Positions 1 to 36,350 of a stretch of 36,350 nt of DNA are shown one piece after another. A model generated the notes under the pieces. That model was not told where the DNA came from. It searched no databases and saw only the letters and a list, made by a program, of their open reading frames with translations. The number at the start of each line of letters is the position of its first letter. Position 1 is the first letter of the stretch. A program made the translations under genes and the position numbers. The stretch is from positions 1 through 36,350 of IMG/VR virus record IMGVR_UViG_3300027320_000023. One strand, written 5' to 3'. The DNA comes from a virus.

Positions 1-280
1 CCCGACCCGTACCATCAACAGGGCCACACGCAGTGCGCGTACCGCTCTCCGATTCTCTAAATAGCTGCTTCCCGTTAATGACATAACGCACACCACTCAT
101 TACGGTGTCGCCACGATCAACACCGGCCCCATAGGAGACGAGTTTCAAACCTGGGAACGCCTGAATGCACGTGTCTTTCGTTCCACTGGACACCGTATTG
201 ATTACGTTCCTGGCCTGCTCGTCGCTAAATTGCGTGGCATCATGCCGCCCGATATTGGCCCACAATTTAAACGGTATCAA
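1..280 (-). CDS. Partial gp10-like packaged-DNA stabilisation protein (N-terminus only)
   Basis: An open frame runs from a TTG at 280 down to base 1 without a stop, so only about 93 N-terminal residues are present. The TTG overlaps the TGA of the upstream adaptor gene (TTGA), as elsewhere in this genome. The residues FPGLKLVSYGAGVDRGD, followed by a Tyr/Val-rich stretch (VRYVINGKQLF), resemble the N-terminus of P22 gp10-type proteins, which begin with a 'FPG' segment and then beta-propeller-like repeats and help close the portal after DNA packaging. The position after the head-tail adaptor fits. The family call rests on a short stretch and gene order only. Confidence 0.5.
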   Translation of the reverse strand, partial: MIPFKLWANIGRHDATQFSDEQARNVINTVSSGTKDTCIQAFPGLKLVSYGAGVDRGDTVMSGVRYVINGKQLFRESESGTRTACGPVDGTGR

Positions 281-894
281 ACAACCATCCCCTGTACAGA
301 CATGGCGGGCGCTGGCCCGTATCGACCGAGTCTGGATTTACGGTTAGCGCGGGCAACTTCTTTGTCGAATATACCGCTCCAATATTCCGCTTTATCTTCC
401 ATTAGCGCCCATTGATAAAACTGGTGAAGGCAACCAGCCAAGTATATTTTTGGGTAATTCAGTAGAACATCGTTGGTTGTATTTGTGGAACTAAGCGCGT
501 CAAGCTCAACGTAGTATTGCATTTCCAACGGATAGGCAATGTCAGCAATACGGTTGAACTCGATCTCACTTGTAATAGCGTATTCCCAAGGGACGCCAAC
601 GCTGTCAAGAATGTTCATGTTCTTCAAATCTCGGGAATTCATGTCATGCCAAATACCACCAATCTGAATTTTTAATCGACGCATCTTAATGAAGCCGTTC
701 GGCAACGGTAGAAACCTTTCAACAGTAGAAGCCGATGCCGTGGCCAGAACATCCATTTCTTTAACGCGCAGCGCCTCCCAAATGTCGGCCTCCGTTAAAT
801 CGATAAAAGTGTCCAGCATCGAAAGCGAATCATTACGCTTCGAGTACTTCTGAACAGCGTCCTTTAACTCTGCGTACGTTGAGATAGTCGACAT
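277..894 (-). CDS. Head-tail adaptor (P22 gp4-like position)
   Basis: A 205-aa protein with an N-terminal helical region (TYAELKDAVQKYSKRND, then FIDLTEADIWEALRV), a central beta-rich part and a C-terminal helical segment rich in aromatic and charged residues (HQFYQWALMEDKAEYW). This helical 'TEADIW' layout is typical of phage connector/adaptor proteins that bind under the portal. It lies between the capsid genes and the gp10-like gene. Its TGA overlaps the TTG of the next gene. The role is inferred from layout and gene order; no catalytic motif is expected. Confidence 0.6.
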   Translation of the reverse strand: MSTISTYAELKDAVQKYSKRNDSLSMLDTFIDLTEADIWEALRVKEMDVLATASASTVERFLPLPNGFIKMRRLKIQIGGIWHDMNSRDLKNMNILDSVGVPWEYAITSEIEFNRIADIAYPLEMQYYVELDALSSTNTTNDVLLNYPKIYLAGCLHQFYQWALMEDKAEYWSGIFDKEVARANRKSRLGRYGPAPAMSVQGMVV

Positions 895-907
895 AAAAGA
901 AAGGGGG

Positions 908-1102
908 CTATAAGCCCCCTACCTCGTCGTCATCCTTTGAGGTGCTAACTCTCCGGACTTTCTTGGGTTTGTCTTCGTCTAGCTTGACCATCCAGGTTTC
1001 GGAGAAATCTTTTGGGTCGATATCAAACACATCACCATTGCGTCTGCGCATACCGCCAGAGAAGCCGAACTTGCCTTTTGCGAACTTAGCTTTGACTCGC
1101 AT
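908..1102 (-). CDS. Small basic hypothetical protein in the capsid module
   Basis: 64 aa starting MRVKAKFAKGKFGF. The longest open frame begins further upstream, but the ATG at 1102 has an AAGGAG ribosome binding site about 8 nt before it, so this start is preferred and the 27-residue extension is probably not translated. The N-terminus is Lys/Gly-rich and the C-terminus is acidic and low in complexity (TSKDDDEVGGL). It sits between the Bbp16-like gene and the adaptor. I do not recognise a family; a virion-associated peptide is a guess from position. Confidence 0.6.
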   Translation of the reverse strand: MRVKAKFAKGKFGFSGGMRRRNGDVFDIDPKDFSETWMVKLDEDKPKKVRRVSTSKDDDEVGGL

Positions 1103-1113
1103 CAATAGACTCC

Positions 1114-1593
1114 TTAAGCGATAGTTGAGTTGTTGGCATAATGAATAATGGGATCGGCAATCATGCTCAAAGGTTGCAACCATGCCGAGATGGTAATGGT
1201 TGGAGTGGAGCCGGCCATAACGGAACGAATACCCAAGTATCGGGCTGCTTCATCAATACTTACTGCAGGTATCGGGATTACGAACTTAAACCCTGGAACC
1301 AGTAAGTCAGCATTCTGAGCTGGCGCATCGGGAGTGCCGGATTCGAAAACCCGACGACCAACTAATTGACGGCCTGTGGATTGCGCGGCATTAGTCGCAT
1401 ACTCCACTTCAAAGGTGTAATCCTCATCACCTGAAGTCTGGTCTGCTGCCACTTCCACCACGAATAAAACCCCTAAAGGTTCTCCGTGGCCCATTGACCG
1501 TGCCACTTGCAGGTCGATTACGTTTTCACCCACGGCACCTGTAGAGGTAAGCGCTTGCGAGCTTGAAAACTGTGCTTGTGCATCAAGAATCAT
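1114..1593 (-). CDS. Bbp16-like capsid cement protein
   Basis: 159 aa beginning MILDAQAQFSSSQALT, rich in beta-prone residues, with the GEPLGVLFVVEV segment and a C-terminal ISAWLQPLS strand. Length, N-terminus and the position directly after the major capsid gene match the Bordetella phage BPP-1 Bbp16 family, a jellyroll cement protein that sits on the capsid surface. The ATG has AAGGAG about 5 nt upstream. Recognition is from memory of the family pattern; a profile search would settle it. Confidence 0.65.
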   Translation of the reverse strand: MILDAQAQFSSSQALTSTGAVGENVIDLQVARSMGHGEPLGVLFVVEVAADQTSGDEDYTFEVEYATNAAQSTGRQLVGRRVFESGTPDAPAQNADLLVPGFKFVIPIPAVSIDEAARYLGIRSVMAGSTPTITISAWLQPLSMIADPIIHYANNSTIA

Positions 1594-1604
1594 GTGAATT
1601 CTCC

Positions 1605-2624
1605 TTAAGAAATTGCTGTTTCAGCGTTGGTGATACAGTCGTTAATCAACAACGGAATGCCGTGGAATCGCAGTTGCTCGTAACGCTTACCAAACTGGTT
1701 AGTAGCTTCCTGAACTGTCACAACAGTGTTGGACGAATCCAGTGCTGCAATGCGCAGGTTTGAGGCAACTGTGCGGTTAACCAAGAAGTACGGCTTGCAT
1801 GAATCCAAGCTGTAAATGCGGTCAATCAACTTAGTCATCAGCTTGATGATGGACGTGGAAGCGGTCAGAGCCTGCGTACTGGTTAATGCAACCAGATCAG
1901 ACACTTCAATGTTCGCAATGCGAGCACCATACCGCCAATCCTCAACAACTAAACCAGCATCCCACTCATAGTTATCCATGTATGCGCGGTATCTGTTGCC
2001 GTTTTCATCGAATGCGTCCTGCAAGCCGAGGTCTTCATGCATTAGGCCCGCTTGTGAGTTGCTTGGGAAAATCCCGTATATGGTGGTGTCTGACAGGCCA
2101 ACCAAATAAATAGAGGTCGTGTCAGACCCGGAGCCACCAGCCAGCAATATTTGCTCACCATTCTCTGCGCTTGAATCGTTGTAGTAACTTGCAAGTCCAA
2201 CGAATTCAGCAGAAGACGAAGCGGTTCCATAAATGCTAGTCTGCGCCATTTCCTGGGTCATCCCTTCCATGTGCGCTTCCATCCGGCGATAGCGATATTG
2301 CTTTTCGTTGCGGTTTAGCTTCGCAATCTTTCGGTCAACCTGAGATCGGTCAGACAGCATCCCGCACTGAAAATTGACCTGCGCGGTTGAGTCTGTGGTA
2401 TTCGGAACACCAGAGTTCAGCATGCGCCAAGTCGGAGTTGGCAGACCTGTTTGAACAGTAGCTTGGTGGCCTGTGGGCAAGTTGCCTTGGACGAACGGTA
2501 GAACATCGAGAAACTGGTTTTTCTGGCTCAACAGCATAGCCATACGCTGAAGAGATTTGCCATCAGGAGCAAGCTCCTTGGCCCAGTCGTAAAGTGTGTA
2601 AAGATCGCCGCCTAATGTAGACAT
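1605..2624 (-). CDS. Major capsid protein (BPP-1 type)
   Basis: 339 aa, the usual size for this family. The N-terminus is helical (LGGDLYTLYDWAKELAPDG) and is followed by FLDVLPFVQGN, TGHQATVQTGLPTPTWR and a middle region RYRRMEAHMEGMTQEMAQT. These features are typical of HK97-fold capsid proteins of BPP-1-like podoviruses. It follows the scaffold gene by about 11 nt and precedes the cement protein. The start has AGGAAA upstream. The neighbourhood portal-scaffold-capsid-cement supports the call. Confidence 0.8.
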   Translation of the reverse strand: MSTLGGDLYTLYDWAKELAPDGKSLQRMAMLLSQKNQFLDVLPFVQGNLPTGHQATVQTGLPTPTWRMLNSGVPNTTDSTAQVNFQCGMLSDRSQVDRKIAKLNRNEKQYRYRRMEAHMEGMTQEMAQTSIYGTASSSAEFVGLASYYNDSSAENGEQILLAGGSGSDTTSIYLVGLSDTTIYGIFPSNSQAGLMHEDLGLQDAFDENGNRYRAYMDNYEWDAGLVVEDWRYGARIANIEVSDLVALTSTQALTASTSIIKLMTKLIDRIYSLDSCKPYFLVNRTVASNLRIAALDSSNTVVTVQEATNQFGKRYEQLRFHGIPLLINDCITNAETAIS

Positions 2625-2635
2625 GTTTTATTTCC

Positions 2636-3433
2636 TCAATCAGTGCCGTAGACTTCTTCCCACGGCTTTAGGTTTGGTTTTGAATTGGATGTTGAAGGCT
2701 TTGAGACCTTCGGGGCTTTAACCACTCGCTTCATCACGTTTGGCTTGTTCGCCATTAACTTGTCGTACTTCGCTGCTTTCAGAATTGCTTCCATGACTTT
2801 CGGGCTTGTTACTCGTTCAAATTCATGATCGGTAATGCCCACGTCTTTGGCGTAACTCGTGATTGCGTCGATGTCTGACTTGCGCTTGGCTTCGTCTTGC
2901 CAGCCCAGTGACTCTGCGATTTGCTTTGCTGCTTCGTTACCGAGTTCACTTTTGAGTTTTGCGTGTTTGGCTTTCAGGGATTCAAGCGCTTTACCGCGCT
3001 TCTCCATTTGGCCCTTCACTTTCAAATACTCGGCGGTGTCCTCGTTCGCCAGCAGCTCGTCAAGGTCAACGTTTTTCAAATCACCCAGCGCAAGGCTTTC
3101 AATTTCAGATTCCATCTCGGCCAGCATGTTTAGCCCATCGGCTAGTTGTGCCTGCTGTGCTTTAACGGCCTTCTGTGATTCAGATAGCGCTTGTGTTTTC
3201 TGGGTGTAGTCAGCGTCTTTCATGTGACCGGACTTCCACTTCTTGATGTCGGCTGCGCTTACTTCCTCGCCGTCTATGTCGTAATAGACGTCTTCGGGAA
3301 GGTCGCTTTCTTCACCTTCTGTGGCTGCTGACGTGTCCTCATCGCCTTCAATGACCGTTGAGGTATCTACGGCTTCTTCTGCTTCGGTTGCTCCGATGGA
3401 GTCCTCTACAATTTCTTCAATTTCGTCTGGCAT
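2636..3433 (-). CDS. Capsid scaffolding protein
   Basis: 265 aa, very acidic N-terminal third (EEIVEDSIGATEAEEAVD), a long central coiled coil (SQKAVKAQQAQLADGLNML and onward) and a basic C-terminus (MKRVVKAPKVSKPSTS). This acidic/coiled-coil/basic layout directly before the major capsid gene is the usual one for phage scaffolds. An intrinsic terminator lies just upstream at 3463-3485, so expression probably depends on antitermination or a local promoter. Confidence 0.75.
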   Translation of the reverse strand: MPDEIEEIVEDSIGATEAEEAVDTSTVIEGDEDTSAATEGEESDLPEDVYYDIDGEEVSAADIKKWKSGHMKDADYTQKTQALSESQKAVKAQQAQLADGLNMLAEMESEIESLALGDLKNVDLDELLANEDTAEYLKVKGQMEKRGKALESLKAKHAKLKSELGNEAAKQIAESLGWQDEAKRKSDIDAITSYAKDVGITDHEFERVTSPKVMEAILKAAKYDKLMANKPNVMKRVVKAPKVSKPSTSNSKPNLKPWEEVYGTD

Positions 3434-3462
3434 TTGGAATCCTCTAGGGTTGTTCCGGGCAT

Positions 3463-3485
3463 AAAAAAACCCGCACTAGGCGGGT
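3463..3485 (-). terminator. Intrinsic terminator between coiled-coil protein and scaffold
   Basis: On the minus strand: stem ACCCGC, loop CTAGT, stem GCGGGT, followed by a run of seven T and then ATGCCC. It separates the portal side of the late operon from the scaffold/capsid genes. The loop and 3' flank are the same as in the terminator at 11572-11594. Confidence 0.75.
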
Positions 3486-3504
3486 CTGTTAGTTAATGAA
3501 TTGG

Positions 3505-3783
3505 TTATGAAATCTTTTCCTTCAATCGCTGCAATAACGTTTTGTTGGCGTTCTCGCCATTCCGAATCATCTTTTCCATTCGGTTCACAATGCCGTTTAA
3601 TGCTTGCAGCTTGCGCCAAAGCTCTTCGCGTTCCTCTGCTTCTTTGAATTTAGTCTGTTCAAACTGAGCGATGTACTCGGCTTTCATCAGGGTAATGACG
3701 TGCTTGTAAGCTGGATGATTCAACCACTGATCGGCACCCTGCCCTTGAGCAATGATTGTTTTTAGACGCGCTTCCTCATCCAT
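3505..3783 (-). CDS. Small helical protein between portal and scaffold
   Basis: 92 aa, almost entirely predicted helix/coiled coil (KFKEAEEREELWRKLQALN then NRMEKMIRNGENANK). The start ATG overlaps the last bases of the portal stop region, so it is translationally coupled to the portal. Short coiled-coil proteins in this position are common in P22/BPP-1-like phages but have no agreed function. A minus-strand terminator follows. Confidence 0.6.
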   Translation of the reverse strand: MDEEARLKTIIAQGQGADQWLNHPAYKHVITLMKAEYIAQFEQTKFKEAEEREELWRKLQALNGIVNRMEKMIRNGENANKTLLQRLKEKIS

Positions 3784-5864
3784 TAAACGGTGCTCCCCGG
3801 TATGTCTTTATTGGAATCAACTTCTAACTTGGTTAGCTGGAATGCCATTTGCTGCTGGAACTCTCTCTGCTGCTGCTGGAATTCCTGTTGCCACTTCTGC
3901 ATATCCATCATGAATTTCTTGGCATCCAATTCCTGCTTGGACTGAGCCTCCATCAGCTTAGCCTGAGCTTTCATTTCCTCGGCCTTGAGATACGGGTCTT
4001 GCATCATCTGTTGAGCCTGACTGAGCATTGCTTTCATCTGCTCGTTTTCGGCCATAAGCTGTTCTTCAGGCACTTCAGGATCGTTGTAGTAACGAGAGGT
4101 GTCTGGCTTGCCTAATGCCCTGGCCAAATCATCCAGCGTGTTGTAAATCTTCTTGGAGTCAACGAGAGGCGAGCCCGTTTGGAGCAGTCCGGTTTGTGTC
4201 TGCAGCATGGCCCCCAAGTTCTCGATAGCCTCGGCACTGTCACCGGCGCCGAGCCCAACCTGGGATTGGCAGTAGTGTTCATAACGCCACTTGCGCGGGT
4301 CGACCGTCATCTCCTTACCGAGCACCATGATCTCGCACTCAGTGTCCTGGTAGTGCTGAGCAGTCCAGATCACGCCTTCATAAAGCTGTCGGAACCCGGT
4401 CTCAGCGTAGACGCGAGCAACCAATTCAATCTTGGCTTGTGCGCTCTCCTCAATTCCTTCGAACCGGGTAGCAGTTTCTTTATAGAATTTGTCAGAGCTA
4501 AGCCCTTGGTTAGCAAGCTGGGCACCGAGGGAGTTTGATTTCTCGGTATCAAGGTATTGGACAACCTGAAGCGCGCTGTCGCCAATATAGGGCACAACCA
4601 GTGGCATTAACGCTTCGTGCGGCGAGCCATCGACCCGAACATATCCATTGATCCGGTGCACCGCCAAATCATCAAGATCGACCTTACCGCCATCAATTGA
4701 CCCGGCACTGTCATCCACTGCCATGCGGGGACGGTTCACGGAATAAACGTTGTCCATGATCCCGCGCTTAATTGCAGTCTTCTCAAGCTGGTAACGTTGC
4801 GCCTGCTCGCCTCGTGACTTGCCAATAGCGGTGTGCGGCATGAGTATTTGTGAGTTGATAGCGTAGGGTGCGATACCGTATGGCTCGTTCTGCAGTATCT
4901 TCTCGCCGCACTTCATGATGAATCGGCGCTCTGGTATGCCGTCCTCATCGTAATCAACCAGCGGATACAGGTTTTGGATTACCACCTGTTCATTGGTCCA
5001 GTGATAACCGGACTTGTAATCCCAGCCGCCCTGATCTTCGAACCGGTCTTGCCGTACCTCCTCGCCCCGCTCTGTCTGCATGGGGGGAAGCTTGCGAATC
5101 ATTTCCTTGTCGAAGCCCTCGGCAACCAGCTGACCTTTGGTCTTGGTGCACTCATCACCAATCATTGCCGCGGTATCTTTATCGTCAGCACCGCGCGAGA
5201 TGATGAACGACTCGGGCGGGACATTAACCAGCGTGATCTTCTTGGTTTTCTTTACGACTCGGAAGCGGACGTTATATCGAGTCTCGCTTGGCTCTGAGAC
5301 TTCACCTTCAAGCGTCTGCATCTGCGAGCGCTTTGCTTTGATCTCATCCTGTGATTCAATCTCAACCTTCTCGACATCATCACCAGCCTCCAAGTCCTGC
5401 ATTAACAACGTTAGCTCATCTTCACTCAGCCCCTCATACATCACGTATTCAGGCTTCTCGATCTCGTCCGGATAGAATTTAATGATCGAACACTTAGAGA
5501 ATCCAGGTTCTTTCAGAAAGTCGTGAATGATCTTGAACGAGTCGCGCTGGCTTCGGATGATGTAGTCCGCGTAATCAGTCTTCTGCTTAGCTTCCTCTAC
5601 GTCATCTTTGCCGAATGGCTTGAACCCCAATATCTTGCTCGGGCCGAGAAACACGCGAGCCAGCGCAGGCATGTCGCTTTCGACCATATCGTAATGATCG
5701 GACGCAATCACCTGGCTATGCCCAGGCTCCTCGTTGCCGTACTTTTCTTGGTTGTACGAGTCAGTAAGCGACTTATTCTTGTTCTTGAAATCATCGTTAG
5801 CATACTTAATAGAATCGTTTAGCTGATTCTTTAAGATTGTAAGTAGCTCTAGCTCTGTCATCAT
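3783..5864 (-). CDS. Portal protein (P22-like)
   Basis: 693 aa, close to the length of P22-type portals. The N-terminus is helical with the VESDMPALARVFLGPSKI segment, the middle contains VPPESFIISRGADD typical of this family, and the C-terminal 100 residues form a Gln/Met-rich coiled coil (barrel-like, MLSQAQQMMQDPYLKAEEM). It forms the dodecameric DNA-entry ring at one capsid vertex. It directly follows the large terminase gene (3-nt gap), the standard order. Confidence 0.85.
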   Translation of the reverse strand: MMTELELLTILKNQLNDSIKYANDDFKNKNKSLTDSYNQEKYGNEEPGHSQVIASDHYDMVESDMPALARVFLGPSKILGFKPFGKDDVEEAKQKTDYADYIIRSQRDSFKIIHDFLKEPGFSKCSIIKFYPDEIEKPEYVMYEGLSEDELTLLMQDLEAGDDVEKVEIESQDEIKAKRSQMQTLEGEVSEPSETRYNVRFRVVKKTKKITLVNVPPESFIISRGADDKDTAAMIGDECTKTKGQLVAEGFDKEMIRKLPPMQTERGEEVRQDRFEDQGGWDYKSGYHWTNEQVVIQNLYPLVDYDEDGIPERRFIMKCGEKILQNEPYGIAPYAINSQILMPHTAIGKSRGEQAQRYQLEKTAIKRGIMDNVYSVNRPRMAVDDSAGSIDGGKVDLDDLAVHRINGYVRVDGSPHEALMPLVVPYIGDSALQVVQYLDTEKSNSLGAQLANQGLSSDKFYKETATRFEGIEESAQAKIELVARVYAETGFRQLYEGVIWTAQHYQDTECEIMVLGKEMTVDPRKWRYEHYCQSQVGLGAGDSAEAIENLGAMLQTQTGLLQTGSPLVDSKKIYNTLDDLARALGKPDTSRYYNDPEVPEEQLMAENEQMKAMLSQAQQMMQDPYLKAEEMKAQAKLMEAQSKQELDAKKFMMDMQKWQQEFQQQQREFQQQMAFQLTKLEVDSNKDIPGSTV

Positions 5865-5867
5865 TGC

Positions 5868-7187
5868 TTAAACGATTCCAATAGTTTTGTGTGTTTGCTT
5901 TTTTCTATCTCTGGGCTTTCTCGTCAGTGACGGGAATAGCTCTGTGAATGCCCATACCATGGCGTCCGCTCTATCCGGTGATTTCAGGCCCTGATAACCA
6001 CTAACCGACATAGCGCAAAGCTGATCTTCAATCTCCGGGAAGTAGCCAATGTGGTGAATCTTCCCTTGTTCATACAATGCGGATATAGGCTCAGCTCTGA
6101 CTACCTTGCCGCGAGACGCGACTACTTCTTGGTAGGGTATGTCGGCATCAGCAGCCCTGATCACCGCCTCAACCATTGCCCCGCCATAGTTGCGTTCTGC
6201 GACCACCCTGTCTGCTGAGTGCCGGTGATACGCTTCGGTGGCTATCTTGCCCCACACTTCCGGCTTGTAGCGTCCTGACAAGTCTTCAATCAGGTAGCCA
6301 TGGTTATCCGTTCCTAATGCTGCGACCACGATACCAATCTCGTCTGATCGCTCATCTTCTTCGCCACTGCATCCAGATGGGTCAACAGCAACCACGATGC
6401 GCAAGAAGTCAGGAATGTTCTCTTCTTGGCGTCCAAGCCTGCGGTTCTTGGCGATAAGCTCATCCGTCCACAGCGCACCGTCATCATCATCAGCGAACTT
6501 ACCCAGCAAGAACCGATTGCGCGCCTTCTCCGGCAACCCATCCAAGATGGCCAGATATTCAGGAGCAAGGTTCTCTTTATTGTCTGCCGGATTGATAACG
6601 TGGAACTGATAGTTGTCCGGGTCTTTCTCGGGCTGTTTGGTGTCTGGGTTAATCTTTCGAATGAACCGCAGATACGTCCAGTGCCGCTTTGATGGCGGGT
6701 TGAAATCGTAATAGGCCTTGAGCTTCAGGTTCTCTGTCTGTTGCGCTAACCGGCTAAGCGCCATCACAACCGAGCTAAACGGTATCTGTGAGCACTCATT
6801 GAAGTAGATGGTCGCGAACTCTTGACCGAGCACCTTCTCTGTTCTGTCCTTGTCATCCAGGCCACCGAACCAAACCTGTGACTTGTTCGGCAACTCAAGG
6901 AACCAATCTGTCTTGTTGAGCGTGCACTTGTCCATCAAGCCTGGAAAGCACAAGCTCATCACTTTGGGCAGCGTGTCGTAAACTATCGATGCCTTAATCG
7001 CATTGAAACGAAAACGGAATATGGCGTGTCTGCTTCCTTCAGACTTGAGCGCCCTGATTATGATTGCCCTGACTAGCAGGAATGTCTTGCCACTCCGAGA
7101 GCCGCCACCCAATCCGCAATGTACAGCCCTGCTTATGAGGTAATCCATCGCCTCATCTTGCGCACCGGTTAACTCAAAGTCCTTCAT
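5868..7187 (-). CDS. Terminase large subunit
   Basis: 439 aa. Walker A is GGSRSGKT at residues 28-35, Walker B with the catalytic acidic residue is TIYFNE near residue 130, and the C-terminal RNase H-like nuclease begins at VVAVDPSG near residue 268, with a late Asp in SPDRADAMVWAF. It is the packaging motor that translocates and cuts DNA. Its start overlaps the small-subunit gene by 14 nt, so the two are translationally coupled. Confidence 0.93.
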   Translation of the reverse strand: MKDFELTGAQDEAMDYLISRAVHCGLGGGSRSGKTFLLVRAIIIRALKSEGSRHAIFRFRFNAIKASIVYDTLPKVMSLCFPGLMDKCTLNKTDWFLELPNKSQVWFGGLDDKDRTEKVLGQEFATIYFNECSQIPFSSVVMALSRLAQQTENLKLKAYYDFNPPSKRHWTYLRFIRKINPDTKQPEKDPDNYQFHVINPADNKENLAPEYLAILDGLPEKARNRFLLGKFADDDDGALWTDELIAKNRRLGRQEENIPDFLRIVVAVDPSGCSGEEDERSDEIGIVVAALGTDNHGYLIEDLSGRYKPEVWGKIATEAYHRHSADRVVAERNYGGAMVEAVIRAADADIPYQEVVASRGKVVRAEPISALYEQGKIHHIGYFPEIEDQLCAMSVSGYQGLKSPDRADAMVWAFTELFPSLTRKPRDRKKQTHKTIGIV

Positions 7188-7419
7188 CTTTGGCCTGGAT
7201 GATGAGCTGTATCGGTGCTGAGCCGCTGTGATTCATGTCAACTGGAATCAGCTTTGAATACAGCCTGTAAAACTCAGTCTTATTCTCGATTGCCCACTCA
7301 GCCATTGCTGCTGTGCCACCTATCCTATTGAAAACGGCAAGAATGTTGTCTTTAGCTAGTGCTGTAGCCTTGTTTGGCGTACCTGCCTTCCTGCCGCCTC
7401 TCTTGGTAGTCACTGCCAT
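7174..7419 (-). CDS. Probable terminase small subunit
   Basis: 81 aa with a basic N-terminus (KRGGRKAGTPNKATALAK) followed by a helical region. This 'GRKAGTPNKAT' start is common in small DNA-binding phage proteins, and the position overlapping the large terminase gene argues for the DNA-recognition subunit. It is shorter than most small terminases, so the call rests mainly on context. Its own ribosome binding site is weak; it may be coupled to the short ORF that ends inside its start. Confidence 0.6.
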   Translation of the reverse strand: MAVTTKRGGRKAGTPNKATALAKDNILAVFNRIGGTAAMAEWAIENKTEFYRLYSKLIPVDMNHSGSAPIQLIIQAKDEGL

Positions 7420-7463
7420 CTACTCTGGAAGCTACTTAATTGATTAGTAAGAATCTTTTTCAT
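7410..7463 (-). CDS. Possible 17-aa leader peptide before terminase
   Basis: ATG at 7463 with a strong GAGGAG ribosome binding site 9 nt upstream encodes MKKILTNQLSSFQSRWQ and ends at a TGA that overlaps the terminase small-subunit start by 10 nt. The same frame is open back to the TGA of the 90-aa gene at 7560 but has no normal start codon there. Either a short coupling peptide or the tail of a longer decayed gene. The rest of the 140-nt gap before it (7464-7559) shows nothing else I can support. Confidence 0.35.
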   Translation of the reverse strand: MKKILTNQLSSFQSRWQ

Positions 7464-7559
7464 TTGTGCGCACTCCTCGTAGGTTGGTGCTGTTTGTCGT
7501 ATTTCGCCATGTTTCTGGATATATCCTCGGGATATTCCGTACTCACATGGTGATATGTG

Positions 7560-7832
7560 TCAGCCTGCGATTGTGAAATTGCAATCCGGTGTGCCTGTAA
7601 ACACAACCTTGACCGCGATATTGGCTTTTACTGTGATAGATGCGGGCAGAGTCGATATAGTGCCGTTAGAAAACGTGCGGTCTGTACCGCCATCATCGGT
7701 GTATTGAACTAGACATGAGCTCCCCACTGTTGAGCCTGCAAATAGAATGGCTCTCTCGTGCGGTGTGGCTCCGAGTCCGATACAACCCGGTGAATCCTTG
7801 GTGTAAGTCCCTGCTGCTGATACGTCTGGCAT
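7560..7832 (-). CDS. Small beta-rich virion-type protein
   Basis: 90 aa, beta-strand and Gly/Thr-rich, with no signal peptide. Residues such as GSSCLVQYTDDGGTDRTFS and a C-terminal KVVFTGTPDCNFTIAG resemble small Ig-like or decoration-type phage proteins. It lies between structural genes and terminase. I do not recognise a specific family; a structural or accessory fibre role is inferred from context. Confidence 0.5.
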   Translation of the reverse strand: MPDVSAAGTYTKDSPGCIGLGATPHERAILFAGSTVGSSCLVQYTDDGGTDRTFSNGTISTLPASITVKANIAVKVVFTGTPDCNFTIAG

Positions 7833-7841
7833 GATGGCTCC

Positions 7842-8255
7842 TTACACTGATATCGATAGGGTGAATAGAGTCGCGCCGAAATTGACGAGGAATGTATTTG
7901 TATCGACCATCGATAAATTTGTGCTGTAGTCGAAGAATCCGATTAGCTCATCATTAGCAGCATCAGCGTTGTAAATGACGCCATACCGGAATGGGCCGAC
8001 TGCTCCCGATGCTGTTAGCGTGTGGTCTTGCAATACCAGGCTATAAGTACCACCAGATTGAGACGAACTGACAGTTGTGATATTCCGCGAAGATAGGTTT
8101 GTGTACGATATCTCCGTAATGTCCGCTAACACCGAATTAGCCGCTGATGGCGCTGAATTTGTTAACGCAATTACAATTTGGTCGCTTGAGAGGTCGTGTT
8201 TTTTCTCTGCTAACGCCTCCAAAAAGGTGTTAACAAGTGTGAAAGCAGTTGCCAT
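7842..8255 (-). CDS. Conserved phage structural protein of the 'ALTNSAP' type
   Basis: 137 aa. Helical start (LVNTFLEALAEKKHDLSSDQ) then IVIALTNSAPSAANSVLADI, followed by beta-rich sequence with a GPFRYGVIYN motif and a hydrophobic end. This pattern occurs in a widespread phage protein family found among virion genes of many tailed phages, with no firmly established role; decoration or fibre-base functions have been suggested. Family recognition is from sequence style only. Confidence 0.6.
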   Translation of the reverse strand: MATAFTLVNTFLEALAEKKHDLSSDQIVIALTNSAPSAANSVLADITEISYTNLSSRNITTVSSSQSGGTYSLVLQDHTLTASGAVGPFRYGVIYNADAANDELIGFFDYSTNLSMVDTNTFLVNFGATLFTLSISV

Positions 8256-8259
8256 AGTA

Positions 8260-8934
8260 TTAGCCCTGGATTGTCCAAGTTGGGGTTGATTTCGGCCTTA
8301 CCGACCAAAGTTGAGCTGTTGAAAGAAGGAGGTTTATGTCTGGCGTTCGGGATATCGCTGCGGCTGGCATTAAATCCAAAGAAACCGAAGCGCCCCATTC
8401 AGCTGGCGTTGTTTCAGCTTCAACGTGCGCCTCGCTTAGACTCACTACATAGCCATGAACCAGCTCAACATCGGGAGTCGACGCGGTTATAAAAACCGGG
8501 TCTAAAATGGTTCCTAATGATGTGTAGATTTCGACATTGGAAGTTGTTGCAACCGCTGCAGCAGGGTCTATATCGATGTAGTAGGTTGCACCGAGATTAA
8601 GTAGAGGAACGCTCGCAACGACAGCAACCGGCTGCAGCTGAACGCCGTGCTGAACATGTATTTCTAACTCTGGGACATCTGCGAACACCTGAGTTGAAAT
8701 TAAGTTAACGCTTGGCTCCAAACTGAAATCAATGTCGGGCGCAGATGCTTCAACGCTTACCGATTCAAGCTCAACGCCAAACTGAACCTGAAGCGAAATA
8801 AACGGCGCAACAATAACCGTAGTGGCCGGTGTTAGATCGACTTGATAAGCCGGGCTGTAATACACCTGATCTACAAGCGCACCTCTCCCGTCAGAGCCAC
8901 GCTGTTCTGTTAGCTCTCCGCGTCTATCAGCCAT
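8260..8934 (-). CDS. Internally repetitive beta protein
   Basis: 224 aa with a basic/Gly-rich N-terminus (MADRRGELTEQRGSDGRG) and then about four or five degenerate repeats of roughly 33 residues. Each contains a pattern like G-V-x-L-x-x-V-x-V-x-A-S-x-P-x-(L/I/V), for example VELESVSVEASAPDID, VQLQPVAVVASVPLLN and TILDPVFITASTPDVE. Such repeats suggest a beta-solenoid or beta-sandwich array, as in fibre or adhesin stalks. Its ATG overlaps the stop of the lyase gene. Function unknown; a fibre-associated role is inferred. Confidence 0.5.
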   Translation of the reverse strand: MADRRGELTEQRGSDGRGALVDQVYYSPAYQVDLTPATTVIVAPFISLQVQFGVELESVSVEASAPDIDFSLEPSVNLISTQVFADVPELEIHVQHGVQLQPVAVVASVPLLNLGATYYIDIDPAAAVATTSNVEIYTSLGTILDPVFITASTPDVELVHGYVVSLSEAHVEAETTPAEWGASVSLDLMPAAAISRTPDINLLLSTAQLWSVRPKSTPTWTIQG

Positions 8935-11621
8935 TACTGTTCGATCACCTGTATGCGTGTGTTGTACGTTTGGATGTCGCCGTACGCTGTTCCGCCAGAC
9001 GTGTAATCAGTGAATGACGATGAGTCAATTGGCACCGAGAATGAATTTGAATTGATGCTCGTTGCGGGTAACTCAACGCCGTTTAACTCTGTCATGCCGC
9101 CGATGCCGCCGAAATACACATAGTCACCACTACTGTATGGATGCCCAGTTGATGTAATAACGGCTGGATTGGCCTTTGTGATCCCAGTGATAGCAGACGT
9201 GTCCTGTCGCCAGCATTCGACCGCGTAGTATTTACCGGTGATAAGCTGGTTTATTGAGCCTGTGTCTAAGTCGGCTTCTACCAGAGTTGCAGCACCCGAT
9301 GTAAAAGCGATATCGCTCGCTACAAATAGCGGGGTCTTAGCATTGGATGCGCTTGTGTATCGATTGAAATCGTCATAGCCAACACAGAAGTCCATTGTTC
9401 CTGTGAATAGTGTGCCGCGATAAACTATCCGGTTGTCATCAGTGCCGTTGTAGTCATCCGCCCACGCAATGGTTTTTGGATTATCTGGGGCCGTTACCGG
9501 CTCAATACACTCGTCGGTTTTAGTGACAAGCGAATCGATGCCGTACACGCTCGTATAGACCATGTAGCCGCAGTGTTTTATTTCGGGATTTCGGGAATAG
9601 CTCAGCGTAATTTCTGGGGTTGTTGTTGTGCCGGAGAAAGCCGCAGTTGCGACAATGCCGTCAGAGCCTTGACCGGCTTTAACTTGCGCCACCGAGGGTG
9701 CGGTCTCGAAAGTATCATCGACGTAATAGTATTGACCCTCACCCTGCGCGCCATCGTTGACAATGTATGACGCAATATAATTTCCGAGAGTCGGCATGCT
9801 GATTGTTGACTCGGAAAAAATCGGCGCGGATGCGTCTGGAAGCTCAGCAGGGAATTCAAAATCTTCGTAGGTTGCCGCAGATCGATCAATCCAAACCGTG
9901 GTCGAATTTACAATGATCGATGCGCCATCGGTGTTAACGTTCGGCCCGTAATGGAACCGATGCGTACCCGTAGAGTCAGTCACGAACTTGAATTCGATGT
10001 GCCAAAGTCCGTTCAAATCCTGGTACTGCTGAGTGATTTCGTGGCCACTGCCGAAGCCGGTAGCGAAGAACGCCATCTCGCCCAGCGGGCCGGAGAAAAT
10101 TAGAGTATCTGAAGCCTCATTTCGAACCCGTATTCGAACCGCGTTTTGAGTCCCGGCTTTGAGCGTCATGCGCACTGTGATTTCATCGCCGGATGATGCG
10201 GACTCGATGCGATTTAAGTAGCCGAAATTAGTCCCGACATTCGTTACAGTCACCGCGTTTTGCTTTCCAAATTCGCCGGTCGCGGATGTTACGGTCGCGT
10301 CAAGGGGCGACCCCCAATTCGTGCCAACAGCAGGGTCGTCTATCTCGGATGAAAACAAAATGTTTGCGTTGTCGTAATAAAAACGCCAATCAACGGGGTT
10401 AAGCTGCAGTCCGGTAAAGTCGTTTGTTTCGAATCGGCCGCCCGTTGCATTAGAGTGAACTGCGGGCATGTCGGTTGTATTGCCGCTCTGATCCGTTGCG
10501 GATATGCGATAAACGCCGCTAATGTCACCGCCCAGCGCAGTGTAATAAACTGGTGTCTGCTCTGCGGGAACTGGTACGCCTAAATTTATTTCCGTTACTT
10601 CAAGCTCAGCCGTGGGTGCGCTCTCATCCCAAGCGGGTGAACATGCGCCGATAGTCCCAATCGTGAAAGAGCCATCACATAAACGCAGCTCATCAAAAAA
10701 AACCTGGCGCGGCCCGTTCTGGCCAGTGTCATTCGTTGAGTTCGGGTTTTGCATACACGCGCTGTAGTTGAACTGCGTGTCGCCGGAGCAATGCCATGAG
10801 TGCTTATATAGATTTATTGCTAGCTTGTGGGTTTGTGATTCGGTGTTGTCGCCGGTATCTGTAAAAACGGGCGTGTCGTTCCCGTTTAAATACAGCTTGA
10901 TAAAGCCGTTGCTACAGCCCGACCCGCATAAGCGAAAGTTCAGTAGCAGATCTTGCCATTCACCTTTAACCACAGGGTAAGTGTATGACTCGCCTGAATT
11001 GCTGTTTGCATTAGCAAAATTAAAAACGTAATTGCTGCCAACTACCCGTAGAACCACCGCGTTGGCCTCGTTGTTTCTGCTTTCATTTTTGAAAAACTGC
11101 ATCAGGCTTTCGAAGTTCGAATTCGGGTCTGTTATCCAGTTCGAGGGAACTTTATAACTCAGAGCAACCCAGTATTCAGTGCCTTCTTTGATCTGCCAGT
11201 CGGGATTATTTTGAGGGATAGACCAGCCCTGCCTTGGTTTTTGACGACCACCGTTGTTGTTTTTAGTAGTGCCGTCACCGCCGTTAAGGTTTCGATAATC
11301 GCACTGATAATAAACGCGGAAACGGCCACAATAATCACCGAATCGACACTCAGAACTAACTGCAGAAATCCCAGCGTTTTCGTTATATGTGTCAGTTGTC
11401 TTAGGGCAGTAGCTTGTCGTGGAGTTGGCGGGAGGCAGCATCGCCCCATACCAGCCGCAGTCATTTTCAGCAGTACATGGCCCTGACCCGGTATTCGGCT
11501 GCACTCGCCCTGTCTCGAAATCCAACTTATAAATAACGCCGGATGGCAAAGCCGCACTAACATTCAGGCATAAAAAAACCGCCACTAGGGCGGTCAGGAT
11601 GTTCATTTTAAGTAGTTTCAT
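8934..11621 (-). CDS. Large polysaccharide-lyase-like protein with signal peptide
   Basis: 895 aa. Residues 1-23 look like a Sec signal peptide (basic MKLLKMN, hydrophobic LTALVAVFLCL, AxA-like end VSAA). Residues 25-330 resemble the polysaccharide/heparin-lyase jellyroll type (KEGTEYWVALSYKVPSNW, NFESLMQFF, KGEWQDLLLNFRL, FFDELRL) with many Cys, which fits an exported protein. The rest is a string of Ig-like or carbohydrate-binding beta domains. It may depolymerise host capsule or slime, on the virion or as a secreted enzyme. The start overlaps the holin stop (ATGA). An intrinsic terminator is embedded in its signal-peptide codons. The catalytic family is not certain. Confidence 0.55.
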   Translation of the reverse strand: MKLLKMNILTALVAVFLCLNVSAALPSGVIYKLDFETGRVQPNTGSGPCTAENDCGWYGAMLPPANSTTSYCPKTTDTYNENAGISAVSSECRFGDYCGRFRVYYQCDYRNLNGGDGTTKNNNGGRQKPRQGWSIPQNNPDWQIKEGTEYWVALSYKVPSNWITDPNSNFESLMQFFKNESRNNEANAVVLRVVGSNYVFNFANANSNSGESYTYPVVKGEWQDLLLNFRLCGSGCSNGFIKLYLNGNDTPVFTDTGDNTESQTHKLAINLYKHSWHCSGDTQFNYSACMQNPNSTNDTGQNGPRQVFFDELRLCDGSFTIGTIGACSPAWDESAPTAELEVTEINLGVPVPAEQTPVYYTALGGDISGVYRISATDQSGNTTDMPAVHSNATGGRFETNDFTGLQLNPVDWRFYYDNANILFSSEIDDPAVGTNWGSPLDATVTSATGEFGKQNAVTVTNVGTNFGYLNRIESASSGDEITVRMTLKAGTQNAVRIRVRNEASDTLIFSGPLGEMAFFATGFGSGHEITQQYQDLNGLWHIEFKFVTDSTGTHRFHYGPNVNTDGASIIVNSTTVWIDRSAATYEDFEFPAELPDASAPIFSESTISMPTLGNYIASYIVNDGAQGEGQYYYVDDTFETAPSVAQVKAGQGSDGIVATAAFSGTTTTPEITLSYSRNPEIKHCGYMVYTSVYGIDSLVTKTDECIEPVTAPDNPKTIAWADDYNGTDDNRIVYRGTLFTGTMDFCVGYDDFNRYTSASNAKTPLFVASDIAFTSGAATLVEADLDTGSINQLITGKYYAVECWRQDTSAITGITKANPAVITSTGHPYSSGDYVYFGGIGGMTELNGVELPATSINSNSFSVPIDSSSFTDYTSGGTAYGDIQTYNTRIQVIEQ
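11572..11594 (-). terminator. Intrinsic terminator inside the lyase signal-peptide codons
   Basis: On the minus strand: stem ACCGCC, loop CTAGT, stem GGCGGT, then seven T and ATGCC. It lies entirely within codons 9-18 of the lyase gene, where it encodes the hydrophobic core TALVAVFLCL. The loop and 3' flank match the terminator at 3463-3485. Confidence 0.7.
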
Positions 11622-11992
11622 TTTTTAAACTTCGCTACGACACCTTCTACGGCACCGCCTCCATAATAAAACGCTACTATAATTGCCACCGGCATTCCCA
11701 GATTATCGTTGTTTCGTTCTGCTAATTTGTCGCTGACTTCCATTAACCCGCTCATGCCATCAACGAATCCGGATAGAGCAAACATCACGGCGCAAAGAAG
11801 CCATACAGCAACATAAGGAACAATGATAATCACCGCCAACCAACGCTGGGCAATCTTGAATGGCTCGATATTTTTCAGAACTTCAAGATAATGCTTTGCT
11901 CTTTCTTCAGGTGTAAAAAAAGCAGCATCGACACCGCTTGAAACTTTATCCACTATCTCAGATGCGCCAAACAGCTTTGCCCAGAAACTCAT
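11618..11992 (-). CDS. Holin of the 3TM family
   Basis: 124 aa. An amphipathic N-terminal part (FTPEERAKHYLEVLKNIEPF) is followed by membrane segments at about residues 50-73 (WLAVIIIVPYVAVWLLCAV) and 98-115 (GMPVAIIVAFYYGGGAVEG). This matches the phage '3TM holin' pattern, including the FTxEE start and the FYYGG end. Holins permeabilise the inner membrane and set lysis time. It is not beside the endolysin, which is about 3.2 kb upstream in the same operon. Confidence 0.75.
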   Translation of the reverse strand: MSFWAKLFGASEIVDKVSSGVDAAFFTPEERAKHYLEVLKNIEPFKIAQRWLAVIIIVPYVAVWLLCAVMFALSGFVDGMSGLMEVSDKLAERNNDNLGMPVAIIVAFYYGGGAVEGVVAKFKK

Positions 11993-11995
11993 AAA

Positions 11996-12283
11996 TCAAT
12001 CACCCTTCTGATCGCTTCGGAATAACAACCTGTCCAGCTTTTCTTCAAATCGGTCAAACCGCTTATCCATGTGCTGTATTTGGCTTAAAATATCGGCCTT
12101 CATTTCTGTCAGCTTTTTGTCATGCTCTGCAACTGAAACTTTGTTTAATTCAAGCGCGGCTATGCGCCTTGAATGTTCGTCACGGTCTTTATCAATTCGA
12201 GCCAGCGCACGTTGCATTAGGAATGCCGCCGCTCCGCCCAACAAGGCGATAATCCAAAACCAAAACTGCTTGAGTTCATCCAC
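11996..12283 (-). CDS. Single-TM coiled-coil protein (XhlA-like or spanin-like)
   Basis: 95 aa: one N-terminal membrane segment at about residues 7-25 (FWFWIIALLGGAAAFLMQ), then a long charged coiled coil to the C-terminus (DKDRDEHSRRIAALELNKV and MDKRFDRFEEKLDRLLF). A membrane anchor plus periplasmic coiled coil next to a holin suits either an XhlA-like lysis accessory protein or an inner-membrane spanin. No separate lipoprotein spanin partner was found nearby, so which one is open. Confidence 0.55.
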   Translation of the reverse strand: MDELKQFWFWIIALLGGAAAFLMQRALARIDKDRDEHSRRIAALELNKVSVAEHDKKLTEMKADILSQIQHMDKRFDRFEEKLDRLLFRSDQKGD

Positions 12284-12293
12284 ATTTCACACC

Positions 12294-13430
12294 TTACTGC
12301 GTATCGTCAGCGACATAATCAATGACTGCCGGGGTATCTTCATACAAGGCAGCGCCAAAAATAAGACGGCACATATCCTGTGCAAATCGACGCTGAAAAT
12401 GCAAATTAGGGTGCACCAAATCGAGCATCCAGCCATTATCATTAAAGTAGTCGTAATCGCCGTATTCTGTCTTTAGATTGAAAAGAGTGCGGTATAACGA
12501 TGCATCGGCTAAATCACTGTAAATTGAATCGTAACCAGTGATATCATCTTGATCGTTATCGTTGGGCCTGACAATAATTGTGGTAGTGCGCTCAGGAAAT
12601 TTTCCTAAGATTGACGACATAGCTGTTTCAAAAACTTCGTTTGTGTTGCCACTTAAGCCATCATTCATTCCCGCATTTAGGATCGCGTGGTTAACTCCGA
12701 GCCGCGACATCCACTCAGCCTGAAAGGCGTCATCCAATTTATCGAAATTCTCCGCAGTCATGCCGCCCGTTGCCGCATTGATAAAGCAAGGCCCGCCACT
12801 ACCTGAGTAAAACATAATGCCGTAAATCGTGAGGTCGCCATCAAGCGCAGCGTTACGCACACGAACGCTATTTGCACCTGATGCATACGCACTGTCTGAC
12901 GTCTCGCCATCGAGCAGGAAGTTAGTAATGCGCTGGCTACCGATGCCCAGCGTGCCATCACTATCTACGTCAATCGACGCGCCAGAAATCGGCCTATCTA
13001 TAGCGAAAGATGCCCCGCCTGGTTGCTGTAAATAGTAAACATCACAGTACGCCCAATTGAATTCCGGCGTCACCTGAAAAGTGACGTTTCCACTCGTTGC
13101 TGCATAAGCTCCCTTGCCTTCGAGCGAGTATTTTTTTCGGTCATCCTGAAAGTTGAGGGCATCGACTAAAGAAAATCCGGACTTATATGTATCAACTTCT
13201 AACCACGTACCGGTCTGGCTATGAAACGGAATCCATCGACCACCCCAGCCAGCAACGCCGCGCGCCATCTTCTCAAACACAACATCGTAAGAATGCCCAC
13301 TAACGCCATTCGTCAGCGAATCAATACCTAACCAAACTACAGCATTATTTCTTGCGTCGAACTGTTTTAACGCCTTCCCTATACCCTCCGGAGTCATCCC
13401 GCTTGTCAGCGTAAAAAGGTCAAAACTCAT
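12294..13430 (-). CDS. SGNH/GDSL-family hydrolase, probable tail esterase
   Basis: 378 aa. SGNH blocks are visible: block I GIDSLT with the nucleophile Ser38, block III NAGMND near residue 250, and block V DLVHPN near residue 340 providing Asp and His. Between blocks I and III there is a beta-rich insertion. SGNH enzymes on phage tails often remove acetyl groups from capsular or O-antigen sugars. It lies directly after the tailspike gene, with the stop and start sharing a base (TAATG), which suggests the two act on the same surface polymer. Confidence 0.75.
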   Translation of the reverse strand: MSFDLFTLTSGMTPEGIGKALKQFDARNNAVVWLGIDSLTNGVSGHSYDVVFEKMARGVAGWGGRWIPFHSQTGTWLEVDTYKSGFSLVDALNFQDDRKKYSLEGKGAYAATSGNVTFQVTPEFNWAYCDVYYLQQPGGASFAIDRPISGASIDVDSDGTLGIGSQRITNFLLDGETSDSAYASGANSVRVRNAALDGDLTIYGIMFYSGSGGPCFINAATGGMTAENFDKLDDAFQAEWMSRLGVNHAILNAGMNDGLSGNTNEVFETAMSSILGKFPERTTTIIVRPNDNDQDDITGYDSIYSDLADASLYRTLFNLKTEYGDYDYFNDNGWMLDLVHPNLHFQRRFAQDMCRLIFGAALYEDTPAVIDYVADDTQ

Positions 13431-15154
13431 TATTCATACTCCGATAAATCTTCCTGCCAAATTGTGTTGAGCACCGAACCTGCGCCGTTGTTTTCTCTGA
13501 TCAAACCATTGCCGTCCAATTGGCTCGGCAGGTTAGCTAATCCCTCGACGACAACGCCTCCGATAACCCAATTTTCCGCCCAAATCTTTTTGATGTTTGC
13601 GGCAATAGCAACTTCTGGGTCGGATGCCGTGGTTTCGTTATCCAATTCAACGCCATTGGCATACAAAAACGACTGCTTATATGGCGCGTTTGGCATCGTC
13701 AGGTTATTAACTCGAACATCAAAAACAGCGTCTCCAGCGTCAGGCTCGCCCCAATACTTGCCGATGTGGTAAGCCTGCAGGCGCATACCCATGATTCTGA
13801 GAAGGTGTTCTTCTTCAATGATTAGATTGTTGAAAATGATGCCGCCTGCTTTGCCACCTGAGTTCACCGCCATGCAGGATATAATTGCGGACGTGCTGCG
13901 CCATTCTGGGTGATCGACTTCAGTGCTTTGGTAGTCGGTAATAACATCTGATCGAACGACTATCATTTTTTCAATGACGTTCCCGGTCGGCGCGTTACTC
14001 AAATTCCAGCCCAATTTGCCAGGGCTTCCCGCCGTCATTTGCCAAACGATTATTCGTTCGTGCGTTTGGTCGCCGTAATACCACTTGCACTGATCGTCGT
14101 GCGTTTTAACAAAAACCCAGCCCGTGCTGGTTGAGCCTGGGCCTAACGTCATGCCGTCTTGAGTTGGGTTCCAGCTCATCATCGAGACGTGATCAAGGTC
14201 GCATTCGTTGTAGCTGACGATGCAGGCCTTTTTAGGGTCAGTAATCGTTATTCCGGAAATGCGATTATTAACGCCGTTTGCAGAGCCGGAGCCTACCGAG
14301 TTAACGGTAAAATCAAAGGCATGCCCGTACCAGCCTTCGGCAGGGTCAGATAAGCCCAGCGTAGTGATAACACCGTTGCCGTGGACATGGATATTGCTGG
14401 GGTCGCTCTGTGAGGCCACGTAGCCGACTTTTACGACTGCACCCCAATCAAGATAAATATGAGAGCCGTTCGCAAGCGCCTGGTCTAGCCCAACTTCGTG
14501 AATGCCTGGGCCGTAATACGTCAAGCCCTCAGCCTCGAAATCTTCGGGTACGTCATCCTCAAGTGGGGCCAAAAATATGAAAAGAGGATGCTTAACTATC
14601 TGCTTGGTGACTTCACCGATGCCGGTGATTGTCGCCGTAATCTCCGCAATTTCGTCGATTTCGACCGTGTAAGCATCTGGCTCAGTCAGCGTAAAAGTGA
14701 CCGAATCTCCACTGATTACTGGCGTTATGCTGCGCTCCAAAGGCCGGACAACTACGCTGGTAATGTCTTCGGCATCAAGACGGTTGATCGTCACGATAAC
14801 CGGATCATCGCTTCGGATTTTTGTGAAATGATTCGCGGTTTGCTGGTAATCAACAAGTCCCGCCCAGCCGGGTGTATTGTCGTTATCACTCTGATAAACG
14901 AATGAATCTACTGAGGAGGTGCCTGCTTGTCTAACCGTTGCTGAAAAACGATCAGACTCAAATGCGCTTGCAACAGCTTCGATAACTGGGAACGCTTGGA
15001 ATGTCGGCTGTACAACTAACTGGGCTATCGGCGCGGAATAAACTACATACTGCCCGCCATACATAACGTAATCAGATTGATACCGGACAGCGTCAAATGG
15101 GACTCCAGGCACCCCACCAATCACATTTTTAATGACGCTGCCGATTACTGACAT
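13430..15154 (-). CDS. Beta-helix tailspike / glycanase-like protein
   Basis: About 574 aa from the ATG at 15154 (MSVIGSVIKNVIGGVPGVPF), a typical tailspike-style N-terminus. The open frame extends 17 codons further to 15205, but that extension looks non-native. An N-terminal head of about 110 aa and an Ig-like domain are followed from about residue 210 by a right-handed beta-helix (GLTYYGPGIHEV, IYLDWGAVVKVGY, IHVHGNGVITTLG, NRISGITITDPKKACIVSY). The 'YYGPGIHEV ... HGNGVI' pattern recalls GH28/GH49-type glycanases. Role: receptor polysaccharide binding and cleavage. The exact glycosidase family is uncertain. Confidence 0.7.
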   Translation of the reverse strand: MSVIGSVIKNVIGGVPGVPFDAVRYQSDYVMYGGQYVVYSAPIAQLVVQPTFQAFPVIEAVASAFESDRFSATVRQAGTSSVDSFVYQSDNDNTPGWAGLVDYQQTANHFTKIRSDDPVIVTINRLDAEDITSVVVRPLERSITPVISGDSVTFTLTEPDAYTVEIDEIAEITATITGIGEVTKQIVKHPLFIFLAPLEDDVPEDFEAEGLTYYGPGIHEVGLDQALANGSHIYLDWGAVVKVGYVASQSDPSNIHVHGNGVITTLGLSDPAEGWYGHAFDFTVNSVGSGSANGVNNRISGITITDPKKACIVSYNECDLDHVSMMSWNPTQDGMTLGPGSTSTGWVFVKTHDDQCKWYYGDQTHERIIVWQMTAGSPGKLGWNLSNAPTGNVIEKMIVVRSDVITDYQSTEVDHPEWRSTSAIISCMAVNSGGKAGGIIFNNLIIEEEHLLRIMGMRLQAYHIGKYWGEPDAGDAVFDVRVNNLTMPNAPYKQSFLYANGVELDNETTASDPEVAIAANIKKIWAENWVIGGVVVEGLANLPSQLDGNGLIRENNGAGSVLNTIWQEDLSEYE

Positions 15155-15227
15155 TATTCGCTCGTATAAGATGACCCACCAGTTTGAGGGCGACCGCATG
15201 TGCAATCCGTTAACCTTGGCGGGTACG

Positions 15228-15545
15228 TTAAATTAGTTTTGGGTTCTCAGGATCGTACTCGCAATGAATATGATCCATTTCGCAGACAACATCATAATCG
15301 TGCCCAAGCGCCACACTGATCTGCTTGGCCACCAGTTGCGCTTCTGCCTTCGACGTGAAGTAGAAAGTCCTGTAATCGCAAGCCCTTGATTTATAATGCA
15401 ATGAATTTGCACTGTGCTTGCTGTCATTGCCGGACGTTATAACCAGCTCTTGACCGTGCTCACGATAAATTACCGCAGCAATCGCATTTGCAACCTGCAT
15501 CATCGGATGCAATCCGTAAATGTTTGCGCCGGGCTTGATTTTCAT
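15228..15545 (-). CDS. Peptidase M15-type endolysin
   Basis: 105 aa. The zinc-peptidase signature is H50-x6-D57 (SLHYKSRACDYRT) and the C-terminal HxH pair in DHIHCEY (H92, H94), as in small M15 peptidases used as phage endolysins to cut peptidoglycan peptide crosslinks. It has no signal peptide, so it would need the holin for access. It is the first gene after the late terminators, where lambda-like phages keep lysis genes. Confidence 0.75.
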   Translation of the reverse strand: MKIKPGANIYGLHPMMQVANAIAAVIYREHGQELVITSGNDSKHSANSLHYKSRACDYRTFYFTSKAEAQLVAKQISVALGHDYDVVCEMDHIHCEYDPENPKLI

Positions 15546-15554
15546 GAGGCACCA

Positions 15555-15609
15555 AATAAAAAAGCCCGGTCAATCTCCGGGCATAAAAAAACCCCGGTTA
15601 AGGGGGTTT
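15555..15609 (-). terminator. Two tandem intrinsic terminators before the late genes (tR'-like)
   Basis: Minus-strand order: first a hairpin with stem AAACCCC/GGGGTTT followed by a run of T; then, about 10 nt later, a hairpin with stem GCCCGG/CCGGGC followed by six T. Both lie between the candidate late promoter and the endolysin gene, as lambda tR' lies downstream of PR'. This is where Q antitermination would act. Confidence 0.8.
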
Positions 15610-15658
15610 GAGGGGGAATTCTTGGGAGCGCAGGGGTCATTACCCCATTATTGATAAT

Positions 15659-15687
15659 AAATTAGCCTGTTTTGGGGAATCAGTCAA
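15659..15687 (-). promoter_or_regulatory. Candidate late promoter (PR'-like)
   Basis: Minus strand: -35 TTGACT (15682-15687), 17-nt spacer, -10 TAATTT (15659-15664). The -35 overlaps the stop codon of the Q-like gene. A small hairpin (GGGGT-AATG-ACCCC, 15634-15647) lies in the early transcribed region before the tandem terminators. Confidence 0.6.
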
Positions 15688-16276
15688 TAACTGCGTGTCG
15701 CAAATATCTGATTTTGTTTTCTATGGTAATCAAGGCGCTGGTAATGATGTCTTTCCTTTCTGACCATTTCGAAGAGTAAGTCTTGTGGTCTATATCGAGG
15801 CGAGAAGCATAGTGCCGGTTTGATTTACGCTTAACTCCGTTGCCTATGGCTGTCCTGGAAAACTCATCATCTTTTTCGCCGTCACAGTGGTTGCACTGCT
15901 TGGGCTGGCCATGCTTATCTTTTCTAACGCCGGTTCCGCAGCAGTATTTACATAGCACAAGTCGTGGGTTGATTCGCTCTTCGATGCAAATCTCAGCCAG
16001 AGTTCGTAAAACTGGCTTACCAGGCACCACATCCCATCCGTGATCATTCGCGATACCGACAACCCAGAGATAAGCTGATCGATCCAAATCAGTGCCATGG
16101 CCGTATGGCTCGGATTGGAGAAATACTGCAGATAGATATCGGTACTCGAAGTCAGTGAAATTACAATAAGATAATGCGGCCGCAATGTCCGAGCTGGTTA
16201 ATTCAGCTTTTCCGCCAAAGCCTTGATCATGCTGTGCCGCCCGAACCGTCATTTTCAGAAGCTGCTTTACGCTCAT
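15680..16276 (-). CDS. Q-like late antiterminator candidate
   Basis: 198 aa with a zinc motif at C109-x2-C112/C113 and C128-x2-C131, including CxGTG as in lambdoid Q proteins of the '82/933W' zinc type. A basic helical C-terminus (HYASRLDIDHKTYSSKW) could bind DNA. It is the last gene before the late promoter and tandem terminators, the usual place of Q. It overlaps the 87-aa gene by 50 nt. The sequence is diverged from classic Q, so the call depends on motif plus position. Confidence 0.65.
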   Translation of the reverse strand: MSVKQLLKMTVRAAQHDQGFGGKAELTSSDIAAALSYCNFTDFEYRYLSAVFLQSEPYGHGTDLDRSAYLWVVGIANDHGWDVVPGKPVLRTLAEICIEERINPRLVLCKYCCGTGVRKDKHGQPKQCNHCDGEKDDEFSRTAIGNGVKRKSNRHYASRLDIDHKTYSSKWSERKDIITSALITIENKIRYLRHAVID

Positions 16277-16490
16277 TCTTTCTCGCCTTCAATCTCTGAT
16301 TATGTTCCTGGCCCCATACCGGCTTAAACGGTACGGTCTCTGTAGCTCCCTGCGTTATCGGCTCTCCGTGTTCGGCTATCCAATCATCCATCAGCCGCCT
16401 TAACTCTTCCCTCTCTGCCGCCTTCGATGACAATGATCGCACATCGTCAGGGTAATCGAAATACTCAACTTCGTCCGGTGTTTCTAGCAT
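16227..16490 (-). CDS. Hypothetical acidic/helical protein
   Basis: 87 aa. Acidic N-terminus with a predicted helix (SSKAAEREELRRLMDDWIAE), a Pro/Thr-rich middle (ITQGATETVPFKPVWG) and a basic tail. Overlaps both neighbours, consistent with a tightly packed early operon before the Q-like gene. No family recognised. Confidence 0.55.
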   Translation of the reverse strand: MLETPDEVEYFDYPDDVRSLSSKAAEREELRRLMDDWIAEHGEPITQGATETVPFKPVWGQEHNQRLKARKNERKAASENDGSGGTA

Positions 16491-16737
16491 TTTCCAGCGC
16501 CCAGTTGATCCGGTTTAGATTTTCCTTTGCGCTATGGCCCTGGCTAACGATCAGTTGATTAACTCGCTCATGCTCAACGTCAAAGCCGCATCCGGACAAG
16601 GCACTAAGCTGGTTTGCATGGCGCTTTATCGACTCCGACATTGATACCATGTTGTCGGAAATGTAGTGCGTCCAGATCAAGCGCCAGTTGTCGAGTAGCA
16701 TTCGGGATTTTGGGTCTATTTTCGTGTAGTTCATCAT
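16465..16737 (-). CDS. Hypothetical helical protein (nin-like region)
   Basis: 90 aa from ATG at 16737 (MMNYTKIDPKSRMLLDNW). An in-frame TTG at 16776 lacks a ribosome binding site. Mostly helical, with aromatic residues in RLIWTHYISDNMVSM. Overlaps the start of the 87-aa gene and most of the small zinc-motif ORF in another frame. Function unknown. Confidence 0.55.
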   Translation of the reverse strand: MMNYTKIDPKSRMLLDNWRLIWTHYISDNMVSMSESIKRHANQLSALSGCGFDVEHERVNQLIVSQGHSAKENLNRINWALENARNTGRS

Positions 16738-16795
16738 TTGTCTCACACTTGCAGTTAAAAGGGTTTCCGTTTTCAAGCCAGCAATCGCCGCACAT
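16604..16795 (-). CDS. Possible small zinc-motif protein overlapping the next gene
   Basis: 63 aa from an ATG at 16795 that shares a base with the TGA of the Ntn-hydrolase gene (TGATG), the coupling used throughout this operon. It starts MCGDCWLENGNPFNCKCE: CxxC and CxC pairs suggest a zinc ribbon. The last 134 nt overlap the helical-protein gene at 16465 in another frame. Only the N-terminal half looks protein-like, so one of the two frames may be shorter than drawn. Confidence 0.4.
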   Translation of the reverse strand: MCGDCWLENGNPFNCKCETNDELHENRPKIPNATRQLALDLDALHFRQHGINVGVDKAPCKPA

Positions 16796-17229
16796 CAAAG
16801 CACTATCACCTGAACCTGGTCATTCGTTCCTGTATCAAGCTTGCTTGCGATTATTACGGCCTGCTCTGCATTTGCACCCGCCAACAAAGCGCCCATAGCA
16901 AACTGCTCGCCGGAGCCAAGCGCATTTGGCTTTAAATTCCAATCAACAACCGGATACGGATAGCCAGCACCCCAAACCTGGAGCAGCTTCGTTTCTTTAT
17001 CGACAATGAATATCCCGCCCAAGTCGTCTTTCAGGTCTGGAAACTTGTCATGGTCTGCGCCATCGTCATACCATTCAATCCATCGTTTGATTGCGCCTAC
17101 TAAACCAGAGCCAGCAATATACTGCTTTTCGCGCTCATAAATTTTACGTGCAGGGCTTTGCTCTTTAAATCCGCAGCAACTCAAAGAATCAGACGCTAGC
17201 GTGTTTCCATCGTATGCAATCGTTGTCAT
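16795..17229 (-). CDS. Phage proteasome-like Ntn hydrolase
   Basis: 144 aa starting MTTIAYDGNTLASDS, the hallmark N-terminus of phage HslV/proteasome-beta-like proteins: Thr after Met would be the catalytic nucleophile once Met is removed. Further family features are AGSGLVGAIKRWIEW, GGIFIVDKETKLLQVWG and the ALGSGEQFAMGALLAGA segment. These phage proteins may act as small proteases or amidases; their targets are not established. Start and stop share bases with the neighbours (TAATG, TGATG). Confidence 0.7.
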   Translation of the reverse strand: MTTIAYDGNTLASDSLSCCGFKEQSPARKIYEREKQYIAGSGLVGAIKRWIEWYDDGADHDKFPDLKDDLGGIFIVDKETKLLQVWGAGYPYPVVDWNLKPNALGSGEQFAMGALLAGANAEQAVIIASKLDTGTNDQVQVIVL

Positions 17230-17948
17230 TAAAACTTCCTCTCGGCCTGCATGCGCACCAATGCGTCACTTATTGTCTCTCCTTTCTTCATTTCCCAACC
17301 ACACCCAACGGTGCCGCCTTTCCAAGAGCCTGCTTCCTCGCCAACTTCTCCGCTAAACGCTATCCACAAATCGGAACTTTTCCTTTTCAGAAATGGAAAC
17401 CACTTTCTATGATGCTGCCACCGCTCTAGCGTGCAAGTTGCGATAACGCTCTGAACTTCTCCGGACCTTAAAGTGTAGGAGTATGGGTGCTCTTCTTTGT
17501 ACGTCTTATCTCTGTTTTCATATCCACTCTTAATCCACCCACCATCAGCACCCTTCTGCTGGTGGAAATCGAGTTGCCATGTAACATAAGGAATGTTCCA
17601 TGTAATCCACTTTGAATCACACTGCTCCCAATCATTCATTTTACCGCCTAAGTGAATCCATAGCGTATCGCTATGTATTTGAATTCCATAGCGAGGGCAG
17701 TCACAGCTTTCAGGTATGCTTGTTTTGAAAGGAAGCTTTATATTAAATACACCCCAAAGGATGCATATCGTTACACTTGTGGTTTGGTCAAAATATCCGC
17801 CTCGGTTAAACATTAATTCAAAACCAAATCTAGGCGCGAAGTAGCCCCATTTAAAATCTACTGAATCCCTGTTTATGCGCCACATGCCAAAAGCGCGCTG
17901 AATAAGTTTCTGAACATAATTAAATTCATGGCTGTAAGTTTCTTTCAT
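17229..17948 (-). CDS. Conserved phage protein of unknown function (Trp/Tyr-rich, 239 aa)
   Basis: 239 aa, unusually rich in Trp, Tyr and Phe (FKWGYFAPRFGFELMF, TICILWGVFNIKLPF, WITWNIPYVTWQLDF). Beta-rich and probably globular, without membrane segments. The style matches a conserved hypothetical protein seen in early regions of several proteobacterial phages. Overlaps its upstream neighbour by 4 nt (ATGA). I cannot assign a role. Confidence 0.55.
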   Translation of the reverse strand: MKETYSHEFNYVQKLIQRAFGMWRINRDSVDFKWGYFAPRFGFELMFNRGGYFDQTTSVTICILWGVFNIKLPFKTSIPESCDCPRYGIQIHSDTLWIHLGGKMNDWEQCDSKWITWNIPYVTWQLDFHQQKGADGGWIKSGYENRDKTYKEEHPYSYTLRSGEVQSVIATCTLERWQHHRKWFPFLKRKSSDLWIAFSGEVGEEAGSWKGGTVGCGWEMKKGETISDALVRMQAERKF

Positions 17949-18211
17949 GATTTTTCCTCCGAATACACCAAACCATCATTTCCATTACTACCGATGATAT
18001 CAATCCTGCTTTCGTCTTCCGGCCACGCCTCATTAACTATCGGAATAGGCGTCATCGGCTTAACTTTGCAGTTCGTTTCGTACATCATCGTCAGTGCGTA
18101 TTTCTCGGCTCGCTGAAATTCCTCGTTCGTGATATTTAGCTCGCCACGGCACCGAAGAGATATCGCTATCAAGCACAAGTCTGGCCGGTGTTTGTATTTT
18201 TCTTCGATCAT
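17945..18211 (-). CDS. Hypothetical protein
   Basis: 88 aa, starting with a helical segment (RPDLCLIAISLRCRGELN) and ending in an acidic tail (NGNDGLVYSEEKS). Overlaps the genes on both sides by 4 nt. Not recognised. Confidence 0.55.
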   Translation of the reverse strand: MIEEKYKHRPDLCLIAISLRCRGELNITNEEFQRAEKYALTMMYETNCKVKPMTPIPIVNEAWPEDESRIDIIGSNGNDGLVYSEEKS

Positions 18212-18378
18212 TTTTTCAAAATCTCCCGCAGAGAAATATCTTTTATGTGCTCGATATCAACACCCCTGTTTTCAAGCTTCGTCTCATAGTATGAGATTTT
18301 GAAATCTTTCACCCAATTACAACGCAGCGAATAAAGTGAGAAAAATATCAAATAAATTGAAACTACCATAAGTATCAT
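18208..18378 (-). CDS. Small single-TM protein (56 aa)
   Basis: ATG at 18378: one N-terminal membrane segment (MILMVVSIYLIFFSLYSL) then a charged tail (CNWVKDFKISYYETKLENRG). Start overlaps the stop of the previous tiny ORF (ATGA) and its own stop overlaps the next start. The unbroken chain of ATGA overlaps supports translation. Function unknown. Confidence 0.6.
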   Translation of the reverse strand: MILMVVSIYLIFFSLYSLRCNWVKDFKISYYETKLENRGVDIEHIKDISLREILKK

Positions 18379-18545
18379 AAATAACCTTTCTTATTTTTCA
18401 ATATCTTGCCGACTAAATAAGACGTAACCTCTGTTGATAAAAGCACGCATCCAAATGCAATGGCGGTGTAGATTCCTGTTTCCGTGTAAACTGCATAAAT
18501 CAACAAAGAAGATAAAATCGGCCTGACAATTGTCGATAAAATCAT
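18375..18545 (-). CDS. Small two-TM protein (56 aa)
   Basis: ATG at 18545: two hydrophobic segments (TIVRPILSSLLIYAVY and YTAIAFGCVLLSTEVTSYL) and a Lys-rich end. Start overlaps the TGA of the NinG-like gene (ATGA); stop overlaps the next ORF. A longer frame covering 18391-18585 is a shadow of this region. Function unknown; small inner-membrane proteins are common in early phage operons. Confidence 0.6.
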   Translation of the reverse strand: MILSTIVRPILSSLLIYAVYTETGIYTAIAFGCVLLSTEVTSYLVGKILKNKKGYL

Positions 18546-18970
18546 AAATAACCCTCAATCTCGAACACTCCCATTTCTCCCGCATCTCTGCGCGACTCCA
18601 AAACTTTCAGCAACTCACGATAATGTTTTGAAATCTGCTTTTCCTCTCGCTTAGCTTGCCTGCCTAAACTCAAGTCATTCACCTTTTCCCGCAGTATCGA
18701 CATTAACCCTTCGCCTCGCAGACTTCTGAATAGCTCTGTGTGAAGCTCAGGATTGCCACCTACTAGGAAGTGGCAAGCCGTGCATAGTGCAAGGCAGTTG
18801 TCAGGATCAAAGCGCACAGACCACTTACCACGACCGTGATAGTGCGAACATTCCAGACCTCTGCTTTTGCGCTGATGCTGAGTGCCGCACTTTTGGCAAG
18901 TCCAATTCGCCGCTTCCCGAACGCACTTTGAAAACCATGAATCTGCTGCTTTGATTTTGATTCCTGCCAT
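18542..18970 (-). CDS. NinG-like / HNH-type recombination protein
   Basis: 142 aa. Zinc and HNH-like motif: C25-x2-C28 (WTCQKCGT), C41-S-H-Y-H (SHYHGRGKWSVRF), D56-N58, C63-x2-C66-H67. This C-x2-C...H-x-RG-x(4)-RF...C-x2-C order is that of lambda NinG (Rap), a Holliday-junction or D-loop nuclease, and of related HNH phage proteins. The C-terminal half is a basic helix. It follows a NinB-like gene as in the lambda nin region. Confidence 0.65.
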   Translation of the reverse strand: MAGIKIKAADSWFSKCVREAANWTCQKCGTQHQRKSRGLECSHYHGRGKWSVRFDPDNCLALCTACHFLVGGNPELHTELFRSLRGEGLMSILREKVNDLSLGRQAKREEKQISKHYRELLKVLESRRDAGEMGVFEIEGYL

Positions 18971-18973
18971 TGC

Positions 18974-19051
18974 TTATCCTCTCATCTTGCCGCTAAGCTG
19001 GTTGATTACTCCCCGCCCTGAAGGGCGAGGATTGCGCTCGCACTTGTTCAC
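18974..19051 (-). CDS. Possible 25-aa peptide encoded mostly by the 50-bp repeat
   Basis: GTG at 19051 overlaps the TGA stop of the NinB-like gene (GTGA). The peptide starts (M)NKCERNPRPSGRGVIN from the repeat and ends QLSGKMRG; its TAA is 3 nt before the NinG-like ATG. The other repeat copy encodes the same 16 residues from a TTG that also overlaps a TGA. Either a real small ORF or a by-product of a mobile element. Confidence 0.35.
   Translation of the reverse strand: MNKCERNPRPSGRGVINQLSGKMRG
19001..19050 (-). repeat. 50-bp repeat, copy 1 (inverted relative to 27023-27072)
   Basis: Identical over 50 bp to the plus-strand copy at 27023-27072, read on the minus strand. It begins exactly at the TGA stop of the NinB-like gene. 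It contains a 9-bp stem (TCCTCGCCC / GGGCGGGGA, one U-G pair) with a TTCA loop and ends AGTAATCAAC, resembling right ends of IS200/IS605-type elements. Confidence 0.9.
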
Positions 19052-19542
19052 CATTCGCAGCAATCTGATTCAATTTGTCGATATTCGTTTTCTTCTCTCG
19101 GATTAAACAAATTAATGCCGCGCTCCACACTCCAAGATTCATGGCGCTGCATTGCGTGAAACCGTTCTGATTTTGTTGCCGCTCTCATTCCATCCCTACC
19201 CTTTCTTGACCATGACAAACGCTCACCGTCTTTGCTTAATCCCAACCACTGAGCCGTGAAAAGCTCATGAGCGTCTGCTGCATTGAATTCGCGTGAGCCG
19301 TATGGCTTTCCGTCTTTGTCGAAGCATAAAGGCATTGTCGCGCCCTGCCTGGACATCCACTCGGCAGTTTGAGACATCCACTTTCGCCAAATTCTAGCCA
19401 TTCCCCACTTTCCGGTTGGCTCTTCTTCGGTAACTTCAACAAGAACAACTTTTCCTGCAGCGGCAAGACGGTTAGCTTCTGCCTCAGCCTTACTAAACGC
19501 TGCTGGAAAGTCGCCTATTGTCTCCGCTCGGTAGGCTGTCAT
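19048..19542 (-). CDS. NinB-like recombination protein (distant)
   Basis: 164 aa. The N-terminal VVLVEVTEEEPTGKWGMARIW...WMSQTAEWM and the later W-x-V-E-R-G-I-N-L-F segment line up loosely with lambda NinB (Orf), including the ERG motif and the VE-followed-by-Trp helix arrangement. Lambda NinB helps load recombination proteins onto SSB-coated DNA. Immediate proximity to the NinG-like gene supports this. Similarity is weak. The stop codon is the first base triplet of the 50-bp repeat. Confidence 0.4.
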   Translation of the reverse strand: MTAYRAETIGDFPAAFSKAEAEANRLAAAGKVVLVEVTEEEPTGKWGMARIWRKWMSQTAEWMSRQGATMPLCFDKDGKPYGSREFNAADAHELFTAQWLGLSKDGERLSWSRKGRDGMRAATKSERFHAMQRHESWSVERGINLFNPREENEYRQIESDCCEW

Positions 19543-19700
19543 TCTGAGGCCATTTTTAAATACAGCAAACCAATCACAATAAACGACATTGATAGGAATA
19601 ATTTAGCTAATTCTGTTAATGAGGCATCAGAAAAAAGATAAACAGGGATAGGCATAAAGATTGCGATTATTCCAACCACTAAAAACACAGGATTATTCAT
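19539..19700 (-). CDS. Small two-TM protein (53 aa)
   Basis: ATG at 19700: hydrophobic segments VFLVVGIIAIFMPIPVYLF and LFLSMSFIVIGLLYL. Start overlaps the TGA of the preceding 40-aa ORF and its stop overlaps the NinB-like start. No family recognised; supported by the coupling chain and the membrane-protein composition. Confidence 0.55.
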   Translation of the reverse strand: MNNPVFLVVGIIAIFMPIPVYLFSDASLTELAKLFLSMSFIVIGLLYLKMASE

Positions 19701-19819
19701 CGCTCACCGCTCCCAATCTTCACGTCAATCTCAACTACGCCAATGGCCCACAACAGCGCAAACGTAAAACCAACGCTCAGGAAAAATAAACCGGATATGT
19801 GGATTAGTGTGTTAATCAT
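19697..19819 (-). CDS. Small single-TM protein (40 aa)
   Basis: ATG at 19819 lies inside the last codons of the 188-aa gene. Sequence MINTLIHISGLFFLSVGFTF then ALLWAIGVVEIDVKIG gives one membrane segment and a short polar tail. Its TGA overlaps the next start. Function unknown. Confidence 0.55.
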   Translation of the reverse strand: MINTLIHISGLFFLSVGFTFALLWAIGVVEIDVKIGSGER

Positions 19820-20378
19820 GAGTGCCACCCCATTTACCACCCAGCATCATAGGCAGCTCATCAGTGAGGCTCAGGGCTTTCGAGGGGAAAGGTTTTGGTG
19901 CTTTGTTGTTAACGTCATCAACAATGCTGTTAGCGATTTCAATCAGCTTCTTCGCTTCGTATCTGAGCTCTTCGGGTGATGCGTCACGACAATCACGCTC
20001 CTGAACTTTCGACCATTCGGCTATGTTACTTTCCGGCAAGCTCTCATCCGGAGCAGTTGCGTTGTGGTCATCCGAAAACGAGTCTCCTCCGGTGGATAGG
20101 ATGCGGTAACCTTCCTGGTTTATGTCTTTAAAATTCCTTGATAGAAAAACCCACTTTTCCATGCAAGGTCTGTACACGAGAGGAAAATTAATCCATTCGT
20201 GCCCGTCTTTTTCAAATGTGGTGACTGGTATTAGATTCACATCTATCAAATAGTCCCGTATATATTCTTCGTAAAAAATATTATTACTGCTTGTAGCCAA
20301 CGCTCCATTTTTTTCTTCGTATACCTGTCCTTCTATTAAATCCTGATAGCTTCCTATAACACAAAGATACTTTTTCAT
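19812..20378 (-). CDS. Hypothetical protein (188 aa)
   Basis: 188 aa with a beta-rich N-terminal half (MKKYLCVIGSYQDLIEGQVY, VTTFEKDGHEWINFPLVY) and a helical stretch near the C-terminus (SPEELRYEAKKLIEIANSIV). No motif I recognise. Overlaps both neighbours in the early operon between the primase/nuclease block and the nin-like block. Confidence 0.55.
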   Translation of the reverse strand: MKKYLCVIGSYQDLIEGQVYEEKNGALATSSNNIFYEEYIRDYLIDVNLIPVTTFEKDGHEWINFPLVYRPCMEKWVFLSRNFKDINQEGYRILSTGGDSFSDDHNATAPDESLPESNIAEWSKVQERDCRDASPEELRYEAKKLIEIANSIVDDVNNKAPKPFPSKALSLTDELPMMLGGKWGGTHD

Positions 20379-20689
20379 TTCCTCACCTCAAAAATTAGAC
20401 CGTTTGATTTCAATACCTCAACAATGTCATCCGAATAACGCATCTCAGACATTGCCCGTTTCACTTCTCGCACCGCTAAAGTTTGCATCAGTCTGACTAT
20501 GCTGTCTCGGTGCATGTCGTAGCCAACGAATATATCGGCATTACGTAATACGCATTCATCGAGTCGAGCCTTTCCTGTGTAGTCCGGGCTATGCCTAGTC
20601 GTTTGCGGAAACAGGCTTTTGTAGATCGGGTCTTTACGATGTAGTGATGCGTAGAAGCGAGTTTCTTGGGTTTGGGTAGGCTTGCTCAT
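20375..20689 (-). CDS. Hypothetical protein (104 aa)
   Basis: 104 aa, mixed composition, with a helical C-terminal half (DSIVRLMQTLAVREVKRAM). 4-nt overlaps with both neighbours. Possibly linked functionally to the MmcB-like nuclease gene just upstream, but no motif supports a specific role. Confidence 0.5.
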   Translation of the reverse strand: MSKPTQTQETRFYASLHRKDPIYKSLFPQTTRHSPDYTGKARLDECVLRNADIFVGYDMHRDSIVRLMQTLAVREVKRAMSEMRYSDDIVEVLKSNGLIFEVRK

Positions 20690-21546
20690 TTGACTACCTC
20701 CAGAAATGGGGCTTTACGGTCAATGTCTTTCAAGGCAGCTTCGATAGATCGCAACTTTGACTTTAATCTGTTGACCTCCACATCTCTATCTATGGCTAGC
20801 GCTGCATTTCTTGCCATGCCAAGAATTTCATATGCATCTGCTTCGTCTCTCGCGCCAAGAGCCTGCCTTAACTCTGACAGTATTTGTGACGCTGAACCCT
20901 CATGACGCCTAATCGAATCATCGAAACGCTTCTTAGACTTCTCCAATCTCTCATCAAAAGACTTTTCTAGTTCCTCAATCTGTGATTTCCTGCTCTTTAT
21001 GATGTATTCAGCGTGCTGCGCATCAGAGAGCAACTCAGCCATTTCCTTTCCAAACTTCTTGCAAACCAGCTCGCTATCAATGCGGTATTTGATAATGCGT
21101 TCCCGACGTTCTGAGTGACAGCGGTCTACACCATCAATCAGCAGCTTCATCCAGGCTTTGTGAGGCAGCGTATCTATCACTTGCAATGTCGGCTTCTTTG
21201 TATTACGCCAAACGTTTTCCTTGCGCACGATTAGCCCACAGCCATCTGGAATGTCATTCTTCGTAACCATGCCGTCAGGCACAGCAAAAATCACAGCCGA
21301 TGTGTATTTTATATATTTCTGCCACTTCCCACTGGTTATGTCGCTCCTAAAATCAGACACGCTTACCTTGATCTCATAAATTATGGGCTTGAACTGCGCG
21401 TAGCTTTTTTCAAACATAAAAATATCTGGCCGGTCAGAACCAGATGGGCCTAACTGCATATCTTCCCAGACCATACGAACAGGGTTTGCTCTCAAGTGAC
21501 AGGCCAAATCGTGCTGTAACTCGTCGTGCTTCCATTGCTTGCTCAT
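20686..21546 (-). CDS. MmcB-like PD-(D/E)xK nuclease-fold protein with coiled-coil tail
   Basis: 286 aa. Residues 38-70 contain SDRPDIFMF then IYEIKVSVSDFRSD, giving the D41...E58-x-K60 triad of the PD-(D/E)xK fold. KWQKYIKYTSAVIFAVPDG matches MmcB-family DNA-repair-like proteins. Residues 165-260 form a long coiled coil (KSQIEELEKSFDERLEKSKK). It could be a DNA repair or Holliday-type nuclease acting with the neighbouring primase and helicase. The catalytic residues look complete; the exact activity is unknown. Confidence 0.6.
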   Translation of the reverse strand: MSKQWKHDELQHDLACHLRANPVRMVWEDMQLGPSGSDRPDIFMFEKSYAQFKPIIYEIKVSVSDFRSDITSGKWQKYIKYTSAVIFAVPDGMVTKNDIPDGCGLIVRKENVWRNTKKPTLQVIDTLPHKAWMKLLIDGVDRCHSERRERIIKYRIDSELVCKKFGKEMAELLSDAQHAEYIIKSRKSQIEELEKSFDERLEKSKKRFDDSIRRHEGSASQILSELRQALGARDEADAYEILGMARNAALAIDRDVEVNRLKSKLRSIEAALKDIDRKAPFLEVVK

Positions 21547-22472
21547 TTGGAGTGCTCCTTAATTTCGTCGGCCCAGTCTGCACCGATTGAATTTGCCATT
21601 CGCACCTCAACACTCATACCTTTTACTGCCAAGCGATTAGCAAGTGCGTAACCAGCTTTGTGGCCTGCATAGTTCGTGTCATTGTCGCCAAACACAATCA
21701 GGTGCTCGCACTCCGGTGGAGGAACAAACTTTTCCAAAAGTGAGGAGCTGTATGCTGCCCATGTCGGAACCTTGAAGAGCTTGTAACATGCTAAGGCTGT
21801 TTCAATGCCTTCAGCTATACCCATAACTTTTGCAGGATCAAACAGTCGGATAGCGCCGCCGTGTAGCTTTGCTATTCCTGGCATTACTTTCTTTGCGCTG
21901 GGCAAGTCTGCTTTAGTTCCATGTGCGGTTAGGTATGTAAGATGAAAAGTTAGAGGAGTACCTTCCGGAGATTTGAACACCGCGACCATTGCCGGGAAGC
22001 TGCCAAGGTATGCATTATTATTTTTCGCATCGTAGTATGGCTGTCTTGGGTGAAAGCTTAAGCAGGCTGACTTTGGCAATCCTCTGTTCTTCAGGTAGAT
22101 CGAAACAGGATTAATTCCGTCAATTGGCTTAAGTCCTTTCTGTATTTTCTTAAGCCTAATTCTCGGGTCTTTTTTAACTTCCTGCCTTTGCTCGATTGCG
22201 GAACAATTTCCAACAATCGCATCCACCTCTTTCGCTGTTGTGGCGAAATCCCAGCCGTGATAAGCCATAAGCAAGTTAAGGCCATTTCCTGATCTTGGTA
22301 CGCACTGATGGCAATACCAAGTTCCGTTTCCATTCTTGTTATCAAAACGGAACCTGTCTTTTCCTCCGCACACTGGACAAGGCCCATGAACATCTCGCAA
22401 ATGCTTTTGATCAATTCCGAGCCTTACAAGTATCTCTCCCCACTTATTACGAGCTGCGTCAATTGTCTTCAT
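21543..22472 (-). CDS. DNA primase (zinc-binding + Toprim)
   Basis: 309 aa. The zinc ribbon is at residues 32-57 (PCPVCGGKDRFRF ... WYCHQC), the Toprim domain follows with MGIAEGIETALACYK (catalytic Glu) and LIVFGDNDTNYAG (DxD). This is the P4-alpha-type primase without the helicase domain, which here is a separate gene. It makes primers at the phage fork. 4-nt overlaps with helicase and nuclease genes place it in the replication module. Confidence 0.88.
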   Translation of the reverse strand: MKTIDAARNKWGEILVRLGIDQKHLRDVHGPCPVCGGKDRFRFDNKNGNGTWYCHQCVPRSGNGLNLLMAYHGWDFATTAKEVDAIVGNCSAIEQRQEVKKDPRIRLKKIQKGLKPIDGINPVSIYLKNRGLPKSACLSFHPRQPYYDAKNNNAYLGSFPAMVAVFKSPEGTPLTFHLTYLTAHGTKADLPSAKKVMPGIAKLHGGAIRLFDPAKVMGIAEGIETALACYKLFKVPTWAAYSSSLLEKFVPPPECEHLIVFGDNDTNYAGHKAGYALANRLAVKGMSVEVRMANSIGADWADEIKEHSK

Positions 22473-23935
22473 GCTGCCTGCCCCCGCTTAGCCTTGCTTT
22501 TTGCAAACTTAATTTGCTGGCTTATAATCCAATTTCTCGTCGCCTCAGAAACGTCAACAAGCGGAGCGCCACGATAGCTGTTCGGCCATACTCCTGTTTT
22601 TTCTTTGTATTTGTGAGAAGCCCATCCGTCAGAGTAGCCTTTCTCTCTCGCCCACGTTTTCAGCTCACCATAAAAACGTGCTTTTTCGTCTGCCGTCATT
22701 TCTCGATTGGTTTTCTTTTTTCGCTTTAGCTCTTCAAGCTTGCCTTCTCCGGCCTGAACATCGGTTTGCTTATCTGGCTTAAACCCACAAGCCGGGCACT
22801 CGTGCACTTTTGCTGGCTTCAAGAAAGAGCATGATGGGCATTCTTTTGGAAGGCGCTCTTTAGGCTCAGTTTTTGCGTTTTTTCGCTCCTGGCCATCATC
22901 AAGCTTTTCATGATGGATATCTGTAACGTAGCCTAATCTGAGGTGAGTATCTGAATGATCAAACACAAGGCAATCTTCTTTCCCGTCAGCAGTTCGAAGT
23001 CCACGCCCAATAATTTGAGTAAAAAGAATTTCTGATTTAGTCGGCCTGCAAAGAACAATACAGCGCACATCCCAATCTACCCCAGTAGTCAGGCAGCCAA
23101 CATTGCACACAACCTTGATTTGGCCTGTGTGGAATTGCTTGCGGATTAACTCACGCTCTTCGCGGTCGGTGTAAGCGTCGATATAGCCAGTCGATACTCC
23201 CGCCGCCTTGAATCGCTCCTGCATATGTCTGGCATGCGCTCGATCAACGCAAAAACACAGTGTCGGCCTGTTCTCCCCGTGCTTCATCCAAAAACTTACT
23301 GCGTCAGCAACAAGGCTGCTGCCGTTCATTACCTCGGCAAGCTGATCTTCCGCGTAATCGCCTGCTCTAATTTTTACGCCAGACAAGTCAGGGTGGCTAG
23401 GCCCGTAGACTTTGAAGTCAGATAAATAACCCTGATCAATTAGCTCTTGCGTTGTCGCCGCGATAATTAAGTCGTCGTAGTATTTGCCAAGCCCTTTTGT
23501 CCACGGAGTCGCAGACAAGCCGACAAACGGAACCGCGTCCCATAAGTTCATCCATCGCTCATAAAATTTGAACCAGCGGTGCGCTTCGTCAACGACCACA
23601 ACGTCAGCATCAGGGATTTGCCTGCGGTGCAATGTCTGGATTGAGGCAACCTGAATCGGCATTGACGGGTTTGTCATGGCATGGTCTGCCTGGATAACTC
23701 CGATCTCCCTGATCCCGGCATTCCAGAACGATTGAACCGTCTGGTCTATCAGCGATACAGCCGGAACACAGAAAATAACTCGATTGTTTTTGGCTAGAGC
23801 GCCTTTGACGATGGCTTGGGCAATAACTGTTTTACCTGCGCCTGTAGGCGCTTGCACCATCGGACGAAGATGACCTTTGCCAAGGGAATATTTGAGCATG
23901 TCGAGCGCCTTGGTTTGGTGAGGTCTAAGCTGCAT
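22469..23935 (-). CDS. SF2 DEAD/DEAH-type helicase
   Basis: 488 aa. Motif I APTGAGKT near residue 31, motif II VVVDEAHRW near 115, motif III SATPW, motif VI QIIGRGLRT, and a C-terminal zinc ribbon CPSC ... CPAC. The 'LRPHQTKALDML' start is the family Q-like region. Similar phage helicases replace DnaB-loader systems or remodel origins and forks. It overlaps the O-like gene by 11 nt, so it may be recruited by that protein. Confidence 0.88.
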   Translation of the reverse strand: MQLRPHQTKALDMLKYSLGKGHLRPMVQAPTGAGKTVIAQAIVKGALAKNNRVIFCVPAVSLIDQTVQSFWNAGIREIGVIQADHAMTNPSMPIQVASIQTLHRRQIPDADVVVVDEAHRWFKFYERWMNLWDAVPFVGLSATPWTKGLGKYYDDLIIAATTQELIDQGYLSDFKVYGPSHPDLSGVKIRAGDYAEDQLAEVMNGSSLVADAVSFWMKHGENRPTLCFCVDRAHARHMQERFKAAGVSTGYIDAYTDREERELIRKQFHTGQIKVVCNVGCLTTGVDWDVRCIVLCRPTKSEILFTQIIGRGLRTADGKEDCLVFDHSDTHLRLGYVTDIHHEKLDDGQERKNAKTEPKERLPKECPSCSFLKPAKVHECPACGFKPDKQTDVQAGEGKLEELKRKKKTNREMTADEKARFYGELKTWAREKGYSDGWASHKYKEKTGVWPNSYRGAPLVDVSEATRNWIISQQIKFAKSKAKRGQAA

Positions 23936-24509
23936 AGCTCACCTCCAGGCTTTCGGATTTCGCCCCGCTCCTAGTAATACCTCTGTAGTAAATATCTTCC
24001 CTCTGGTAAAGAAAGAAAGAGAAAGAGAATTGCGAAGAACGTGCCAGCGTGACTAAAGTCACAAGAATACGTGACAACTTTCCGCGCTGATTCCTTTTTG
24101 TGTCACAAGATTGCTGTGACATTTGTCCGAGCGATGTCACAAGATTACTGTGACAAAATTGTTCTGTTCTCCCTCTGTGCTTTGCTTTCCTGGCCGCATC
24201 TGATGATCGTTTTTTAGATGATGCGCCGTTATGCTTGCTGTAGTTTGATATTGAAACCTTGCCATCTTTAATATTGAGCCAGCTGACCTCCTGCATGGCC
24301 GAGCAGAAACCTTTACAAGTCCTGGCATCCAGCATTGGCACTACCGAATCCGGTGCAGTCCCGTCCTCTGTGTGGTCGTCAAACCATGACCATACGACAA
24401 GCAGGCGCCCTACCACTCCGTGATTATCCAGCCTTAGCTTTGCTGCCATCTGGTAGACCTCCGGCTTTTCAAGCGTCAATTTTTCGAACTTGATCCAATT
24501 CTCATACAT
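23925..24509 (-). CDS. O-like replication initiator containing the candidate origin
   Basis: 194 aa. The N-terminal 95 residues (MYENWIKFEKLTLEKPEVYQ, NHGVVGRLLVVWSWFDDHTE, ISNYSKHNGASSKKRSSDAARK) form a winged-helix type found in phage replication proteins. The C-terminal half is encoded by DNA containing three palindromic iterons and a purine/pyrimidine-skewed tract, so it is unusually low-complexity (FSFSFFLYQRED). This copies lambda O, whose gene contains ori. The ATG has AGGAG 11 nt upstream. Confidence 0.65.
   Translation of the reverse strand: MYENWIKFEKLTLEKPEVYQMAAKLRLDNHGVVGRLLVVWSWFDDHTEDGTAPDSVVPMLDARTCKGFCSAMQEVSWLNIKDGKVSISNYSKHNGASSKKRSSDAARKAKHRGRTEQFCHSNLVTSLGQMSQQSCDTKRNQRGKLSRILVTLVTLARSSQFSFSFFLYQREDIYYRGITRSGAKSESLEVSYAA
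24003..24155. other. Candidate replication origin: iterons plus purine-skewed tract
   Basis: Two perfect palindromic iterons TGTCACA-N7-TGTGACA at 24101-24121 and 24135-24155 (34 bp apart) and a degenerate third with GTCAC...GTGAC ends at 24058-24075. Next to them, 24007-24030 is an almost pure A/G strand (GGTAAAGAAAGAAAGAGAAA). This copies lambda ori: O-binding iterons followed by a strand-asymmetric, easily melted tract, all inside the initiator gene. Confidence 0.65.
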
Positions 24510-24550
24510 TGCTATTATTTCTCCTGATGTAGTTTTTTCATGATGTACAG

Positions 24551-24579
24551 CCCGCTCCCTAAAGCGGGTTTTGTTTTTT
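24551..24579 (+). terminator. Plus-strand intrinsic terminator facing the leftward operon
   Basis: Stem CCCGCT/AGCGGG with a 6-nt loop, followed on the plus strand by TTTTGTTTTTT. There is no plus-strand gene upstream, so it would stop antisense transcripts coming from the origin region. On the minus strand it lies between the 80-aa gene and the O-like gene and has no T-run. Confidence 0.5.
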
Positions 24580-24820
24580 ACAACCCATGCAATTCATATC
24601 TATCGAACAAATCCGAAATCATTTCAGCCGGGAACATTTCCTCGATTAGCACCTCTTTCAGAACCTTCCGGCTTTCGATTGCGCCGGGCGTATTCATCCA
24701 GACTGATCTTGAAGCGCCGCTCGAACCATTCAGTCCATGTTGATTTGCCGCTGGGGGTTCGCTCTGTTCTGCGCCTCCAAACGAACCGGGCAGCATGTCG
24801 TTTGAGTTCGCCATACTCAC
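24578..24820 (-). CDS. Hypothetical protein (80 aa)
   Basis: GTG at 24820 overlaps the TGA of the 53-aa ORF (GTGA); an in-frame ATG two codons later is an alternative start. N-terminal half is Gly/Ser/Asn-rich; the C-terminal half is helical and amphipathic (KVLKEVLIEEMFPAEMISDL). An overlapping frame at 24624-24875 also looks partly protein-like, but lacks a coupled start. Position between cro and O resembles that of a cII or auxiliary replication gene, but no HTH is seen. Confidence 0.5.
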   Translation of the reverse strand: MSMANSNDMLPGSFGGAEQSEPPAANQHGLNGSSGASRSVWMNTPGAIESRKVLKEVLIEEMFPAEMISDLFDRYELHGL

Positions 24821-24978
24821 TGCTCACTGTTGCCGAACGCCCGATCACAAAGCGCCTGGGCACGTCTGAGCACACCTTCAGCCTTAGGGTTGTCTTGAAT
24901 GGCCTTTTCCAGCCTCATGCGTAAGTAGCCTTCTCTGGCTTCTGGGGAAATAATTAACAGTTGATCGAATGTGAGCAT
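24817..24978 (-). CDS. Small helical protein (53 aa)
   Basis: ATG at 24978 with AGAGG 5 nt upstream. Helical throughout (SPEAREGYLRMRLEKAIQD, EGVLRRAQALCDRAFGN). It starts just after a minus-strand terminator, so it is expressed by read-through. Function unknown. Confidence 0.6.
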   Translation of the reverse strand: MLTFDQLLIISPEAREGYLRMRLEKAIQDNPKAEGVLRRAQALCDRAFGNSEQ

Positions 24979-24990
24979 GCGAACCTCTTT

Positions 24991-25016
24991 AAAAAAAAGC
25001 CCCCGCTGCCGAGGGC
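24991..25016 (-). terminator. Strong intrinsic terminator after the Gly-rich repeat gene
   Basis: Minus strand: stem GCCCTCG, loop GCAG, stem CGGGGGC, followed by eight T. Lies in the leftward early operon between the repeat gene and the 53-aa gene, so transcription of the replication genes would need antitermination or partial read-through. Confidence 0.75.
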
Positions 25017-25103
25017 GAGAAGAGAAGAAGAGGCGTTAAGGTCGAGTTAACCGCCTCTACTGACAAAGCCGCAATTAAGCGGCTTATGTAATTTTTATTT
25101 AGT
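25017..25103. other. Gap with two further hairpins
   Basis: Holds two inverted repeats: GAGGCG...CGCCTC with nested TTAA at 25030-25057, and AAGCCGC-AATTAA-GCGGCTT at 25066-25085, directly after the stop of the Gly-rich gene. Together with the terminator next to it this makes three hairpins in about 100 nt. No ORF. Confidence 0.5.
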
Positions 25104-25499
25104 TCAGCCATCGCCAGAGCCAGAGCCATCGCCATCGCCAGAGCCATCGCCATAGCCATAGCCAGAGCCAGAGCCATCGCCATCGCCATAGCCATAGCCA
25201 TCGCCATAGCCATCGCCATGGCCATCGCCATCGCCATAGCCAGAGCCAGAGCCAGCGCCATGGCCATGGCCATAGCCATCGCCAGAGCCATCGCCATAGC
25301 CATAGCCAGAGCCAGAGCCATGGCCATGGCCATAGCCATCGCCATGGCCATCGCCATAGCCATCGCCAGAGCCAGCGCCATGGCCATCGCCATAGCCAGA
25401 GCCAGAGCCATAGCCAGAGCCATCGCCAGAGCCATCGCCATAGCCATCGCCATAGCCATAGCCAGAGCCAGAGCCGATGTTTTTATCCAGCTTTGACAT
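25104..25499 (-). CDS. Gly-rich dipeptide-repeat protein (G-[S/Y/D/H/A])n
   Basis: ATG at 25499 with GGAGG 9 nt upstream (an in-frame ATG at 25508 sits too close to it). After MSKLDKNI the whole 131-aa protein is a run of Gly alternating with Ser, Tyr, Asp, His or Ala, ending at TGA. Every Gly is GGC and every partner codon ends in T. Other frames give Ala-Met/Ala-Leu strings, which I treat as shadows. Such Gly-alternating proteins are probably disordered or sticky, silk-like chains. Function unknown. Confidence 0.6.
   Translation of the reverse strand: MSKLDKNIGSGSGYGYGDGYGDGSGDGSGYGSGSGYGDGHGAGSGDGYGDGHGDGYGHGHGSGSGYGYGDGSGDGYGHGHGAGSGSGYGDGDGHGDGYGDGYGYGDGDGSGSGYGYGDGSGDGDGSGSGDG
25107..25475. 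repeat. Hexanucleotide tandem repeat, about 61 units
   Basis: Plus-strand units GCCATC, GCCATA, GCCATG, GCCAGA and GCCAGC follow one another without a break for 369 bp. Order varies from unit to unit, so it is a compound repeat and not a simple homogeneous one. It forms nearly all of the Gly-rich gene on the minus strand. Confidence 0.95.
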
Positions 25500-25857
25500 T
25501 TTCTGCATCCTCCAAACTTTTTGCTGCGACTTCGGAGCACGGCGTTATTTCTATGGCTTCAAGCCATTGCATCGGCACAGCTTCGACTATTTTGCTTTTA
25601 TCTTGATTGATGCCGTGCAGTGCAACCGCGCTCAATGAGATTGACTCAGCCGCGTGCCAACGCCACATTCTGCGAGCGCTTTTCAAAATGACTTCGCTTC
25701 CTGATTTCTCCGACAAAAGACCGAACCACACGCCAGCCGAGTACGTTCTAACAATGACTTTTTGTCCTATCATCGCGTTTAGCCCGCAGCTATTTTTGTT
25801 GCCGACCATCTTTGATATTTCTTTAATTTGGTTTAGCGTTAAATCGCCGATATCCAT
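25483..25857 (-). CDS. Hypothetical protein (124 aa), early leftward operon
   Basis: The preferred start is ATG 25857 (MDIGDLTLNQIKEISKM), with GAGGGA 6 nt upstream. The longer open frame to 25992 runs through a terminator and a tRNA-like element and is not credible. Beta-rich core (GQKVIVRTYSAGVWFGLLSE, AARR-type RRMWRWHAAESISLSAVALHG) resembling a small conserved phage protein that contains the 'VRTYSAGVWFG' pattern. No function known to me. Overlaps the start of the repeat gene. Confidence 0.65.
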   Translation of the reverse strand: MDIGDLTLNQIKEISKMVGNKNSCGLNAMIGQKVIVRTYSAGVWFGLLSEKSGSEVILKSARRMWRWHAAESISLSAVALHGINQDKSKIVEAVPMQWLEAIEITPCSEVAAKSLEDAENVKAG

Positions 25858-25897
25858 TTTTATCCCTCGTGTTTTTGGTTTGTTCGCCTTGCACCTC

Positions 25898-25920
25898 AAA
25901 ACCCCGCTATCGAGGCGAGG
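25898..25920 (-). terminator. Terminator after cro (tR1-like)
   Basis: Minus strand: stem CCTCGC, 7-nt loop, stem GCGGGG (one T-G pair), then TTTT. It lies between the Cro-like gene and the next gene, as tR1 does in lambda, and directly after the tRNA-like element. Confidence 0.55.
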
Positions 25921-25922
25921 TT

Positions 25923-25995
25923 GTAGTGGGCAGGTGTCCTTGGTTACGGGAGTCGAACCCGTGGCGCGTTTAGTATCGGTTTGCAGAACCACTAC
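25923..25995 (-). other. tRNA-like element, not canonical
   Basis: A 73-nt segment closed by a perfect 7-bp stem (GTAGTGG / CCACTAC). It contains a T-arm-like hairpin ACGGG-TTCGACT-CCCGT (25946-25962) with the canonical TTCGA loop. I could not fit a D-arm, an anticodon arm with U33, or the T-arm next to the acceptor, so I do not call it a tRNA. It lies in the cro leader-to-terminator interval. Confidence 0.35.
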
Positions 25996-26050
25996 CCGCG
26001 TCTATCTGCGTCAACATTAAGCCTCTCTGTCAAACCTGGACGTAAATCAA

Positions 26051-26257
26051 TCACCCAAAAATATCCGGCCTAAGTTGCTTTGCCGTGACTTTTTTCTTTA
26101 GCGCCCGCTCTATCTTTATGCAAAGCTCCGCTGAAGCCTCTTTTCTCCCCGAAAGCAAATGACTTATAAACGGCTGAGTTACGCCAACAGCCTCAGCCAT
26201 TGACCGCTGGGTGCCGAAATAGCATAAGGCTTCTTTGATCGCTTCAATTGATGTCAC
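26051..26257 (-). CDS. Cro-like HTH repressor
   Basis: 68 aa from GTG 26257 with AGAGGA 7 nt upstream. Helix-turn-helix at residues 17-38 (RSMAEAVGVTQPFISHLLSG), in the Cro/YdaS style, with a basic C-terminus (ERALKKKVTAKQLRP). It is the first gene of the leftward unit from a strong sigma70-type promoter, as Cro is from PR. It probably binds the ATTACC-type sites in the control region. A CI-like role cannot be excluded, since no other repressor gene is seen. Confidence 0.75.
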   Translation of the reverse strand: MTSIEAIKEALCYFGTQRSMAEAVGVTQPFISHLLSGRKEASAELCIKIERALKKKVTAKQLRPDIFG

Positions 26258-26286
26258 TTAATGGTCCTCTGGTTCAGATTAATCAC

Positions 26287-26315
26287 ACATTACCTTAGGT
26301 TATTGATATAGTCAA
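26287..26315 (-). promoter_or_regulatory. Leftward early promoter (PR-like)
   Basis: Minus strand: -35 TTGACT (26310-26315), 17-nt spacer, -10 TAATGT (26287-26292). Spacing and hexamers are near sigma70 consensus. Drives cro and the replication genes. An ATTACC/GGTTAT palindrome overlaps the -10. Confidence 0.7.
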
Positions 26316-26361
26316 CCCTTTGTTAATTTGTGTGGTGGGATAAAAAAATGCTTCATTGGGC

Positions 26362-26389
26362 TTTACAAATGAATTACCCGTGATAATAT
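26362..26389 (+). promoter_or_regulatory. Rightward early promoter (PL-like)
   Basis: -35 TTTACA (26362-26367), 16-nt spacer, -10 TAATAT (26384-26389), about 40 nt before the first plus-strand start codon. An ATTACC...GATAAT site overlaps the -10. Confidence 0.55.
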
Positions 26390-26427
26390 TACCTAGTCGA
26401 AGCAAAGAACAGCACGAGGGCAGATAG

Positions 26428-26595
26428 ATGAGCAAGACAATAACAATTGAAGTGCCAGACGAAACGCCAGTCATTGACATCATTCGCGGTATGGCTCGTA
26501 TGGGCCTCACCGTCAAATGGAAAACGCACGACAAGATTCAAGGCGTCCCGGCTAAGCCAGCGATGAAGTTAATCGCATCGGGAGCAGCACAATGA
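26428..26595 (+). CDS. Small early protein (55 aa)
   Basis: ATG with GAGGG 8 nt upstream; MSKTITIEVPDETPVIDIIR then MARMGLTVKWKTHDKI. The first gene of the rightward operon; compact beta-alpha composition. Its TGA overlaps the next start (ATGA). The opposite-strand frame here is a shadow. Function unknown. Confidence 0.65.
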   Translation: MSKTITIEVPDETPVIDIIRGMARMGLTVKWKTHDKIQGVPAKPAMKLIASGAAQ

Positions 26596-26927
26596 GCACT
26601 AAAGACAAAATTGTAAAACTGCTGGAAGCCATGAATGAAGAAGTATTCATGGACGCCTTCAACGACATCGCAATGGGCCAGGAAGCGCTGATTAAGGAAT
26701 TCTTCATCGCAGCTTTTAAAAGCCGAGGCGTGAATGACGAGCAATACAAGACTGACGCGTATCTGCTTGCTGGTGCTCTGCTCAACAACGTAATGGACTA
26801 CTTCGAGAAGTATCACGCTGATGAGCTGAGCGACGAAGTGGGCGACGAACCCGACAGCACAAGTCACTACGACACTGCTCGGGCCGATGATATCAACGCT
26901 CAGCTTAAAGTGGGGTATGCGTCATGA
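26592..26927 (+). CDS. Acidic hypothetical early protein (111 aa)
   Basis: Mostly helical and acidic (KIVKLLEAMNEEVFMDAFND, MDYFEKYHADELSDEVGDE). Coupled by ATGA overlaps on both sides. Small acidic early proteins are often host- or defence-inhibiting in phages, but nothing in the sequence shows that here. Confidence 0.65.
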   Translation: MSTKDKIVKLLEAMNEEVFMDAFNDIAMGQEALIKEFFIAAFKSRGVNDEQYKTDAYLLAGALLNNVMDYFEKYHADELSDEVGDEPDSTSHYDTARADDINAQLKVGYAS

Positions 26928-27025
26928 GCAACCAGACTAAAGCAATCTTAACCGAGCTATCCGCACTGTTCCTTTTCCTCGGCGGCTCTCTCTTCTTCAT
27001 TTTAGTAGTAGGTTCGGCAGCTTGA
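26924..27025 (+). CDS. Small single-TM protein (33 aa)
   Basis: MSNQTKAILTEL followed by one hydrophobic segment (SALFLFLGGSLFFILVVGSA). ATGA overlap with the upstream gene. Its TGA stop is the first triplet of the second copy of the 50-bp repeat. Confidence 0.6.
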   Translation: MSNQTKAILTELSALFLFLGGSLFFILVVGSAA

Positions 27026-27165
27026 ACAAGTGCGAGCGCAATCCTCGCCCTTCAGGGCGGGGAGTAATCAACGAACACGAATTCGACTCCGGCATCATGC
27101 GAGGCATTTTGATTTACTGCGCATCGTGGGTCGCAATGTACGGGATATTTTGGTGGGTATTATGA
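27022..27165 (+). CDS. Possible 47-aa protein starting in the 50-bp repeat
   Basis: TTG at 27022 overlaps the upstream TGA (TTGA). Residues 2-17 (NKCERNPRPSGRGVIN) come from the repeat; then comes a unique part with a membrane segment (MRGILIYCASWVAMYGIFWW). An internal ATG at 27094 is an alternative start for the membrane part only. Its TGA overlaps the next start. The shared N-terminus with the peptide at 18974-19051 is the notable feature. Confidence 0.4.
   Translation: MNKCERNPRPSGRGVINEHEFDSGIMRGILIYCASWVAMYGIFWWVL
27023..27072 (+). repeat. 50-bp repeat, copy 2
   Basis: Identical to the reverse complement of 19001-19050. Starts at the TGA stop of the 33-aa gene, contains the TTCA-loop hairpin (stem of 9 bp with one wobble) and ends AGTAATCAAC. 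Flanks beyond the 50 bp differ completely between the two copies. Confidence 0.9.
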
Positions 27166-27248
27166 TCACGAACAAATTCATAGCGGATATGGAAGCGCGG
27201 GCAACGTTACAGCACAGACTGAGAATGTGGCTCAAGCACGGAATCTGA
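27162..27248 (+). CDS. Small basic peptide (28 aa)
   Basis: ATG overlaps the TGA of the preceding ORF (ATGA). MITNKFIADMEARATLQHRL then basic end. A longer frame starting at 27030 would read through the repeat and is less likely. Function unknown. Confidence 0.5.
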   Translation: MITNKFIADMEARATLQHRLRMWLKHGI

Positions 27249-27274
27249 AAATCAATTAATCAAGGGGAATAAAA

Positions 27275-28318
27275 ATGAGCACAGAAATAGCAATCATCGA
27301 AATACCGCAAGAAAAAGCACTAGACGTTTTCACAGCAGAAAAGGGCTTTGATCCTTATCTTAATCTAATAGCTGAACAGGCGCGTTCATTAGTGCCAGAC
27401 CTGACGACAAAGAAAGGCCGCGATGCTATTGCATCCAATGCTTACAAGGTGCGTCAGTCTAAAACGGCGATGGATAAAGCCGGTAAAGCCCTGGTGGACA
27501 AGCTGAAAGAACAGCCGAAGCTGGTGGATGCTGAGCGTAAAAGAATGCGTGAATTTATGGATGCGTTAGCAGACGAGGTGCGCGGCCCTCTGGATGAGTT
27601 TGAGGAAAAGGAAGCTGCTAGGGTGGCTGCTCTAAAAGAGAAGGTGGAGCACCTTGTTGATATGCGAGAAGTGCACGATGAGGCGAACTCAGAGCAAATT
27701 AAGGCAAGTCTCGATTGCGTTTCCAGCATCGAGATTGACGAATCATACGAAGAATTTGAGGCAGAAGCGCATCGGGAAAAAGCCCGGACAATCGAAGCCC
27801 TTCAAATCAGTTACGAGCGCCGGAAGGCACACGAAGAAGAACAGGCAGAGCTTGCACGTCTCCGGGCCGAAGCAGCCGAACGCGAACAGAAAGAGCGTGA
27901 AGAGCGTATTGCTAAAGAAGCAGCCGAACGCGCCCAACGTGAAGCCGAGGAGCGTGCAGCCAAGGCAAAGGCCGAAGCAGAAGCTAAAGCCAAGGCCGAA
28001 CAAGAAGCCGCTGAACGCCGTGAAATCGAATTAAAACTCGCCGCTGAAAAAGCAGAGCGTGAAAAGCTGGAAGCCGAAGAGCGGGCTAAGAACGCAGCGG
28101 CAGAAACGGAAGCCAGACTGAAGCGCGAAGCTGAAGATCGTGCAGCAGCGGAAAAAGCAGCAGCAGCAAAGCGCGAAGCCAACAAAAAACATCAGGCGAA
28201 GATTAATAACGAGGCGTTAACCGGCCTGCTCACTTCCGGCATAACAGAAGCGCAAGGCAAAGAAATCATCAAGCTTATTGCAACCAAGCAAGTTCCGCAC
28301 ATTGCAATTACATATTAA
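27275..28318 (+). CDS. Long coiled-coil protein of the recombination block
   Basis: 347 aa with a good AAGGGGA ribosome binding site. The N-terminal part (LNLIAEQARSLVPDLTTKKG) is helical; residues 185-305 are a long Ala/Glu/Lys/Arg coiled coil (AERAQREAEERAAKAKAEAE); the last 40 residues form a small globular domain (ALTGLLTSGITEAQGKEIIK). Proteins of this layout sit beside phage exonuclease/annealing genes in many phages and may bridge recombination partners, but the role is not established. Antiparallel frames inside it are shadows. Confidence 0.65.
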   Translation: MSTEIAIIEIPQEKALDVFTAEKGFDPYLNLIAEQARSLVPDLTTKKGRDAIASNAYKVRQSKTAMDKAGKALVDKLKEQPKLVDAERKRMREFMDALADEVRGPLDEFEEKEAARVAALKEKVEHLVDMREVHDEANSEQIKASLDCVSSIEIDESYEEFEAEAHREKARTIEALQISYERRKAHEEEQAELARLRAEAAEREQKEREERIAKEAAERAQREAEERAAKAKAEAEAKAKAEQEAAERREIELKLAAEKAEREKLEAEERAKNAAAETEARLKREAEDRAAAEKAAAAKREANKKHQAKINNEALTGLLTSGITEAQGKEIIKLIATKQVPHIAITY

Positions 28319-28328
28319 GGGGTAGGTT

Positions 28329-28838
28329 ATGAGCGAGATTGCGAAGACACATTACAGAAAAGCGTTTAACTCACCATATTTAAGTAGCGCTGACATCGTT
28401 GGTCCTACAGTTTTAACAATCGCCAGGGTAACGCTTGAGCTGGACAAAACTAAGAAGACAAAGGACTTGTTCAACACTGCATACTTTGTTGAGCGCGAAC
28501 TGAGACAAGGTGAAGCACTCAAGCCAATGATACTGAATGCCAGCAACTCAAAAGCGCTTAAAGACTTGGCAGGCTCTCACTTTATCGAAGATTGGCAGAA
28601 CGTGAAAGTGACTATTTACGTTGACCCTAACGTGCGGTTTGGCCGCGACACTGTAGAAGGTTTGCGCATCAGTCCGCAGCCACCAGCAATAACAAGGGCT
28701 GTTATTACGAAAGACAAAACAACAATGTGGGAAAACGCAAAAGCTGCGTATTTGCGAGATGGTAATTTTGACGCGGTATTAGCTAGGGCCGACATTTCGG
28801 AAGAAGACCAAAAGGCAATTATAAATGAATGCGCTTAA
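28329..28838 (+). CDS. Conserved recombination-block protein (169 aa)
   Basis: MSEIAKTHYRKAFNSPYLSS then ADIVGPTVLTIARVTLE, KDLFNTAYFVERELRQGEAL and a DPNVRFGRDTVEGLRISPQP motif. This highly conserved phage family is almost always beside a lambda-type exonuclease and SSB. It is often annotated only as hypothetical; a DNA-binding or annealing-accessory role is inferred from context. Overlaps the exonuclease start by 14 nt. Confidence 0.65.
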   Translation: MSEIAKTHYRKAFNSPYLSSADIVGPTVLTIARVTLELDKTKKTKDLFNTAYFVERELRQGEALKPMILNASNSKALKDLAGSHFIEDWQNVKVTIYVDPNVRFGRDTVEGLRISPQPPAITRAVITKDKTTMWENAKAAYLRDGNFDAVLARADISEEDQKAIINECA

Positions 28839-29478
28839 TTTTTTCGACATAGAGCAGAACACTGAAGAATGGCTATTAATGCGATGCGGTCTACTTACAA
28901 GCTCTAGCCTAAGCAAAGTTATGGCGAACTACGGTAAAGCGTTTGGTGATCCAGCCAAGAAATTAGCAGTTGATATTGCTCTAGGCCGAATCACTGGGAA
29001 GCCGACAAACTCAGGATTTAGTAACGCACATACTGAGCGAGGTCATGAGCAAGAACCTGTTGCCAGGATGCTTTACGAAGAAACAACATTTTGCAATGTG
29101 GATAACGGTGGATTTTATTGCAATGACGTTGTTGGTTGCTCGCCAGATGGTTTGGTTGGTGATAATGGGCTTATAGAAATCAAATCGGTAATCCCTAGCG
29201 TACATTACGCTAATGTCGCTAGGGCTGGAGTTGACCCCGCTTACAAATGGCAAGTTATTGCTAACCTGAAGTTTACGGGGCGTGATTGGTTGGACTTCGT
29301 GAGCTATTGCGAGGACTACCCGCAAGGCATGAATTTGTTTATCTACCGGCTACATAAGAAGTCAGTTGAAAAAGAATTTGAAATGATTGAAAACCGAATT
29401 AACGAGTTTCTTCCGCTAATAGATTCATCGGTTGACGCTATCAAAACGAACAGATACGCAATATTTGAGGCAGCATAA
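28825..29478 (+). CDS. Lambda-type 5'-3' exonuclease (YqaJ family)
   Basis: 217 aa, close to lambda Exo. R20 (WLLMRCGLLTSS), E75/E77 (TERGHEQEPVAR), D108 in GCSPDGLV, and E118-x-K120 in LIEIK are the active-site set of YqaJ-fold recombinases. It resects dsDNA ends to expose strands for annealing. It is followed directly by SSB (1-nt overlap). No Beta-like annealase is obvious; the 169-aa protein might take that place. Confidence 0.88.
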   Translation: MNALNFFDIEQNTEEWLLMRCGLLTSSSLSKVMANYGKAFGDPAKKLAVDIALGRITGKPTNSGFSNAHTERGHEQEPVARMLYEETTFCNVDNGGFYCNDVVGCSPDGLVGDNGLIEIKSVIPSVHYANVARAGVDPAYKWQVIANLKFTGRDWLDFVSYCEDYPQGMNLFIYRLHKKSVEKEFEMIENRINEFLPLIDSSVDAIKTNRYAIFEAA

Positions 29479-29933
29479 TGGCTAACGATTTAAATCAATG
29501 CAATTTCATCGGGCGTCTTGGAAAAGACCCTGAAATTAAGTTCCTGCCATCCGGCGACCAGGTTGCGACTATCAGTATTTCTGTTGGCTGGAAAGGTAAA
29601 GACAAAGAAGGCACTGAATGGATACCAGTAACGGCATTCGGAAAGCTGGCTGAGATTATGGGCAAGTATCTGAAAAAAGGGTCTCAAGTCTATATATCTG
29701 GCCGCTTCAAAACCGACAAATACGAGAAAGACGGCTCAACCAGGTATTCAACGAAAATAGTGGCAGACCGTATGCAAATGCTCGACTCAAAGGGCAGCGA
29801 TTCCGGACATGCAGCGCCGTCTCAGAGTTCCCCGTCAAATGAATATCAGCAGCCGCAAAGCCAGCATCCGGCAGGCGGTGACTTTGCCGATGACATACCC
29901 TTTAACGCCCACAATAAGGGGATGGCTTACTAA
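29478..29933 (+). CDS. ssb: Single-stranded DNA-binding protein
   Basis: 151 aa: OB-fold (NFIGRLGKDPEIKFLPSGDQ, WIPVTAFGKLAEIMGKYLKK, GSQVYISGRFKTDKYEKDG), then a Gln/Ser/Pro-rich linker and an acidic DDIPF motif. Unlike bacterial SSBs, in which the DIPF motif is terminal, here nine residues (NAHNKGMAY) follow it. Protects ssDNA during replication and recombination. Confidence 0.92.
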   Translation: MANDLNQCNFIGRLGKDPEIKFLPSGDQVATISISVGWKGKDKEGTEWIPVTAFGKLAEIMGKYLKKGSQVYISGRFKTDKYEKDGSTRYSTKIVADRMQMLDSKGSDSGHAAPSQSSPSNEYQQPQSQHPAGGDFADDIPFNAHNKGMAY

Positions 29934-30406
29934 TGATTACACACTACTACACACGCCAGGGCGATCCGGTTAAGTGGTCTATGCCGATTATGCCGATACC
30001 GGATTATTCGGAAATCGAAGAAGAAAACGCAGAGTACATCAATCGGGCTAAAAAACTGCTTGATAGCGGCATTCCGATATACAAAGTTGCCGAAAAGCTT
30101 GGATCGTCAACAACAACATTGAAATCCAGATTAGACAAGCGCGGTATCGAGTATAAAACGCATCGCAGAGTTGACAGTACGGGATTGCAACACTCGCTGA
30201 AATTTGAAGAAGTCGATGAATTCAAAGCGTGGCTCAACGCTAACGGGATTAAGACCGGAGTAAGCAGCAAACCGCAGAATTTGTTTAATGTGCGATTGCC
30301 ACACACTAAAGCGGTTCGAGTTGTCGTAAACGCAATGGGCATCAAGCAGATCGTGATGCCGTTTGGCCTGATTCAACATTACAAGCAGTGGAAGCGCATT
30401 CAATGA
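29933..30406 (+). CDS. HTH-containing hypothetical protein
   Basis: 157 aa. A central resolvase-like helix-turn-helix (GIPIYKVAEKLGSSTTTLKS) is followed by a C-terminal mixed domain (FKAWLNANGIKTGVSSKPQN). 1-nt overlap with ssb. It could be a small DNA-binding regulator of the rightward operon; no family recognised. Confidence 0.6.
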   Translation: MITHYYTRQGDPVKWSMPIMPIPDYSEIEEENAEYINRAKKLLDSGIPIYKVAEKLGSSTTTLKSRLDKRGIEYKTHRRVDSTGLQHSLKFEEVDEFKAWLNANGIKTGVSSKPQNLFNVRLPHTKAVRVVVNAMGIKQIVMPFGLIQHYKQWKRIQ

Positions 30407-30516
30407 GCATAATAAAAAACTCAATAGAAGCGCACAACTTGGAACGAACGCGGACGACCGGCGGCGAGTGGTACGGCGTCATTATTCTAATCATATTTTT
30501 TCTAATTCAATTTTGA
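30403..30516 (+). CDS. Small single-TM protein (37 aa)
   Basis: ATGA overlap with the upstream gene. A polar N-terminus (MSIIKNSIEAHNLERTRTTG) is followed by one membrane segment (WYGVIILIIFFLIQF) at the very C-terminus. Function unknown. Confidence 0.55.
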   Translation: MSIIKNSIEAHNLERTRTTGGEWYGVIILIIFFLIQF

Positions 30517-30526
30517 GGGTTCACTA

Positions 30527-30715
30527 ATGAAATTATGCAAATTCGGAATTCACAAGTACGGCGACTGGTACTACAAAGCAGGCGAGATTGACGAGCGCAT
30601 TACTACGCAAAGAGAGTGCGTTCATTGCGGCGCTGTTCAGACTGATTCTCGCGCTCTTTTCTATGCGATTGTCTTTTTCCTGGCCTTCTTAGCTGTTGGT
30701 TTTATTGTTGCTTGA
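30527..30715 (+). CDS. Small zinc-ribbon membrane protein (62 aa)
   Basis: N-terminal half has CxxC-like cysteines (MKLCKFGIHKYGDWYYKAGE, ECVHCGAVQTDS) with HKYGDWY typical of small phage/bacterial zinc ribbons; a C-terminal membrane segment follows (LFYAIVFFLAFLAVGFIVA). Ribosome binding site GAGGG. Function unknown. Confidence 0.6.
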   Translation: MKLCKFGIHKYGDWYYKAGEIDERITTQRECVHCGAVQTDSRALFYAIVFFLAFLAVGFIVA

Positions 30716-30725
30716 GGCTATCGAA

Positions 30726-30800
30726 ATGAATGTTTGGTCAGACAAGGCGTTTCAGGATCGGGTTAAACCTATTCGTTTGGGGGTATTGCTTGAATATTGA
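30726..30800 (+). CDS. Possible 24-aa ORF overlapping the PP-loop gene start
   Basis: ATG at 30726 with GAGG 8 nt upstream encodes MNVWSDKAFQDRVKPIRLGV and four more residues; its TGA lies 11 nt past the candidate TTG start of the next gene. Either a coupling peptide or the true start region of the neighbour in another frame. Confidence 0.35.
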   Translation: MNVWSDKAFQDRVKPIRLGVLLEY

Positions 30801-31728
30801 TAACATTATTTCAGTTAGTGGTGGGAAAGACTCAACCGCAACTATTATATTGTCGCGAGCATTGGATACGGAAAATATATATTTGGTCTTTGCTGATACT
30901 GGGCATGAACACCAGGCTACCTATGACTACATAGAATATCTTTCTGAATTTTTCAGGCTTCCGATTCGTGTAGTAAGAGCTGATTTTTCTATGCAGATTG
31001 AAAGAAAAAGGAAAAAGCTGCAGGCGGGCAGTCTTCCCGGCTGGACTGACAGCGCAATATCTCGGGCGCTTGAAGTTCTCAAGCCGACCGGGAACCCTTT
31101 TCTGGATTTGTGCTTGTGGAAAGGTCGGTTCCCTTCAACCAAGGCCAGATTCTGCACCCAGCATTTAAAAAGAGACCCAATCATACAGCAGGTTTTTTTG
31201 CCACTGCTTGATAAGGGGAAAACAGTATGGAGCTGGCAGGGCGTAAGGCGTGACGAGTCCAGAGCGCGGCGATACGTAAAAGAGTTTGAGGAAGTGGGAG
31301 GGGGGCTTTTTAATTATCGCCCGCTAGCTAGGTGGAATGTCGACTCAGTTTTTGAGGCTCACAGGTTTATGGGTGTTAAGCCAAACCCTCTATATAAAAT
31401 GGGAATGAACCGTGTCGGCTGTATGCCTTGCGTGAACTGCTCAAAAGGCGAATTGAAATCCATAGCTTTAAGGTGCCCGGAAGAAGTTGATCGAGTCAAA
31501 GAATGGGAGCACATAGTGTCATTAGCGAGCCGAAGGGAATTATCGACATTTTTTTGCGGATTATCTGATCCTTTAGCTGGCGATGATGACGATATACATT
31601 ATACAACCCACGGGATAGATAGGATGGTTGAATGGGCGAAAACAACCAGAGGCGGCAGGCAGTATGATTTAATGTCGGCTGCCGACGGAGTAAGCGAGTG
31701 TAGTAGCGCGTATGGTTTATGCGAATAG
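30790..31728 (+). CDS. PAPS-reductase / DndC-like PP-loop protein
   Basis: About 312 aa from TTG 30790 (MNIDNIISVSGGKDS), which places the PP-loop near the N-terminus as is usual; an ATG at 30730 in frame would add 20 unnatural residues. SGGKDST is the ATP-pyrophosphatase motif; FADTGHEHQATYDYI is typical of the PAPS-reductase family. Cys motifs RFCTQHLKRDP and GCMPCVNCSKGEL could hold an Fe-S cluster or form thiol sites, as in DndC-like enzymes. Likely acts in nucleic-acid or tRNA sulfur chemistry; the substrate is not known. Confidence 0.7.
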   Translation: MNIDNIISVSGGKDSTATIILSRALDTENIYLVFADTGHEHQATYDYIEYLSEFFRLPIRVVRADFSMQIERKRKKLQAGSLPGWTDSAISRALEVLKPTGNPFLDLCLWKGRFPSTKARFCTQHLKRDPIIQQVFLPLLDKGKTVWSWQGVRRDESRARRYVKEFEEVGGGLFNYRPLARWNVDSVFEAHRFMGVKPNPLYKMGMNRVGCMPCVNCSKGELKSIALRCPEEVDRVKEWEHIVSLASRRELSTFFCGLSDPLAGDDDDIHYTTHGIDRMVEWAKTTRGGRQYDLMSAADGVSECSSAYGLCE

Positions 31729-31776
31729 TATAATTGATTTATTTTAAATTTAGACGAGCTGAATAAGGATATAAAC

Positions 31777-31983
31777 ATGAACTGTAAATGCTGCGGTCAG
31801 GAGATTAAGCCATCATTGTCAATCGAAGAATACGAACGCAGAGCAGTGCCCAGGCTGGCAGCCATTGATAGGCTTTGGGACAGGATACAGCGAGAAAATT
31901 TAAATCCGTTCGACCCAGTATACGAGAGATACGAGCGCTTAATGAAAGAGCAAGGCGATGATGAAGTTGCGGCGGGCTTGTAG
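31777..31983 (+). CDS. Small zinc-ribbon protein (68 aa)
   Basis: Starts MNCKCCGQEIKPSLSIEEYE: one CxCC motif followed by a helical, charged body (RLWDRIQRENLNPFDPVYER). AAGGATA upstream. Its TAG shares a base with a GTG (TAGTG) that opens a 14-codon ORF to 32027, ending in the start of the next gene. Function unknown. Confidence 0.55.
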   Translation: MNCKCCGQEIKPSLSIEEYERRAVPRLAAIDRLWDRIQRENLNPFDPVYERYERLMKEQGDDEVAAGL

Positions 31984-32023
31984 TGAAACGCGAATTCAAA
32001 ACGGCAAACCAAGGGGAATTATT

Positions 32024-32755
32024 TTGAACGATAAAATAGAAATCATCGGATACAAGGCATTTGATAACGACCTCAAGTGCCGAGGCTTTCAGTACGAAAT
32101 CGGAAAGTCGTACAAGCAGGATGGAGACATTCAAGTCTGCGAAAACGGTTTCCACTTTTGCGAAAATCCGCTAGACGTTCTATCGTACTACGATTTAACA
32201 ACTAGCCGTTTCGCAGTCGTCTCAGGCTCTAGTAATTCAAGCAAGTGCGACGACGATTCAAAAATAGCAACTGCGGAAATTACGATAAAAGCGGAGCTGA
32301 AGCTGCCGGATTTTATCAAGAAGTCCGTTGATTATCTGCTATCGGCTTGCGGCAAAGAGACAGCAGCCAGTGGGGATTGCTCACAGCTCGCAGCCAGTGG
32401 GGATGACTCACAGCTCGCAGCCAGTGGGTATCGCTCAAAGCTCGCAGCCAGTGGGTATCGCTCAAAGCTCGCAGCCAGTGGGTATCGCTCACAGCTCGCA
32501 GCCAGTGGGGATCGCTCACAGCTCGCAGCCAGTGGGGATTGCTCACAGCTCGCAGCCAGTGGGGATGACTCAGTGGTTATGTCATGCGGTTTAAGGTCGA
32601 AAGCAAAAGCCGGAAAAGACGGCGCAATTGCCCTGACATACAAAGACGAGCATGGTCGTTTCCGAATAGCTGTCGGTTACATCGGAGAGGGCTTGAAAGC
32701 TGGAACGTTTTACAAAGTAAATAGCTCTGGTGAATTTTTGGAGCTATCGAAATGA
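32024..32755 (+). CDS. DUF7666-like protein with 9-residue tandem repeats
   Basis: 243 aa from TTG 32024 (AAGGGGA 6 nt upstream). N-terminal 100 residues (IEIIGYKAFDNDLKCRGFQY, CENGFHFCENPLDVLSYYD, DSKIATAEITIKAELKL) match the phage DUF7666-type domain. Then eight repeats AASG-(D/Y)-(C/D/R)-S-(Q/K)-L and a terminal domain (AIALTYKDEHGRFRIAVGYI). The repeats look like a short left-handed or pentapeptide-type beta-helix. Repeats varying at a few positions are typical of this family. Function unknown. Confidence 0.6.
   Translation: MNDKIEIIGYKAFDNDLKCRGFQYEIGKSYKQDGDIQVCENGFHFCENPLDVLSYYDLTTSRFAVVSGSSNSSKCDDDSKIATAEITIKAELKLPDFIKKSVDYLLSACGKETAASGDCSQLAASGDDSQLAASGYRSKLAASGYRSKLAASGYRSQLAASGDRSQLAASGDCSQLAASGDDSVVMSCGLRSKAKAGKDGAIALTYKDEHGRFRIAVGYIGEGLKAGTFYKVNSSGEFLELSK
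32363..32575 (+). repeat. 27-bp tandem repeat, about 8 units
   Basis: Units begin GCAGCCAGTGGG at 32363, 32390, 32417, 32444, 32471, 32498, 32525 and 32552, exactly 27 bp apart; the last is partial. They differ at a few positions only (GGAT/GTAT, TGC/GAC/CGC, ACAG/AAAG). Being in frame, they encode the 9-residue repeats. Confidence 0.95.
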
Positions 32756-33027
32756 GCATAAAAACAATAGACGGCTACTTTGACGCGTGCCAGGGCCACG
32801 AAGCAGATTTTGCGATGGTCAGCCGCCAGGATTGGGAGGCGGTTAAGCGCGAGGTTTTCGAAATAGATAGGATTGTCCAAGTGTCTGGGTTTGGCGTTGA
32901 GAATACATACTCGACACAGTGCAACTACATTCTGGTTGGCTTAACCGAAAGCGGAAAGGTGATAATTTCTACAGGGGATAGCCGTTGGGCTGACGTATCA
33001 CCAAGAAAGGAGCAGACCGATGACTGA
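32752..33027 (+). CDS. Hypothetical protein (91 aa)
   Basis: Starts MSIKTIDGYFDACQGHEADF; the C-terminal half is beta-rich (YILVGLTESGKVIISTGDSR). 4-nt overlap with the DUF7666-like gene and 8-nt overlap with the next gene. Not recognised. Confidence 0.55.
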   Translation: MSIKTIDGYFDACQGHEADFAMVSRQDWEAVKREVFEIDRIVQVSGFGVENTYSTQCNYILVGLTESGKVIISTGDSRWADVSPRKEQTDD

Positions 33028-33307
33028 ATCAAAAGCGGAATATAGGGCGTTGCCATGCTGTAAGTTGTGTGGGAGTAATACTGATTCAATGATTTACGCA
33101 AACGTAGTGGTTTACTCATGCAGCAATATAGATTGTGCAATCTATGACTGCGAGATGGACTATAGCGAATGGCGCAAGCTGATGGGGCACCCAGCACTAA
33201 CGCACGAGCAAGTGCAGAACATAGAGCGCGGTTTATTGTCGCGCGGAATGAATGTAAACGGCCATGAAATCAGGGCGATTTATGACGCTGTTTTGAGGGA
33301 GATTTGA
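33020..33307 (+). CDS. Lar-like zinc ribbon, possible restriction alleviation protein
   Basis: 95 aa. ALPCCKLCGSNTDSMIY ... VVYSCSNIDCAIYDC gives the C-x2-C...C-x4-C arrangement of Lar-type phage proteins, followed by a helical tail (HEQVQNIERGLLSRGMNVNG). Lar of the Rac prophage relieves type I restriction. A second Lar-like gene lies at 34241. Role inferred from motif only. Confidence 0.5.
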   Translation: MTESKAEYRALPCCKLCGSNTDSMIYANVVVYSCSNIDCAIYDCEMDYSEWRKLMGHPALTHEQVQNIERGLLSRGMNVNGHEIRAIYDAVLREI

Positions 33308-33308
33308 A

Positions 33309-33767
33309 ATGACTAACAAAACGGTGATGGTGCCGGTTGAGCCGACAAAGGAAATGATCGAGGCTGCACACAAGTCGCATATGGATTGGTTTTTTACACC
33401 CACACAAACTGAAGATGGGGAGTACATAGGTAAAACCTCTTATACCTGCGTTGATACATACAAAGCCATGCTCGAAGCGGCGCCCAAGGTGGAGGATGAG
33501 CCTGTTGAAATGCCATATTTGCTAAGAAAATGCGGCATGTGGTACGCCCACAACAGTAGCGGATACACAGCACGTGCTGAGCTTGCAGAACTCTACACAA
33601 AGGAATATGCAGAGTCCCACGCAAACCATCATGAAAAAGTTAGCGCCATACCGTTAAATGAAATTATTTTTTCTGCTGACAGACTTGATCCTTTTATTGA
33701 AAGAATGCAGGCAATGCAAGAAGCATTGCAATATGCAATACCAAAGCCACCGGAGCAGCCAGAATGA
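33309..33767 (+). CDS. Hypothetical phage accessory protein (152 aa)
   Basis: Starts with VMVPVEPTKEMIEAAHKSHM and CVDTYKAMLEAAP, a pattern common to small phage accessory proteins ('VPxEPTxEM ... YKAMLAAAP'). The rest is mixed helical (ARAELAELYTKEYAESHANH). No function known. Confidence 0.55.
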   Translation: MTNKTVMVPVEPTKEMIEAAHKSHMDWFFTPTQTEDGEYIGKTSYTCVDTYKAMLEAAPKVEDEPVEMPYLLRKCGMWYAHNSSGYTARAELAELYTKEYAESHANHHEKVSAIPLNEIIFSADRLDPFIERMQAMQEALQYAIPKPPEQPE

Positions 33768-34186
33768 CCGAGATCCGTGACGATACACCAAGCAATAACC
33801 TTCCGGACTGGAAAGAATGCAGCCTCAGAGTTGGCAATTCCAAATACGCAGAAGAAGAAAGAGGAGGAGAGTTTTCCGATGGCGCTCCTTACGCAAATGA
33901 ACTGCACAGATTTATATACGAATACGATGATTCGGACCCATATAGATCAGCTTGGTTTTTGCATCGGCTTGAAAAACTGATCGAGTTTGTTAAGTCTGAT
34001 TCTGACGAACTGGTGCGTTGCCTGACGTTGGAAGTTAGCCGATTGAAAGCGGAGAACGAGAGGCTGAAAAGCAAAATACTTGCGCACAACCAAAGCTGCC
34101 ATGATTCTTGTGAGGCAGCTTGCAGCTTTGGTTGTGCAGGTGGAGGATATGATTGTCTCCAGCAATTAATGATACGAACTGAGTGA
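33764..34186 (+). CDS. Hypothetical protein with coiled coil and Cys-rich tail (140 aa)
   Basis: A coiled coil (LTLEVSRLKAENERLKSKIL) at residues 85-105 is followed by a Cys-rich tail (CHDSCEAACSFGCAGGGYDC). The tail codons contain a perfect 16-bp inverted repeat (34084-34137). 4-nt overlap with the previous gene. Function unknown. Confidence 0.55.
   Translation: MTEIRDDTPSNNLPDWKECSLRVGNSKYAEEERGGEFSDGAPYANELHRFIYEYDDSDPYRSAWFLHRLEKLIEFVKSDSDELVRCLTLEVSRLKAENERLKSKILAHNQSCHDSCEAACSFGCAGGGYDCLQQLMIRTE
34084..34137. repeat. 16-bp perfect inverted repeat inside a gene
   Basis: Arms GCACAACCAAAGCTGC (34084-34099) and GCAGCTTTGGTTGTGC (34122-34137), 22-nt loop. A competing inner hairpin AGCTGCC/GGCAGCT (34094-34100 with 34114-34120) shares bases with the left arm, so the two cannot form together. 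No T-run follows. Confidence 0.85.
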
Positions 34187-34240
34187 ATGGATAGTAGTAA
34201 GTTCAAGTAAAGCCCTGGGCGACGAGCGGGAGAAGCAAGA

Positions 34241-34504
34241 ATGAGCAAAGAACTTTATCACAAACTTAAAGTGCCACCAGGTGTCACGCTGCCGGAATGC
34301 CCGTTTTGCGGTTCAGATTTGGAGTTATGGGAATACTGCCCGGAAGAGAACTATGCAACCAAGGTGGTTTGCTGCTCCAACTCTGGCGATGAGGAAAATG
34401 AAATATACGAATGTCCTCTATATATGCCATCAGAAGGATTCTATAAATCGACAAAACGCGATGCAATTGCAGTTTATAGACGGCTAATGGAGAAGCCAGA
34501 ATGA
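34241..34504 (+). CDS. Lar-family zinc ribbon, probable restriction alleviation protein
   Basis: 87 aa. LPECPFCGSDLELWEY ... VVCCSNSGDEENEIYEC ... AIAVYRRLME matches the Lar family (CPFCG, second Cys pair, terminal A-x2-x-(W/Y)-(N/R)). Such proteins relieve host restriction or modulate methylation. A cytosine methyltransferase gene is one ORF away. Preceded by a gap of 54 nt without other features. GAGCGGGAGAAG-like ribosome binding site. Confidence 0.65.
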   Translation: MSKELYHKLKVPPGVTLPECPFCGSDLELWEYCPEENYATKVVCCSNSGDEENEIYECPLYMPSEGFYKSTKRDAIAVYRRLMEKPE

Positions 34505-34587
34505 GCAAGCGCGAAGATCTGGAGAGCTGGAGAGGTGAATTTAAGGCACTAAATGACGTTGAGGCTATCGATGATCGCTTACTATAA
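34501..34587 (+). CDS. Small acidic peptide (28 aa)
   Basis: ATGA overlap with the Lar-like gene: MSKREDLESWRGEFKALNDV and eight more residues. Its stop lies inside the start of the methyltransferase gene. Supported by the coupling pattern only. Confidence 0.45.
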   Translation: MSKREDLESWRGEFKALNDVEAIDDRLL

Positions 34588-35365
34588 CGAAAACGACAAA
34601 AACGCAGCGGCATGGCTGCGAGAGCTTATAAAAGAAAAATTAATTGCACCCGGCGAAGTTGACGAAAGGAGTATTGAGGATGTTTTACCAACCGAGCTTG
34701 TGGGATACAGGCAGTGCCACTTCTTCGCGGGAATCGGCGGGTGGAGTTACGCCCTTAGACTCGCAGGATGGCCGGATAATAAACCAATCTGGACAGCATC
34801 ATGCCCATGCCAGCCTTTCAGCCAGGCAGGCCAAGGCAAGGGGGCTGCTGACGAGCGCCACTTATGGCCTCCAACTAAATGGCTCATCGATCAGTTACGG
34901 CCTCCAAAAATCTTTGGCGAGCAAGTTGCTAGCAAAGATGGGCGTCAGTGGTTCGCCGGAGTACGCATTGACCTGGAAACAATGGGATATGCCAGCGGGG
35001 CCGCCGATTTGTGCGCTGCGAGCATCGGTGCGCCGCACATTCGGCAACGATTGTACTGGGTGGGCGACTCCAGCGGCTCGGGACTACAAAAGCGAATCAG
35101 CTACAACGGAATTCAACGCGAAGCGGGACAGTCACAGCCGGGGCAAGCCTCTAAGCTATCAAGCGGTTCTGGCAGAAACGGTTGGGGCGATAACTGGATC
35201 GATTGCGCAGACGGAAAAACGAGGCGCATTGAACCCGGAATTAGCCCGTTGGCTCATGGGATACCCAATCGAGTGGAACTTATCAGGGGTTACGGCAATG
35301 CAATTGTGCCGCAAGTCGCAGCGAAATTCATAGAAGTGTGCGAAGAGCTGGGGCGTTTCCCATGA
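34571..35365 (+). CDS. C5-cytosine DNA methyltransferase (orphan, phage type)
   Basis: 264 aa from ATG 34571 (six earlier codons are open but lack support). Motif I is HFFAGIGGWSYALRLAGW, the catalytic PCQPFS (motif IV) near residue 85, GEQV in place of ENV (motif VI), IGAPHIRQRLYWVG (motif VIII) and RGYGNAIVPQVAAKF (motif X). The target-recognition segment is only about 65 aa, so the enzyme is short. It is likely to mask phage DNA from host restriction. A long second frame (34644-35333) lies inside it. Confidence 0.9.
   Translation: MIAYYNENDKNAAAWLRELIKEKLIAPGEVDERSIEDVLPTELVGYRQCHFFAGIGGWSYALRLAGWPDNKPIWTASCPCQPFSQAGQGKGAADERHLWPPTKWLIDQLRPPKIFGEQVASKDGRQWFAGVRIDLETMGYASGAADLCAASIGAPHIRQRLYWVGDSSGSGLQKRISYNGIQREAGQSQPGQASKLSSGSGRNGWGDNWIDCADGKTRRIEPGISPLAHGIPNRVELIRGYGNAIVPQVAAKFIEVCEELGRFP
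34644..35333 (+). CDS. Overlapping-frame ORF resembling the phage 'LNPEF-RWLMGYP' family
   Basis: 229 aa in another frame inside the methyltransferase gene. It shows SGSPEYALTWKQWDMPAGPP, CTGWATPAARDYKSE and GALNPELARWLMGYPIEWN, motifs that I recognise from a phage/prophage protein family often annotated as hypothetical or methylase-associated, with C-termini like TAM-x-SRKSQR. No clear ribosome binding site is near the first ATG; a later ATG (MFYQPSLWD) is an alternative. It may be a real dual-coding gene or a conserved by-product of methyltransferase codons. Confidence 0.45.
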   Translation: MHPAKLTKGVLRMFYQPSLWDTGSATSSRESAGGVTPLDSQDGRIINQSGQHHAHASLSARQAKARGLLTSATYGLQLNGSSISYGLQKSLASKLLAKMGVSGSPEYALTWKQWDMPAGPPICALRASVRRTFGNDCTGWATPAARDYKSESATTEFNAKRDSHSRGKPLSYQAVLAETVGAITGSIAQTEKRGALNPELARWLMGYPIEWNLSGVTAMQLCRKSQRNS

Positions 35366-35475
35366 ACTACAGAGCGCTACTATCAGCAATTTACATAGCC
35401 CTGCTTATAGTATGGATGGCTTACAGCAACGCGGGCGGCGACATGATGGGCGATGAAAGTTATTTATCTGAGTGA
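35362..35475 (+). CDS. Small single-TM protein (37 aa)
   Basis: ATGA overlap with the methyltransferase stop. Membrane segment ALLSAIYIALLIVWMAYS, then a polar acidic tail (GGDMMGDESYLSE). Function unknown. Confidence 0.55.
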   Translation: MNYRALLSAIYIALLIVWMAYSNAGGDMMGDESYLSE

Positions 35476-35485
35476 GGGTAATCAG

Positions 35486-35611
35486 ATGTAAGAACACGTA
35501 GACGTTTTAATAGTTGCAATGGCGCTGTTTTGTTTATTGGCGGTGATTGCCGTTGCTTGGTTTGTTGCGACCCCGGTGGTTGCGGTTCGATATTATTTTG
35601 GAGGCATTTAG
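35486..35611 (+). pseudogene. Small membrane-protein gene with a stop at codon 2
   Basis: ATG at 35486 has GAGGG about 7 nt upstream but is followed at once by TAA. The same frame then stays open as EHVDVLIVAMALFCLLAVIA to TAG 35611, a typical single-TM protein. A CAA-to-TAA change would explain it. Translation could restart at ATG 35519, giving 30 aa. The TAG shares a base with the next GTG start. Confidence 0.45.
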
Positions 35612-35970
35612 TGATTGATTACAAGGCAAACGAAGAAAAGATATTAGAGCGAAAAGCTCGCGAGATTGCCTGCAAGGTTTATCCGCATGATTGGCTTGAG
35701 AGAGATTTAAAAGGCGCGGTTTTCAAAGTTGATCGTAACGCTGAAAGAAGAGCTGTTGCGCAAGATGTTGCAAAATTTTTTCTCAGAATTATATCCAGCG
35801 ACGAAACTGCTAAGCGCATGACTAAGGCGTTTGTTCGACGATATGCGGGCAGCGTTGCTGTTGATAATTTGGATATGGATTACTGCCACATGCTCACAGC
35901 AATGATGGTCTGTGAGTTATCAATGCAAGATTGTGACAAGCTCGATGAATTGAGCGAGGGGGAAGGCTGA
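35611..35970 (+). CDS. Hypothetical protein (119 aa)
   Basis: GTG 35611 with GGAGG 7 nt upstream; MIDYKANEEKILERKAREIA. Helical, charged (KGAVFKVDRNAERRAVAQDV, ETAKRMTKAFVRRYAGS). The frame is open further upstream but the GTG and ribosome binding site are clear. Not recognised. Confidence 0.65.
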   Translation: MIDYKANEEKILERKAREIACKVYPHDWLERDLKGAVFKVDRNAERRAVAQDVAKFFLRIISSDETAKRMTKAFVRRYAGSVAVDNLDMDYCHMLTAMMVCELSMQDCDKLDELSEGEG

Positions 35971-36239
35971 TGGCAATGTGTAAAATAAGCCACCACAAAG
36001 TGAATGAAGCCGAGATTACAGTTTGGCATCCAAACGAAGACGTTGAATCATTCTCTATAAGCATGTCTTCAGGTGGATGGCTTCCTGGAAACTTCGACTC
36101 TATTGAATCAGCCTTAATGGGGGCCGCTGCATGCCTCGAAGACGAGGCTAAGTTTGTGAATGAAATTCAGGAGCCGGTAAACCATTACAACAGGCAGAAC
36201 AGGCTTATCACTGTGATTGACATCCTCCCCAATATTTAG
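35970..36239 (+). CDS. Hypothetical protein (89 aa)
   Basis: Starts MAMCKISHHKVNEAEITVWH; beta-rich first half, helical second (ALMGAAACLEDEAKFVNEI). 1-nt overlap with the previous gene; last gene before a new promoter. Not recognised. Confidence 0.55.
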   Translation: MAMCKISHHKVNEAEITVWHPNEDVESFSISMSSGGWLPGNFDSIESALMGAAACLEDEAKFVNEIQEPVNHYNRQNRLITVIDILPNI

Positions 36240-36240
36240 A

Positions 36241-36268
36241 TTGACGTACAATTAAATAGGCGTATAAT
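36241..36268 (+). promoter_or_regulatory. Sigma70-type promoter
   Basis: -35 TTGACG (36241-36246), 16-nt spacer, -10 TATAAT (36263-36268). The strongest match to consensus on the plus strand here; it begins immediately after the stop of the 89-aa gene and would start a separate unit for the last gene. Confidence 0.65.
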
Positions 36269-36318
36269 TCTAATCATGGAGCCGAGGAAATCGGCTAAAA
36301 CTGAAAGGGATAGACAGC

Positions 36319-36350
36319 ATGTACCACACCAGCCCAAAACTAATAGAAGA
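36319..36350 (+). CDS. Start of a truncated gene at the window edge
   Basis: ATG at 36319 with AAAGGGA upstream; only MYHTSPKLIEE is visible. A 'MYHTSPxxIE' start occurs in a small phage protein family of unknown function. Follows the promoter at 36241-36268. Confidence 0.5.
   Translation, partial: MYHTSPKLIE

Follow-up and report, generated by a model that had tools for sequence, protein, structure and literature searches.

Two copies of a 50-bp repeat in a tailed-phage genome

The window, by which the whole analysed stretch of 36,350 bases from a virus record is meant, encodes portal and terminase proteins that point to the tailed phages, with relatives in the phage collection that are only about 30% identical. 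Comparison of the window with itself located a 50-bp repeat at 19001-19050 (minus strand) and 27023-27072 (plus strand). The two copies lie in opposite orientation within dissimilar flanks, are identical at 50/50 positions and represent the sole inverted pair of at least 50 bp in the window; an exact match of this length by chance is excluded. Copy 1 begins at the TGA of an ORF (19048-19542, minus strand) with a weak match to NinB/Orf (phrog_72, E 2e-5), and a NinG-like HNH gene (phrog_5034) is found downstream of it. For copy 2 the start is the TGA that closes a 33-aa ORF (26924-27025, plus strand), and both copies are in sense orientation relative to their own operons. The 50-mer is predicted to fold with -19.1 kcal/mol as RNA (z -2.7) and -9.3 kcal/mol as DNA. 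Identical copies with unrelated flanks, their start at the stop codons of two different genes, their sense orientation and a 9-bp hairpin with a TTCA loop had all been described in an earlier note on this DNA, and each of these descriptions held. The features in the window are as follows:

27028-27071, plus strand: copy 2 of the very probable terminal-only IS200/IS605 derivative; 44-bp core AAGTGCG...TAATCAA, an exact repeat that matches an element in the sister contig G001 at its left end (LE, 40/40) and right end (RE, 23/23) and is present at the same site, identical, in G001
19002-19045, minus strand: copy 1 of the very probable terminal-only derivative; 44-bp core identical to that of copy 2
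27023-27027, plus strand: insertion motif TGAAC, left flank of copy 2; the 33-aa ORF ends at its TGA
19046-19050, minus strand: insertion motif TGAAC of copy 1; the NinB-like ORF 19048-19542 ends at its TGA
27042-27063, plus strand: single 9-bp hairpin with TTCA loop of copy 2, found in RNA and DNA folds
19010-19031, minus strand: single 9-bp hairpin of copy 1, same sequence as the copy 2 hairpin
27049-27062, plus strand: 14-bp sequence CCTTCAGGGCGGGG, common to LE and RE of the parent by sequence comparison; presumed crossover of the core deletion

Further repeats were observed in the window. Three intergenic 40-bp repeats (3458-3497, 11567-11606 and 15580-15619) have GGCATAAAAAAACC in common and differ in their self-complementary stems; on the minus strand they resemble operon terminators with the conserved tail TTTTTTTATGCC. 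A long 6-bp-phased repeat tract at 25029-25541, in which several frames are open (GDGSGYG / ALAMAMA / RARAIAI), has another length in the sister contig, and a 27-bp tandem repeat at 32336-32626 comprises 8 copies of (D/Y)xSQLAASG-like units within ORF 31958-32755.

An intact tnpB element in a sister phage

The earlier note had proposed a search of phage and bacterial genomes. Scans of the IMG/VR viral contigs with exact and degenerate forms of the 50-mer returned a sole match, contig IMGVR_UViG_3300027790_000098 (G001; 15,947 bases, loci L010 and L001), and the exact-type pattern had no match in genome_contigs. G001 is collinear with the window in reverse, with about 93-98% identity across most shared blocks. 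It contains three matches to the repeat, one of which is the identical 50-mer at the same place as copy 2, in a 614-bp block that is 97.4% identical to the window. Judged from sequence, copy 2 has thus been conserved vertically between the two phages. At the locus of copy 1, which lies close to the end of the contig, G001 has a different NinB-type gene. The two other matches are both ends of one element:

G001:387-1534, minus strand: intact tnpB-only element, 1,148 bp from TGAAC to the end of TCAA

The left end of this element reads TTGAAC-AAGTGCGAGCGCAATCCTCGCCCTTCAGGGCGGGG-TCAAGCG... and is followed by a 351-aa ORF; its right end reads ...GAAT-CCCCGTCCTTCAGGGCGGGG-AGTAA-TCAA. The 351-aa product is an RNA-guided TnpB (NCBIfam NF040570, E 9e-67) with RuvC/TNB domains and Pfam matches to Cas12f1-like_TNB (E 2e-20) and OrfB_IS605 (E 9e-15). 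A tnpB gene with the same right end, for which the earlier note had suggested to look, is hereby found (tail identical at 23/23 positions). As a Y1 transposase (PF01797) is absent from both the window and G001, the element is classified as a tnpB-only, IS1341-type member of the IS200/IS605 family; a Y1 transposase with matching ends was not located. The parent element was seen in this one contig. Relatives of its TnpB reach 46-57% identity in other viral contigs and no more than 50% on plasmids, and genome_contigs gave a single match at 34%; a closer source element was not found in these three collections.

Two side observations concern the sister contig. In its TnpB (L010:430-1485, minus strand) the RuvC glutamate is missing at the usual place, where IVVGDV replaces the VVED-type motif. 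The same holds for six relatives, and an invariant Glu288 is located just ahead of the zinc-finger cysteines, so that these proteins may represent a TnpB group whose catalytic site is rearranged. In addition, a DNA cytosine methylase-like gene (L001:5678-6433) that is absent from the window lies between the homologues of window ORFs 20686-21546 and 20375-20689 and constitutes a gene-cassette difference between the sister phages.

The repeat as a fusion of left and right element ends

Bases 1-40 of the 50-mer are identical to the left end of the G001 element (40/40) and bases 27-49 to its right-end tail (23/23); the 14 bp in the overlap (bases 27-40, CCTTCAGGGCGGGG) lie within the end hairpins and are common to both ends. 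This comparison identifies the 50-mer as a left-end/right-end fusion. The resemblance to IS200/IS605 elements reported in the earlier note is therefore real, given that a sister phage carries an intact tnpB element whose ends match, but the 50-mer is not a right end alone, and the option of a solo IS end does not hold, since 40 of the 50 bases derive from the left end. Among the options listed there, the non-autonomous mobile element is the one that the intact relative supports. We are confident that the repeat is a core-deletion, terminal-only (PATE-like) derivative of a tnpB-only IS200/IS605 (IS1341-type) element. The hairpin and both outer ends, identical to those of the tnpB element in G001, provide the end palindrome of IS605-type that defines such derivatives, and the 14 identical bases by which left and right end overlap suggest that the core was lost between the end palindromes. 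The resulting 44-bp core contains one hairpin and no gene and is too short to code; the two separate hairpins and the transposase gene of an autonomous IS are both missing. The right-left junction of an excised circle was also considered and rejected: the order is left end and then right end, which indicates an internal deletion.

TGAAC is the retained target and lies outside the 44-bp unit, because the bases that precede it differ at the three insertions (CT-, GG- and GT-TGAAC). The final C probably belongs to the flank, as base +1, since T occupies this position at the intact element in G001. IS608 favours C at +1 (PMC5934647), and by analogy such a preference may account for the C at both window copies. 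Empty sites were recovered neither for the two window insertions nor for the G001 element, which leaves the boundaries uncertain by 1-2 nt. Searches for a second close relative via the 111-aa neighbour, the NinB-like neighbour or the frame beside the G001 element found none. The reading frame around the G001 insertion permits more than one restoration, and boundaries after TGAACA or after TGAA would also fit.

Comparison with known IS605-type elements

Terminal-only PATEs are already known. In Haloquadratum walsbyi, 52-bp examples (HqIRS46, ISHwa23) arose from IS605-type elements by deletion between palindromes of 19-22 bp (PMC3119063). ISHwa23, a 1,500-bp element with TnpB, was reduced to a 52-bp terminal-only PATE via a 19-bp palindrome repeat, and its six strain-specific copies are all short (PMC3119063). 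As in these archaeal elements, an IS605/IS1341-type element was apparently cut to about 50 bp by deletion between near-terminal palindromes, leaving one palindrome, no gene and several short copies. In contrast to the chromosomal PATEs of H. walsbyi, the element described here resides in a tailed-phage genome, has another sequence and uses TGAAC as its target; the identity at the crossover is 14 bp instead of 19-22 bp, and the window has only two sites. Here the setting is a bacteriophage, and the parent is visible in a sister phage.

The 50-mer shares with this G001 parent the identical 40 bp of the left end, the identical 23-bp right-end tail and the TGAAC motif. Unlike the 44-mer, the parent is 1,148 bp long, encodes a 351-aa TnpB, has two hairpins, occupies another genomic site and is followed by T instead of C at +1. 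Its right end (GAAT-hairpin-AGTAA-TCAA) contains GAAT and TCAA, which in IS608 serve as guide and cleavage sequence of the right end (PMC5934647). The pentanucleotide left target is reminiscent of ISDra2, although the motif is TGAAC and not TTGAT. IS608 and ISDra2 have a hairpin at each end, whereas the derivative has a single hairpin and no tnpA. A PATE in the archaeal virus HRTV-DL1 likewise sits in the genome of a tailed virus, either between ORFs or overlapping them; unlike the 44-mer it is 489 bp long, shared with the host and strongly transcribed (PMC10544981).

Target motif and stop codons

Each of the three insertions has TGAAC on its 5' side, in the contexts CTTGAAC and GGTGAAC for the window copies and GTTGAAC for the G001 element, and the motif is not repeated at the right. 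On both strands of the window there are 66 TGAAC sites, of which 59 lie within genes and 7 outside according to the gene list used here; three are at stop codons, and the mini-elements fill two of these three. The TGA of these stop codons belongs to the insertion target. The start of both repeats at a stop codon is explained by a target that contains TGA together with selection against broken genes, and does not call for a function. The element probably has none for the phage.

All three insertions are oriented with local transcription. GC and AT skew, computed across the whole window, switch sign near 26 kb (window position about 26000), where transcription diverges, and both mini-elements and the full element of G001 read away from this switch. 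With three cases only, this is suggestive of strand-specific insertion.

Related ends in other genomes

Similar hairpins with GAGTAGTCAAC ends occur 3' of genes annotated as 'transposase' in many mycobacteriophages, where they flank TnpB genes, and left-end hairpins are found 5' of tnpB on plasmids of Azotobacter, Neptuniibacter, Cupriavidus and Stutzerimonas. Near-matches in Azotobacter and Sinorhizobium were considered as instances of the same fusion and rejected, being left-end-like or decayed sequences. One of them, on Sinorhizobium meliloti pSymA (L005:2999-3045), is a left-end-like GTTGAACAAATTCCGAGCGCAATCCTCTCCCTTCAGGGCAGGG, 88% like the 50-mer, that directly follows the stop of ORF 1893-2999 with no recognisable tnpB ORF alongside; it is probably a decayed relative. 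A hairpin CGCAATCCCCGCCCTGAAGGGCGGGGAGCAGTCAAG on the IncN plasmid NZ_CP018887.1 (L032:2501-2535), near ccgAI and stbABC, is 86% like the 50-mer. It is intergenic on IncN-type plasmids of Klebsiella/Escherichia; no tnpB is annotated within 2.5 kb of it, and it is possibly another solo or terminal-only IS605 remnant.

Proposed history and the origin of the second copy

The following history can be envisaged. An ancestral element of about 1.15 kb would have inserted next to TGAAC, on its 3' side. The tnpB core would then have been lost when the near-identical subterminal hairpins recombined, or slipped during replication, across their 14 bp of identity, so that 44 bp remained, consisting of the left end through the hairpin and the right-end tail AGTAATCAA. 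The derivative retains a single hairpin, together with the target motif on its left and the terminal TCAA on its right. Sites at which TGAAC overlaps a stop codon would have allowed it to persist, as insertion there disrupts no gene. The parent belongs to a family that is moved as single-stranded DNA by a Y1 transposase (TnpA). As no TnpA is encoded in the window or in G001, it would have acted in trans, supplied by the host.

Within this explanation the second copy could have originated in two ways. Transposition of the 44-bp form at TGAAC sites, with TnpA in trans, has close to an even chance. Independent collapse of two full-length insertions is a tentative alternative that falls somewhat short of even. 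With the crossover fixed by the 14-bp identity, every collapse would yield the same product, so the identity of the copies is no proof of short-form mobility. Moreover, a full-length element is present in the lineage at a third site (in G001), and complete copies in Haloquadratum repeatedly lose their cores (PMC3119063). On the other hand, two collapses need two insertions and two deletions as opposed to one deletion and one transposition, and the six strain-specific ISHwa23 insertions, all already short, were read by the authors as possible mobility of the short form; the same ambiguity on the origin of short copies was noted there (PMC3119063). In IS608, both ends carry a hairpin to which TnpA binds (PMC5934647). 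By analogy, the single hairpin of the 44-mer, whose 5' foot is the left-end CAAT and not the right-end GAAT, would count against mobility of the short form.

Other explanations for the repeat

The earlier note had also raised a guide-RNA-like role. Each copy would be transcribed with its operon and supply TnpB with a short omega-RNA in which the bases that follow TCAA act as the guide. The last 23 bases are indeed right-end sequence, corresponding to the omega-RNA 3' end, of the TnpB element in G001, both copies lie sense in operons and other PATEs are transcribed, the 489-bp one of HRTV-DL1 strongly (PMC10544981). TnpB guide RNAs (reRNAs), however, are about 150 nt long and consist of the tnpB 3' end and the right end (PMC8612924). 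Everything 5' of the 3' part of the hairpin is derived from the left end, which leaves only 23 right-end bases in place of a scaffold of about 130 nt. A search of the window for TnpB gave nothing credible, only two sub-threshold matches within a helicase-like ORF (22469-23935) and the NinG-like HNH ORF. With nearly the whole omega-RNA scaffold missing, a guide-RNA role is very unlikely.

Equally improbable is a conserved phage RNA hairpin that was selected at two gene ends for mRNA stability, attenuation or translational control and resembles an IS only incidentally. The stable fold (-19 kcal/mol), the sense orientation in both operons and the identity of copy 2 in G001 would fit such a regulator, but the 0/50 differences at copy 2 are uninformative because its flanks diverge by only about 2.6%, and the first 40 bases of the 50-mer recur at another site of G001 as the left end of a tnpB element. 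In other phages, NinB-like homologues (46-59% identity) lack the element 3' of the gene, where readable, a comparison that the earlier note had suggested. A scan of the 50-mer against Rfam gave no match. As for an intrinsic terminator, the hairpin is followed by AGTAATCAAC with no T-run and does not appear in the terminator scan; this form of the regulatory option was rejected. The fallback of a simple conserved peptide was abandoned as well, since the element lies behind stop codons and its DNA sequence is the same in both contexts.

Finally, a REP/REPIN-type element moved by TnpA_REP (RAYT) would share the single hairpin and the Y1/HUH-related biology (PMC8266576), but is hardly tenable given that no GTAG motif precedes the hairpin, the ends are those of a tnpB element and not of a REP, and there are only two copies.

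Implications

Two sister phage contigs offer parent and product side by side and illustrate the probable collapse of a phage TnpB element to a 44-bp, scar-like repeat. Short hairpins common to phage operons may accordingly be remnants of TnpB elements and not regulators or guide RNAs. If the 44-bp form is mobile, it would rank with the smallest transposable elements in nature, one in which a single hairpin serves as both IS200/IS605 ends, and would challenge the two-hairpin rule of transposition.
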